A stretch of 64,000 nt of DNA from Paramacrobiotus metropolitanus (lineage: Eukaryota; Tardigrada; Eutardigrada; Parachela; Macrobiotidae). The first letter of the stretch is position 1. Each line of letters opens with the position of its first letter. Below the pieces are notes generated by a model. The model made no database searches and was not told the origin of the DNA. It saw only the letters and a list, made by a program, of their open reading frames with translations. The stretch spans positions 1 to 64,000 of the forward strand of contig NW_026570438.1 of NCBI RefSeq assembly GCF_019649055.1, in the 5' to 3' direction. Shown piece after piece: positions 1 through 64,000 of the stretch. A program made the translations under genes and the position numbers.

Positions 1-754
1 CGGCTGTATATAGGCACGCTTGTTACGGTGGCACGGCAGAGCCGTGGTACCGTCCCGCATAGTGGTAGTATGGTTGCGGCTGATATTAGGAGAAGTGCAG
101 CACGTTACGTGCTGACAGTGTTTGCACGTCTCACGACGCAGCCGGGCTATGCATGCGACTACGAGTAGTACGAATAATTTTTTATTTTTTATTTTAGTTC
201 TTTACTTATTTTAATAACTATACTACTTACTTGAAGCTTTTTGCGGTGATTTTATTCAGTCAATTTTATTCACTCATCAATTAATAGTATGTATTATTTA
301 TTCGGCATGTATTTTGCTTACTCTGCATAGTTTATTGCGGTGAGTTAATTCAGTAAATTGTTTTCATCCTACAGCCATAACTTCGTTTATTCTACAGTCT
401 ACACCAATTAATTTTGTTTATATATTGCTATAATACATATTATTATTATGTCAGAATTCTGTTTCAGTTCCATAATACCTGTAGGTCTTGCAAGTTGCAG
501 TCCACCAGTGAACGGCGTGAAAATTACGGCCTTTTAATTCCAACAGCTTGATAAACAGCACAATAAAACCAAAAACCGACATTTTATCGAAAAAATTTCG
601 TAACAAATTTCTCAAGAATTTCTCGACAATTCCAACCACAGTTTCTCGCTTCCAAATTACACCAGTACTTTAATCCACGACAAATAAAAATAAACAATCA
701 CAACAAATAATTTAAAAAGAACGAATCAATTCTAAAATAATTAAATAATCAATT
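1..754. other. AT-rich non-coding stretch
   Basis: I see no coding signal here. The first 180 bases are GC-richer and the rest is AT-rich. Short open frames have no coding-like composition. Confidence 0.5.
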
Positions 755-756
755 TA

Positions 757-1501
757 CAGGGGTGCTACGCCAAGTTCGGGCAGTTACGAAAATTCCTCTG
801 CTTCTACCAGTTAAGTCTAATATTTTGAATTTGTTCTTGCAAGATAGTTCTTGTCCTGGACCACCTTAGGTAATTTTGTTTCTATGCAAAAAGCTGATGT
901 ACAAGGAATGCGAGCCGAATTTCTAATTTCATTTTTTGTGCAAAAATCTCACTGCTTAGTACGAAATAATCATGTACCTTCAACAAAAATTTAAAAATTG
1001 GTGGACATTGAGAACTGTGAGGTGTGAGCTGTATTTTCTAAGGGTCCTTCCCTACCTTCAGTTTAAACAATAAAATCTTCCCTAATGGGATCGGTGCTCT
1101 AGGCAACCGCATTCCCCTGTAGGTACTTTTTAACATACAAGTCTATGGGAAATGCATCTTGTTCCGAGGTCACCTCGAGCACGGATGGCGTAAGTCCCCA
1201 TTGCCGACCCTTGAACGACACCTTCTGGGTCACTCAACAGTTTTCAAAATGGCTCGCGCAAGAATATTTGTTGGGACATTTTGAATCGGTCCAGTCATAA
1301 GCCCCCGAAAAACTACCTTCACCCCCGCCTCTTATATTCCGCCTGGCCCCTTGCTATCGAGTCGAATGATTGAAAATTTGACACTGTTAGATTAGCAAGA
1401 AAAAGTTACACTAGAAAAGTGAAGAAACGAAAACAAAATGGCGTACGGGAATATTTACAATTTATTTTACGCAGCTGCCCGAACTTGGCGTAGCACCCCT
1501 G
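757..1501. mobile_element. Non-autonomous DNA transposon with TA target duplication
   Basis: The two ends are a 27-bp inverted repeat: 757-783 begins CAGGGGTGCTACGCC and 1475-1501 is its reverse complement. Each end is flanked by TA (755-756 and 1502-1503), as left by Tc1/mariner-type transposases. The 745-bp body has no transposase reading frame, so it is a MITE or an internally deleted copy. The superfamily call rests only on the TA duplication and the end structure. Confidence 0.75.
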
Positions 1502-1503
1502 TA

Positions 1504-2040
1504 AATTAACCGTTACAACATCGGCGCAAACTGTATCCACAAAAAATTCACCGTGAGTAGAATGAGAATTTTATTTCAATTTTTTTTAAAATAACGGCAC
1601 TCTGAATTTAATGAGCTTGGGATTTACAGACATAACCGGCATCTTCAGATCAGCAATCTTGTTCGCCGGGAAATTGTTGCCGGCACTACCTTGCCTGGAA
1701 AAAAAAGAAAGAGAGAAAAAATAAAGCCACGCGGGAAAAAATTTACATAAAATATGAAATTTCAATTTCAACTTAGGCATCTGGCAAAAACGATGTTTGA
1801 TAATTTTTAATTTCGCAAAACTACAAACAGAAAATTATTCCGGAGCAGAATCAAACAAATCAACGAAAAATTACAAAAAAGCAACGACAAAACTATCAAA
1901 ATTAATCAAATAAATCAACGAAAATTATCACAAAAAATTAAATTTAAAATATTCAAATTAAAGAAATCAGAAGAAAAATAGCAGAAATAATTAGGCCAGC
2001 AAATTCCCTAAAAAATAATATTCAATTCGACAAGAAGCGC
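1504..2040. other. AT-rich non-coding stretch
   Basis: No gene is recognised. The stretch may be intron or 3' sequence of the uncertain minus-strand block just to its right. Confidence 0.4.
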
Positions 2041-2047
2041 ACTAACC

Positions 2048-2548
2048 TGGCCCCTGAAAATCCACGGTGATAATAATTATGCATATGTAGGCGAATAAAC
2101 GTCGGAATCGTGTGGAATCCCACTTCCCAGCACCACCGGGTAGTGCGTTTTCGGTCGAATATCTGCTCATCCGCAAACCACTGCGCCCGACGGAACGTAT
2201 GCCGGAATAACGGCACATGCTCCGGCGTCAAATACTGGACGGTGTCGGCTCCAGGGCCCAGGGGTGTCGGTCGGTGATGGGCTCCAGGGGCAACGCCAGA
2301 TAGTGATGGCGGGACTTGGGGATGGAGTCGGACAGGATGACAATGGATACATCGAGGTACAGTTGGCGCGCGCGGGGTCCTTGGAGGATCGTAGAAGCCC
2401 CAGACGCCAGCGCTGCTGGAGGGACACCTCCCAGAGGGTCTCCAGAGGGGCCCGATCACCCGTCGCCCCGGACCGGCGTCGTAGGCGGAGAGGGAGGCGG
2501 GGGCCGGGGCAGACTGATGGAGGTAATCACGGGGGTCTGTGTCTCCAT
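2048..2548 (-). pseudogene. GC-rich coding-like block, unrecognised, with in-frame stops
   Basis: On the minus strand an ATG at 2548 opens a Pro-rich frame (MET-QTPVIT...) in sequence much richer in GC than its surroundings, the signature of exons in this window. The frame meets TGA at codon 31 (2456-2458), reads on for about 75 more codons including an LYLDVSIVILSDSIPKS segment, and stops at 2228-2230. A different minus frame is open from about 2240 down to 2048 and ends at a possible donor. Either this is a decayed exon or my frame choice is wrong. I do not recognise the family and assign no function. Confidence 0.3.
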
Positions 2549-2863
2549 CGCACGGCGGGCGGCGCTGCGACACGATACCACAACGTCGTCACGACGGTCA
2601 CGTCAGGTTTAGGAACTCGAGTTTCTGTCCGAATTTTCTGTTACGGTGGAGACCGATGGACTAATACAGAAAATTTCCGTACTGTTAAAACAATACATAT
2701 ACACAGTACAATTATTATTAGTCAATTAAAAACCATGAAGACTATTTAAAAAGCATTCTCAACATATCAAAGTATCGTCGCAACCTTATGGGGACGGAAC
2801 TAAAAAGCTAGTGGAAATGGTTGGAAACGGTATAGCGACTTCCACTGGCCAGACGCGGGCGAA

Positions 2864-3030
2864 AGAGTTTTTTAAACAGCGAATACAAATACAACGGAGA
2901 AACGCGATTTGTGTAATGGGTACGATCCCCGATCGTGATAGCATAGAGGAAGTGTTTGTGTTATAAATGCTGTTTCGTTTTGGTACATAGTTTGTACTCG
3001 TATCATGATAGTGATGATACTTATTAAAGG
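2864..3030 (-). repeat. Dispersed repeat, second copy at 10114-10300
   Basis: This segment, with blocks such as GTTTTTTAAACAGCGAATA and GGTACGATCCCCGATC, is repeated in inverted orientation at about 10114-10300 inside an intron of the PTCD2 gene. The two copies are diverged but collinear. The family is not identified. Confidence 0.65.
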
Positions 3031-3242
3031 TTATTTGTCAGGTACGTATCGTCGTAGCGCAGGAAGTTTGCATCTCTTTTCCAGTCGCTTCGTCGGTAGG
3101 TTAGTAAGGTAACAGTAGGGTAAAAAATCCTGTGAGTACCTGGTGTATCGAATACTCCTATGCGTATCCGTTGTACGGTATCTGTACTTGTACAGCGTAT
3201 CCGTTGTTCAGAGCCTAACACCTTTAAAATCTACGTGACCAC

Positions 3243-3407
3243 TACATCGGAACCTCCGCGTTTGCACATCTCTAAGCGCTGGACATCTCTGAATCTTGAA
3301 CAGATTTTTTGTACATATTGGCGGTAACCTGTGAGTCGTGAACACCTCTGAACCCTGAAACAAAAATTGCGTACCGAGGGTGTTCAAGATCGGGAGGTTC
3401 CACTGTA
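3243..3407. mobile_element. Pogo-like MITE
   Basis: The ends TACATCGGAACCTCC and GGAGGTTCCACTGTA form an imperfect inverted repeat about 165 bp apart. CAGTGGAACC-type termini beside TA are typical of pogo/Tigger elements. There is no coding sequence inside. Confidence 0.55.
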
Positions 3408-3509
3408 TCAATTTTTGCAAAGAGGGAGGTGTTGCTTATCTTTTGATATTCGTACTGTCATGATATTTAAAGGGTCGCGACCCGTAAAGTGTAATTCTTG
3501 TGGAAAATT

Positions 3510-3700
3510 ACCCGATACAGGGTGGCAAAATCATGTACATACACATGTCTACACATGAAAATTTTCGCGCGCTCTAGACATTTTTTGCACTGCTACATAG
3601 GGATCTATAGACTATAGCCAAATGATTTGTATTTGTTGGCGTGAAGACCGTTTGTACGCGCAACATCCGGATGGGAAGTTATCGGTGAAATTATTATTAT
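3510..3700. repeat. Dispersed repeat related to 8630-8700 and 46700-47245
   Basis: The block around 3640-3690 (GCGCGCAACATCCGG-type core, here with one change) matches the arms of the inverted-repeat element at 46.8-47.2 kb. The block from 3510 (TACAGGGTGGCAAAATCATG) matches 8637 onward, which leads into CACTTTCGCGCACTC, also found at about 46.7 kb. These are diverged copies of one family. Confidence 0.5.
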
Positions 3701-4550
3701 TACGGCACGAGAGCCGACAACCCCGATAGGACTTCAAATCCGGTCATGAAAATGGCACTACACAAAGTTTAATTGCAAGAAGAGGTACCACAGTCTCATT
3801 ACAGACAGCTCTCCTTCAAATTAAAAACTGCGCATAAGGATAAAATTAGTTTTGTCGTTGTATTATGATGCACGGTGCATTTATGCTTAGGTGCATGTTA
3901 ATAATGCATGCTGAGTATTCCTCATGTATGTAGAATTCTAGCGAAAGCTTTTCTACGATAATGCGAAAAACATGGAAGTGATTACTTATTTCACGCAACA
4001 GTACCGCGGAATGAATCAGCAGTCTAGACTACGTTATTGTTCGTATTGTCCCATTGGATAACGGCTGTTACCGTACCGCTATACAACGGTCAGCCGGCGT
4101 GGTCAATGCGCAGAGGTCAAGTACGCGGCAGTCCGAATCATCATTTATCTAGTGACAATTACGCAGCCTCTCCACGACAACGCTATACCGGTAACACGCT
4201 CGCGACATAAACAAACACCGGCTTGTATCGCATCTAGCACCTTACAATGGACATCTGGACACATTGCAAAGATAAACATCCGCGCGGGTATCGCGACGCA
4301 TTACGCTGCAGAAAAAAGCGTAACACGAGCTGGACATTACACACATTATACCCGATATCACCGATGTAACCGGCATCCGCAGAGCGAATTTACACCGTGC
4401 TGCAGCGGGTGTCATCATCAGATTTTAATTTAATTACCCGGCGATGAAACGCCAGTTCGGCAGTTATTTATTTGGTCAACCGGCAAAATAAACTGCTGTA
4501 TCGGGAAAATGACATTACCGTGGATTACTAAACCATGCGCCGCTTTTGTG
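3700..4550. other. No gene recognised; presumed 5' region of the Gly-rich gene
   Basis: I see no exon-like GC block or homology here. The stretch directly precedes the signal-peptide exon at 4551 and probably holds its promoter. Confidence 0.4.
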
Positions 4551-6487
4551 ATGTTGTTTACCGGATTCTGCTTAGTTTGTGTTTTTTGTTTGCTTGTTGA
4601 TGCAGCCGATCATCGCTCCAAAAGTGATCCCAGGGTACGTTAGATAGTAAATTTTTAAAATCATTAAAAAGATAATTTTGCTTTGATTGATTTAAAGACT
4701 AATTAAAGAAAAATGTTGATTGTTTATTGAGCAACCAAGCATCATCATCACATATCTTTATTCACGAACAACATCAAATATACTGGCTATAGGCTAGTCA
4801 AGCCACCACACTCCGAATTAAACGCAATATTGTTTATTACGCGGTCGCAATTAATTATTCGCAGCTTAATTATATATTGGCCATTTTTGCTGTACACGAC
4901 TATTCTTAAACTGCTGCAGCTAACGGCCAACTGGAAGTTGACGATCAGCCGGACCTTGTCGGCCACGCCCACCCGCGCTAAACGCGACCACCGTTCCAGC
5001 GCCTCCTCGGAAGAACACCGCTCTCGCAACCGCTACTGGAACAGCAATGGGCTGCTGCGCATGGCCCCGGTTAATCAGAGTCCGGCCCGGCAGAATAACG
5101 CCCTCCCGGTGGCCATGCTGCTGCTGTTCTCCGGTCTGGGAGGTACATCGATCAGCGGAATACCCGCTCTCGGTTTTTTTAACATACTTTTCTTATGTTT
5201 CTTAGGTTTTCTTATGCATTATACAGCCGACACGTAATTTAAAAAAATGATTTTACATTAGAAAAAATACCGCTAACGCATTTTGGCGGTTAAATAAGCA
5301 ACCGGTGTTTAATACAGGTAGTGGCCCGGACAGAATTAAAATATAATTATATTACAGGGACTTGTTTTATTAAAAAATTAGTAATTCTGGAATAGGAAGT
5401 ACTGGTAACTGCGCCGTAATGTTTTTAGGTGGAGGTGGAGGCGGCCACATTGGAGGCGGTGGCGGTGGACTGTTGGACGGCGGAGGCGGTGGCGGCGAAA
5501 TGGGACTCCTGCCAGGTCCGCCGGTCCCGCCCGCACCCGGTACAATAATTCTAATTCGGTCTAATTCTTGACCACAGATGGGCCGGCACGCGCCGTACCC
5601 GACGCCGAAGACGAAATCGATCTAAGCGATCTCTTCCAATTTTAGGCCCCGGAGGAGGCGGCGATTTCGATAATCTATGTAAGCGTAGCGCGCTGCTAAT
5701 CAACGGAAATTATGTTTAAACTTTTACATACAGAATAATTATTACTGAAATTATGTGTAAAACTTTAAATAATCAACAAAATCGTTGCTAAATTGGCAAA
5801 TTGTATAAATTATACGGATAAATCAGTAGATGCAAAATTATTTAAATCTGAGCGTCTAGCTATTAAAGAAATAATAAAAAAGAATATTAAATAAAACCTT
5901 CCACATATTAATTTTTGGTTATATAGCTATTAAAGGGATAATAAAAATGATTAATAAATAAAATCTTCCATAAAATAGTTTTTTCTGTATTTTTCTGTAT
6001 ACTATGTTAATTTTGCAGGGAATCTTATCGAAAATTGTGAGTGCCTTGACGAGCGAAATTAGCCGGCAACGAATTTCCAGGAGGCTAAAACTGGCTGGCT
6101 GCGTTAAAAGAAATCGGGTGGCATCCTTTCATAATTAATTAAATAAAAGAGCGGGTGTTGGTTGTTGTGTCTTTGCAGTAATTCCCGGAGTGCCGCCCGG
6201 AGCATTTATCTGAATGATTGCGTGCATGCTGCATGCGCTGTACATCCGCTAATCTCTGGCTGTACATTCTCCCTTTAGATCTATTCGACACGGACCCCAC
6301 CGCCAAATTAACCGCCCGCCGCCCCTTAGCCCCGCCCACCCTGCAGTTGCGCCGTGTCGCGGATGTACCGCCCGCTGACGGCGCTCTGCGGGAGAAAATC
6401 TCCTCGTCCGCCGCGCTCTTAGCGCGCCCGCCCGCCGCTTCCGAGTTCCGCAATGCGCGCCGCCCACAGCGCCGCCGGCATCTGTGA
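4551..6487 (+). CDS. Secreted Gly/Pro-rich protein with microexons
   Basis: I assembled this gene from splice sites; I do not recognise the family. Exon 1 (4551-4634) codes a signal peptide (MLFTGFCLVCVFCLLVDA). Exon 2 (4920-5142) is basic, with RAKR, a possible furin site. Exon 3 (5429-5539) is a run of Gly blocks ending in Pro. Exons 4 (5646-5678, 33 nt) and 5 (6019-6036, 18 nt) are microexons. Junctions after exon 2 are all phase 1, so these exons can be skipped without changing the frame. Two 3' exons are possible: 6179-6214, giving a short end LIPGVPPGAFI then stop, or 6279-6487, giving about 69 residues rich in Ala, Arg and Pro. All junctions are GT-AG and in frame. It is probably an extracellular or cuticle-type protein. 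Confidence 0.55.
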
Positions 6488-7546
6488 CCTTTCTAATTTA
6501 TTCTTCTCTGTACATTTCCGCGAGATCTGTATAATACATGAGTACAACGTCAGCAGTTAATAAAAGCGGGAAAAATTAAGTCCGCTTCACTTAATAATCA
6601 TAGGCAAGTTCTCATCACGGTAGATCCGACCGCGTCAAACCGCAGATGTAGAAAATCGCAGAACGATGGCGTAACAGTTGAAACCCTCGACCATTTGGCG
6701 TCACAAAAGCACACCGATCATTAGAATCACGGCGCAAAAAAAATTTCAGATAATTTTTTTACGTGCGAATAAATTTAAAATTCAAACATTTTTAGCCCTT
6801 TTTTATTAAAAGCTTGATTGGGAACTGAATGAAGTTTGCAATTAAAATCAGAAATTTTTAAGAATTTATTTTCCGAATTACGCTTTCTGTTATGAACAAA
6901 GTGATTAAATCAGGTATTAAAAAAATACGAGTATAAGCCAGTTTCTTTATTACTGTATATCGTTGGTTGCAATTTCCGCTGATGTTGTCAGATCGGAATT
7001 CAAATTTGATTAATATCTCCACTTAAAATTAGCAAACAATAATTTTTGAAAAGATACATCTTTTATTTTAAAGCGTTTTAAAATTGCCAAAGCTCGGACA
7101 GATTTTGAAATGACGGAATGTGACGCTTGAAACCGCAAACGTTTAAAATTGGGATTTGAATCCTACCGTTTTCCAACAAAGTTTCTTGTATTTTCTTCAG
7201 CAATTTTTCGTTCTCACGTTTTCTTAAATAATTTTTTACATAGTCACGAACAGCATTTTTCACCGTCATTTCCATCCGCAACACTTCAGAGCCCGAGAAT
7301 TTCAAATAAGAAAATCACAACAAAATTGCTGCAGATAAGAAAACAACACCGGAAGTCCCAAAAAATTCCCCATCGGTCGAAAAAACACATTTTCGTTATT
7401 AAAAACACATGCTCTAAAATTTCGTCAACGGGCACTGCATTCCCACGTTGTATCGCCAATTCGCAATACTGATTCTCTGATGCAAAAGCTCCCCCGACCG
7501 CAGATGACCCCGACATCCCGGTTTTTGCCGATAAGGCCTAGAATAA
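6488..7546. other. AT-rich spacer between convergent genes
   Basis: The stretch separates the end of the plus-strand Gly-rich gene from the stop codon of the minus-strand PTCD2 gene. It presumably holds both 3' UTRs. No gene is seen. Confidence 0.5.
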
Positions 7547-10500
7547 TTATCGAGCCTTTTTCGCCGCGGGATCCCAGTCATAATCGCTATCCTCATGCTC
7601 CCGGCCGCTTCCCCGGCGATTGTCCCGCCGGCTGTCCGCAGCGCCGCCGGCGCCCGCCGCGGACCATCGCCCGCGTTCCGGCCGACCCAGATCCCGTCCG
7701 TAGCGCCTGCCTTCCGCTGACGGTGGGACGTACGTCCGTGGGCGCTCGTTCTCGGAACGCTGGCTCTGCAAATTCGGTCCAAAAATCATAATTTGAAACG
7801 TATTAATTTTATTTATTATTTCAATTATTTTAAACTTTTATTTCCTGAAATTCTTTCATTTACAGCACAACGGAATTTTTCTAAATAAATTTCTACAAAT
7901 CTAGTTCATAAATTTAAAATTTTATATATTTCTGTATACATATTCATAGCAGAAAGATATTCTAAAGAAATTTATTTCCTAAATTTCAAATTTATTTATT
8001 TGTAGCACAAAGATATTTTACGCAGATTTTTAGAAAATTATTTCATAGATTTCAAATCTAAATTTTTTATTTATTTAAAACAGAAAGATAATCTATATAT
8101 AAATTTTTAGAAATTTATTTCAAAAATTTCAAATTTTATTTATTTTTATTTATTCGTAGCACAAAGATATGCTAAACAAATTTTTCGAAATTTATTTAAG
8201 AAATTTCAAATTGTATTTATTCATAGCACAAAGATATTTTAAACAAATTTTTAGAAATTTATTTCATAGATTTCGTTAATTATTAGATTTTTAATCAAGT
8301 TTTCTAATCAGTTTCCTGTCTAAAATGGCCAACAGACTGCCAGAATGGCAAGCAAACCTGGAAGGCCGCCCGTTCGATGGCGTCCATGAAGGGCCGCTCC
8401 AGGAACTCCTCCAGGGTCTGGGCGTCCACGGCGTCCTCCTCCAGCGCGGCGAAGATCCGCTCGAATTCCCGCCGCAGCTCCGCGGCGTTGCTGACGGCCA
8501 CGGCAGCCTTCACTTCCGCCATCTATCCCCACAGAAATAACCATCAGTAATGTTTTATTTAACTGACCAGTAATTCATTTTCATACTGCATAATTTTGCA
8601 GCTTGATTCGATTCAAGAAACTGGGGAAAATGGCCCGGTACAGGGTGTCAAAAATGGTATACATACACTAAAACTTTCACTTTCGCGCACTCGAATAAGT
8701 TTATAACTTTTGGGAAGGAATACATACATTAAATGCATTGTTGTGTATCAAAAGTCTGGTTATTGTCCAATCTTCTTGAAACTTTGCTGGAAAAGATACA
8801 GAGTTATGAAGTTAAAAGTGAAACAAGTTCAGGTTCACTGTTCATATCAAATTTTAAAATAGAATTAAAATTTGGGAAATCGGAAAAAAATATTATTAGT
8901 GTATACGGTTTTAGTGTAAGTATCCCATTGTTGAAACCAGGTACCGGACCATTTTCCTTAAGGCGCTGTTTAGCAAAAAATTACAAAATTTCCCAAAGAT
9001 CCGACAAGGTACTAGTACTACCTCCGTTTTCAATATACTGAACACTATCGGACAATAATTTTTCTTTCACGTGCAAATTATTATTCTACAACGCGTCTCC
9101 ACTTCCGATGTCCGTGCCACTTAATTTATTTTTCTCTTAATTATCCTAAATAATTTTATTCCTTCCTATTCTTTCTTAATGATTTAAAAAAATGATTTTT
9201 TCTTAATTTACAGAAATTAATATTAACTAACACATCAACGAATAATTTTACTGATTATTTTATTTCGATATTATTAAAACTTACAATAAAAAACCATCGT
9301 TCCTTTCTATTATTATTTAATTTTTATTTTATTCCTCGCTATAATAATTTTATTCTTTCTTAGTGATTTAATGAAATGATTATTTCTGAATTTACAGAAA
9401 TTAAAAATAACTATCACATCAGCGAACAATTTTACTAATTATTTTATTTCAATATTATTAAAACTGACAATAAAAACCATCGTTCCTTTCAATTATTATT
9501 TAATATTAATTGTATAATAACTTTATTTTATGATAATCACAAATTTATAGAAATAATTAGTACAGACAGTGGTAAGGATCAAAAATATTCGCAGTATTAT
9601 TAACTATTATTTTTTGAATAAAACTGTTATTTCCATAATAGTGACCGGCATGGATTTCACATCTGGAAAACCGATTAAATAATGTGCTACACCGTCCGTA
9701 AGGGAAAGCGTTAGCGTAAAAAAAAAAAAAGTTCAAATGTGAATTCACATCCTACGTACAGTAAATAACGCCATAGCGTGCATAAGAAGCCGTTTGCTAA
9801 CGCGGTTTAGCGCCACTGTTCTACGATATCCAGCTGCTTATACGTGATTATTTTCCCATATTAACAAGTTATTCTACGGAAAAATGCTAGAAAACTGAAT
9901 ATTAAACTGCGTGCTTACCACATCCTGGAAGAAGGCCAATCCCGCCCGTTTCGCCGCGCTGTCCTGCGCGGCGGTCCAGCCGAGGATGGGGAGGACCTCG
10001 TCCAGACGACCCAGTCGGGTCAGCGCCAGCACGCGCAGATTGCGGCTGGACATGTAGGATTGGTGACTGTGAAAGGAACCCTGCAGCTCCAACGCGCCCG
10101 CCGCATCGTTCTACAGTGGAACCTTTAATAAGTATCATGGTACGAGTACAAACTATGCACCAGAACAAAACAGCATTTTTAAAAGAAACACTTCCTCTAT
10201 GCAGACTATGCTATCCTGATCGGGGATCGCACCCATTACACAAATTGCGTTTCCCGGTGTATTTGCATAGATATTCGCTGTTTAAAAAACTCGTTTTACA
10301 CAAATCCACATGAAGGTACGTGGATCCAATTTTAGATAAATTAATTAAACTAATTAGAAATTAAATTACGTACAATACATATTATACTTTATTAATACAC
10401 TTAAATTACATTAAATAAAATTTGAATTTAATTTAAATTAACTTAAACTGATATTAAATACTGTAGTTTTTATTTCACAAAATGCGGTAACATCACAGTT

Positions 10501-13500
10501 AAATTATATTAAATTAAAACAATATAAATTCAATAAAAAAATTTAAATTAAGTATACTGCAAATTAATCTGGACTGCAGATAAATCACCATTATTTATTA
10601 AACTGCTGGAAACTCAGAAAGTGTGTTTAAAATTCTGATATACTAACTAAATCTACTTTTTTAATATTAATACAGATTAATTTGCATAAATTAACTGGCT
10701 TCATGATATTTTATTATTTTGACAGAAAACTGCGCACATTGTTTGCCAGTTAATGGCCGCGTGAATTCTTAAAAAATATCGTAACGGGGAACAGTTTAAA
10801 TACTTAAACAGTGAAAGTTGACACCGCAGAGTTCAGTGGAAAACATTAATAAGAAACGTAAACAAAAATTTCTAAAATCACGCGAAAAAGCCAAATTTAA
10901 TCGATTTAATTGTGCTCACAGTTTTCAACGCTAAAGCCACCACGAAGGCCGCCGCTTTACGCATAACCGGCGCCTGTTTGTCCACGGCACCCTGTATCCA
11001 CCCGCGGGCGGTGGCGTAGGCTTCCGCTGTCCCCTACGCAAAATTAACAAGTATTACTTAATTTGTTAAGTATCAAAAAGTATTATAAATTTCTTAAAGA
11101 TTTTTTTCAGTATCGCGATTCTGACGGGAAACTGTTTTGCAATTTAACGAATAAATAAATCTCATGAAAAAGAAAATAAACAAATTAGTAACTAGATAAA
11201 CCGTATCATAAATAACCACCATATACTGTAATGCACGAGAAATTAACCAATTAAGCCAAGTTATTTATTGGTTAAATCCTTTCGATGTTCTTTTTCGAAT
11301 ATCTGGCCAACTGCAGAACAGATTTCCATAGATTGTACAATTTTACAATTAATTAAATTAATTTATTGATGGAATTAATTTTAATACAGATGCTATTCAA
11401 TTCATTATTTGGAAGAAAAGGGTTAAACAATTTTTTTACGACATTTCTAATGGCGCATTTTTATACGAATTTTAAATAATAATTTATTTTTTTTAATCTG
11501 AAAGCCAGGAAAGTCTCTCAGTGTTTTCTCAAAAAAAATCTGACCAACTAAAAAGCAGAATTCCGGTAAATTAATTCAACTAATCACAGAAATAAATTTT
11601 CAGATTTCCCTCAAGTATAATTTAATTGATTAAGTACAAGTAATCAATTTTAATACACGAGGTATTTTGTTTCTAAACTTGAAAGAAAATACTAACATGA
11701 TTTTTTCGGGATATAACTGGAGCATTTTTGTAGGAATTTGTGGTTTTAATTTTACTTTTTTATAATAGGCCAAAAAATAAATCCCTGTTAAAAAAAATTT
11801 GAAAAAAATTGGTAAAAATTTTTAAAATGAATCTCAATTAGAAATTTAAAAAACCGGGCCAGCTAGAGAAAATTATTCGACTGGATGGTACAAGTTTATA
11901 GCAAGCCGCGCAGGCCAGCGCCAGATTTTCGCGGGGGAATCTCGTCGCGATGAAGGGACGCTGCAGCATGTATGTGTACAACTGCACCACGTCGTTGTAG
12001 CGCTGGTGATTGTACAGGAGATTCATGGCCACCATGTACGACGTCAGCTGGTCGTACACCTCCGCCAAAACCTGAAGACAAAATTAAGAAATTATTTGGA
12101 AAATTTACGGCATTTTATTTAACGTAAATTTATCCGATTTATTTGAAGGTATTTTCTTATTTATTTTTGTTTATTATTCTTTTCTATTTTTTATTTTTTC
12201 TGATGGATTTTTTGCTTATATTTATGTCTTGTTTTATGTTTTTCTAATTAATTGCCTTTTTTTAATTTTTCTGTTTATTAACTTATTCATTTATCAATTA
12301 TTTGTTGAATTTCTAGTATAATTTTCTTATTAATTATCTACTTATTAACTTATTTGATTTATCAATTATTTATTGAGTGTACCATTCTTTAAGTGATATT
12401 TAGTTATTTTTATTCAATGTAGAATTTATTTTTGCTCGCATGAAGCAGTACAGAAACAGTTAAGATATTCTATCAAAATATTTAACAATCCGATTTTATT
12501 TCAGCTGCAATTTTGTTGGCCTTCTATGATTCCAGTTATTTTGATTTTTAATAACACATAATGCCACGGGAAAATATTTGCATATAAAAACCCATTGAAC
12601 GCAACAATTTTTAAATGAATACTTCATAAACAAAGAAATTTTCCAGTTTTTAATGAACAAAAAAACTAATCATACTAGTATCAAAAGTGAGTGCATCTCA
12701 AATTAAAAAAATAATAAATAAATACAAAAATGGTTAATAAGTACAAATAAAAATGGTTTACTAATGGTAGACAATTGCCAATATTTTAATTATAGAATCG
12801 TTAATAACGACATTCTGAAACTGTTCTCATTTTCCCAGAATAACTACAATAATTCGCTTTTATTTGCGCTTTTAATTAGTGTGCTATTCTACAGTTCAAA
12901 ATTGCCAATAATGCGTAAAACTAAACGCATTTAATTTTCACATACCTAAATTAAAATTCTAAATCAAACAAAATTACACAATATAAAAAACTAAAAATAA
13001 ACAGCAAACATAAAAAACTACCGAATTATTAAATTATTCAATTAAACTACCAAAGCAAATTGATGCTTCATATACAGAAAGCATAAACAAGAAAATTACA
13101 TTCAATTACTCGTAGAAAAATACCCTAGAAAAAATAAAAAGACCTAAAAAAGAAATGAATTACCAGAATTATTTTTGGATAAATTCCAGACAAATTCCAG
13201 ATAAATTCGATTATATTTCAACGAGCTGTAGCGGACTTAAAGTATTAAAAAATAAAAATCATAAATAAATAAAAATATTCAACAAATACAAATTAAATAC
13301 ATAAAAATATTATGTAAATAGTTAAAAATTAAAGAATAACAAATAAATACTTAAACATATTTCAAAAATTCTTTAAATATAGAATAAATAAAAATGCAAT
13401 TCTACTTACGGGATCCTGAATGGAAGACAGAGCGGCTTCGGGTTTATTGAGATGATAATGCAGACGCATAAGAAGCGGGCCGAAAACGAACGAACCAGTG

Positions 13501-14922
13501 CGCGATCGTCCATATTGCTGCACATACCTTCACGCAAAAAAAAATCAGAATTCGACGGTAAAAATTCCTCTGCAACGTTCTCAGAATCCCCAAAAAAATC
13601 CATATAAAATACCCAAAAATCAGAAATATTACTTAAAAAACATAATTAAAATAAGTAATCTGAAAACCGAACTAAGCACCAATAAAATCAAATTAAATTA
13701 AAATTTTAAAGAAAAAAACATTCATATTTATTAGATTTTAGGAAAAAATAATACTAAAATCAGGAAAAAATTAAATAAAATACTAGACAAAAAAACTAGC
13801 AAAAAAATAAAAATTCAAAAATACAATTAAAATTAATAATTTAAAACCAGAATTAAGCGCGAATAAAATCAAACTGAGTTGCAAAACAACAATAAATATT
13901 GAAAATAAAATAATGAGTACAATTACTTCTCAACGTACTTTTTCAGCATTTTATTGATGATCTGCAGATCCTTATCGTCCTGCGCCAGATAGCACATCTT
14001 CTTCAGGTCTTCCGTCACGGTGACGTTAAAGAAATTGGAGTTAGTCGTCAAATACTGCTCCATTCGTTTCCTGAAAACCTCTACACCCCCACAAAAAATT
14101 CAAATAAAATTCTGAATAAATAAAAATAAATTTCCGGAAACATTATAAAAATATTAATTAGAAAATAAAATTAGGCCAGGTTAAAACCACAACAAATTTA
14201 CCAATCGAGAATAAATAACTCGAATAAAACAGAAAATAAAAATATAAACTTGGAAAAGACAGCTGCAACGAACAGCTACAATTAGAATAAAAAATAACAA
14301 CTAAAATAAATAATAATAAAAAATAAATCTTGAAAAAGACAGCATAAAAATTACAACCAAAATAAATATTAACAAAAAATAATGGAAGAAATTCTGAAAA
14401 TAATAAATTTATTTTAAAATTAAATTAAATTGATTTTAGCCCTCAAAAATGAAGAAATATTAGAGAAAACAGAAAAAGAAATACCTAAATAACAAACGAA
14501 GCTGCTGTAGGAAAGAACCACGAAAATCCCGCAACAAATTATACTTTCAATTTAAAATCAAGATTTAACGGACAAGTTTAACGAAACTGGATAGGAAAAA
14601 GGCTTTGCAACGCACCTTCCCTCGTGTCGAGTTGGGTGGCCGTCGCAACGCGGTCCGCTTCGTATCTGTCGAGTCCCAGGGAGTCCTTAGCGAAGAGTCG
14701 CTGGCACGCTGACACTGTCGGGATTCAAATTCACAGTCACACATTTGCACGCCCGAACACGGTAGAACATTTTCAGACGATGAGCGAGGATCTAAACTAA
14801 CCAGAGAAATTCCGCGGCGCAGTAATTACGATGCTGTTGTGGCGAAATATTCCGCAGTTAAAATGCACGCAACTGGCCACTGTTCTCCATGTCGCTCCCA
14901 TCCAGCGCGCACTCGGCGTCAT
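7547..14922 (-). CDS. PTCD2: PTCD2-like mitochondrial pentatricopeptide-repeat protein
   Basis: Nine minus-strand exons join in frame with GT-AG borders: 14922-14802, 14714-14616, 14080-13927, 13527-13410, 12071-11892, 11033-10920, 10110-9919, 8522-8358 and 7765-7547, 453 residues in total. The N-terminus (MTPSARWMGATWRTV) is basic and amphipathic, as in a mitochondrial presequence. The middle aligns along its length with animal PTCD2: a TREEVFRKRMEQYL helix, a FGPLLMRLHYHLNKPEAAL segment, then AACYKL and the helical repeats. PTCD2 is a PPR-type matrix protein linked to processing of mitochondrial cytochrome b RNA. The last exon (73 residues, Arg/Gly/Asp-rich) is longer than in vertebrate forms. 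Introns are AT-rich and carry repeats; the exon at 10110 begins exactly at a transposon edge. No frame break is seen. The homology call is from remembered family patterns; the exon structure is read directly. Confidence 0.9.
8630..8720 (+). repeat. Dispersed repeat fragment in a PTCD2 intron
   Basis: TACAGGGTGTCAAAAATGG followed by CACTTTCGCGCACTC matches copies at about 3515 and 46715. The short copy suggests a truncated member of the family. Confidence 0.5.
10114..10300 (+). mobile_element. CAGTGGAACC-ended transposon fragment abutting a PTCD2 exon
   Basis: The sequence starts CAGTGGAACC right after TA (10112-10113), the terminus expected of a pogo-like element. Its body matches 2864-3030 in inverted orientation. 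The opposite end is unclear. On the minus strand its edge forms the splice acceptor of the PTCD2 exon starting at 10110. Confidence 0.55.
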
Positions 14923-15590
14923 TTCTGCAGAATCGCCAACTAAACAAAATCTAGAAAACTGTACCAGTTCCGGCTGTTCCACAACTTGCAAACTGAGGAA
15001 TAAATGTCTAATGAAAAGGCAGAGAAAGCCCAGGAAAGAATTTATTGTGGAAGAAATTAGAAAACTGAAAAGTCAGCCAAAACAGAAATAACATGAAACA
15101 TTAAACAACATGAATTTAGCGTCGTGCAGTGACGTGCACCCTGCGCTGAGGCCGTGCTCGCTACGCAACGCTACAGATTACCGTAGCGTAGCGAGCGCAA
15201 CCCCACCCCAGCGCATAAGATCTCCTCGGCCACTGTTCTCGACGGTATGCGGGTGCCGCCTCGGTACGACAGTCTGCTGCAACGCGAATTAATTGTTTTT
15301 CATTTTGACAAAATAATCGTGGATTGCTCGGAATTTGCTTTGGTTTTTGATCTTTTCTTTTGTAAATGTATATTACCATCTCAAACTACAGAGTACTTGA
15401 AACAGTAAATAGCAAAATGCATAGGCGAGTTTAACTCGCTTGGGCGGGAGGGGCACTGAGAACCCAAGAACCCCAAAGATAGCCAGATAACTCACTGCAA
15501 AACTTATAAAAAATTTTATATAAAGTATGAAACGAATCAAGATTGTTGGTACAGCAAGATCTCAAGTAAGCAATTACATGATAACGGACA
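14923..15590. other. Upstream region of PTCD2, no gene recognised
   Basis: The block just above the PTCD2 start is likely 5' UTR and promoter. A GC-richer patch at 15120-15290 has no convincing reading frame. Confidence 0.4.
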
Positions 15591-16260
15591 TTTTCGCGCG
15601 GAGCGCGAAGCCGACGAACGTTTTCACTGCAGAAATTACTAGAAATTTTATAAAAAAAAAGCAGAAATAATTTGAATAATTTTCAGCGGAATTCAAAAGG
15701 CAAAAAGCATTACAATATTTTAAGTACAGTCTGTACAGAGTCAGAAAACCAGTGAACTTTAGCGCAAAGCGCGAAGCCGGCGCACGATTTCATCGCAGAA
15801 ACTGCCAGAAATTATATAAAAATTTCTAAAAAATGTAAGATACAGATACGTCATTGAAATTTTTCTGCAGCGGATGTTAAACGGAACAACAGCAATGCGG
15901 TATGATGTACAGAGTTGAGAAAAACAGCAAATTTTCGCGCGGAGCGCGAAGCCGATGCACGCTTTTAAACCTAAGATTGCTAGAAATTCGATAAAAAATA
16001 GTAAAATATTACGAGTTTCTGATAAAACTCCTTTAGGAACATGGTTTATTAATAAAAGAATATGTTATTCCCAGATAATGTGCGCTTCGTGGAAGAGCGT
16101 GAACTGTACACCCACGTTTTGCGCAGTGATTTTAAGTTACATTCGTTAAAGTGCAACAAAGAGGCAATTTTGCGCGGAGCGCGAAGCTAACAAACGGTTT
16201 GACTGAAAAACTCGCTAGAAATTCGATAAAAAATAGCAGTTTCTGCAGTTTTTTCCGAAG
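15590..16260 (+). repeat. Degenerate tandem repeat with a GC-rich core
   Basis: Four units start near 15590, 15763, 15932 and 16164, so the spacing is 170-230 bp. Each opens with a core close to CGCGCGGAGCGCGAAGC and continues into an AT-rich part with a CTAGAAATT...ATAAAAA segment. A further CGCGCGAAGCGCGAAG core lies near 18006. The cores are strongly conserved while the rest drifts. Confidence 0.7.
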
Positions 16261-16261
16261 C

Positions 16262-16374
16262 CGGTAAATTTTTTCTAGCAATAGTCCCCCCTTTACTTTT
16301 TTGAAGTACCCACTTTTCCGAAAATTTCGGAGGGGGCACGTGCCCCCGTGCCCCCTCCCTAAATTCGCCCCTGG
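16262..16374 (-). mobile_element. Possible end of a DNA transposon (G/C-run terminus)
   Basis: Read on the minus strand from 16374, the sequence begins CAGGGGCGAATTTAGGGAGG and goes on with long G runs around a GGGCACGTGCCC palindrome. Such termini occur on many animal DNA transposons. No matching second end was found, so this is a fragment. Confidence 0.35.
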
Positions 16375-16812
16375 GCCAAAATGTACCCAGTTTTGTGCCG
16401 CTGCACACAGACTTTTGATTAAATCAGCAGTGAAATTCCAATTGTAGCTGATACGGCAGACGTGCCGGTTGTTGCTAAGTTTAAGCCAGTAAAAACCGTC
16501 AAGAGATCGTTTCGTGATAGTGTTAGTACAGGCTACAGCTGCCATATACACTGTAACTCGTCCGCGTAATTATTCTGAAAACTAATGTAAGATTTCCTGG
16601 TCGCGATAAAGAATGCACGCATATTTTCGGGAACCATCATGCGGCAATCATGATCAATCGATAACCGTGGTTTTCTTCGGCTACGAGTCTGTCCTTGCAG
16701 GTCCTTGCAATTTCACTCGTTTTGTACATCGATGGTAGAAACACTTGCTTATCCAGTCCGTCGGTGAGAACCGATTTTGCTGCCATAGAATTCCGGATAA
16801 TACTGGAAAACG
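16375..16812. other. No gene recognised; presumed 5' region of the next gene
   Basis: No coding signal is visible. The secreted Cys-rich gene starts at 16813. Confidence 0.4.
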
Positions 16813-19287
16813 ATGGTTCTCCGTGTTTGTTTGACAGCATGTCTGGTGATCGTCGCAACGAGCAGTCAGCGGGCGGTACCGCCTTCGCTCCTGATGGTGC
16901 CAAATAACTGTACAACCGAAGAGCAGACAGCGGCTCAACAATGCCCACACTCCATCGACACTCTGTTACTGAAGAACAGTGACATGGTGCAAAAGCTGGA
17001 AACTGTCTTCGGGGGAAAACCCAGAGGGAATCCCAATGCGACCACCATGTCTCGTGTCGTTGAATTTTTGTGCGGGTAATTCTCCATCGCCATAAGGAAC
17101 TTTACTGCTGCCTTTTGCTACGTATTCCTTGTGTACTGACATGCGAAAGTCGCACCGCAGTAGATTACCAAACCTGCTCAATCGGTAGGGGAATATGCTC
17201 TGGACTCCGTAAGTGGTACAACTGCCTACTTCCGCTAGGTACAAGCGGATTGCTGTGCCTAACGAAAGTTGTCGAAACCGAAACGCTCAGAAACTTCCCA
17301 AATGTTTAATCACCAAACCGAACGAACAAACAATCAGAACAGAACAGAACGAGATATGAACTTCCTTCTAACCTAGAGTCACTCCGACCTTTCAGCCCGA
17401 GACAAGCTCACAGATTTAGTTGAAGTTAGAAACTAGAGCCCTGCACGAGCAGCAAAAGTGCTGCTCAACTCGCTCGTTTCTGCTTTTTTAAACTTCCTGC
17501 TCGCTCAGCTCGCTCGCGCCCAAACCGCCGCTCGCTCAACTCGCTCGTTTTCAAATTTTTCTTTGCTTCCGCTCGCTCAACTCGCTCGTAATTTTATTTT
17601 GGCAAATCGGCTCGCTCGTGAGATCGGCAAAAATTTACGTATCAATTTTTTTTACACGAATTGATTATACCAAACTTTTCACCAACACAAAAAACTCAGT
17701 AAGTGTAATTGGATGTTCGGAGACAATCACTTATATCTCCATACTGGTAGTCCATTTCATTACAGTTTTCCATTTTTTCGCTAATACATTTCTCTAGTTT
17801 TCAACTGGATGTAGATTTCTTAATTTAGCCTGAAATAAATACGTATAATAGAATGCATGCTCGAAAATTAAAATGCGCCTTTCTTAGGAAGCATTCAACT
17901 GGTTCATAAACCCGTCAAATAATGTTTTTGTTGGCTACGAGTACAAAATATCAAAAGTTAGTCCGGAGTCCCAACCGGTCTAGAAAAGTCGGTACTGTAA
18001 ATCACTTCGCGCGAAGCGCGAAGGTGACGGTGGTTTAAGATCGTTTTCAGGTCGGTCATTGTAATTTAGTACTAGAAACTTCTCCAGTTCGCACAATGTC
18101 AGCCTGTAGGCTCGCGATTGCTCGCACCCGACCATCCTGCTCGCTCGGCTCGTTCGCAATTTTTTTCTATTGCTCAGCTCGTTCGCAAATTCGCAAAACG
18201 ACGCCTGCTCGCTCGAAGTGCTCGCGAGCGCCGAGCGCTCGTGAGCCGAGCCGAGCGGCTCGGCTCGTGCAGGGCTCTAGAACTTAGTACTGTATAAGGT
18301 AATATTTTGTTTAGCCTAAATGCATAGTAGATGTGTTTATTTTTTAGTCCGGTGACTACCGCGATTTCCTGTATCGAACGGCTGCCGCGTCCATGCTTTT
18401 TCCACCCGGATTTGCCAACATCCATGCGCTGGATTCTGTTTAACTCCCGCATCGCAATCAATGTCAGCGACATTTTCCGTCGAATGTGTGGTGTGCCGGA
18501 TCTCGACCAGCATTTAATCCGGATTGGTGAATGCACACCAGCACTGAACAACCTGACGATTGTTCAAAGCGGTGGCATACGGGAGGAAATTTCTCGTGCA
18601 GCCGGACCGCCACCCCAACTCACAGCCCCGTACATGGATTTTGATTGGGAGTGCCGGTAAAAGCATGTCCAAATTTTGCACGGTTTTAATTTAATTTCCG
18701 GGCTCTCCATGTAGCGTAGATTTCTTGACAAAAGTTTTCCTTCGTATACCATGATTTTTATTACTTTATAAAGTTCCACAATCGCTACGGAACTGGAATA
18801 TCCAGTTCTCGTAATAACCAATAAGCAGTGGCCAATGGAGAAGCCCGCCTTCACTAACACTAGTGTAGTGTATGTGAAAGTACACAGTATGTATCGGGAA
18901 GTACGCATCTTTATTGTAGCTCGACATCTCGCAACTGAACATGAACCGTAGTAACTGCAGTCGGTACATCATAGCGTTGCTAGGTAGGCAACATTGCAGA
19001 ATCTCGAGAATCTCGTGCACGTACATGTCGTACGTACACTCGTACATCACAACTAGTCAGAATACTCCAAACAAAATTTCAAAAATCGAAAAAATAAATA
19101 GAGTGGCATATAGTGCAGCAGACTAATGATCCCGACTGACAAGTGAATATGTTGCAGAGCGATCCGCCGTCATATGGAAATCATGAACCGGGATCTGGTC
19201 ACGTCGACGTGCGGCGAGGATGCCGGTGCGACGTATACCACGGTATTTTATCCGCTGGCGCGAGACATCTTTCTCTGTTCAGAATAA
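16813..19287 (+). CDS. Secreted Cys-rich protein of unknown function
   Basis: Three exons join in frame: 16813-17075, 18348-18656 and 19158-19287, with AG acceptors and GT donors. The product starts with a clear signal peptide (MVLRVCLTACLVIVATSS). The mature part has ten cysteines spread over about 200 residues, with N-glycosylation motifs (NNCT, NATT, NVS, NLT), and it ends ...DIFLCSE. The spacing of the cysteines recalls invertebrate secreted families such as the 27-kDa hemolymph-protein or DUF19 types, but I cannot assign it. Intron 1 is occupied largely by an inverted-repeat transposon at 17433-18280. Confidence 0.65.
17433..18280. mobile_element. Palindromic DNA transposon in an intron
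   Basis: 17433-17450 (CTAGAGCCCTGCACGAGC) and 18263-18280 are exact reverse complements. Both subterminal regions are packed with the short motif GCTCGCTCG or its complement, while the middle is AT-rich. No transposase is present. A clear target duplication was not found. The TAGAG terminus hints at hAT-type, but this is weak. Confidence 0.65.
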
Positions 19288-19329
19288 TTAAAGCTCAGCA
19301 GAGGGAAGCCGTCGTCTAAGTGCTTCATC

Positions 19330-19690
19330 AACCAGTTACGGAGAGTTTCTTTTGACCGAGCGGTTTGCACTTTGCAGTAGTGGCGGTAGCATTTTGGGCA
19401 GGGGGTAAAACGTGGCAGTGGCACCTGCCAGTGGCACTGCCAATGGCATGGCAAGCGATAAAACCTGGCAGATGCCACATAAAATGTGACACCACGTACG
19501 GGAAGCTCGTTCGAAATGGCTGGTCAACTCTGTAATTTTTGAAAATTTTGCCCAGCACACAAATAAATTTATCGTGTACAGCGCACTGATCATGCACGAA
19601 ATGTGTATGGGCCGAAACATAAATTTCCAGCGATCACACTGCATGCGGCGTTTGCACAAAGCGCCGCAATAAAAAGAATGACAAGACACG
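19330..19690 (-). repeat. TGGCA-rich repeat, inverted copy at 44590-44900
   Basis: A core with repeated TGGCA units (GCAGTGGCACCTGCCAGTGG) and a flank through CCAGCACACAAA match, in opposite orientation, the block at 44.59-44.90 kb. The copies are diverged and differ by indels, so they are old relative to the Polinton between them. Confidence 0.6.
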
Positions 19691-19949
19691 TTAAAAACCC
19701 CTTCCCAACGTGTCCTAAATAATCGTTATATGAATACGTAGTAATTATCTTTGCCAGGATTTCGGCCCCTGTTCTTCCCGGCCAGCGAACTCAGCTTCTA
19801 ATCACTCGAGTTTACTGATTTAAAGTGCAGCAGAACCTTCAGAATGCAGGGAGTGTCCCTGGGCTGTTCGCGCTTTGTCAACTTTATTTTGTTACGCCCA
19901 GTGGTCACTCAAACACTTGTTACCATGGATGCTATAGGGCTAACATGTG
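19691..19949. other. Left flank of the Polinton, no gene recognised
   Basis: Host sequence runs up to the target duplication at 19950. Nothing coding is seen. Confidence 0.4.
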
Positions 19950-19955
19950 CTGCTT
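19950..19955. repeat. Target-site duplication, left (CTGCTT)
   Basis: The six bases CTGCTT directly precede the left TIR and are repeated exactly at 40682-40687. Polintons make 6-bp duplications. Confidence 0.92.
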
Positions 19956-20946
19956 AGCAGCAAAGAGAGCTTCTTGCTAGTGGAATCAGCTTACCGGCCA
20001 TGAGAATCGACCAACTGAATAAAAAATAGAATTAATAATTCGATTAAAAAAATTAATTTCCAGCGTGGAAAAAATAATTTCGATAATTCGGACAGAAAAA
20101 TCGTGATTGGCTGGTTTCAGTTAGCTGCTGGACCAATCACTTCACGCGAATCACTTTTGAATCTACCACGGTATTTTTGCTTCTCCAAAAGGTCTGAGTT
20201 CTACAGAACAACTTTTTAAAAGTTTGCCACGGAAATCAAGTTGGGAAAACTAGTATCTTCGTTTTCGTACTAAAGTCATCTCTATCAACCAAGTCTGCAC
20301 GAGTTGGCTTATCGATTTGCAAGTTGCACTTGAGTGCAGTGTACTAAGTGAACTATCGTACTGGTACCAACACAGAGCGAGCGAAGCGACGGCTGTTCAC
20401 AACTTTGATTTTAATTCCGTTAACGCAGCATTCAAACACTCCACAGACTTTGCGCCCAGAAAATTACATTTTCCCGAATGAAAAAGAACAGCAGTACATG
20501 CGGATAAGCGAATAGGCAAACCAGTAAATAATTCAGGAGTATAGGATAACTGCAGGCGATTACTGATACTTTCCAGATTTAACTTCTGACCAAAGTTAAA
20601 TGAACCAATCATATTAACAATACGATAATTTGTAACCATACAACGGTAACCACACTGACGTAATAAACTAGTGAAATAATGCAAGAGAGCGCAGGACTCC
20701 CGCCGAGATGTGCCGCCATTGACCGTAATCCGTCCATTAGCATACAGCTGGCAGTGACCTTTCATGGGATGCAGTGTCCGCAAGAGTAAGCCGGAAAATC
20801 TATGCGGTAGGTACTGGGCCATCGACAGTGTCTTCTCCAACTGGGCGAGGTCCAGGATACAGTTTAGTTCCGCAGTCGCCACAACATTTTTCACCGCCAC
20901 TATCTGTTGATACGAGTACAATTACCAGTACGTACAACTACACAAG
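19956..20946. repeat. Polinton left terminal inverted repeat (991 bp)
   Basis: The reverse complement of 39691-40681 matches over its full length. I could spot about six substitutions, for example in the A/T run near 20025-20035, and no net length change. Similarity stops abruptly after 20946. It contains the second copy of the TBP-like exon. Confidence 0.95.
20397..20899 (-). CDS. TBP-like protein, left TIR copy (5' exon missing)
   Basis: This is the mirror copy of the right-arm TBP-like exon, with the same predicted protein over the whole domain. It covers both halves of the TBP saddle: first half with PHRFSGLLLRT and a GRITVNGGT turn, second half with SYTPELFTGL and HSGKCNFLGAK. The reading frame is open upstream of the splice acceptor at 20900, but no ATG precedes the domain; the first in-frame ATG lies about 30 residues inside. 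The unique first exon of the right copy has no counterpart here. It is therefore either silent, a spare copy kept alike by exchange between TIRs, or spliced to an exon I did not find. It points outward, towards the element end. Confidence 0.75.
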
Positions 20947-22673
20947 ACTGGCAGCGCCTGCATCCCAGGCACCGTCATAGTTTAATGGAACGCGATCCGT
21001 AAGTAAAAATAGGATTTGGTAATAAGCAGCGAAATAATTTCCACAGATTACCTCACTGTTTTAGCTGCTTTATTACTCCGTACTATTTCTGTGTTTTAAT
21101 GTTGTATTATTAAAGTTATTGCGCTTGTGCTGCTGAAGCTTCGTTTCCTTTCAGTGTCGCTTTATCATCATTAACTTTCCGATTGTTTTATGTGAACATT
21201 AAGACTAAAGTAACAACAAGATCGTAACTACAATAATATTACGAACGCAAAATTTTACGCCTAAATTAAATGCATTATTTCTGAATAAATCTGTATGTTT
21301 AATAGCGCCAACGACGAAATTCTCTTTCCTTCTTTGAACAGTGCAGCGTTATCGCTGACTGTGGTCGAAGGCAGATCCAAGGCTACCAGTACCTAGGTAG
21401 TGCAGAGGGATCGTTTTTTCGACGGCTGGTCGGAGCGTTACAATGCTGGTGACGGCCCTTCCGGTAGCTAATACCGATTATTGCTGTTCGCCAAAGGTTA
21501 GAGATAACGAGCGCCATAAGCTTTGTTGGAACGCCCACTAATCATGATAATTTACTTCCGTGCAGATGAACCATACATCGATATTAGTAATTTTGGAAAG
21601 GATTGGCATGTTACTTAGCGGGTTGGGATTGTCTGTCAATGGGCAAAATATCTATTGTGGAGATTACATCTACAGTGGGCACACATGCGTCTTGGTCCTC
21701 TCCGCACTGGTCGTCAATGAAGGTACGCAAAAACACAATTTAGCATACAATAATAATCGCATAAATCGTACTTGCAGCACAGTAACTGATTCGGCTTTTT
21801 AAAATATATTATTTAAACAGATTGCAGCAAAATGACGCGCTTTTTCTTACAATTAGATGGTCGGCATACTTACGCCGGTGCAGCACCAATGTTACTGTAA
21901 TATTACAGTATTATAAAAAAATTAACGCACATGCATATGCACACCAGCACATGTACTCGTATGTAAATTTGAAATTGACACAATTTGGAAAGCTGAATTT
22001 GATTTGGAAGTTTTTTTCTGGAAATTTCTTCCAGTGATGACTACCAGGAATTTGCTTGTTAACAGAAAACATTTTCATAATGTTTTCCGTAACTTCTGCT
22101 TGTTCCTCTGTTTGCAAAACTGTCCTCAGCGAAGCTCGGTACTATTATGTTAGACGCAAGCGTAGACAAAACTGTGAAGTGTTTTCCGTAGTGTGGTACT
22201 CGTTAATTAAAAGTTGGATGCCTTCTTATAGATGCTCCTCGCAGATCTTTGCCCCTCATGGTGGGAGTGTATTTGATTGTCACTGACCGGAATTGTGATG
22301 GTATCCATTTCTTGTGGTCACTACACTGTCGACATTATTTTGGCTTATTACATAACTACCAGGACATTCTGGATGTATCATACAATCATTTGTCACGTCG
22401 AATTGAAGTTAAAGGTGCACCCTTGGTCGTTGTGTGGCGATTGTTTTTAAGGCAGGTAGGTAATAATAAAAATAAGGCAGGTGATAATAAACAATAAAAA
22501 TACATATTTATCTGTACATGGTATACACTAATACAAACACCCTAAATTGTGCTGTTTTCGGATATTTTTTCAGAAAGCATGCGAATAATTTATTTACACG
22601 TGTAATGAATTTTTAGTGATATATTTGTTTTGCTGCCCATTAAAGCTAATCTTCGAGCTTCCTTTCTTTGCAG
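20947..22673 (+). other. Polinton left-arm region, uncertain exons
   Basis: Exon-like pieces are present on the plus strand. 21566-21722 has an AG acceptor, a GT donor and the start MNHTSILVILERIGMLL. A piece at 22238-22455 is open and followed by GTAGGT. I recognise neither. The GalNAc-transferase fragment follows directly, but these pieces do not resemble the preceding part of that enzyme. Confidence 0.3.
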
Positions 22674-23050
22674 GAGAAGTGCTTCTGTTCCGTGATACCC
22701 ACATCGAAACAACTGAAGGTTGGCTGGAGCCTTTATTAGCACGGATTGAAGGGGGTAAAGAGCGCACCGTTTGCCCAATTATTGGTGTAATCTCCGACGA
22801 CACTTTCGAGTATGTTACAGTCTCCGGTATGGTGGGTTCAACTGGAAACTCAATTTCCGCTGGTATACAGCGCCCATTCGGGGAATGGTGCCACGCGGTC
22901 ATGACCACACACTGCCACTGCAGACGCCGATAATAGCCGGTGGATTGTTTCCTAGTAATCGGGACAACTTTTACGAGCTGAGATCGTATGATGGGGGGGG
23001 GTATGGATGAGTGGAGTGGAGAAAATTTGGAGTTCAGTTTTCGCACATGA
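22674..23050 (+). pseudogene. Polypeptide N-acetylgalactosaminyltransferase fragment
   Basis: After a TTTGCAG acceptor the frame reads [20 protein letters not shown], the DxH-containing region of the GT-A fold of GalNAc-T enzymes that start mucin-type O-glycosylation. It continues with [14 protein letters not shown], then, in a second frame, [12 protein letters not shown] and TPIIAGGLF, then, in a third frame, EWSGENLEFSFR, which corresponds to the WGGEN segment. The frame changes lie near 22825 and at a run of nine G (22993-23001), and a TGA follows at 23048. The lectin domain and the N-terminus are absent. It lies inside the Polinton, so it is captured host-type sequence that has decayed. 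Homology is by remembered family motifs. Confidence 0.8.
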
Positions 23051-23520
23051 ATGTGTTCATTTGGTTAATATGTCGGAGCTATCTGTACTATAGAGAAAGA
23101 CTGAACAGTAAAATCTTCCGATGGTATTTTGAAAAGTATTTCTCCGGAAGCTCTTGTACCGCTGAATGGTCGTAGTATTAAGTGAGCAGTGATATCGCTG
23201 ATACCAAATGATATGTTCATGTTTGTGTGCAATGAGTACCTATTTAGTTTCTTTTCTAGGGTAGTTTGACTATTAAATCGTGACGACTGAAACAGTGAAG
23301 TTCTATGTGAATTTTGCGCGTTTGGCAGACGGAAATAAAATTAATAAATTAAAAAATTCTCATTGGCCTAGTGGCTAAGCGACACATTTTTCACCACTTT
23401 TTTCCAAATAAATACGGGATGTTAAAACCGGATTGTATCCATAAATCCCATTATTTTCCAACAAATTTACTAGCCATACATTTTTTTTCCTTTTCTCACG
23501 TATTGCAAAATCTTATTGCT
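23051..23520. other. Spacer upstream of the ANP32-like gene
   Basis: AT-rich and without recognised exons. It probably contains the promoter of the ANP32-like gene. Confidence 0.4.
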
Positions 23521-24436
23521 ATGGATAATAACGCCCTCCACCCCGCAGCCGTCGATCATTTTCAGGATGCTACCGCCAGGGTCGAAGCATACCTGCAGAC
23601 CTTGGCGCCGACGGTGTCGACGCTGTATTTTGACCATATTAAGATGGTTGAAATTCCAGCAACACCACTGTTTGCCGGATTTACTAATATTCAGTAAGAT
23701 TCTGGTATATTAATAATTTTTAGAAATTTTAATAATTTGGCTTAAGTTGTAAATCGAATAAAATGCTTAAATAAATGTAAAATAATTCTACAGGTCTATC
23801 ACTGCGGCCAAGTGTGGCCTTACTTCGCTGGCCAACCTGCCCGGTAAAGCGACACTGCAGTCGCTGTACCTGGAGGGCAACGCTCTTTCCGGATCGGCCT
23901 TGGAGGCCCCCGGGACTTTCACTCCCTCCGACAGCTGCACCTCCCGGACAACCTGTTTGCGTCGGCGGACGACTTCCGACCGATCCGGAACCTGCCTCTG
24001 GATCTGCTAGATGTCGGGTACAACCTGGTCACCCGCAGCTCGTCCTGTCAGGAAGCATTGGAGCTGCTGTTTCCCAACACGGACATCCAGGTGACCGGAC
24101 ACATCGTCCAGGAGGACTCCAGCAGCAGCGCGGAGGAATCGGAATTATATGTTTCCGACACAGGTAATGATTTTAGCTACTGTAATTTATTTTTAGCAAT
24201 AACGTTTATGCTTTCTTTACTTGTTTTGTTTCATATTAACTAGAATTTGAAGAGGAATCCACCAAGGATTCGGAAGAAATGGCAGCCGCCGTCAAGGCGC
24301 TGGAAGAAGGTAATCCTGATTTTCGAACTGATTTATTATTATTTGCTTTTAATTCTTTTTATTCGTAGATCCGGATTGGGAGATGGATCATGTGAGCAAC
24401 TCGTGCTCCGAGGATTCTGCGGATTCGGAATTGTAA
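23521..24436 (+). pseudogene. ANP32-like acidic leucine-rich-repeat protein (frame broken)
   Basis: Four exons are read from splice sites: 23521-23693, 23794-24163, 24244-24309 and 24369-24436. The product has an LRR segment with CGLTSLANLPG followed by LQSLYLEGNALSGS and RDFHSLRQLHLPDN, then LLDVGYN, then a Ser/Asp/Glu-rich acidic tail ending ...CSEDSADSEL. That order (Val/Ile-rich N-cap, short LRRs, acidic C-terminus) is that of ANP32 nuclear phosphoproteins, which act as histone chaperones, PP2A inhibitors and cofactors of some viral polymerases. The frame changes in exon 2 near 23895. An AATAAA follows at 24493. All of it lies inside the Polinton, so it is cargo; whether it is still functional is doubtful. 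Confidence 0.7.
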
Positions 24437-24544
24437 TTCGTTGGTTGTTTTTGCGCTACTTGTATTTTTTTTCAGCATTGTTGTATGAAATTAATAAATG
24501 CCAGTGGGCTACGGTGTCGCTTTACCTTACAAGATAATAATCAC

Positions 24545-24813
24545 AGGTGCTCGCAAATGCATTCACATACACATATTATAGTTCTTTATTCAGTTTATTG
24601 TTGATAATAGTATTGGTATACACACAAACGATCTCACTCGTTGCCAGAGCAACGCTCCGTAGCTACTTTACCCATCTAGTTGCTACTCTACTCAGCTAGT
24701 TGCTAGCGTATTCAACTTGTTTCTTAACTGCATAGTCTTTCGCGGGTTCATCCATGCAATTCGATCTTCATGCAAATTATTCGCACTTGTCTGCACTTAC
24801 AAACTTGTAATAT
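24545..24813 (+). promoter_or_regulatory. Probable promoter region of the 24.85-kb gene
   Basis: The gap contains loosely repeated GTAGCTACT / TAGTTGCTA units at 24658-24710 that resemble a degraded form of the element's GTTAGCCACTG motif. No TATA box is obvious. Confidence 0.3.
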
Positions 24814-24852
24814 TTGACTTGCACGATTTCTTTATCTGACGTATTTTCTAAA

Positions 24853-26171
24853 ATGTCCGAGTATCTTTCACCTATGGATTGGGAGGCCTGGGGCCGTAAT
24901 TTTAATGAAAGTGTAGCGTCCTTTAACGCTGAATTTGATATCGTGGATCAGATTTTGCGGGAAGCAGGTGTGGTTCCTGAAGTGCCCGAGGGATTTGTCG
25001 ATCCGGATACACAGAAGGACCGATACCTACCACGGTACGAGGCGATCTCCCCGCCGCCGCCGGCCGAAGCGGATCCTGAGCCCGTCCTGATCCACGTACC
25101 CGAACCCAGCAATGCCACCCAGTTTCAGCCGCCATGCCAACTCGTGCCAACGTTCGACCCAGCACCTCCGGCTCCTCCATCCCAACTTACGCTCGGTGAG
25201 CAGGCAACGCTGCACGAGTTCCTTCAAGTTCGACCTAGCGGACCGGTATCGATGTATGCCAATGTGGATACCGTGACTTTGACGCACGGCGGAGCGTTGA
25301 CGGTTAACATCCACCGTGAGAATGGCGTCCCGCAGTTCGCGACCCTGCACACCTGCCGTGGGAAAGAGAAGGCCGGTTGTGCCACCACCATGGGGGAGCT
25401 GCGTGCTGTACTGCGCTTTCTTCTCTCGGCCGAGTGCGACGCCCAGATCCACCGCGCATCGCCACCTGTCGAGAGGGGCGAACTCGTCGACCCGATGTTT
25501 CGAAAAGGGTTCTCCCTCACCCTGCACGCCGCCTGGATCTCCCTGAAATCCGGCAAGCACTTCCAGCTGCGGATTTCGCGCGTGGGCGACAATCATCGCA
25601 GCGTAGCCACGCCCAAGATCAGCCAAACCACCCTGCAGCGCCTGCGATGCAAGAACTGGTACGAGCTCCTCCCACAGCTCTTCCCGGGCTTCTCCCATGG
25701 GATCAAACGTAAGGTCACCAGTTCATTCAAGTTCATTTCACTGTTCAACCAGTTCAGTTCAACGTTCATAAAGTTCAATGTTCACTAAAGTTCAGTGTTC
25801 ATTCAATTCATTTCAATTCAGTTCAATGTTCATTAAAGTTCGGTATTCATATTTTTACATTCATTGTTCACTGAATCGAATTGAATTCATCTTTCATTTT
25901 TTTAGCGTTGCCGCAAGAGTTTTGGAAGGACTTCCGAGCATACCTGGCTATGGAAGCCGTCCATGCTGCGCGCTCTATGGACATCACTGGACCGACGGAA
26001 GAGCAGTTGTCGGTGATGCTGTCTAACCTGCAAGCTTCTAGTTTCTACAGTATTTTGCTTGAGCTGATGCCTGTGTATTCTGATTGTTCCTTTACATGCT
26101 TTGCCAGTATTGATTTCGTGCGTGAGCAGTGTCAGATGTGGAACTTTACTGTTAACAATTATGTATTGTAG
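24853..26171 (+). CDS. Polinton protein of unknown function
   Basis: Two exons, with GT at 25709 and AG at 25904-25905, join 24853-25708 to 25906-26171 in frame. An earlier in-frame ATG exists at 24814, but 24853 (AAAATGTCC) has the better context. The protein has about 370 residues: an acidic N-terminus (MSEYLSPMDWEAWGRNF), a Pro-rich linker (around residues 65-125) and a globular C-terminal half. I do not recognise it. A segment around SGKHFQLRISRV with a following basic helix loosely recalls PC4-type folds, but this is not a secure match. It is the first gene of the main plus-strand block, upstream of polB. Confidence 0.6.
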
Positions 26172-26175
26172 CATT

Positions 26176-26231
26176 GTGTAGCTTAGCCACTGCGTAGGTC
26201 AGCAACCGTTTGTGTACGTTAGCCACTGTCA
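26176..26231 (+). promoter_or_regulatory. TTAGCCACTG repeat cluster upstream of polB
   Basis: Two full copies (around 26182 and 26217) and one weak copy lie 85-135 bp before the polB ATG. The same motif recurs at 31081-31143 and 38800-38960. Confidence 0.6.
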
Positions 26232-26315
26232 GTATTTCATATCAGGCTCACTTGTTCTGAATTAAATTCAGTTGGCGGGTTTTCGTTTAGAAAGTGTTGC
26301 ATACAAATTTCAATC

Positions 26316-29300
26316 ATGGATTACACATTATCTGATGTTGATATGGCTGATTTAATAGCGGACGGTGATTGGGATGACGATGATCCCATGCAGTTAGATA
26401 GCGATACATTACGTGATGCAGCCATGCTAGCGGCAGAGGATGACTGGGTTTTGGATGAACCTATGCCCCAGTGGGGCGGTAGTTCTGAAATAGCTGACAG
26501 AGTCGATGTTCGTTGCATTGGCCGTAAATATTCTAGAAAGTTTCGTGTACATCTGAACACTTTTGACGTTAAGGTTTCTGATTTAAATGGTACTGCGATC
26601 AGTGACATTCCGCAAACCATTTGTAGTATTTTGGAGTATATTCTGGCTGTTGTATTGACTGGTGTGAACGACAGCGATGCGGTCCGTCTGCGTGTTGATT
26701 CCCGTCATTTTGATCGTCCTCTTTATACATCGTTGACCCTCCGGACCGAGTTGAGTGTCCAGCGGTGGATGGCCGATATCCAGCGCGTTTTGAATAGCCA
26801 TGAAGAATTCAGACTGGACGATTCCTTCCAAATCTTTGTTCAGCATACGGAGCTGCCGTTTGGTCGTTGTGTGAAGGATGTTCCGGCTCTCCTGATGCGT
26901 CGTCTGAAGAAGATGAAGTCCGTGACGATTGTTAATGGCGATGATGACCTTTGCATGGCGCGCGCGTTGGTGATGGGCAAAGCTTTAGCCGACAACGACA
27001 AGAAGCTGTTCCGGAGCCTGCGGCGGAGTAAGCGCGTGATTACAAAGTTAGCCAAGCAGCTCATCAAGCGTGCCGGTTTGCTAGAGCGGGCGTACACTCT
27101 TAGAGATTTATCGGCGTTCGAGAAAGTTCTTCCCGCATATCGTATTGTTGTGGTTAGCGTTGACCATGCAAATGCCATTGTCCATAAAGGCCATAAGCAT
27201 AAGAAGCATATAATCCTGCTGCATCATGACGGTCACTTTGATTTGCTAAAGTCGTTGCCGGCGTTCTTTAAGCGTAACTACTGGTGTTTTGAGTGCATGA
27301 AGGGGTACGATAGCCGTGTTAAGCATCGCTGCCGTGCGAGGTGTTCGTTGTGCCTCCGCGCATCTTGCTCGCAAGATGCCGACAATCTTCTCGTTTGTCC
27401 GGATTGTCATCGTACGTTTCCTGGCCAGGATTGTTTTAATTATCACAAGCTTGGTAGCACAAAGGGTCGTTGTCATCGGCGTAAGGCTTTATGTGACACC
27501 GTTAAGCTCTGTGTCCAGTGCCGCTGCATTTATTCCAATGCCCAGCGCAAGCCGGACAATCCTCACCGTTGTGGCGAGACGAAATGCAAGACCTGCGACG
27601 TCTTTGATCTTCCCGCGGATCATCGCTGCTACATGCGGCCTAAGCCATTCTCTCTGGACCGGATGGCCAAGTGCTCCTCGGCGAAATTCTTGTATTTTGA
27701 CTTTGAGACCTACGTTTCTCCGTCCGGCGACCTTGTGCCCAACTTAGCGGTAGGTTGTCCATTGTGTCCTAATTTTTATGGTGTAACATGCTGTATTGCG
27801 ACAGGTTGTACAGAATGACGTAGGCGATGAATGGATTTTCCCTGACTCTGCGACCGAAATTGGCAAGGACGTTACCGATAACCTTTGCACATTCCTGTTC
27901 CAGGAAGACCACCAGGGCTATTACGTCATCGCCCACAATTTTAAGGTAATTTATTAGACCATTCATTTAAAATCACTCTTATACACCCGGCCGACTTTTG
28001 TAGGGGTTTGATGGATACTTTATCCTCAATTGGTTGCTGCGGAACGGCATCGTCCCAAAGGTCATCATGAACGGCGGCAAGATCTTGATGTTGGACGTTC
28101 CGGCACCATACAACATCCACTTCCGCGACAGTTATAACTACAACCCGCAAAGTTTGTCTAAGTGGCCGGCGACCTTTGGATTGGAGAATGCCAGCAAGCG
28201 AACCTTCCCCCACCGGTTCAATCGGCCCGACAACTGGAACCGCGTCGTGCCCTTTCCTTCCAAGGACGAGTACGGCTACGGCAGTATGAAGATGAATGAC
28301 CGGATGGATTTTGACCGATGGTACGATGCGGAGTTTGCGGACAAGGGCGGGATCTTTGACTTTCGGAAGGAGTGTGTCCAGTATTGCCAGAATGACGTCA
28401 CGGTACTGCGTCAGTGTTGCCAGCAGTTTGCCCAGCTGTTTACGGACATCAGTGATGGACTGAATCCTTTCGTCTCGGCCGCCACCATTGCCGGAGTCTG
28501 CAGCGTTTACTGGCGGACCTTCCTGCTGAAGCCGGAGCAGATCGGCCTGATTCCTAACCAGGGCTTCGGACGCAACCGCCCACAGTCCACCAAGGCCCTT
28601 CGCTGGCTACAGTGGATGGAAGCCGAAGGTCTGTGTGCAATCCAGTCAAAGGTCACCGGCTCGGAGCACAAGATCGGCTCGTACTTTGTGGATGGATTTT
28701 GTGCCCAGACCAATACAGTGTACGAATTTCACGGCTGCTGGTTCCACGGCTGTCCTCAGTGTTTTGCCGGCAATACTGTCCATCTATACCGCGGCCTAAA
28801 GATGTCAGACATTTACCGGGAAACCATGGACCGCGACCAGTATTTTAAAGATACGGGATATAACGTAGTTGTTATCTGGGAACATGAGTACGACCGGATG
28901 CGCGTCAGTGACCCCGACTTCAACGATTATGTTCGCACCATCAACATTCAAGCCGGAATCAATCCCCGGGATGCCTTCTACGGTGGACGCACCAACGCGG
29001 TCAAGCTCCATCACAAGGTGGCCGAGGATGAGCGGATCTGTTACTATGACGTGCAGCGAATATCCGTTCGTGAACAAGACCAAACGGTATCCCACCGGAC
29101 ATCCGGTCATCATCACCAAGGATTTTGCGGATCCGCGCAGTTACTTCGGCCTTATGTCTTGCAAGGTGTTGCCGCCCGAAGATCTGTACTTGCCCATCCT
29201 TCCGTACCGTAGCAAGGACAAGTTGACCTTTCCACTTTGTCGGACCTGTGCCGACCAGCGCATCAACGCCCCCTGTGAGCACGAGCCGGACGAGCGCGCA

Positions 29301-30480
29301 CTGATTGGCACTTGGTGTACACCGGAAATCGTGGCTGCGCTGGACCGTGGTTACGTCATCGCGGTAATCTATGAGGTATGGCACTTTGACCAGCACGAAG
29401 ACCGCCTCTTTGAGGGATACATCAACAAATTCCTAAAGATCAAGACCGAGGCCAGTGGATGGCCGGCCGACGTCACAACCGAAGACCAAAAGACCCAGTA
29501 CATCCAAGAGTACCAGGCCAAAGAAGGGATACAGTTGGACCGTGAGAAAGTGCAAGAAAATCCCGGTTTGCGATCGTTGGCCAAACTGATGTTGAATAGG
29601 TAAGTGGGTTACAGGATTTCGTCTTGATGAGCAACATTTATGTTTTGTTGTAGCTTTTGGGGCCGTTTGGGTATGCAAAACAACAAGTTGACCACGGAGT
29701 ATGTCAGTGACCCGGCCCGGTTTTATGAGCTGTTGCTGTCCGGCCAGTACCATGTCCACTCGTGGGACCTTTTCGGGGAAGAAGTCCTGCAGGTCATGTA
29801 CACGAAAGAAGAGGGCTTCATTGACGATAATCCTAGCACCAATGTGGTACTTGCAGCGTAAGTACTAGTAACATCGCAAGTTTCTGGCCATAACCTCTCT
29901 TGTTTTTGACCGTGACCTTTCCTCGTTTTTGACTGACCCCAGGTTTACAACTTGTTGGGCTCGGCTGCATTTACTGCAATTCATGGAACAGGTCCAGGAC
30001 CGGCTGCTATATTTTGACACGGGTCAGTCGATGATGTGCTCTGTTAACGGCCCGAAATTGCACTGTTATGTTGCAGACTCTATTATCTTTGTGGACCGGC
30101 CCGACCAGCCCAAGCCGGAAACGGGCAAGTTTTTGGGTGACCTAACGTACGAACTGAAACCCGGACAGCACATTGTCGAATTCGTTAGTCTGGGCCCAAA
30201 GACGTATGCGTATAGGACGAATGATGATGTTGACATCGTTAAGCTTAAAGGATTTACTCTTAATGGAGCGACTAGCCAAGCTATTAATTTTGAGCGCATG
30301 TTGTCCATGTTAGACACTTCGGAAGAAGTGATTGTTAATTATCCTGACACTATACAGCGCCATAAGCCCAGTTTAACTTTAGGGCAGCGCGATATGTCTA
30401 AGAAGTTTCGTATGACCTATGACAAGCGCCGAATTGTTGAGAATTGGAACACTTTACCATTTGGCTATGTACCAAAGTGA
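26316..30480 (+). CDS. polB: Protein-primed family B DNA polymerase (frameshifted copy)
   Basis: Six exons: 26316-27749, 27805-27945, 28004-29599, 29654-29857, 29943-30022 and 30077-30480, with short introns of 55, 58, 54, 85 and 54 nt. Exon 1 has an acidic start, a Cys/His-rich region and Exo I (YFDFETY). Exo II spans the second intron (AHNFK then GFDGYF). Exo III is YCQNDVTVL. EFHGCWFHGCPQCF is typical of Polinton polymerases. Motif B spans the third intron (KLMLNS then FWGRLG). Motif C (YFDT...) is completed across the last 54-nt intron, which stays open if unspliced and otherwise appears to remove a catalytic Asp. A frame change near 29051, within motif A, breaks the reading frame. An AATAAA lies just after the stop. 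The product would replicate the element using a terminal protein primer. Confidence 0.93.
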
Positions 30481-30763
30481 ACAAACAATAAAATTTGACA
30501 GTTAAATTTTTAATTCATTTTGCAACAGTAGTTACAATAGGTCGACAAAGCCGCAGCAAGTCAATATTACAAAATCAATTAGTAACTATTAAAGCAGAAC
30601 ATCAACAGCATTAAATACATATTCCGACTGCCCCATCTCCCACTGGTTGGAAGGAGAACTGCCAATGTAAGGACTGGATTCAGAAGTCTTGTGTTGATCT
30701 TTAGTCCGCTTTTGTTGCAGAAATGACTGCCGCGACAAGTCGTAGGAAGGAGTTCACGAAAGG
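30481..30763. other. Spacer between convergent Polinton genes
   Basis: The stretch holds the polB polyadenylation signal (AATAAA near 30487) and the 3' region of the minus-strand membrane-protein gene. No other gene is seen. Confidence 0.45.
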
Positions 30764-30994
30764 TCAGCCCGTAATGTTGTAGATAGCAGTGGCATTACCT
30801 GCTGTGTCGTTCACGCAGAGGTCCAACAGCCGAGGGCGGTGGGCGAAAACTTTTATAATATTTTCAAGGCAGACGAACGTTATTAGAATAACAATCAACA
30901 TTAGCCATAACAAACCAATACAAAACTTTCCCAGGCGGTTGTCGATGCGATCGACAAGGTCCAGCCTGGGAATCATGCCTTGTAAATTCGCCAT
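30764..30994 (-). CDS. Small single-pass membrane protein of the Polinton
   Basis: The protein has about 76 residues starting MANLQGMIPRLDLVDRID; an in-frame ATG seven codons upstream (31015) is possible. One hydrophobic stretch (FCIGLLWLMLIVILITFVC) is followed by a short tail with two NxT/NxS sites (NDTAGNATAIYN), so the C-terminus could be luminal or extracellular. It lies on the opposite strand to its neighbours and starts divergently from the BIR gene across the repeat cluster at 31081-31143. Short membrane proteins occur in other Polintons, but I see no family match. Confidence 0.55.
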   Translation of the reverse strand: MANLQGMIPRLDLVDRIDNRLGKFCIGLLWLMLIVILITFVCLENIIKVFAHRPRLLDLCVNDTAGNATAIYNITG

Positions 30995-31080
30995 TTTGCT
31001 CTTTTGGGTGTTCACTGTTCACATAAATATTTACAAACTGAACTTGGAAGTATCGACCACTGTGTCAGTAAGCTTCTACG

Positions 31081-31143
31081 TACGTTAGCCACCGCGTCGC
31101 TTAGCCACCGTGTCGCTTAGCCACCGCGTCGCTTAGCCACTGT
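31081..31143. promoter_or_regulatory. Four-copy TTAGCCACCG tandem repeat between divergent genes
   Basis: Four units of 16 bp (CGCTTAGCCACCGTGT type) lie between the start of the minus-strand membrane protein and the plus-strand BIR gene. This is the densest form of the motif also found before polB and at 38.8 kb. Confidence 0.65.
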
Positions 31144-31215
31144 ACCACCGGCAACAAACGAAATAAAAGCCGTAATTTTCCTTGATTTCTTTTAGTTTTT
31201 AAATAATAAACAAAA

Positions 31216-31548
31216 ATGAGTTTCATGGAGAGTTTTGGCTGTTCCGAGTACTCCACGTACGAGGCGCGATTGGCAACGGATAGTGACTGGTATCATCCTT
31301 GCAGGCTTAACGGATCGCGCTCGTTGGCAGAGGCAGGGTTCATATATTCGGCCACATGCTTTGCAATGTGTTTTCACTGCAAACGCACTCTGTCGGACGA
31401 CTGGGAGGATGGGATGGATGCATGGAAAAAGCACGTGTACCTCAATCCATTCTGCGGATACGTGAGGGCCATGCGAGGGCGGGCGTGGGTGGACCGCGTG
31501 TACGACTTGACGTGGGGAGGAGCCCAGCCACTGGATTGGTGGACGTAG
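31216..31548 (+). CDS. Single-BIR inhibitor-of-apoptosis-like protein
   Basis: The protein has 110 residues. It contains one BIR domain from about residue 15 to 83: YEARLATDSDW at the start, LAEAGFIYS in the middle, then zinc ligands C52, C55, H73 and C80 (CFHC, KKHVY, NPFC) and the expected W between them. BIR domains bind caspases or IAP antagonists, and stand-alone BIR proteins in insect viruses and animals block apoptosis or act in cell division. There is no RING or CARD. The glycine that usually follows the second Cys is Lys here. The gene sits between the promoter repeat and the packaging ATPase and has no frame break. The domain call is strong; an anti-death role for the element is inference. 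Confidence 0.88.
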   Translation: MSFMESFGCSEYSTYEARLATDSDWYHPCRLNGSRSLAEAGFIYSATCFAMCFHCKRTLSDDWEDGMDAWKKHVYLNPFCGYVRAMRGRAWVDRVYDLTWGGAQPLDWWT

Positions 31549-31626
31549 ACATTTAAGTGTTTTCGACCAATAGTAGGCGTGTGAAAGTGCTTTTGTACGT
31601 CTAACTGTTAGTTTTTATTCGCAGAC

Positions 31627-32316
31627 ATGTATTCAGTGCTTGATAGTGATCCACGTTTTAAGGCATGCTTCGGCTGTTGTGTGTGCGGGCCGACCATGTC
31701 GGGAAAAAGTGAATTTGTGTTTAATCTGATTAAAAATCGAGAGCAGATGATAGACCGACCGCCTGACCGCATTGTGTATTGTTATGGTGAATATCAGAAA
31801 GGATTTGATTTGCTACTAGAGGCAGAGCCGAAAGTGGAATTTGTTAAGGGCATAGAAGAAGTACTAGCCAATGATGACTTCTTTAATACTAATCAACACA
31901 CACTGCTTATTATTGACGATTTGTCACACGTAATTAACAAGGATATGCGATGTACAAAGATATTTACGCAAGGCATACATCATAAAAATGTATCCGTTAT
32001 TTTAATCCTGCAAAACCTGTATAAACAGGGAAAAGCTATGAGAGACATTATGCTAAATTGTCAGTATCTAGTGTTGTTTAAGAATGTGCGTGACGTGAAT
32101 CAGATTAGTACACTAGCTCGGCAGATGGGTCTACCGCACCTGGTAGACGCTTACCGAAAGGTCACTTCGGAGGCGTACCAGCCAATCATTCTGGACTTGA
32201 GAAGTAACTGCCCCGACTATTTAAGGGTGCAGTCTCATGTGATGCCGGATCAGTATATGCGGATTTATTTAAGTAAGAACAACAGTACTCTGCCTAAGCC
32301 ATGTCGGAAAGAGTGA
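31627..32316 (+). CDS. FtsK/HerA-type genome-packaging ATPase
   Basis: The protein has 229 residues. It contains Walker A GPTMSGKS (residues 21-28) and Walker B LLIIDD (about 93-98), followed by an FTQGIHHKNVSVILILQN segment with the conserved Gln (sensor-like). It belongs to the A32-like packaging ATPases shared by Polintons, adenovirus-related elements and large DNA viruses, which pump DNA into capsids. The frame is intact and overlaps the start of the next gene by 16 bases. Confidence 0.93.
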   Translation: MYSVLDSDPRFKACFGCCVCGPTMSGKSEFVFNLIKNREQMIDRPPDRIVYCYGEYQKGFDLLLEAEPKVEFVKGIEEVLANDDFFNTNQHTLLIIDDLSHVINKDMRCTKIFTQGIHHKNVSVILILQNLYKQGKAMRDIMLNCQYLVLFKNVRDVNQISTLARQMGLPHLVDAYRKVTSEAYQPIILDLRSNCPDYLRVQSHVMPDQYMRIYLSKNNSTLPKPCRKE

Positions 32317-32648
32317 AGGCCTTAGCGCCCTACATTATTACTTTACGGAGTCTGAGGCCGAAACAGCGGAAGGTTTTACTAGAGTATGTTAATCGGAACC
32401 AGCTGAAAGGGATCGAGGAGATTGCAGTCAATATTATTAAAAATACCATTACCTTGCCGCCGGCTCATCTGGATACCTGTAACACCGAAACCATCTGGAC
32501 ACCGAAAGTCCCTGAGGCTCTTGGCACTACGCCGATACCCGACCAAGAAAAAGCGAAAGATCCTACAGCAAGGCGGATTTATTGGAGCACTTTTGCCCGT
32601 CATTGCCGGTGTGCTAGGCAGTTTAATCGGCAATGGATGAATTTTTAA
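32301..32648 (+). pseudogene. Small basic virion-type protein with a hydrophobic C-terminus (frame broken)
   Basis: From the ATG at 32301 the frame gives MSERVKALAPYIITLRSLRP and a helical basic region, a pattern I know from small proteins next to the Polinton ATPase. The expected ending, a Lys-rich stretch then GGFIGALLPVIAGVLGSLIG, lies in another frame that stops at 32640. The frame changes near 32470. In the original frame the tail becomes unrelated. By analogy with adenovirus-type core peptides it may be a DNA- or membrane-active virion component; this is inference. Confidence 0.6.
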
Positions 32649-33085
32649 TTGTACCTAAGCGAATAATGGACGACCGCCTGGCCAGTCAAATTCAGTTGAA
32701 TAAGCAACCCCCGGAGGCGGTAGAAGTAATATCCCTCGACAATTTAGTTGCCAAGATCGTTAACCGTAATGATATAAGCGAGTACGAGAAGGCCAACCAG
32801 CTATCTTCAACGTTAGAGCGCTTTCTTGCACTGAAGCCACGTGCGATTCCCGAAGAAAACCCCATCCAAGTTCCCAAGTATGTCGCGCCAAAACCACCCG
32901 AGCCGGCTAAAGAGCCCAAACGCAAAGTACCCAGGCGTCAGTTGAGTCCGCCAACTACACCAGCAGAAGTTGACCACCAGGAGATTTTTCATACACCACC
33001 ATCCGGTCGACTGCGTGCCCGCAAAACAAAAGGAGGGCAAAAAGGCGCAGGCAATCCACGAGCCAAGTGGATAACCTTACCGTAG
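32633..33085 (+). CDS. Conserved Polinton protein of unknown function
   Basis: The protein has 150 residues and overlaps the end of the preceding gene. The N-terminus MDEFLIVPKRIMDDRL and a central SEYEKANQLSSTLERFL helix recall a protein found between the small virion protein and the integrase in other Polintons. The C-terminal third is Pro/Lys/Arg-rich and ends WITLP. Function unknown; a virion or scaffold role would fit the location. Confidence 0.6.
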   Translation: MDEFLIVPKRIMDDRLASQIQLNKQPPEAVEVISLDNLVAKIVNRNDISEYEKANQLSSTLERFLALKPRAIPEENPIQVPKYVAPKPPEPAKEPKRKVPRRQLSPPTTPAEVDHQEIFHTPPSGRLRARKTKGGQKGAGNPRAKWITLP

Positions 33086-33159
33086 CATGTCCTCTTTTCT
33101 GCCGTCAGTTCTACGCCTTTGCCGAGTTTTCCGGATAAATTGTGTCTCAACGTGTTGCA

Positions 33160-34152
33160 ATGAATCAACTCCTGAAGAAATATCTGGACGCAAAAAATCC
33201 CGGAAGCTTTGGCGGCGTAAAAAGGTTTTATCAAGCGACAAAGCAACACAAACTGAACCGTGGGAAGGCCAATGAGCTGTTGGAGGAACTGGATGAGTAC
33301 ACGGTAACAAAGGACCGTTCGAAACGTTTTAAACGCAATCAAATTGTGGTCACGGACCTTCAAATGCAGTATCAAATTGACTTGGCTGATTTTTCTAAAT
33401 ATTACAAAGAGAATGATGGTATAAAATATCTGTTGTTTGCCATAGACTGCTTTTCTAAAAAATTATGTGTGGTTCAAATGAAAAGCAAAAATGCTACGGA
33501 AACAAGAAATGCTTTGCAAAAAGTGTTTGATGACTTGGGTGAACCGATGCGTGTACAGACTGATAAAGGGCGCGAATTTGTGAATGATATTGTTCAGTCA
33601 TTTCTGGAATCCAAAAGAGTGGAATTTTTTACATCCGAGAATGAAGATATAAAATGTGCCATGGTGGAGAGAGTAATACGCACTATAAAATCACGCATGG
33701 TCCGGCTATTTAGACACCGAGTGTCCACACGCTGTACCGATAAGCTCAATGACCTGGTGCATTCGTACAACCGTTCTGTCCACCGCGCTCACGGCATGCG
33801 GCCTGTTGATGTCACCGAAGAAAATTCATTGGAAGTATTTAACAAGCTGTACAAAGACACCATCGCTGAAGAACCCAAGTTTAAAGTGGGCGATACGGTT
33901 CGTCTAGCTGTTAACAAGGGAAAATTAGACAAAGGATATAATTACAATTTCAAAGAAGAAATATTCACCATTGCCAAAGTCGTACGGCACAAGATTCCTG
34001 TATATCGGCTAAAAGATGAGCACGGCGTAATTATTAAAGGCCAATTTTACGAGAAAGAATTATCACGCGTGCGGAATGTGGAGAATAAAGAGCATACTAT
34101 TGATTTTGTAATCAAACGGCCAAAAGGTAAAGCACTAGTACGGTGGTTTTGA
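33160..34152 (+). CDS. Retroviral-type (DDE) integrase
   Basis: The start is the ATG at 33160, because an in-frame stop lies just before it. The protein has 330 residues. The RNase H-like core has D66 (VVTDLQ), D135 (QTDKGREF) and E170 (MVERVIR). NDGIKYLLFAIDCFSKK is the usual second strand region of Polinton integrases. The C-terminal part (FKVGDTVRLAVNKGKLDKG) is an SH3/chromo-like DNA-binding module. It would insert the element and make the 6-bp duplication seen at its ends. The frame is intact. Confidence 0.95.
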   Translation: MNQLLKKYLDAKNPGSFGGVKRFYQATKQHKLNRGKANELLEELDEYTVTKDRSKRFKRNQIVVTDLQMQYQIDLADFSKYYKENDGIKYLLFAIDCFSKKLCVVQMKSKNATETRNALQKVFDDLGEPMRVQTDKGREFVNDIVQSFLESKRVEFFTSENEDIKCAMVERVIRTIKSRMVRLFRHRVSTRCTDKLNDLVHSYNRSVHRAHGMRPVDVTEENSLEVFNKLYKDTIAEEPKFKVGDTVRLAVNKGKLDKGYNYNFKEEIFTIAKVVRHKIPVYRLKDEHGVIIKGQFYEKELSRVRNVENKEHTIDFVIKRPKGKALVRWF

Positions 34153-34187
34153 TACGGGCCGGAACACGACTCGTGGGTCAGTGAAAA

Positions 34188-35182
34188 ATGTTTGAAGGAT
34201 CGCCATTCTACTTAACGCTACCCAGCGATGTCAACAGTTTCACCGAAAATACTGCATCGGACTGGACAACACGCCTTAAGCATCCCATATCACTCAAAGG
34301 GCGCTGGGAAATGGCTTTGGTGGAATTCCAGTGCAATAATTCTTTATATACTCTGAGTCATGACCAGCATATTATTCTGGATACTGTATATGGCCTGGTG
34401 TATACTAGAGTCTGGGATAAAGAGAAAGAGGCCAATACGGATCGGTTAGTAGAAATACTAGGGCGGAGTTCGTATACTGAGGACATAGTAGTGCCCGCTG
34501 GTAATTATAAAATGTGGCGGCAATACTGGAGGTGATCAATAAGAACGCACCAGTGATGAGCATGAAGAGCCCTTATTTCCGCGTCAACGGAAGCCTTCTC
34601 AAGAACTTGAGCATTTTGCCAGAAAATAAGTATGTGCAAATGCAACTCGATAGCCATAATAATCAACGGGTCAAAATTACTGTTGGAACACCGCGAACAA
34701 CCGTGTATTTTCCCCCGGAATCCATGGCATTGCAGAAAATACTGGGATTTCGAAAATCACACCTAACAACAGACTTTTGGGATCTCACCCCGCAAAAGGC
34801 AGATTTTTTGGCTGTTGATGGCGTTGTCGAATCGTTTATAGAAAAATGCAAGGATGAAAATTATTCCGAAACACGGGAATTTATTGCTGATCAAGCGGCT
34901 AATGCCCATTTGCAAAATCAGAATTTATTTGTTTATTGTGATGTGGCTGACTACAGTTTAATTGGCGATACTGCAGCGCAGTTTTTGCGTAATGTACCTA
35001 TTAGAGGCGGAACGGATCGTCTCGTGGAAGCAAGGTTCGACAAGGCCCATTACGTCCCTGTTATTGCTCAGCATTTTGAGACAGTGCACTTGACATTGGC
35101 TGATGACCTGGGAGAAAACGCCAAGTTTGAGAACGGCAAATCGTTGGTGAAATTGCATTTCCGACCGCAGAAGCTGTTTTAA
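34188..35182 (+). pseudogene. Probable minor capsid (penton) protein (frame broken)
   Basis: The first frame (ATG 34188) starts MFEGSPFYLTLPSDVNSF and runs to 34535. A second frame, open from about 34511 to 35182, continues with LEVINKNAP and ends FRPQKLF. The two overlap and have no ATG between them that fits, so I read them as one gene with a frame change in a short A-run near 34508-34512. FYLTLPS plus SLKGRWEMALVEFQ is the N-terminal pattern of the Polinton protein thought to be the single-jelly-roll penton. It is located between the integrase and the capsid genes, as expected. Confidence 0.7.
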
Positions 35183-35183
35183 A

Positions 35184-35582
35184 ATGCCTTTAGTACCGTA
35201 TGTTCCTGATCCGCGGCGGTATGAAGATGTTTTCGTGGCGCAGACTGGCGGCAGCCCTCTTCTGCGCTATCGTGGTACATTGCAGAATGGTTCTGGTTTT
35301 GCGCAAGTATTAAAGAATATTATTGCTAAGATTTCTTCATTTGCTAAACCCATTATACGAAGAGCGGCACCGCATGCTAAGGCAGCACTCGAAGCAGCAA
35401 CACCGCACTTGCAAGAAGCAGCCACCGGAGCTATTGAAGACGTTGCTGCACAAGCCAGCGAAGCTATTAGTAGACGGATGCAGCAAGGCGAAGGTGTGCG
35501 GAGAAAGCGTACTCGTAAAGCCCGTAAAACTTCAAAGCGTGCCCGTAGAATTCCCCCGACAAATATTCCTGATTTTCTGTAA
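35184..35582 (+). CDS. Basic virion-core-type protein
   Basis: The protein has 132 residues, starting MPLVPYVPDPRRYEDVFVAQ. A Gly-rich piece (RGTLQNGSGF) is followed by a long amphipathic Ala-rich helix region and then a strongly basic tail (RRKRTRKARKTSKRARR). Polintons carry such a protein directly before the capsid gene, compared with adenovirus pVI/pX-like proteins. It is likely to bind DNA or membranes in the particle. The frame is intact. Confidence 0.6.
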   Translation: MPLVPYVPDPRRYEDVFVAQTGGSPLLRYRGTLQNGSGFAQVLKNIIAKISSFAKPIIRRAAPHAKAALEAATPHLQEAATGAIEDVAAQASEAISRRMQQGEGVRRKRTRKARKTSKRARRIPPTNIPDFL

Positions 35583-35584
35583 TC

Positions 35585-36928
35585 ATGGCAATGATGATGA
35601 TGCCCAATTCGGAGCCAGCAATGCAGTTGGAAAATCAGCTCTTTGCTTTGCCTGCAACATTGACCGACCGATGGCGCACTGAACACGAGAAACTTAATCC
35701 TACAACGATATTTACCGAGGATGGGACTGCTGGCGATATTAACTTCTACATTCCTCCAAGTACGGCTGGACTGTTGAGTTTAGGTGACATGGTACTGGAG
35801 TTGGAAGTGGCAATAAAGGTCAAGAAAAATAACCAGAATAATTTTGAAATAATCACTGCCGCTGAAGGGGTGGCCCCGGTGAACAATTTTCTGCATTCAT
35901 TATTCCAATCGGTTCATGTAACGGTGGCTAATCGCCTGATCTCGGATGCGGCAACATTTTATCGGTATCGCGCTTATTTTGAATCATTGTTATTTCATTC
36001 TCCGGAAGCGCAATTTTCGCAATTAAGCTCAGCGGGCTATGCGCTGGATTTGCCGGGAAAAATGAACAATCAGACCGATAACACTGGTGAAGTATGGCGG
36101 CATGACCTTTTTGGGAAGGGAGAATATGTACAATTATCCGGAAAAATATTTGCCGATTTATTTGACCAAAGCAAACCGCTCTGTACGGGCATTCCTGTCC
36201 AAATACGATTAGTTATGAACCGGCCAGAATTTTGCCTACGTGTTTGGGATGCCGATAAAGATACTAAAACATACAAACCATTCATTCGAAATGCTCGGTT
36301 ATCAGTACGCCGTTATATTCCGGCTCCGGACTTTATGACCGCTGTAGCCGGCCAGTTACTGAATCGCACGGTTAAATACCACATTGAACGGACTGTCATG
36401 CGGGTGGCCGACATTCCGAAGAACACCCAAAGTACTGTAGTGACCAATCTGCAGATTGGTCAAATTCCTAAGGTGGTATTCATTGGTTTCCTGGACAGCG
36501 AAGATTTTCACGGCAATTACCAGAAAAATCCATTTAATTTTCACCATTTCGACGTACGGCAGATAAGTGTGGAAGTGGATGGACAAAGTTATCCGACCAA
36601 ACCATACAATGCTGATTTTGCGAAAATTCAGTCATTGGAATGTTACGATGGGTTGCTGGATGCACTGGGCGCAAAAAACCATCCCACCGGATGCTGGTCG
36701 GTCAATCGTAATGGCTATAACGAAGGATACGCTATTTTTGGTTTTGATTTGACACCTGGTCATACGGGGCGTGGACCGTTGACTTTAATCAAACAGGGAA
36801 ATTTAAGTGTGTCGGTGACCTTTGCAAAGTCACATGCTAAATCATTGATGATGGTGTGCATAATGGTGTTTGATAGTATTATTGAGTTTAACCAGCATCG
36901 TCAGTTGATTGCGGACTTCTCAACATGA
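35585..36928 (+). CDS. Double-jelly-roll major capsid protein
   Basis: The protein has 447 residues. It has the hallmark pattern of Polinton capsid proteins: FALPATLTDRW near the start, DINFYIPPSTAG, NNFLHSLFQSVHVTVANRLI, then YRAYFESLLFHS, and late FDLTPGHTGRGP. The fold forms pseudo-hexameric capsomers of an icosahedral shell. The frame is intact. It starts three bases after the preceding stop, and its last codons overlap the protease start (ATGA type), so the late genes are tightly packed. Confidence 0.93.
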   Translation: MAMMMMPNSEPAMQLENQLFALPATLTDRWRTEHEKLNPTTIFTEDGTAGDINFYIPPSTAGLLSLGDMVLELEVAIKVKKNNQNNFEIITAAEGVAPVNNFLHSLFQSVHVTVANRLISDAATFYRYRAYFESLLFHSPEAQFSQLSSAGYALDLPGKMNNQTDNTGEVWRHDLFGKGEYVQLSGKIFADLFDQSKPLCTGIPVQIRLVMNRPEFCLRVWDADKDTKTYKPFIRNARLSVRRYIPAPDFMTAVAGQLLNRTVKYHIERTVMRVADIPKNTQSTVVTNLQIGQIPKVVFIGFLDSEDFHGNYQKNPFNFHHFDVRQISVEVDGQSYPTKPYNADFAKIQSLECYDGLLDALGAKNHPTGCWSVNRNGYNEGYAIFGFDLTPGHTGRGPLTLIKQGNLSVSVTFAKSHAKSLMMVCIMVFDSIIEFNQHRQLIADFST

Positions 36929-37440
36929 ACTCGGAACAATTATCGGCGGCCATGCGGGCTAACCCTATCACTAGCTCGACATTCCGTGGTGTGTTTGCTG
37001 CCGATGAAGTACCAATGGACCTACAGCCCTATCCTGCGTCATGTATCGTCAATACGGACCCAGCGAAGCAGCCGGGCGAACACTGGGTGGCCATATACCA
37101 GAACCAAGCCAGTGTCATTGAATTTTTCGATTCGAATGGAAAATTACCGGCATATTACAGCGAGGCACTCAAGCAAAGATTTTCTGGTAGCGTTAGACTA
37201 GTGACCCAAGCCGAAGTGTTGCAGTCTGAATTTTTTACGGTGTGTGGGCAGTACTGTATGTTTTTTATTTTACAGCGATGCAGTGGTCAGCCATTTGGCT
37301 CAATTGTTAAAATGTTTACTGATAATAAGGCGAGCAATGACAAGATGGTTTGCCGATCTGTTAATCATCACATCCAGCTTAATACAGAAATATGCAACAG
37401 CAGATTTCTAGAAAAACAGATTGTTCGTGGATTAATATGA
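36925..37440 (+). CDS. Adenain-like maturation cysteine protease
   Basis: The protein has 171 residues. It contains the expected triad of the adenovirus-protease/Ulp1 clan: H53 (GEHWVAIY), D69 (FFDSNG), Q100 and the nucleophile C107 (FFTVCGQYC), with Gln seven residues before the Cys as in adenain. It would cleave virion precursors. It overlaps the capsid gene by four bases, and the frame is intact. Confidence 0.93.
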   Translation: MNSEQLSAAMRANPITSSTFRGVFAADEVPMDLQPYPASCIVNTDPAKQPGEHWVAIYQNQASVIEFFDSNGKLPAYYSEALKQRFSGSVRLVTQAEVLQSEFFTVCGQYCMFFILQRCSGQPFGSIVKMFTDNKASNDKMVCRSVNHHIQLNTEICNSRFLEKQIVRGLI

Positions 37441-37478
37441 AACAAATAGCCAGTAATTACGGCATGCAGCGTTACGCA

Positions 37479-38630
37479 TTACATCATCATTTTATCCAAC
37501 TGGGCACGCACTTCCTTACGAAACTGTGCCAAGTAGCCATCAACATCCAGATCAATACACTGACCAACATCTAGCTGATTAAGCAACAACAACACACCAT
37601 GAATCTGCTTCTTTTCCAAAACGTCCTTCTCGGCAGTGTTCCATTCTTCATCCGTAGCGATTCCGCGCATCGGCGTACGACCAGTCGCATTCTCACGGTG
37701 CTCACGAATATTGCGGAACATGATTTCAGCCAATTCCTAACAAATAAAACGGACCAGTGTAAAAAATCTGACGGTTCAAAAATTAACAAAGTGCAAAAAT
37801 TGACAGCTCAAAATTTACATGTTGTAAAAAACACGTAACGCGAAATTTACTTTGGTAAAAACAACCAATTCAAAAATGACATTGTAAATTCGGCCAAGTA
37901 AAATTATTAAAACTTTACGTATTCAACTAACCTGTTTTAACGAAACGGAAGCGAGTCCGGGCTTGGGATCCGCGGCGACATCATGAGCCTCGTTGGTGTC
38001 CTGGATCTCCTTCAGCAGCGTGAAGTCCACCACCAGTTCCTTGAGTCCTTCGTAGGCCTTCCGACCGAAAGAAATACCGACCTTGGTTGGATACAAATTT
38101 TTATTAGGTGTCAGGTTAAAGCGGCGTACAGTGGCCAGGTCCATGTTGTTGTAGCGGCTCCACTGGAAGTACAAGTTGTCGTCCAGGCAGTAGTGTAGTG
38201 ACAGCTTTCCGTTATCGAACAATGGCGGGCACGACGAGACCAGGTCGGCTTTACCAGTCAGCATTAATCCACAGAGGCGCAAAAAGTTGTTAATGGTCAT
38301 GGCGATGTACTTGTTGGCATCCACAGGCTTAAAGGTACCGTCCGGCTGCTCTTTAAATTCGGCTAAGACCACCTTCGTCCCTCCCTCCAACTAGCGAACC
38401 ACGGCAAACTTGTCAAATCCGATCTTGTAGACCGGCATTCCCTGTTCGGTGAAAGCGTAGCGGGCATGCTTGCCGGGAAGAGCGGAGGCGCTGCGGGCCA
38501 TGTCGGATTTCTTTTGGCGTTTGATAGGTTCCAGCTGCGTCCGGTCCTTGGAGATCTTCATGGTGATCTTGCGCTTAGGGTTCTTCCGGGCCGATGTCGA
38601 GGTCGACGGGATATCAGCGAGAAATTCCAT
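37479..38630 (-). pseudogene. Protein with two PC4-like segments (in-frame stop)
   Basis: On the minus strand, exon 1 runs 38630-37932 and exon 2 37736-37479, joined in frame across a 195-nt intron. The N-terminus is Ser/Lys-rich (MEFLADIPSTSTSARKNPKR). Two segments resemble the ssDNA-binding coactivator PC4: KFAVVR...KVVLAEFKEQPDGTFKP, and ATVRRFNLTPNKNLYPTKVG followed by FGRKAYEGLKELV. A TAG at 38391-38393 sits inside the first of them. The C-terminus is coiled and charged. PC4-like proteins bind single-stranded DNA and help RNA polymerase II initiation or viral replication. It starts divergently from the TBP-like gene across the motif cluster at 38.8-38.96 kb. The PC4 call is by motif memory. 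Confidence 0.6.
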
Positions 38631-38743
38631 TATTAAATAACTGTTGTTAAAAGTACAAGTAGTTAGCGATTTAGACAAAAGTCAGATGAGAAACGGTAAG
38701 GAAAACTTAAGAACTGTTTGCTCAAGGTTTCAGCTGCAGACCG

Positions 38744-38752
38744 ATTTTATAC
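38744..38752 (-). promoter_or_regulatory. TATA-like box for the PC4-like gene
   Basis: On the minus strand this reads AGTATAAAATC, about 115 bp before the ATG at 38630. Confidence 0.4.
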
Positions 38753-38799
38753 TGATGGTTCGGTAGCTTCGTACACCAAGTCGTTGGCCTGTCAATGCG

Positions 38800-38960
38800 T
38801 ACGTTAGCCACTGCAATGTGTACGTTAGCCACTGCGTCGGTTAGCTGCACCATTGTGAACGTTAACCACTGCGTCGGCTAGCTACACCATTGTGTACGAT
38901 AGCCACTACAGTATGTACGTTAACCACTGTGTACATTTGCCGTTGTGTAGGTTAGCTACA
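38800..38960. promoter_or_regulatory. ACGTTAGCCACTG repeat cluster between divergent genes
   Basis: About nine imperfect copies of TACGTTAGCCACTGYG lie between the start of the PC4-like gene (minus) and the TBP-like gene (plus). Variants include GTTAACCACTG and GGTTAGCTGCACC. The spacing is irregular, about 15-25 bp. Confidence 0.65.
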
Positions 38961-38970
38961 GACAAAATTC

Positions 38971-38978
38971 TATATAAT
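38971..38978 (+). promoter_or_regulatory. TATA box before the TBP-like gene
   Basis: TATATAAT lies 75-80 bp before the ATG at 39052 and just after the repeat cluster. Confidence 0.5.
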
Positions 38979-39051
38979 AGATGGAAACAATTCTCCATAA
39001 TTTAGTTGTTCGTAACTAGTGTGATGATTTAATTTTTTTCGTGCAACAAAA

Positions 39052-40240
39052 ATGGCTACTTACTGCTTTGCTGATGTTGAGTACCTTAATCATCATGGTG
39101 TTAAAGTGGTCACATACGTTCATTTTATTTCTCCTGAACAGCAGTGCAGTTCTTTGTCGAAAATTAGTTTTCCATGTAGAGAAACTATTGTTAAAGAGTA
39201 TGGTTTGCGTAACGTTAACAAGGGCGTAATTGTCGGCATGCAGTTAGCAGAAAACAAACGAAGTCTGCAACGTGCTCTCGAGCATTGGTACTCGATGATG
39301 TTTTTTCGGCTCGATAAAAGGCATGACCCTGACCACTGGGGAGGTGACGTTGGCGACGTTACGTTTTATGCTAAAGGAGTGGGACAGTGTGACGTACTGG
39401 CCAGCGTTGTGAAACCTGCCACTGTTATTAATATCGAGGATTTGAAGTGTCCGTCATTTAAGAAGTTATCGCCTGATCCCCCGAACAAGATCAACCAACC
39501 GACCGAGTATGCCAAATGGTTGGAAGGGTATCTGACCAAGGGAACCTGTGCGACCTGCTTGATGGTTCTACCGGATGTCAAACCGAAGCTGATTAAAGAT
39601 GAATGTGAATGTGGAAACACCTGCTGGATCAGTGAGTGTTTTCATTTATTTTCGTACTAGTGAATCTTTTGGTAATTAAAAATGCAGGAACTTGTGTAGT
39701 TGTACGTACTGGTAATTGTACTCGCATCAACAGATAGTGGCTGTGAAAAATGTTGTGGCGACTGCGGAACTAAACTGTATCCTGGACCTCGCCCAGTTGG
39801 AGAAGACACTGTCGATGGCCCAGTACCTACCGCATAGATTTTCCGGCTTACTCCTGCGGACACTGCATCCCATGAAAGGTCACTGCCAGCTGTATGCTAA
39901 TGGACGGATTACGGTCAATGGCGGCACATCTCGGCGGGAGTCCTGCGCTCTCTTGCATTATTTCACTAGTTTATTACGTCAGTGTGGTTACCGTTGTATG
40001 GTTACAAATTATCGTATTGTTAATATGATTGGTTCATTTAACTTTGGTCAGAAGTTAAATCTGGAAAGTATCAGTAATCGCCTGCAGTTATCCTATACTC
40101 CTGAATTATTTACTGGTTTGCCTATTCGCTTATCCGCATGTACTGCTGTTCTTTTTCATTCGGGAAAATGTAATTTTCTGGGCGCAAAGTCTGTGGAGTG
40201 TTTGAATGCTGCGTTAACGGAATTAAAATCAAAGTTGTGA
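39052..40240 (+). CDS. TATA-binding-protein-like transcription factor of the Polinton
   Basis: Exon 1 (39052-39631) and exon 2 (39738-40240) join in frame (donor GTGAGT, acceptor GATAG); about 360 residues. Exon 1 codes a unique domain (MATYCFADVEYLNHHGVK...) that ends with cysteines C166, C169, C185, C187 and C191 (CATC, CECGNTC), possibly a zinc ribbon. Exon 2 is a TBP core with both repeats: KNVVATAELNCILDL and RFSGLLLRT, then YRIVNMIGSFNF, SYTPELFTGL and HSGKCNFLGAK. Of the four DNA-intercalating Phe positions known in TBP, three are Phe and one is Tyr (QLYANG). Exon 2 and the end of the intron lie in the TIR; exon 1 is unique. Other small acceptor shifts are possible. TBP nucleates transcription at TATA boxes; an element-specific role is inference. 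Confidence 0.88.
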
Positions 40241-40681
40241 ACAGCCGTCGCTTCGCTCGCTCTGTGTTGGTACCAGTACGATAGTTCACTTAGTACACTG
40301 CACTCAAGTGCAACTTGCAAATCGATAAGCCAACTCGTGCAGACTTGGTTGATAGAGATGACTTTAGTACGAAAACGAAGATACTAGTTTTCCCAACTTG
40401 ATTTCCGTGGCAAACTTTTAAAAAGTTGTTCTGCAGAACTCAGACCTTTTGGAGAAGCAAAAATACCGTGGTAGATTCAAAAGTGATTCGCGTGAAGTGA
40501 TTGGTCCAGCAGCTAACTGAAACCAGCCAATCACGATTTTTCTGTCCGAATTATCGAAATTATTTTTTCCACGCTGGAAATTAATTTTTTTAATCGAATT
40601 ATTAATTTTTTTTTTTATTCGGTTGGTCGATTCTCATGGCCGGTAAGCTGATTCCACTAGCAAAAAGCTCTCTTTGCTGCT
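39691..40681. repeat. Polinton right terminal inverted repeat (991 bp)
   Basis: The mate of 19956-20946. Its inner edge falls inside the intron of the TBP-like gene, so only the TBP exon is duplicated. It ends ...CTTTGCTGCT. Confidence 0.95.
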
Positions 40682-40687
40682 CTGCTT
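40682..40687. repeat. Target-site duplication, right (CTGCTT)
   Basis: Identical to 19950-19955. Confidence 0.92.
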
Positions 40688-43400
40688 TGTAACCGCGGAC
40701 ATAGTGGTGTACTGCAAAATGCGCTGCAAAAGCACAGTGACAACAGTATACGTAGTTACTACCACTGTGCTTCGGTTATTGTTCAGGGAATACGTCCCTA
40801 ACCTAAAGTTACAAGCTGCATTAAAAATTTTAACGACTTGTTTCTGCCAATATTGAATACATCAGTCCGAGTCCCCGTCGGTATCTAAAAAAAGATATAG
40901 GCGCACAAACCTAGTACAACTGTACAAGTAAACCGCAAACGTAACACTGAGAGTCCTGTTAACAGTCCAAATTTCATAAATGATTACTGTAATGTTCTCA
41001 GTGCTCTCGCTGAATTTAATACAATGTTTTCATTCTGACAAAGTTGCATTACTGTATAGTGCACTGTGCATGAGAAAGTTCACACGAATTTAATTTACCA
41101 CTAAACGTGAACGTGAACCTATATTCATCCGTGCTCGGCTTGTAATATGTATCTGTACATGTATTCTAACTGCATTGATTATGATTAAGTGCGAAAACAA
41201 TTGTGAAACTTTTGTTACTGTACCGTCCAGATCAAAGGGAGTGTGAAGAAGATTCGGCATGCCGAGTCCAGTTGCCGGCAACTGTACTGGCAGGATGAGA
41301 CAAACTTTTAGTTCAGTTTACTACCATATTTTTCGCGCTAGAGAATAGACAGATCTAAACGCAAAAGTTCAGAACAGACAAAATCGTTTTCTCCTTTTTT
41401 TATCTGTATTTTGTAGCTACAACCTTGACACTGTAATAAAAATTAATATTTACATACTGTTTATTGGCAGACTACATCTGCCACACGCGATATTAATGAT
41501 ACTTTGAATTAATCGTTTAGCAGTTTCAACCGTACAGTCTGTACAGCGCCTTCGCAGAAACAGCCGCCGCACATCCGGAAGGCGTACTCATGTTGAAAGT
41601 GTTTTTCTTAATTTTTTCAGTACACTTATTTGGTAGTTTACTTGTACTAGTAAGTTAAAGTCAGTATAATTTATAAAAGGCAACGCCTAGCGTTCACATA
41701 AGCAAGTTAACTCAAGCTATAAAATATTAAAATATTCATCATTTGATCATATTTGTTGAGCGAAGCTCACCTTGTACATATTGAGAAATAAAGTATTATA
41801 TGATTAAAATATTAGTTTACCAAATCCGAAACGCAATTGGCATGATTTTATGAAAGAGATTTGGAACAGAGAAGCTCAGAACAGCAGCAATGTACTGGTT
41901 TGTTAGTTTAATTTTACCACTTATTTTTGTTTTGGATGGCCGCAGTGCACATTGCCGCAACCGCTGCACTGCAACATACTAGTGCATTACAGACTTTACA
42001 GTACAATACAACTGTACAAGTACGCAACAAAGCAGGCATATAAACACGTGGTAGTCCATCAAATTTGTATCATTATTACCACTTAATACAGTCGAGTAAA
42101 TCAAGGATGAAAACTCGCTTTGTGCTCTACAACATTAAGTGGCCCTTGTCCTACTGAAGACTGGAGTGTGACTTTGATTTTACGGAATTATCCAAAATTG
42201 TATTTACGTGTACAAGCTGCCCAGTAATTTCTTTCGCAGAAACTAACACAGCGAGAAAATACAAATTAACCGGTTACACCGTTATATTGAGCCCCATACG
42301 ATGGCGCGCCGCGGCACACTATTTACAATCTACGCTTACGAAATTTGGCATGATGCCGACCGATCCACATAAATTATAAACTTTCGATATAAATTATAAA
42401 TAATAGCTTTTGTCCTGTATGATTGCCCTAAATAGAGAAAATAAGTCTGCCATAGTAGACTTAGCGTAGCGGCAAAAATCGTAGCGAAATGTTTCCGCTA
42501 AATACTGTAGTACGGCTATCTGTACTTACATTGGAAAATTACGGGGATAAAGTTTTATTACGTCAAACCGCTAATCAGAAGTAACTGAAGTAATACATTA
42601 GATTACCCGCGTGCTAACTGTTAATAACAAATCATTTATTACGATACCAATTCTGCATGCATGTTTACCAATCGAAAACTAATAATTATCCGTATCGATC
42701 GAATAAAGCTAGTGAATAGTGATACTGGCACTTCGTATAGTGATATTATTGAATTATTTAAAGAAATAGTTAGGTATTGTACTGCCAAATAAACGTACCC
42801 AAAAGCGCTTTAGTCCATGTCGTGTTACTGACGACAACAGTTTCTGACCGGAAGGGAAACTATAGTGATCCTACTGCTTGTATAAAACATTACGGGATGA
42901 TTTCTGTAGAGAAAATGGCTGTTTAAGTGTTACTGAGTGAATCGCGCATTTGTAACACGCTTTAAAATCGTACTTGACTACAAACTACAGCACAGGTCCC
43001 GCAAGGTGGCTATCGGTCTGGCGTTTTTGTTTAATAATTATTTTTCTCTAGTTCCATTCGAAGCAACTGTTTGTTATATGAGAATGTGAACTTTGCTGTT
43101 ATTACAAAAAAACCGGCGCCTTATATATGCATTCACACATTTGCATTCACACGGTAGCTCGACAAACTGCCAGACTCTTATCTTCCTGTTTGGGTAGCTT
43201 ATTACTTCACCCGTTGTACTCGTACATAGCGGCGAAAATGAATCATGACACAAACCGATTACTAATTCAAGCGGAAACATATTCTGCAGCGGTGTGTGAC
43301 AGTATGCGTACTTACGTTAAAATCGGATGCGTTGGCACTTTTTAATATCTGCGAGGCTCTGAGTACCGAACAATTCCGGTTCCTTCCGTTTCCGCCGCGT
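40688..43400. other. Right flank of the Polinton, no gene recognised
   Basis: The stretch has mixed composition. No exon with recognisable homology and no clear inverted repeats were found. Short open frames look random. Confidence 0.4.
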
Positions 43401-43408
43401 TTTTCAAT

Positions 43409-43537
43409 TATGGACTTCATCAAGTTGGATAGGATCTTTGTGGGACGGATTACGTGGAGCTTTAGTCGGGGAGATAAATTCGTATTGGTCTGTATATGCA
43501 TTCTCAGTTTCGACAACTACGCCAATATACGTAAGTT
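43409..43537 (+). CDS. Possible first coding exon, unrecognised
   Basis: An ATG at 43409 opens MDFIKLDRIFVGRITWSF, followed by a hydrophobic stretch (FVLVCICILSF) and a strong GTAAGT donor just after ...NYANI. The 5' sequence is open too. I could not find the next exon. It may be a membrane or secreted protein, or chance. Confidence 0.25.
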
Positions 43538-43559
43538 ATACTGTACATAGCTTAATTTG

Positions 43560-44580
43560 CGTTGGCACCTCTTTTTTGTCGTAATTATTATTGACGCTCA
43601 CTTTAAAGTTTTCAAAAAGTTAAAATACACTACAATGGTACTATACGCCATAGCGGCTATACGTACTCGTATCGCAGCTTAAGTATAAACTTTGTTAATT
43701 AACAAGTTAATTAAAAGGTTTCCTTATCAATAAATATTAAACAAATACTTGCGAATTACGAACAAATACTTGCGAATACTCGTACATATAATTTTTTGGT
43801 CAGCGTGATATTTGCTTGAACATTATTAGCGGCAAATGCACTACACCAAACAAATCATCATCGTTATTATGAATTTTTAATTAACTGTCGTGTTTATGAT
43901 TTTAGTCGCAGAGCTGCGTAACATTAACTAATTACGAAAGGTAAGCTGATTACTGTACAATTAAGAGCGCTTATTCGTATTAATTGTTGTGTCGAGCGCG
44001 AGCGGGATACTGTGGTTACCTATCAGTCAATCACCCACAGGTTATACTGTATAATTATGACATTCATGTTGCGAACATTCTTACTGGTAAGCAAAGGGTT
44101 AGGTGGTAACACTGGTACGCAGTAAAAATTATGGATGACCTTTACATTCTACGATGAGAACGCAGTTAAAGAGAGTTACACGTATGGATGATATACTGTA
44201 ACACGAGCACCTTTACAATATTGATGGGGTAGCGTTCCACGTTGGTAGTAGCGGCAGTTGGACGCTTTATTCGTATTGACTTTTTCTTTCATATAGTTTG
44301 AGAGGTCTGCCACATGAATACTTCTACTAAAACAATATTACAAAATTCTTCATGGCAGTTTAAGTTGGTTTTAATTCAGAACATGTCGTTGATTTTTGCT
44401 ACTACAATCACAGCGTCGCCGGTAGAAAATGATGTTGTTGCACTTGTAATTGCACTCTAGGGTCTAGACTGTATCTAACAATGGTTGTTTAGGTTATTTC
44501 TACTTAATTATTGTTAAGGTTACCCCCAGGTCTTCCATCTTGGAAAGTATTGCTCATTCTGATGCATTGTCGCGTTCGCT
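43560..44580. other. AT-rich stretch, no gene recognised
   Basis: I see nothing beyond scattered short frames. Confidence 0.4.
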
Positions 44581-44589
44581 GCGGCACTT

Positions 44590-44900
44590 TGCGAAGACGG
44601 CAAAATGCTATTTGACCTTTTTAAATTTTTATGCCGGCGCTTGCTTACGCACTTTGTACATGGCGGTGCTGTTAGCACTATCAATTTGACTGTTTGTGTG
44701 CTGGCGACGTTTTCAAAACTATGGGTTTGGTCAACCATTCCGAACCCGCTTCCCGTAAGTGGTGCCACATTTTATGTGGCATCTGCCAGGCTTTATCGTT
44801 TGCCAGTTGCCAGAGTCTCCAGGTTTTATCGCTTGCCATGCCATTGGCAGTGCCACTGGCAGGTGCCACTGCCACGTTTTACCCCCTGCCAGCATTTTGT
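44590..44900 (+). repeat. TGGCA-rich repeat, inverted mate of 19330-19690
   Basis: It contains GCCACTGGCAGGTGCCACTG and the flank TTTGTGTGCTGG, matching the left copy in opposite orientation. This copy has an extra internal segment (around 44800-44830) that partly repeats the core. Confidence 0.6.
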
Positions 44901-44931
44901 ACCACCCATAAGACCACCCAGTTACGTGTGA

Positions 44932-45911
44932 TGAATTCTGATCATATTTTTACCGGCCATAGTTGTCTATCACTGGAGTTTCTAGAATCCATCGTGTACT
45001 TTATTTGAACAGTTAGCCCTTGCTGACAACCGTACTTAGAATCCTGTATGCCTTGTCATTAAACATGCCGTGAACTTGTGTTGTTGCGTTCGAGCGCTGG
45101 CAATCCATCGGTGTCATTCCAGTGGCAATGAATCCTCTGTAACTGTAATTACGACCGCCCTTACCGCATCGTTATCAGCCATAATAAAAAAATGATAGGG
45201 CACAGAAAAAGTAACAGGTACGCCCTCGACCAGAAATCGATCGTTTTCACATGAGGAAAAAATGGCACGTGCGAAGAATTAAGAAACCCTCCACTGGGGT
45301 ACCGCTACATTTATTCCGCGACCGAATGACCAATCAAAAGAAACTGGCAAGACCAAATGACCAATAAGCAGAAAACGCGCAAGAATTTTAACACTTGCAC
45401 CTTGCGCATTTCCAGTTAAAACCATCAACCGACATCTTAAACGAAAGAGAAAACAAATTCAAGAATTTTGATACCAAACAAACAAATTTTTTGTCAGATC
45501 TAAGAGACAATCGAGACATTTTAATTTGTCGTAGACAAAGCATACGATTTCTGTGTAAAACCTGAAACCAAACCGTGGATTCAGTCCTATGCTATGCCTA
45601 CGGGAAACTTTAGGTGCGTCGATTTTCTCTTAGAACTCATAAAGAACAACTTGTTTAAATGACCCAACCTTTCGCATTTGTGTCGGCCTGTGGCTTGTAG
45701 CAAAAATTGTGGAGCGGCATTCGTGTGTCAGATGGGGAAAAGAAGTAGCGGAGCATGGACACCATGGGCTGGCTTGTAAAAAGTGTGTCGGAAGAAGAGA
45801 ACGACGTAACGGTATTAATGACATTTTCCTGTGAGCGTTATGCAATGCCATTGTGATGAGACAAGCGGCTCATGTACAGCGACAAAGTCTTTCAAGGATT
45901 TTCAACACTTT
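44932..45911. other. No gene recognised
   Basis: No exon signature, repeat or RNA gene that I can support. Confidence 0.4.
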
Positions 45912-45983
45912 GCGCCGTGGTGCAGTGGCACTGCCTACGCGGATCTTACGACGTAGCCGGGGTTCGATTCCCCCATCGGTGCA
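45912..45983 (+). ncRNA. tRNA-like pol III head (SINE-type or decayed tRNA)
   Basis: The segment starts GCGCCGTGG and ends GGTGCA, and these can pair as an acceptor stem with a G-T pair and one mismatch. Box A (TGGTGCAGTGG) and box B (GGTTCGATTCC) match the RNA polymerase III internal promoter consensus. A T-run follows at 45984. The anticodon arm is wrong for a working tRNA: its stem CTACG/CGTAG encloses about 12 bases. It is joined directly to a LINE-like fragment. Confidence 0.55.
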
Positions 45984-45999
45984 TTTTTCGGCCGTTTCT

Positions 46000-46518
46000 C
46001 GGTTTCCCTCGGATGGCGCCCTGCTGAGACCGTGAATGAATCATATCCGGAGCCTGTTGGTTTTGTGCGCGAAAATGGAAAGCGCCTGGATGGAACCACG
46101 CGCTGGAAATGGTACCGCGGACAGCCTTTAGTATGTGACGTGACCATCGGAGACACTCAGACACCATGGCGGAATCGTTTATTGATGCGACCCCGAAGTG
46201 CGTTGGCGCCTCTGCCGAACGGGCATTCACTGACCTAATGGGGAGATATAAGTCGCATACTGATCGCTGTTATTTTGTCCCTACTGCATGCGAGACATCT
46301 GGAACGTTTTTTGAGGACACAGTGGTTTTGTTAAAGAAGACGGGCAAGAAACCGTTGATGAGTGACCGGCGAGAGTCGCTGTACTTGTTTTTGTTTCAGC
46401 GTTTAAGTTTGGAAATAATACGTGGTAACGCTATGAGTGTTTGGTGTGCAGTCCCATCCCGTGTTAACTGGGACAAATTTTTCATTGGAGTTTATTTACT
46501 GAGTGGTGTTCGCTGATG
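46000..46518 (+). pseudogene. 3' end of a LINE reverse-transcriptase frame
   Basis: One frame reads NESYPEPVGFVRENGKRLDG and WKWYRGQPLVCDVTIGDT; the next, after a shift near 46165, reads ATPKCVGASAERAFTDLMGR, YFVPTACETSGTFFEDT and FLFQRLSLEIIRGNAMS. Pieces of this kind (GKRxDG, W..G..L.WD.T..DT, ..P...ETSG, QR.S..I.RGNA.S) form the C-terminal region of many animal non-LTR retrotransposon reverse-transcriptase proteins. The 5' part of the element is absent, so this is a 5'-truncated, dead copy. Confidence 0.75.
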
Positions 46519-46789
46519 TGCATATTGCTAATAAACTCGCACTTGTTTAGTATCAAAATTCTTAAAATTTTATCCTCATTTGTTTGAGATATCGGTCGAT
46601 GGTTTTTGTTGGATGCGCAAGGTGCAAGTGTTATTATCAAGAGGCCGATGGTCAGACTCAAATTTGGCTGTATGAATACAGAAAAGTGCCTGGTTGCGCG
46701 CGTTTGTGAAACCTTTCACTTTCGCGCACTCCCAAACCCTTTTCTCTCTTGTTTTATTACATCCTGTAGCCAGATCAGTTGTATACACG

Positions 46790-47245
46790 GGCCTGAAGAC
46801 CGTTTGTGCGCGCAACATCCGGTTCGGGGGTTATGGCTATTGGAAAATTTCAAAAAGTTTAAATGCGTTCAGGTGTACCAAAAGTCTCGATATGGATCGA
46901 TCTCCTTCAGATTTTGCACGTAAATGCACATAACCACGAAGAACGGTTTTACACCCATCCACTGTTCTAGCATGATTTTCAGATTTCAAAATCATTTTCA
47001 AAAATGATAAAATTCGTTATAAAAGTTGAAAAAGATTATCGAAGTACGGATTGGTGTAAAAACGATCTCCATTGCAGTGAGCATTTACGTGAAAAAAATG
47101 AAAGAGATCGGTCTATATTGAGACTTTTGGTACACCTGAATGCACTTAAACTTTTTGGAATTTTCTACTAGGTAGCCATAACTCCCGAACCGGATGTTGC
47201 GCGCACGAACGGTTTTCACGCCTGTGAATACAAATCATCTGATAA
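46790..47245. mobile_element. Foldback-type inverted-repeat element
   Basis: About 125 bp at 46790-46915 (GCGCGCAACATCCGG, then CAGGTGTACCAAAAGTCTCG) is repeated in inverted order at 47105-47230, with a 190-bp spacer. A related arm lies at 3636-3690. No coding sequence. Confidence 0.65.
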
Positions 47246-47798
47246 AAAATAACCGATCCTGGCAGCCGGCAGGTACGATTTACATCTATGTTAGTTAATG
47301 CTCAAACTGGCAGTCCTTGGATAATTAGAGCCCAAATTCATAGAACAGCGCTTTAAGAAATATGCCGGTAAAAATGCCGGTCGGTCGGTTTTCCAAGGAG
47401 GTAGATCTTCCAAAATTGTCGACTGGATGCGCGGCAAGAATCCAGAGAAATTCTCCAGCGAGACACTGCCGTTTTGTCACGATGCCGCTTTAGAAAGTAG
47501 CCGAATCGGCAAATCTCAGCGGAATTGCGCGCGTTCAGATTTGCATGGAAATACGCGGCTGTAGCCTGTATGTGGCGATCGTGGCGCGCTTCTAGTCGGA
47601 AATGCGTGAGTGCACGTTAAAAAGCCGTCAACTTACATTTTAGCCAGCATATTTCTCGGAGCAAGGTCACTCCTACATTCCTATTCGAAAGACATCGAAT
47701 TACTGCAGAAATACAACTAGTGCGTCTAGCCATAAGTAAAGACACCATCTATCAGCAGAACTCGTTGACGTAAAGTGCACATTCAGCAGCGTGTGGTG
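47246..47798. other. No gene recognised
   Basis: The stretch includes the presumed 3' UTR of the minus-strand LRR gene. Confidence 0.4.
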
Positions 47799-49792
47799 TC
47801 AGTGTCCAATACACGGTTCTGCGTGTCGCGAAAAGACTGTCTCGGTGACGTTGATGCTCTGGGCAGTCAGGGGAATCGGTTGTGCGCAGTCTATGGGCAG
47901 GAACACATCTGCTCGCATCAGTGGGTCGCTTCTGATATAATTTGAGAAGGCCCACACTTCACCCGCTTCCGTCTGCTCACCGTGCAAGAGCCGCGTGTTA
48001 TTTGTCCACCACTGCCGGAACCACGCGAAATCGCACCCGCAGTGTAGTCGCCATACGTATTCAAGGACTCGCTTCGAAAATCCACCCTCGACAAGCGCTC
48101 GGTAAGAGAAGTCACCTTCTGGCACCAGCAGACGCAGGTCGCGCAGAGCGCCGAATGCGTCGAATTGCAGGCTGCGCAGCGTAGTGTTGCTAAACAGTAA
48201 TTCGCGCAATTTCGGTAGGCGCTCAAAGTCACTCCGCTGCACCACCAGGTCGCTGCAGCTCAGTATTCCGAAGTACAGCAGACTGCTCAGCCGGAGCTCA
48301 TGGGGTATCTCCGTCACACGGCTCCCCGTGCCGCCGCCGACATCGAGGCTGACAATAGTCCGCCGAATGGGCGCCACGTCGGCGGCTGTGACATTCCAGT
48401 GCTGACTGATTATCAAGGTTGTTGGTCGGAGCCGTTGCTTGGCCATCGCCATGGCCAGCTCTCGGATTTCGCGTACTTGTGCCGCGCCGCTACAGTCAGG
48501 TTCCGGGTGTCCTTCGATCTTCTCGGGTTTGAATGGATAATTTTTGCAGCTCCGGAGCCTACGCTGTAGTGGATAACATTTGGCGATCGACAATATCTGG
48601 CATTCCGTCTCAGTCACCGGCTCGCTGGAAAACGTCGGAAATTCATCACCCGTTTCAGTGGAATTGACCTGGCGATAGGGTAACTTTTCGGGATCTGTAA
48701 ACACTGCATCAATTCGTACTCGTAGATATTTGAGAAAAAGAAGCTCAATTAAAATCAGATAACTCACGGAGGCTCTCGTTAACGGAAAAAACTTCCAACG
48801 TAAAGTCGACAGATGCCGATCCGTTGGGAAACGGCGTTGCTGCACAGTCTATAGGCAAAAACACATCGTTTTGCTCAGTTCTTCGTTCTTCCATGAGTCG
48901 TACTCGATGCGATAGACAGCGCCTTCCGTCGTCTGCTGCAACAAGCCGCTAACGCGCCACCAACGTCTAAACGGCTCGAAATTGTCGCCGCAGTGGAGCC
49001 GCATCAGGTAAGTCTGAACATCCTCCTGGAAGGTCTCCATTTGACTGAAGCCGCGCTCCAGCGAGAGCAGCCGCAATCCAGGCAAATCGGCAAAAGTGCC
49101 GGCTTCGAGGGACTCCAGCGTGCTGTTGACGAACTGGATCAGGCGCAGTTTGTTCGATTGCCAGAAGTCGGCTCGCCGCACGTCTAGCGCGCGGCAGTCA
49201 TGTGCGCCGAACTCCAGCAAATGCGGCAGACGCAGTTGGGCCAGCGTTTTCGTGGCACGCGGTGAGCGGCAGTTGTGCAAGTGGAACACCACAGTCGGCT
49301 CGCGGATCGGTGCCAGGTTGTCGAAGGTGATCTGCGGTCCGTCATTCAGGCTGATCGAGACCGCCTTTAGGGGCGGCTGGGAGAGGGCCGCCGCTAATTT
49401 GTGCACTTCTTCGTTCGTCGCGTTGCCGCTGCAGTTAATGGCCAGTCCGTGGTTTTGGGCACAAGCAAACGAGTTGCCGACGTTGGTACGCACGCCGCAG
49501 TTACCAGTGAACTGCAGTTCGCACTGATCGCGCGTCATCAGTTCCGTGTTGAATTCAGGCAGCGGCAAAAGTATACCGGCATCGTCAATATTTAGTTCGT
49601 CACCTGTAGAGAAGAGACAGAAAGCCTTTTGCATTAAGCATTAAGATTAAAGATTATGAGAATTTGTGAGTTTATTCACAACTTTTGAATTGGAAACTCA
49701 TGTTCGGACTCGATACCTCTGCTTTTCCCAGCGTCGGAGATAAACAAAGCCAGTACCACTGGGAAAGTAATCAACTTCGCTGATGGATGCAT
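47799..49792 (-). CDS. Secreted protein with two tandem LRR modules
   Basis: Minus-strand exons: 49792-49717 (signal peptide MHPSAKLITFPVVLALFISD), 49603-48768 and 48703-47799, with GT-AG borders. Each long exon codes one module of about 270-290 residues: a Cys-containing head, irregular leucine-rich repeats (module 1 RLPHLLEFGAHDCRALDV, module 2 RLSSLLYFGILSCSDLVV), then a shared cap with a LHCG..F..FR.WW pattern and a DVFLPIDCA end. Module 1 has a frame change in an A-run near 48869-48872, just before its DVFLPIDCA block. So the gene is either a pseudogene or carries a base error. LRR ectodomains of this type bind proteins outside the cell; the family is not recognised. Confidence 0.65.
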
Positions 49793-49919
49793 AGTGATTT
49801 TATGAACCTATCAAACGCTGGTTGCGGGTAACCCGCATTGATCAAACGTTGGGCAGGAAGTTTTGCGAATTCCCTAAAGCCTACTGAATAGAAATATATA
49901 CGTTGTGCACACTGCTCTA

Positions 49920-50470
49920 TGCAAAAACTGAGAAGTCTTATGTTAGCAACGTTCCCAGCGAAGCCTAATTATCTTGAGGTACCTAGCTGAAATTTTGCAA
50001 ACCGGCTTTCGGCAACCGTTTTTCTGGGAACCGCGCACTGATACAAGAATGCTGATTCACGCGTTAGTGCTGCAATAAGCGTAATATCAAATCTCATTAA
50101 GTCTGCTCTGCACTCTGCAGCATGCAGTAGACACGGAACTGAGTCTACTTCTTGCTGAGTTTATGCGGAGGACGACTAGAAACGTTTGTAGCCCGAAGGC
50201 TTGTTCGGAACTTCGGATGACAACTGGTTTCTCGATATCTCCTAATTCCAATTCAAGAGTGCCGATTCAGGCATTTGTGCTGCCATTTAAAGCGGTATAA
50301 TTTCATGAAGTCTGCAGTATGCAGCAGACACGGAACTGAATCTGCGTCTTGCTGAATGTATGCGGAGGTTGACTATAAACACTGGCAGCCCGACGGCTTA
50401 TCCGGACAAGTTGGGCAACAACTCGTTTTGCAGGCATTTCTCTGTCTGCTCAGCACATGAAACGTTGTAG
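49920..50470 (+). repeat. Tandem repeat, about 205-bp unit
   Basis: Two to three diverged units start near 49920, 50110 and 50320. Shared blocks include CAGACACGGAACTGA (50129, 50326), TGCGGAGG and GATTCACGCGTTAGTGCTGC-like sequence. No coding frame. Confidence 0.6.
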
Positions 50471-51640
50471 CGCGAATAGAAGTGAATCGATCCAGCTTCT
50501 AAACGCTTACTAGTGGTTTGTGAATTGATTGCTTAATGCGCTGCTTGAAATTGATTTTGTGCAGTTTCATAACCTGTTTGCATTCATGCAGAAAATCGCT
50601 ATCCTGAATTAAACGATAACAGTACAATTCTTCCTATTACAGCAAAATTTTGAAACTACAGAATACTCCACATTGTATCAGTTAACCGTGTATTTATTTA
50701 TCGTGGCGTGTATTTATCGTTATAATATATCAGTGCTTTACTTAATTAATGACTGTAGACCCATTGTACAGTCTGTAGATGTAACACTGTGTTTCTTATC
50801 GCCTTGGTTCTGTTCCTACATATAGGGAATACCTTTTGTTCCCAACTGGACATACCTTGACGGAGACGTACGTATTCCGTAGTACGGAATCCGTACTATC
50901 ATACGGAAACTGCCAGCATTGCATGTAAATCTGCAAAGAATTAAATACTTCTAATTATGTTGCACCCTCCACTTGGTCGACGTCCAAATATTTTACTCTC
51001 GGTGTTCTACCACCTCTTCTATTCTTAAACATATCAATAGCTTGTTGTAATTTATGGCAGTCGCCTAATAAAACGCGTTACTTCGAATAAAACAGTCACT
51101 GGCAAAGCCATTCTCTCAGTTTATCATGATTATGTTTAATACAACTTTTCCCGAGGTGTGCCGGCAGTCTACCTATTGATAGACATCGTCCTATGTAAGC
51201 CGAAGCATATTCATTAACAGGAAAAAACCACAGTTCTCTGTGCTCAGTCAGAAAACCGGCACCGGTATTGCAGCGAATTTTAAATGCGTCCGGTCTGTAT
51301 GAATACAGAAATGCATTCTTTAAACGATATGTGACGAAAAGGAGTAATATTGTTTTAAAAAGTTTTTACTATCTCGGCTTCGTCTGCTTATACTACCCAG
51401 TTTGATCTGCTGGCCGTGTATAGATTCTGCGCACCTACCAGAGCGCTGATCCTCGTCCGACTACCCCACTACCGCGGTTGCGAATGGGATCAAGAGAATT
51501 GGAGTTTTCTGGATGAGAGTGCACCAAGCCACATCAGGTTGACCGCGCTGCGTAAGGAGTGGCGATGTGGGAGAAATGTCTCAAAACGGCAAATAATTAG
51601 GCCGACAGGAACAGACGGATTGGCTCATGCGCTATGTTAA
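50471..51640. other. No gene recognised
   Basis: The stretch has mixed composition. A GC-richer open piece at 51420-51640 shows no homology. Confidence 0.4.
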
Positions 51641-51645
51641 GTAAG

Positions 51646-52224
51646 CATCTCGAGATGCGTCGGTTGGGCCGCACTCTGTGTTTTTGGCGCAAGCAGCATC
51701 GAAGCATGGAAACGCGTTCGATGAGGCAGACGCCTTTTGCATATGTAAACTTCGGCTGGCTAAATTACTGAGCCGGCTCAGCAGTCTGCCTAACCTTCTT
51801 TAGCCGGATTTGAACGGGAGCCGACTCAGCCGACAACTTTTCACCACAGGAGAACGTTAGCATTTTTGGTGTAGAAGCCTCTTTTCTGCAGTTTTTATCG
51901 TAAAACACCGTTAGGTAAGTTCTGCAAGCAGAAAACGATCATGGAAACAGCTTTTTTTTGCAAATTTGACGAGTTTCCAAGCCTCAAAATCGGCGTTCAA
52001 CGTTCAAAAAATGAGAAAATTCAATTCATAAAGCTCTTCTCTACAAAGCGCAAGCTGTTGGCCGAGATCGGCTTTCGGCTGGCTCCTAGCTGGCCGAGAC
52101 TCCGAGTCGGGTCAAACGAATCGGCTCGCATCGGCTGCGGCTACAATGTGGGGTGAAGCCGGCTCATCCGAAGCCGGCATAGCCGCGGCTCATACGGCTT
52201 CGGCTGAGCCGTTGTCATCTCTAG
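51646..52224. mobile_element. Possible transposon with AGCCG-rich ends
   Basis: The left edge (CTCGAGATGCGTCGGTTGGG) and the reverse complement of the right edge (CTAGAGATGACAACGGCTCA) are similar, and both subterminal zones repeat AGCCG/CGGCT many times, like the element at 17433-18280. The ends are imperfect. Confidence 0.4.
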
Positions 52225-52667
52225 TTGGGATGGTATCCAGCAACTCTTCTGCTATTTGTATCTGATTGCGGCAGAGGTACATTCGGTTTGGCCAGCATAG
52301 TTCAGGCTGTTCAGCCTACATCAACCGTAAAAGTGGTTGTATCTGCCAATCGGATCCGGACTCGTGTACGAAGTGGGCGGCTATGACACATCAGGATTGT
52401 AGCGCATTAACAGCGGGATCGCATAAGGTAAGTAAAATTTGGTCATGCAGTTCGTATTCTTACTATCTTAGGCACCAATACAAAGAGTGGCAGAGCAAAC
52501 CGCTTTTTGCCCACAAGGTTTCCATCAATTACGGCTTCAAGCAAAATATTAAATACATACAAGCGAGGAGAAACATAACTCCAAATACAACGACCATAGA
52601 ATGCTTGGAAACCATTTCGTTAAAAATCGCGCGAGCTGCTAAGCCCAATTTCCCTTTTCTTGCTATT
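52225..52667 (+). other. Possible Cys-rich exon, uncertain
   Basis: An AG at about 52274 opens RYIRFGQHSSGCSAYINRKS with several Cys and ends at a GTAAGT donor near 52428. No neighbouring exons were identified, so I do not call a gene. Confidence 0.25.
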
Positions 52668-52670
52668 CTA

Positions 52671-53285
52671 CCAAGAAATGGCTACCTCCAGTGAAGTGGA
52701 TTTTCTCGCCATTTCCAGGAGAAAATGCTGGAAGATCTTTCGCGCCTGTTGCAGGATTCGTTTTGCCAAGTCCTTGGGCGAGGGATTTTCCGTTTCAAAG
52801 GTGAGTTGGGATAAGTCCTGACCCCCCAAAAACTGGCACACCCGAGCCAGTACATTAAACTCCGTCCCTAAAACGTTAAGGTTAGCAATGTTCCAGTGCA
52901 AACCGGCAAGGACGATTATGCGGGGAGGACGGTGACCCATGTCCACCATGATACGACAAAAGATGACGATAGAGAACTCTCGTTCCTCGTGCGCAGAAGT
53001 GCCGGCGATGGTGATGACGGGAGCCCAGCATTTGCTCATGCAGACGGCGTTCACGTAGTCCTCGTCCAGGCGCCCCTCTCTATCCGCATCCGCATGGACC
53101 CGTCCAGTGTAATTCACACGCAACACGCAATAGGTTCTGGATACGCGACTTGGATAGAATACTGTTCCAATGGCTGCACACTTTGCGATATCGACAGCGG
53201 ACTGGCGTATCGAGGCATTCAATATTTCCTCCAAGATGATAGGCGACAACAAATGAATACTACTTTCACTACTCTTCGATCGCAC
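52671..53285 (-). CDS. Unrecognised protein, possible terminal exon
   Basis: A 205-residue minus-strand frame is open over GC-moderate sequence. The region LSPIILEEILNASIRQSAVD recalls the start of an F-box, followed by a hydrophobic, Val/Ile/Leu-containing middle (RPPRIIVLAGLHWNIANL) and a charged end. The opposite strand is also open here, so the choice of strand is by composition only. I do not recognise the family with any confidence. Confidence 0.35.
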
Positions 53286-53299
53286 CGTGGTCAGTTCTC

Positions 53300-54280
53300 A
53301 GCCGTTGAACTAGACAGCAACAAGCCAGTTTTTCGTCGACAGGTTGAGGTTCTGCTGATTTCATACTGGAAAACTGGTGCACTTTCGTGGACAGATGTGA
53401 AACCGTTGGTGCCTGTGGAACAGTTTCATCAACATGTTCGCAAGGTGCCAAGCGAAGCGGGGTACTTACAAAAGAATCAAAAATTACGATTTAGGTGCAC
53501 AAAACATTCGCACAACTCTGTCAAGGGGAATATACTTTCCGAAGCCTCTCTCAATTGACAGAGGGCAACGTTAATTCTTGCATTTCGTATATTATATTAT
53601 ATAATTGGACAGGGTTCTTAACGCCTCAAACCGAAATATCTGCAGAAGGGGAAGTAGCGTTTGGAAGTCCAAATCCGCAGAATTTCCGGGTTGTTATCCC
53701 CTCATCTTTCGCCCTTGCCCGCATGCATTTTATGCGCTCACTCATCTATAAAGGCTTTCTACGTATATTGTCGGACGCGACAATATCCCGAATGTATCCC
53801 ACCTTAGAGAAGCAGAATTACTCAGGTTGAGGAAGACTGGAAGACAGTAAGTACCTTCGAGTCTTTCGGAAATTCCGCTGCCAAATTTTCACGGTCCTGC
53901 TTGGTTACAGCAATCCAATCAGTGTAGCGCGTTCGAATCCGGTCTGCAGGATTTCACTGCTCTAATTAATGGGAAACAAGTGTTAACTTTAATCACAAAG
54001 CTTAATATGTTGATGCGAATCTACCAATACAGAAATTCATACTTTTATTTGTTTAGTTAGCAGCGAAAGTTATAAGCATCACATTTGGAAACAGTACAAA
54101 ACAAAGTACGTAAACAGCACCAGTACAAAATTGCTCTTATACAGTACCTGTTCTTTACCTCGCCGGTCGCGGTTATACCTGCTTGGCAATTGACGTCTAC
54201 CCAATCGATTGCACCGTCTGCGTCCTTATGGCCTTCGGCCGGTAGCACGTCAGTTCGCCCACCTGCAGTTACAGTTACAT
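53300..54280. other. No gene recognised
   Basis: Open frames exist on both strands but lack splice context or homology. Confidence 0.35.
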
Positions 54281-54282
54281 GA

Positions 54283-54720
54283 CTCGCCGACCGACAAATT
54301 ATTGACCGATAATTTGCTTTTCTGCTAAATTGTTGACCGACGTTTTGTCGAAACCTTTTTGCTGGCCGCCGGCAACTTGTTTTTTGGCTCGATACGTGGA
54401 TTTTTGAGTTTTGTTAACCTGTTGTTTTCCTTAGGTTTCTTCGGTTTCTCCAAACAGCAGAATGTCACCAACAAGTAGTCGGTGTTCACAAAAGTCGTTC
54501 AGCAAAATGTCGTTCACCGACGCATCGCATCGCATCGCATCGCATCGCATCGCATCGCATCGCATCGCATCGCATCGCATCGCATCGCATCGCATCGCAT
54601 CGCTGTCGCATTTGTCTTTTTAACAAACTGTCGGGGTCATCATTTCGTCGGTCAACAAAAAGTCACTGCAGCAAGCCGTCGGTCAGCAGAATAGTCGTCA
54701 GCGAGTTGTCCGTATTCGGT
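54283..54720. repeat. GTCGGTCAACA-type minisatellite
   Basis: Short units such as TTGACCGAC, CGACCGACAA and GTCGGTCAACAAA recur in both orientations across the region, surrounding the CGCAT array. Confidence 0.5.
54521..54603 (+). repeat. Pentamer array (CGCAT)16
   Basis: Sixteen perfect copies of CGCAT in a row plus a partial one, with no interruptions. Confidence 0.95.
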
Positions 54721-54735
54721 CGCGCTGTTGAACTA

Positions 54736-54918
54736 CAGTGAAACCTGTCTTTTAAATACACCGATAAATACATACACCTGGAAATTACATACGCGGAAAG
54801 TTAACCGGCGCGTCTCATAGACTGTATTATAGCTCTGTGTAATACATACACCTGGATAACACATACGGTTTTGCTTTAACCGAAGGTGTATTTACTATTT
54901 AGTACCCAGGTTTCACTG
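54736..54918. mobile_element. Pogo-like MITE with TA duplication
   Basis: The 183-bp element runs from CAGTGAAACCTG to CAGGTTTCACTG, flanked by TA on each side (54734-54735 and 54919-54920). Internal ATACATACACCTGG units repeat twice. No coding sequence. Confidence 0.8.
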
Positions 54919-56724
54919 TACATGTTGTACCCTACTTATGAATATCAGGTTTGAGTGCAGAGCGATAATATACCGGATAGTAGCGTTGTAGAAGCCGTCT
55001 CAATGCTTTCCGCGGCGGGTCGTTCTGCAACAGGACAGCAACAAGCAGTCTGTTTTATCCTTTTGGATCTCAACTTCTCGTAACAATAAGTCTGCGCTGG
55101 TTCACCCTAGACGTAATGTTTAAATCAGAATTTTAAAGAAGAAGAAGACAATCTGCACAGTCCTGACAACCGACGTCACGAGTGGATATCATAATATACC
55201 GAGTGCATTGCTCTTGCATTTGGTTTCGTTATCCCAGGTGCCCCGGAGAATGCGGTGCGGGAATATGTACAATGTGAGCACAGGCTTGTTTGTTATGCAA
55301 TAGAAAATTTTTTTAGTTGGTGTTGTTACACTAACTTTTATCTCATAAAATTAAACCAAACAAAGTATTAAATTTTCAGAATTTAAAGATTTCCAATAGC
55401 CTGGTAAACCCAAAGGTTTTTACCTGAATTTAAAGCGTCTTCGTTAACGGTGTTTGGCTACTGTAGTGGAATAATAGTAATAATAAAGCGTTGCTGAACA
55501 GCGGCGGCAGGCCGCGCTCAGTCTTATTTATATGGCTGCGTCAGAACGGCGGTGACCTTTAATTAATGCCGTCCAATCGGTGTGTTGCGCCCACACTGCA
55601 CACTGAACAACGTGCCGGCATCCAACTCGATAGCGTAACCGGTTAATTATCCGTATCTAGAGTGAAATATTTGAGTTCTGCCACGGAAAGAAACGAAAAT
55701 AGCCACAGGCAATGCCAAGCAGAACATGCTGCTACGAAACAGGCTCGCCGTATGTATAAACATGGCATCTAACGTGTACATAAAATATATAATATGGCTT
55801 CTTGGGTATGTTTAACGATTTTACAGAAAAAAGTAACCGTTTCTGTTTGGCTTTGAGATCGTACGTTGCTGTAGAGTGTGGAGTACCCTTCTTCAACTTC
55901 CTCTGCTCCTTGCGTACTTCGTGTCAGTCAGCCGTAAGATTTTTGCTACATCGCCCTCGGTAACGCATTGCACTGCTCCGTGAACAAAACTCTGGATTGA
56001 GATCAGAAACACATTGACATTTGACTGCGCTTGACTACTGGTAAGAATACATGTCTCTCTTGAAGATTATTATCGTGTAGCCTTCTTCCTTAAAAAAAAG
56101 CAATAAAACGGTATTATTAAAAAGCATTTTTAAGTGATCGTTCAACTAGCCACGTTTTAAACCTCTTAATCACGCTAAAGACGGTATTGCATGTTTAGTA
56201 TTACTTGAAAATCTCTTCCAGGCCTTTTGAACAAGCAGCAGTTCTTAGAAGAGAAGCGGCATTTCCGCGCTGAATTTAAATCTAATTTTGCAAATCTTGC
56301 GAAATCGAATTTTTTTCCCAAAGTTAATTTTAAATCAGCCGTATCCGGTTAATGTTGCCGTGAGGACAATCAATTATCATGAATTATGAATCGAAATAAA
56401 TGCCCAGTATAATTGTTAATTAATATAATAATTATTATTGGTATGTGAGTTTAAGTGCAAATGGCATTTGCTTTTACAACTTTGAAATAAACCTATAAAA
56501 GAATTGCAAGTACGTCATTGTACGTGTAATACTAAACATGAAATAATAATATTAATAATATTTTTTAATTATTATTCTTATTAGTTACCAGTATTATTAG
56601 TTACCGGAGTACGTTAATTTATCGAGATTAAGCGTAAATATCGTTAATCACTGAGCATTAATCTAGAATGGAATGGGACCTTCTCCCCGCTCTGTATCAC
56701 GAGTAATATTGTAAACTTGCAAGC
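54919..56724. other. No gene recognised
   Basis: AT-rich for the most part. The last few hundred bases are presumably upstream of the membrane-protein gene at 56725. Confidence 0.4.
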
Positions 56725-57111
56725 ATGATCGGCATCATCATCATCTCCATGATGGTCCTCCTGGGCCTGGCCGGCTTCAAGTACTGGCGCTTCCGGCGCC
56801 GACAGGCCAAGACCGGTCACTACACCAACCTGGACAAGGAGGCGCCCATAAGCCCCGCCCAGGTCCCGGCCGGCTCCTACCAGAACGCCCCCGTCTCCGC
56901 CCACCAGGCCGTGCCCCCCGACGTCCCCGCGGAGGTCATGATCGATCTGGAGAAGGCGCTGCGCAGTACGCCCGGCGAGAAGAGCAAGCTGTTCGGCACC
57001 GGCAAGGGCAACTATCAAGCGGCCGCCGGGGAGACGGCGGCCGCGCCCAGTCCCACCATGCGCACCACCGCCGACCTGGTCATGGCCTATGTCCGCTCCT
57101 TCACTGACTGA
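56725..57111 (+). CDS. Small single-pass membrane protein
   Basis: The frame has 128 codons in strongly GC-rich sequence that stands out from AT-rich surroundings. The N-terminal MIGIIIISMMVLLGLAGF is a membrane segment, followed by a basic stop-transfer stretch (KYWRFRRRQAK) and a cytosolic tail rich in Ala, Pro and Lys. With no N-terminal ectodomain it would be a signal-anchor protein, unless an upstream exon exists. An AATAAA follows near 57165. Family not recognised. Confidence 0.65.
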   Translation: MIGIIIISMMVLLGLAGFKYWRFRRRQAKTGHYTNLDKEAPISPAQVPAGSYQNAPVSAHQAVPPDVPAEVMIDLEKALRSTPGEKSKLFGTGKGNYQAAAGETAAAPSPTMRTTADLVMAYVRSFTD

Positions 57112-57904
57112 TGCACTTGTTGCTCCACCGGACTGCGCTCATTGCAATTATTAAAGATTTTACAAATAAAAAAATTTAATTTTATACGCAATTTATATTG
57201 TCTTATAGGCAGTCGCTGCTTGGATCGACTTTTGGCTTGACTATTAATTTTTGCGTTTTTAGAAAAGTAGTTAGATATTGTTTGATTTTACCTTTTGGCA
57301 TATTCTGAAATATGTGTTCTGGCATATTTTTATTATCCCGGCTTCGCACAAATAAAATGCGATTTATTTTCTTTGAATTTACGAGCAAAAATTTTATTTC
57401 TATGCAATAGGCAGTAGTTATTTTTATGAATGCATTCAAGGGTAAAAAAAGATTCAGATGGTTTCGACTTTCGACTGCCTGGGAATGATTGGCGCACGAG
57501 CGATTTTATTGAGGCTGACCTGAATTCCTGTGGAAATCACTTTCCTATCTATTATGAGTTATTTTCCAAGGAAATAGCCAAGCTGAACAGTTCAAATGCA
57601 AAAAAATTCAGGGACTTCCGGCGACTAACGCAGTTGTAACCGCCCGGCGTGGCAATGTCATTCCAATATTTTCTTGGCAGGTTTTAAACATTTCCATTCT
57701 TTTCTTCATTGATTTGCATCACAAAAAAAGACTTTCTCTCCATTACTTGAAACAGCAAATCTAGAAAAAAAAATTACAAGAAATCATTCGAAGTTGTAAA
57801 GTATTTAAGTTAAATCGAGAAACAGTGCGAGCGTAGTACGTGAAACAGAGCAAATTGTACTATTTAAAAGCAAAGGGCTTCAACTCGGCGCGCAATTCAC
57901 TGGC
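57112..57904. other. AT-rich spacer, no gene recognised
   Basis: The stretch includes the 3' region of the preceding gene. A short frame at 57430-57639 has no support. Confidence 0.4.
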
Positions 57905-60438
57905 CGCACATAGTATCATTAGATTCCTTGGAATTTGAGGAATATGTTATCATGCAAAAGGTTTCTCCCAAGCAGTGAGCTGAAGTTGCAAAACTTCGAA
58001 GAACCCAGCAAGGTAAAGATGGTTAAAAGCAAGTCTTGACGTCAGCCTGCGATGGTCGCAATCACACAATGCGGCGCTGCGTCTGTACAGCTGTTTCGTA
58101 CGTATGGACGTGCGATGACTCTCACAAAAATTCACAGCTCAATAGATCCCGCTGACAATAAGCGGTGTAGCGGAGAGCAGCGAACACAGATGTGATCTAC
58201 CGTAAAAATCGAATTATAAGCCCTGGGCTTCAAAAGTTGGAACGCCCTGCGGAGGGGCTTTAATTACGGGCATGGGCTTGTATTTTGGGGGGGGGGTATT
58301 ATATTTCAAATGTGTTTTATTGGCAAGGTCGTAAAAATTACATGATAATTGCTAGGTACCGGTACATGCCGGTGCTCAGAAATTTCATTTTCCGTGCATT
58401 TTATTAAAGCCCAGGGCTTCTGTTTCGGGGGGGCTTATAATTTTCGAACCATTTTGAGGGGGGCTCTACCGGGTGGCTGAACAAAATGGCGGTCTCATTT
58501 GAACCGTCGCACTGGGTCCGTCAAATGTTCGATTGCCATAATCTTAATTTCATTCGAAAGAGCAAAGTCTACCGCGTACAAAAATTAAACTCGGATTACA
58601 TAAGGCAGAGGTTTAATTTTATCTTGAATTATTTTTAAAAATTGGGCAGGTTTTAATGATGTCCTGAAAACGGAAATCTAAAATTACCTTATTATAAAAT
58701 AAAAATTGCTGTTGTTCAGCAAAGAGCCGTAATGTAACTTACGTTGCTGTTTCGGGTTGAGGGGTGGTCTCTAGTTTTTTTTATGTAAAGAACTGTTGTA
58801 TTCTAGTAACCATGTTTGGCCAATACACGGAATGGCGGCGATTAGGCATGGGACAATTTTCATGAAATTCGTAAGCAGGGATTTTGGTAGTAAATTTCTG
58901 GCCAACCCTTCAGAAGTTTATCAGGTTCAACAGTGCATCTGCACGCGCAATACATTAGCTACTGTAAAAAGCTAAAACCGGCATTTTTTGGTGCAGTCCT
59001 TATTGCGGCCAAAATTTAGATTAAAAATAATCTTAAAAATAAATTAAAAAACCAGCATTTTTTCGGAAAGTTACAAACTGTCCTGACTGCATAACTCTTC
59101 CTGGGAAAGCACGATGTCTACACCTTTTTTTATAATCAAAGTAGACGTCGTGCTCTAGATAAAACACTGAAGATTTTTCAAAAAGTACTTACGGGAAGGC
59201 AGTGCTACGAGATTCTGGGTTTTGAAACCTGGGACACGAAAAATTTTCACCCGCTTCCAAATAACTCCAGTGCAAACAAGCACGAATGAACATTTTTAAA
59301 AACGCTTTGCTGATTTTGATAGCTGAATAAATTCTCTATCAAATGAGTTTAAACAGTTCGCGGTGCGACAACTGACCCGCAAGCAACAAACAAAAATCCG
59401 AGACCGCCATTTTGTTCAGCCACCCGGTAATTACGGGGAGGGCTTCTATTATGGGGGGGCCCATAATTCGATTCTTACGGTACGAGGACGAGCTTAGTAC
59501 ATGTGATAGACAAAAAAACTAGCGAGAGAATCTGATAACCATTTGCGTGCTGTGCAACACTGTCAGCCACCTTAGGCTGGCGGTAGCCGCGCGCCGTCAC
59601 GCAGCCGTTAGCTGAACACGGTCTGCTATTTACGGTAACGCACACTCGTATTGAAATTTAAATGCGAGTTTTGTTTTGGTTTTATAACTCTGTTTATAAT
59701 TGGTTCTCCGCAAAATTTCCAGTAACCAGTGACTGACATTAATTAACCAATCTCTTGATAGTAATGTTATAAAATTACCATCTAAATATAAAGATTCATC
59801 TGGCGAGATGTACTACGATGAGAAATTGAGAATATCACCGACGTACGGCTACCTGCCAGTTTGTTTTCTGCACCTGCGATGGAGATTTCTTTCACGAGTA
59901 TCAGCGTTGTTTCGGGCCTACCGTTGAGTGAGAATTGTGTGGAGGAACCTGCCAGCGACGTCCTCAGAAAAAGAGAAAACTTAAAGATTCTCGTCTGCGC
60001 GCCGAAGCAGGGCTTATTGCGACTGACAGTAAAGTAATCGCAGCGCTCGAGCAACGGGAAGCAGAAAAACTGATGCAGAAATGTGATTAAATGTACAATG
60101 TATTAATTGTATTAAATGTGATGTATTTACCAGCACTGACAGACCTGGGTGGTTGCCCGTGTTGCACGGGCCGGGCATGGTTATCAGATTCTCTCGCTAG
60201 TTTTTTTGTCTATCATATGTACTAAGCTCGTCCTCGTATCACACGCGCTAATGATTAGGCAACGTAAGATTATGCGTGGAGTTGATGAGCATCGCAAGCT
60301 GACGTTTTGACATCAATTAGCCATCTTTACCTTGCTGGGTTCTTCGAAGTTTTGCGACTTCAGTTCATTGCTTGGGAGAAACCTTTTGCATGATAACATA
60401 TTCCTCAAATTCCAAGGAATCTAATGATACTATGTGCG
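57905..60438. mobile_element. DNA transposon with ~260-bp TIRs, left TIR split by a nested element
   Basis: The right TIR is 60179-60438. Its mate is in two pieces, 57905-58198 and 59483-59540, separated by the element at 58200-59480. Long blocks such as ATTCCTCAAATTCCAAGG (60402) and CTAGCGAGAGAATCTGATAA (59520) match in inverted order. The internal part (59541-60178) has only short frames and no recognised transposase. Confidence 0.75.
58200..59480. mobile_element. Nested DNA transposon with TA duplication
   Basis: The ends CCGTAAAAATCGAATTATAA and the reverse complement of CCATAATTCGATTCTTACGG form an inverted repeat, flanked by TA (58198-58199 and 59481-59482). The unbroken right TIR of the host element shows the empty site with a single TA, which confirms the borders. 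G-run/C-run blocks near both ends (GGGGGGGCTTATAA type) are part of it. No transposase frame is seen. Confidence 0.8.
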
Positions 60439-60869
60439 CCGTGTTGAAGCTGTTTACTCGTTAATAACTGCACATAATCACTCTTCTCAACTGCCACAGT
60501 GTGGGTGGATGCCTGTTGCGACACCAATAATCAGCGTGATCCGCTCCGCGACGATGGTTACGTGCACGACTGTTACAAGCATGTTGTCACTGTTGTGGTT
60601 TCAAATTCCGACCTGTCGAAGTGTCGAATGTCGATCGCTGAATTGAAATCTTCCCTTCCACTTTAGTCTGCAGTTTTTAATTTATGTCCACCAACGATCA
60701 TACTGCGAAATTGCGCGTAGCTAGCGGTGGTGTACGTGGAGATCTCGTGAAAGTGCCGCGTCAGCCGTCAATCCGTGTCGCGCACTGCTCACTGCTGCTG
60801 ACAGCCAACCGACACTGCTGGGTTTTTTAGAGTTTAAACCAGGTCCGGGAGTTGAATTATTCGGGACAA
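60439..60869. other. Upstream region of TMEM129
   Basis: No other gene is recognised. It probably contains the promoter and 5' UTR. Confidence 0.45.
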
Positions 60870-63800
60870 ATGGAGATGACATGGCAGCTGTTCACGGTGG
60901 TGTACGTGATGTTGAGCGTGCTGCTGGCCTTTCCCCCGCCGGAGCTGTGGAGTATCGGGCTGACGGTGGAAGGGATCATCGGCGGGGTGTTGGGGTGGTT
61001 GGGCGATGAGCACGAGCAGTTTGTCAGTTTTCACATGCGACGCATCGCCGCCACGATCCTCTGCCACAGCGCGCTCCCCCTCGGTAAGCGTTTATAATGC
61101 CTGATTAATAATTAATAAATATTTGAAAAATATATTTATGTTTGTAACTATTTCATAAAATATTTGTTCAGATATTTGTTTACTGAGCCTACAAGTAATT
61201 GAATTCCATCGAAATTATTAAATTTGCTTTGATGGATTCATGAACATGATCAATTTTTTTTGTAATTAATTATTGTTATATTATTATTGTAAATGATTGA
61301 TTAATATCTTATTTTTTATTTATTTATTTCTAGTTGTGAATTTTTTGTTCCGTCCGAATTTTTTCCCTATGTAGTTAGATTATACATAGTTACATTTAAT
61401 TACAGTACGTTTTTTTAACTGATTGTATCTTGATTTAATTTTTAACTTTTTTTTAACTAATTATTATTTGTAATTCATGCGTTTGGGATTTTTTAAAATT
61501 TTATTCAAGGTAATTTATGCTCCCAGAAACCGTATTAGTCTGACATTCTTTTAATGCCTGTAACTTTGATTTTTTTGCTGATAATATGGGGATTTTAATT
61601 AAAAATTAATTGGAATATTTAAATACAAACGTGAATTTCTGAAAAGAAATATTTTTCAGGAATTTGTAATTTGTGCCATGATTTATGTATGTTTTATAGG
61701 ATACGTGGCGTGCGTGCAGTGGTTGTATCCGGAAGTCCTCATGTCCGGCAGCCTGGTCTGGACGCTGTACATCATTTTCTGCGTGACTTGGCTCTCCCTG
61801 ACGGCACTCGTTGTCCTGCACTGGCGTAACGGATTCCTCCGCCGACTGACCGCCGCCGACGCCGGCGGAAGGGACCCGCCGTGGGCGTGGCATCCGCTGG
61901 CGCGTATCCTGCAGACGTACGCCGGCGTCCTTGGGCTTCCCTCCTGGACGGATTTGGCGGAGCGCATCGATGAAGAGTACCGGGAGATGGACAAATTCTA
62001 CTCCCTCCTCACCAGCTGGAACGCCAGGACGGTGGTTACGCGGTCGTTTATCATTCGCATCAGTCCCTACCGGGTAATTTCTGTACCGAAATATTCCCTG
62101 GATCTATTCGCGAGTTTTTCCAGGTTTTTGTTGTTGCCATCATCTGTAAGGGAAATTTTCTGTTTTCTTCCTAATTTTAATTAAATTATTTTATTTTTTA
62201 ATAATCCGCTGAATTCATTGTAATTTAAAAATGGCTGTGATTACATGTGTTATTTACTATTTAGTTGGAGAGATTTTTAATAATCCTTTACACTTACTAT
62301 AATTTAAAAATAGTTGCAATTTTATGTGTAGTAAGCTGAAGAGATTTTTAATTTGGTTAGAATTGCTGGTAATTCATTTTTGAAGTAACATTTAATAATC
62401 GATAAACATTTCATTTTATTTATAATTTTATTTTGAGTAAATTTTGAATAATTCGTCCGATTTTGATTGGAAATTTGAAATAATCAGTTTTTGATTAAAT
62501 GATTTAAATCGACATGAATAATCAGACTTGAATTTGATTTTAGTTTAATATGTGTACAGATTTTTATTATATCAGGTGGATGTGGCGCTGCAGGAGCCAT
62601 GGGCCGGTGGCGAGCCGGCGGCCGACGACGTCGAGACGGATGGATACTGCCGTCTGGAGGTGTCCGGCACGGACGAGCATATTTCTCACACGTCGGAAAT
62701 GACCACCGCGCAGTACCTGAACATCCAGGTCCACAATCTCGTTCCGCACGTCGACAGCTTCAAATTGCGGTAAGTGATTAAGTCGTTCTGATTAATATTA
62801 TTCTTATCATTATTCTTAAATTATATAACAGTAAATCTGTACATTACTTAGGTTAAAACATATTAATAAAAAATTAGTAACAAGTATAACTCAATAATTA
62901 AATACGGCAAAAAATGTAGCTAAATTGTTTGAGTTTTAGTAACGTATCAAAAATGATGACACTAAAATGGAAGAAAGAAAAAATCAATTGTAAATATGAA
63001 AATAATAAAAACAATTACAAATATTAATAAAAATAAAAAACCTATAAAATAAAAAAACAATAAAATCGCAATAAGTAATAGAAATAAGTACAAAATAGCC
63101 GAAAAAATTGTAGATAAATTTTAAAATTAATTGTAGGATAAATTCGCGGGAGCTGGACAACTTCCGGCGGTTCATCCGTGTGCCGTTGCACATCCCGGCC
63201 GGTGTCATCATCCACCGCACCCTGGCCGAGCGGTTCAGCGTGGAGTTCGCCGAGCAGGTGGCCCGCAACCAGCCGGTTCCTCGCTCCGCCATTCGCGGCG
63301 TAAACAATTAACAAGATTAATTACTGAAATTTATTTTTAACGCGGACATTTTCATAGGAAATGGAGAACTGCATCGGCTGCTACGTCCTGCCGGCGCAGG
63401 TCAAACTGACCAAACGCTGTGATGCCGCGGAGTGCCAGAACTGCGGCTGCCGTCCGCTGTGGTGTGTCGGCTGTATGGGTCTGTGGTTCGCGCATCAGCA
63501 GGTGAAATAACAATATTAACTGTTATTAAAAATGCAATATATAAAAATTAATTTTATTTTATACTATTGTCTATTTTTTTATTACTATTGATTTATATTT
63601 GTTTGTTTATTATTCTTAATTTATATTTTGTTATTATTACTTACACTTTGACTTATTATTTACATTTTTGTTTATAGTTACATATTTTGCTTGATGATTT
63701 ACATTAAAATTAATTGTGTTGCATTGCTAAATTGTCCAGGAATTAATTTCAGAATAATTATTTCAAGAGTTTTTCAGTGTGTTCTTCCTGTGTTTGCTGA

Positions 63801-63922
63801 TGTTTCCCTCATGTTTTCAGGATCAGCAGCATCCGGAAGGCTGGATGGCGGCACGGGCGCCCTGTCCCAGTTGTCGGTCGCCGTTCTGCGTCCTGGATGT
63901 CTGCGCCATCACCGATAACTGA
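60870..63922 (+). CDS. TMEM129: TMEM129-like ER E3 ubiquitin ligase
   Basis: Six exons join in frame: 60870-61083, 61700-62073, 62576-62769, 63137-63299, 63358-63501 and 63821-63922, 396 residues. The start is MEMTWQLFTVVYVML, a membrane segment, followed by GLTVEGIIGG, FHMRRIAATILCHSALPLG, two more membrane helices and WAWHPLARIL. The C-terminus holds the atypical Cys-only RING: CIGC, C..C..CGC, CVGC, then CPSC and FCVLDVC. TMEM129 is a three-pass ER protein that acts in ER-associated degradation with Derlin proteins. The alignment with the vertebrate protein is clear from end to end, and the protein is somewhat longer (vertebrate about 360 residues). No frame break. Confidence 0.96.
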
Positions 63923-64000
63923 ATTTCCCTACTACCACCATGTAGATTTGCTCTTTGATTTTTTTATTTGTTTTTCATGAGTAACAATGTGTGATGGAAT

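Follow-up and report, generated by a model that had tools for sequence, protein, structure and literature searches.

A Polinton-borne TATA-binding protein lineage in the tardigrade Paramacrobiotus metropolitanus, with a proposed role in element promoter recognition

Animal Polintons are usually thought to rely on host promoters and host initiation factors. Among virus-type genomes, published reports describe a TATA-binding protein (TBP) gene in 59% of mirusvirus genomes (PMC10132985), TBP genes in algal phycodnaviruses (PMC4602308) and, in KSHV, the protein ORF24, a TBP mimic that serves viral late promoters and keeps Phe residues together with an Asn-rich polar interface (PMC12529657). Here we describe a TBP gene carried by a Polinton of the tardigrade P. 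metropolitanus and place it in the context of its relatives in the same genome and of cellular TBPs. All window coordinates refer to a 64,000-nucleotide stretch (positions 1 to 64,000 of contig NW_026570438.1, forward strand), hereafter the window.

The window harbors an element of 20,726 bp (19956-40681) that is flanked on both sides by a perfect 6-bp target site duplication (TSD), CTGCTT (19950-19955 and 40682-40687), and bounded by terminal inverted repeats (TIRs) that are 99.19% identical over 991 bp (left, 19956-20946; right, 39691-40681). On the plus strand, it encodes a family B DNA polymerase, which in this copy is spread over more than one frame, with two overlapping frames (28004-29603; PF03175, E 1.2e-19 and 5.8e-13) and a probable end (29872-30480; PHROG DNA polymerase, E 5.1e-5); the PF03175 matches assign it, by sequence, to the protein-primed type. 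Also found on this strand are an A32-type packaging ATPase (31612-32316; PF04665, 23.5 bits versus a cut-off of 22.8), a retroviral-type (rve) integrase (33139-34152; PF00665, E 1.9e-12) and an adenain-type cysteine protease (36892-37440; PF00770, 21.6 bits versus 21.3), the ATPase and the protease both lying just over their cut-offs. A conserved 451-aa ORF (35573-36928, plus strand) with at least 99 matches in the genome is a candidate for the double jelly-roll major capsid protein; searches of Pfam, PHROG and a phage collection gave no match to it, and none in the PDB was significant. The polymerase has at least 105 matches in the genome and the ATPase at least 150 scored matches. Pfam matches (DcpS_C and Tmpp129) in the flanking sequence fit an element inserted in a host chromosome. 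Elsewhere in the window, two 122-bp inverted repeats (57905-58026 and 60317-60438; 97% complementary, 2.3 kb between them) perhaps belong to another transposon, and a long hairpin (46771-47241) is made up of two inverted-repeat pairs (77% and 88% complementary) that share one centre. Farther along the same contig, outside the window, lies a subfamily F Polinton with a TBP of its own (G000:C218:113250-125628).

The TBP ORF (39716-40240, plus strand) covers both saddle repeats and corresponds to what a first-pass annotation of this DNA had called exon 2 of a Polinton-encoded TBP. That identification held: PF00352 matches the ORF with 105 bits (cut-off 22.9) in two stretches representing two tandem repeats, structure prediction returns the TBP saddle fold, and the four DNA-intercalating aromatic residues are present as F, Y, F and F. 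The gene indeed lies within a complete Polinton, with TIRs, TSD, polymerase, integrase, ATPase and protease, and it differs from the host TBP gene (G000:C4:406165-406662), an ordinary TBP gene whose top hit in the PDB is chain 1nvp_A, a human TBP (294 bits). Identity between the window TBP and human TBP is 26%. The annotation was therefore right about a Polinton-borne TBP distinct from that of the host, and its scope has to be widened, as the gene is a common one of this animal's Polintons. A second TBP ORF (20397-20921, minus strand) is found in the left TIR without an upstream exon, and the two TIR copies differ by two synonymous and no nonsynonymous changes. In a DNA search of left ends, the first ~160 nt of the window TIR was the sole match to those of five other copies of the same subfamily, A (C59, C232, C27, C131 and C26), and the left end of C10, also family A, was not found; because those left ends match only ~160 nt of the TIR, TBP is apparently doubled in the window copy alone. 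The right end of the element appears to have been copied onto its left end (19956-20946) in this copy.

A search of the genome with the window TBP, in which 150 of 291 candidates were scored, gave at least 144 loci after merging, and the union with a second search that used a divergent TBP copy comprises at least 217 loci. These fall into nine subfamilies, A to I, grouped by eye according to identity, spacing and tree. Among the matches listed, 123 of the 144 loci lie within 25 kb of a polymerase, integrase, ATPase or capsid-candidate match, and 98 lie near at least two of these kinds of Polinton gene. Random placement of the 144-locus set (200 rounds) linked 18.3 loci on average and never more than 29, figures that overstate chance linkage because only contigs with a match were used and their lengths were taken as the highest matched coordinate. 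Binned by percent identity, the linked loci among the matches listed are 6/6 (90 and over), 5/7 (60-89), 52/53 (49-59), 46/58 (40-48) and 14/20 (under 40). In the union set, a Polinton gene lies no farther than 25 kb from 171 of 217 loci, and for 46 none was found within that distance, again among the matches listed. Taking the other genes as the starting point, a TBP lies within 25 kb of 134/150 ATPase, 85/93 capsid-candidate, 108/120 integrase and 95/105 polymerase matches among those listed. Spacing is near-constant inside subfamilies: most family A copies have 10.5-10.9 kb between TBP and the polymerase and 5.4-5.6 kb between TBP and the integrase; most family B copies have TBP on the strand opposite to the polymerase, 1.4-1.9 kb away; and the distance between TBP and ATPase is often 0-504 bp in several families. 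As a control, TFIIB searched by its Pfam family in the same genome gave 3 loci only, which rules out a search artefact as the source of the TBP multiplicity. Two family G TBPs carry long C-terminal extensions (L017:2993-3961 and L018:1177-2241; ORFs of 323 and 355 aa). A tblastn search of a viral contig collection with the window TBP, the TBP alignment, the host TBP and the ATPase gave no confirmed relatives.

To place these proteins relative to cellular TBPs, we used an unrooted tree of 57 chosen rows, among them 19 Polinton rows and 11 cellular-type rows (the host TBP, two PDB chains, seven named database proteins and the unnamed P0070). The Polinton TBPs are separated from the cellular-type TBPs, that of the host included, with a support of 100/98, and the Polinton-type sequences form two clades (support 100/99 and 99/94). 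A quick tree of 143 rows, from which P0027 (see below), proteins under 160 aa and 11 further rows (ten with long branches or an odd make-up, and P0074) had been dropped, agrees with this arrangement, with 49 rows in clade 1 (34 of them unnamed database proteins) and 44 in clade 2 (37 unnamed). These unnamed relatives come mostly from ena, jgi and lgn sources and are presumably metagenomic.

Conservation at individual positions, given in human numbering after alignment on a PDB TBP fragment, distinguishes a retained set from a changed one. N253, F288 and F305 are unchanged in 22/22 Polinton rows; T313 is replaced by Leu in all 22 and T222 by Asn in 20. Clade 1 further conserves Tyr at F214 (49/49), Thr at V220 (49/49) and Asn at V311 (48/49). 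At V220, T222, V311 and T313, which from TBP-DNA structures we take to be base contacts, the window TBP has T, N, N and L and does not match the cellular set. Rows on the cellular side have Thr at 313 in 38/50 cases and at 222 in only 25/50, so that the change at T222 says little by itself. Changes in base-contact residues argue for an altered specificity and not against membership in the TBP family or its fold. E284, presumably a TFIIB contact, is lost in rows of families A, B and C and kept in those of D, E and F and in 43/44 clade 2 rows, and its loss argues against ordinary TFIIB recruitment in families A to C; E286 is kept in 20/22 Polinton rows.

The TBP reading frame is on the whole kept by selection, as follows from the low omega values (Nei-Gojobori counts) of 0.05-0.2 in most pairs. 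The window TBP gives 0.07-0.19 against its family A relatives at a dS of up to 1.1, and the single computable family B pair gives 0.19 at a dS of 2.5, which is saturated. Values in the other subfamilies are 0.07 (D), 0.12-0.17 (E, between subgroups), 0.11 (F), 0.05-0.25 (G) and 0.33 (the H pair), and three family C copies are identical. The values of 0.46 and 0.85 for two close family E pairs would be expected of copies that decay once inserted. In family A, the first 35 codons, where the reading frame overlaps another, mostly have a higher omega (up to 0.35) than the rest (0.06-0.13); for the window and C59, omega over these 35 codons is zero.

This other frame belongs to a gene upstream of TBP. 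The gene has a Cys-rich end, and the product of its main exon (39052-39631, plus strand; exon 1 of the first-pass annotation) shares 51% identity with the NCBI protein P0027 of P. metropolitanus, which matches two other genome copies at 98% identity over 196 residues. From the sequence, the frame of P0027 and a junction scan of nine family A copies, we infer a phase 1 intron (39632-39733, plus strand; GTGAGT..ACAG) followed by a last exon (39734-39837, plus strand; stop at 39835-39837) that matches the last 35 residues of P0027 and runs in the other frame over the TBP start. The acceptor at 39733 leads to this Cys-rich end, as in P0027, and is present with an open frame behind it in 9/9 family A copies. 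A second candidate acceptor lies 4 nt downstream, at 39737, and would place TBP in frame with exon 1; its AG and an open join are found in five of the nine copies (window, C59, C3, C196 and C10) and the join is absent in C232, C26, C27 and C131. The segment 39631-39837 thus has two candidate acceptors that feed two overlapping frames, and in part of family A one mRNA could yield either the Cys-rich upstream protein or a TBP fusion.

Whether exons 1 and 2 of family A form one fusion protein, at least as a splice form via 39737, bears on where TBP translation begins, and we rate such a gene model at slightly under even odds. No ATG precedes the domain in the TBP frame of the family A copies read, the window included. 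In favour of the fusion, the second join is in frame and open in copies that span a deep family split (dS about 1), creating a Met in the window and C59. Against the fusion stand the four copies that lack the join and the NCBI model, P0027, which takes the first acceptor into the frame that is open in all nine copies. The left TIR also has no exon 1: the TIR boundary at 39691 falls within the intron, and the left TIR therefore carries the TBP exon alone. Finally, sequence homologous to exon 1 precedes TBP in families B, C and D. In the copies read from families B and D, the two genes are separate ORFs that overlap, with 68 nt (B) or 17 nt (D) of the upstream ORF extending past the TBP start, whereas the family A upstream gene has an intron. 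Outside family A (families B to I), one ORF encodes the whole TBP, a Met stands directly before the first strand in 20/22 copies read (the exceptions are L030 and L048), and in most copies read there the protein is no more than a TBP core of 171-197 aa. The family B overlap is seen as 68 nt of dual coding for a Cys-rich segment and the first TBP strand in L012:3412-4381, L042:589-1540 and L045:224-1196, and in family D the stretch analysed contains two copies of the upstream gene (L014:8467-9030 and L014:1695-2153), the one distant from TBP with a TATA box in front. The upstream protein itself has no Pfam match and a lone PDB match at chance level (E 0.44), and its structure prediction (pLDDT 39.7) is too poor for use.

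Divergent from the TBP unit is a PC4-like coactivator ORF (37923-38390, minus strand; PF02229, E 2.7e-5) that scores 24.0 bits, just below the cut-off of 25 that its relatives exceed; a stop at 38391-38393 parts it from a same-frame ORF upstream (37923-38681 in all, minus strand). PC4 acts as a coactivator in transcription by RNA polymerase II (Pol II) and also binds single-stranded DNA. The family C copy reaches 34.2 bits, that of family E is weaker, and those of family B are not significant alone (E 0.024 and 0.061). Ten places in the genome exceed the PF02229 cut-off, nine on element loci and the tenth on C41 (81 bits), presumably the host's own PC4. A TBP lies within 25 kb of 88 of the 102 PC4-like loci, in 72 cases on the opposite strand and no farther than 2 kb away.

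A TATA-like sequence, TATATAAT (38971-38978, plus strand), lies 81 nt ahead of the ATG of the upstream gene. No shared promoter motif was found in the element upstream regions, where the best 7-mers were weak, and TATA[AT]A is not enriched (9 of 90 upstream stretches versus a shuffled mean of 7.4), which rules out a general TATA box ahead of Polinton genes. Six of these nine stretches precede a TBP or its upstream gene. By clade, a TATA box stands 45-87 nt ahead of the ATG in 6/6 clade 2 TBP units read and a TATA-like site is present in 3/17 clade 1 units.

We consider, with a probability of roughly 0.6, that the gene encodes a TBP of a separate Polinton lineage that acts on element promoters together with host Pol II and with a shifted sequence preference. 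The protein would most likely sit on element core promoters, where its four aromatic side chains would bend DNA as in cellular TBP, and would recruit host Pol II, which we propose because no RNA polymerase or TFIIB homologue is found among the element ORFs scanned. The changed base-contact residues would shift its preference off the host TATA box and favour element promoters, and the product of the adjacent PC4-like gene would assist as a coactivator. The base-contact changes, purifying selection and PC4-like neighbour fit such element-directed promoter recognition, which the first-pass annotation had also suggested; the loss of E284 in families A to C and the lack of a recovered motif speak against its simplest form. 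Also weighing against it are the missing ATG in the family A TBP frame, where four of nine copies lack an open join to exon 1 as well, the higher omega of the two close E pairs and of the H pair, and the 46 of 217 loci without a linked Polinton gene among the matches listed. KSHV ORF24, which serves viral late promoters, offers a precedent. Through its altered DNA-reading residues, the protein may let the elements control the reading of their own genes.

Other roles for the same protein have to be weighed against this one. It might be a decoy that binds host partners (TFIIA, TFIIB, TAFs, Mot1 and NC2) or host promoters and so damps host transcription or defence without starting transcription of the element. 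Retention of E284 in 43/44 clade 2 rows and in families D, E and F would suit a protein of this kind, as would the failure to find an element-specific motif. The DNA-bending residues would be dispensable in a decoy, whereas all 22 Polinton rows retain N253, F288 and F305, and the base-contact changes are consistently fixed; we therefore regard a decoy as unlikely. We judge similarly improbable a DNA-bending protein that acts on element ends or the element genome, in replication start, packaging or integration, and not in transcription. The position of the window TBP gene inside the TIR and its closeness to the packaging ATPase gene in several families (often 0-504 bp) point in that direction, but a long TBP-bearing TIR is seen in the window copy only, and gene neighbourhood says little on function; moreover, the other neighbour belongs to a transcription coactivator family, PC4, though PC4 also binds single-stranded DNA.

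A host origin of the loci, as TBP-related factors (TRFs) located by chance among repeats or as domesticated copies that serve the tardigrade, has a very small probability. The 46 of 217 loci without a Polinton gene within 25 kb, among the matches listed, are what one might expect of such genes, which would be of single or low copy number and group with cellular TBPs, but some links to Polinton genes lie beyond the matches listed. The sequences found here instead occupy at least 217 loci, are separate in the tree and keep a near-constant spacing to Polinton genes in their subfamilies. Linkage, copy number and tree together rule out a host TRF or a domesticated gene, and the window copy is further set apart from one by its place inside a mobile element with TSD and TIRs.

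Returning to the reading of a TBP that acts on element promoters, a larger and doubtful extension of it would be that Polintons own an old, dedicated initiation module, which comprises a re-coded TBP, a PC4-like coactivator and a Cys-rich partner that can be fused by splicing, and which runs a two-step programme on host Pol II. In a first step, host TBP would activate the clade 2 TBP gene through its host-type TATA box, and the product of that gene would then read the TATA-less element promoters. The 34 unnamed rows of clade 1 and the 37 of clade 2 suggest that the module may be widespread beyond this tardigrade.

The terms TATA and TBP are not mentioned in the main texts of PMC11071308, PMC10120064, PMC8097293, PMC4028283, PMC4642659 and PMC9952930 or in an adintovirus report, and PC4 is likewise absent from the Polinton, Maverick and adintovirus texts searched for it. 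No Polinton TBP is described in the literature searched, which consisted mostly of papers outside subscription, and an earlier mention is possible. A Polinton lineage with its own TBP would be what is new here, TBP in mirusviruses and algal viruses being known. With a TBP beside most Polinton genes found in one animal, and in two clades, these elements would bring their own core promoter factor; the proteins would be naturally re-coded variants on which DNA reading by TBP could be studied, and they would open a route to how Polintons switch on inside a living animal.

Compared with known systems, the window element shares with animal Polintons/Mavericks and adintoviruses the same polymerase, rve integrase, A32 ATPase, adenain-type protease, TIRs and 6-bp TSD. 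Relative to cellular TBP (the TFIID subunit, PF00352), the Polinton TBP differs by T313 to L and mostly by T222 to N, with V220 to T, V311 to N and F214 to Y in addition in clade 1; it is encoded by a mobile element and falls in separate clades. The vaccinia TBP-like subunits of VITF-3 and VETF work with a viral RNA polymerase and a TFIIB-like partner (PMC12917281), neither of which was found among the element ORFs scanned here. In mirusviruses and phycodnaviruses, TBP is a gene of large dsDNA viruses, whereas here it is found in an integrating element of ~20 kb; a small integrating element would thereby join the TBP-bearing virus-type genomes of herpes-, pox-, phycodna- and mirusviruses. The TBP mimics of beta- and gammaherpesviruses, including KSHV ORF24, are likewise of virus type, keep Phe residues and have a polar, Asn-richer base-contact face (PMC12529657). 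ORF24 works with host Pol II, as we propose for the Polinton TBP; it differs in having an extra C-terminal DNA-binding domain and no TFIIB-contact Glu residues (PMC12529657), whereas E286 is kept in 20/22 Polinton rows and most copies read from families other than A consist of the TBP core only.
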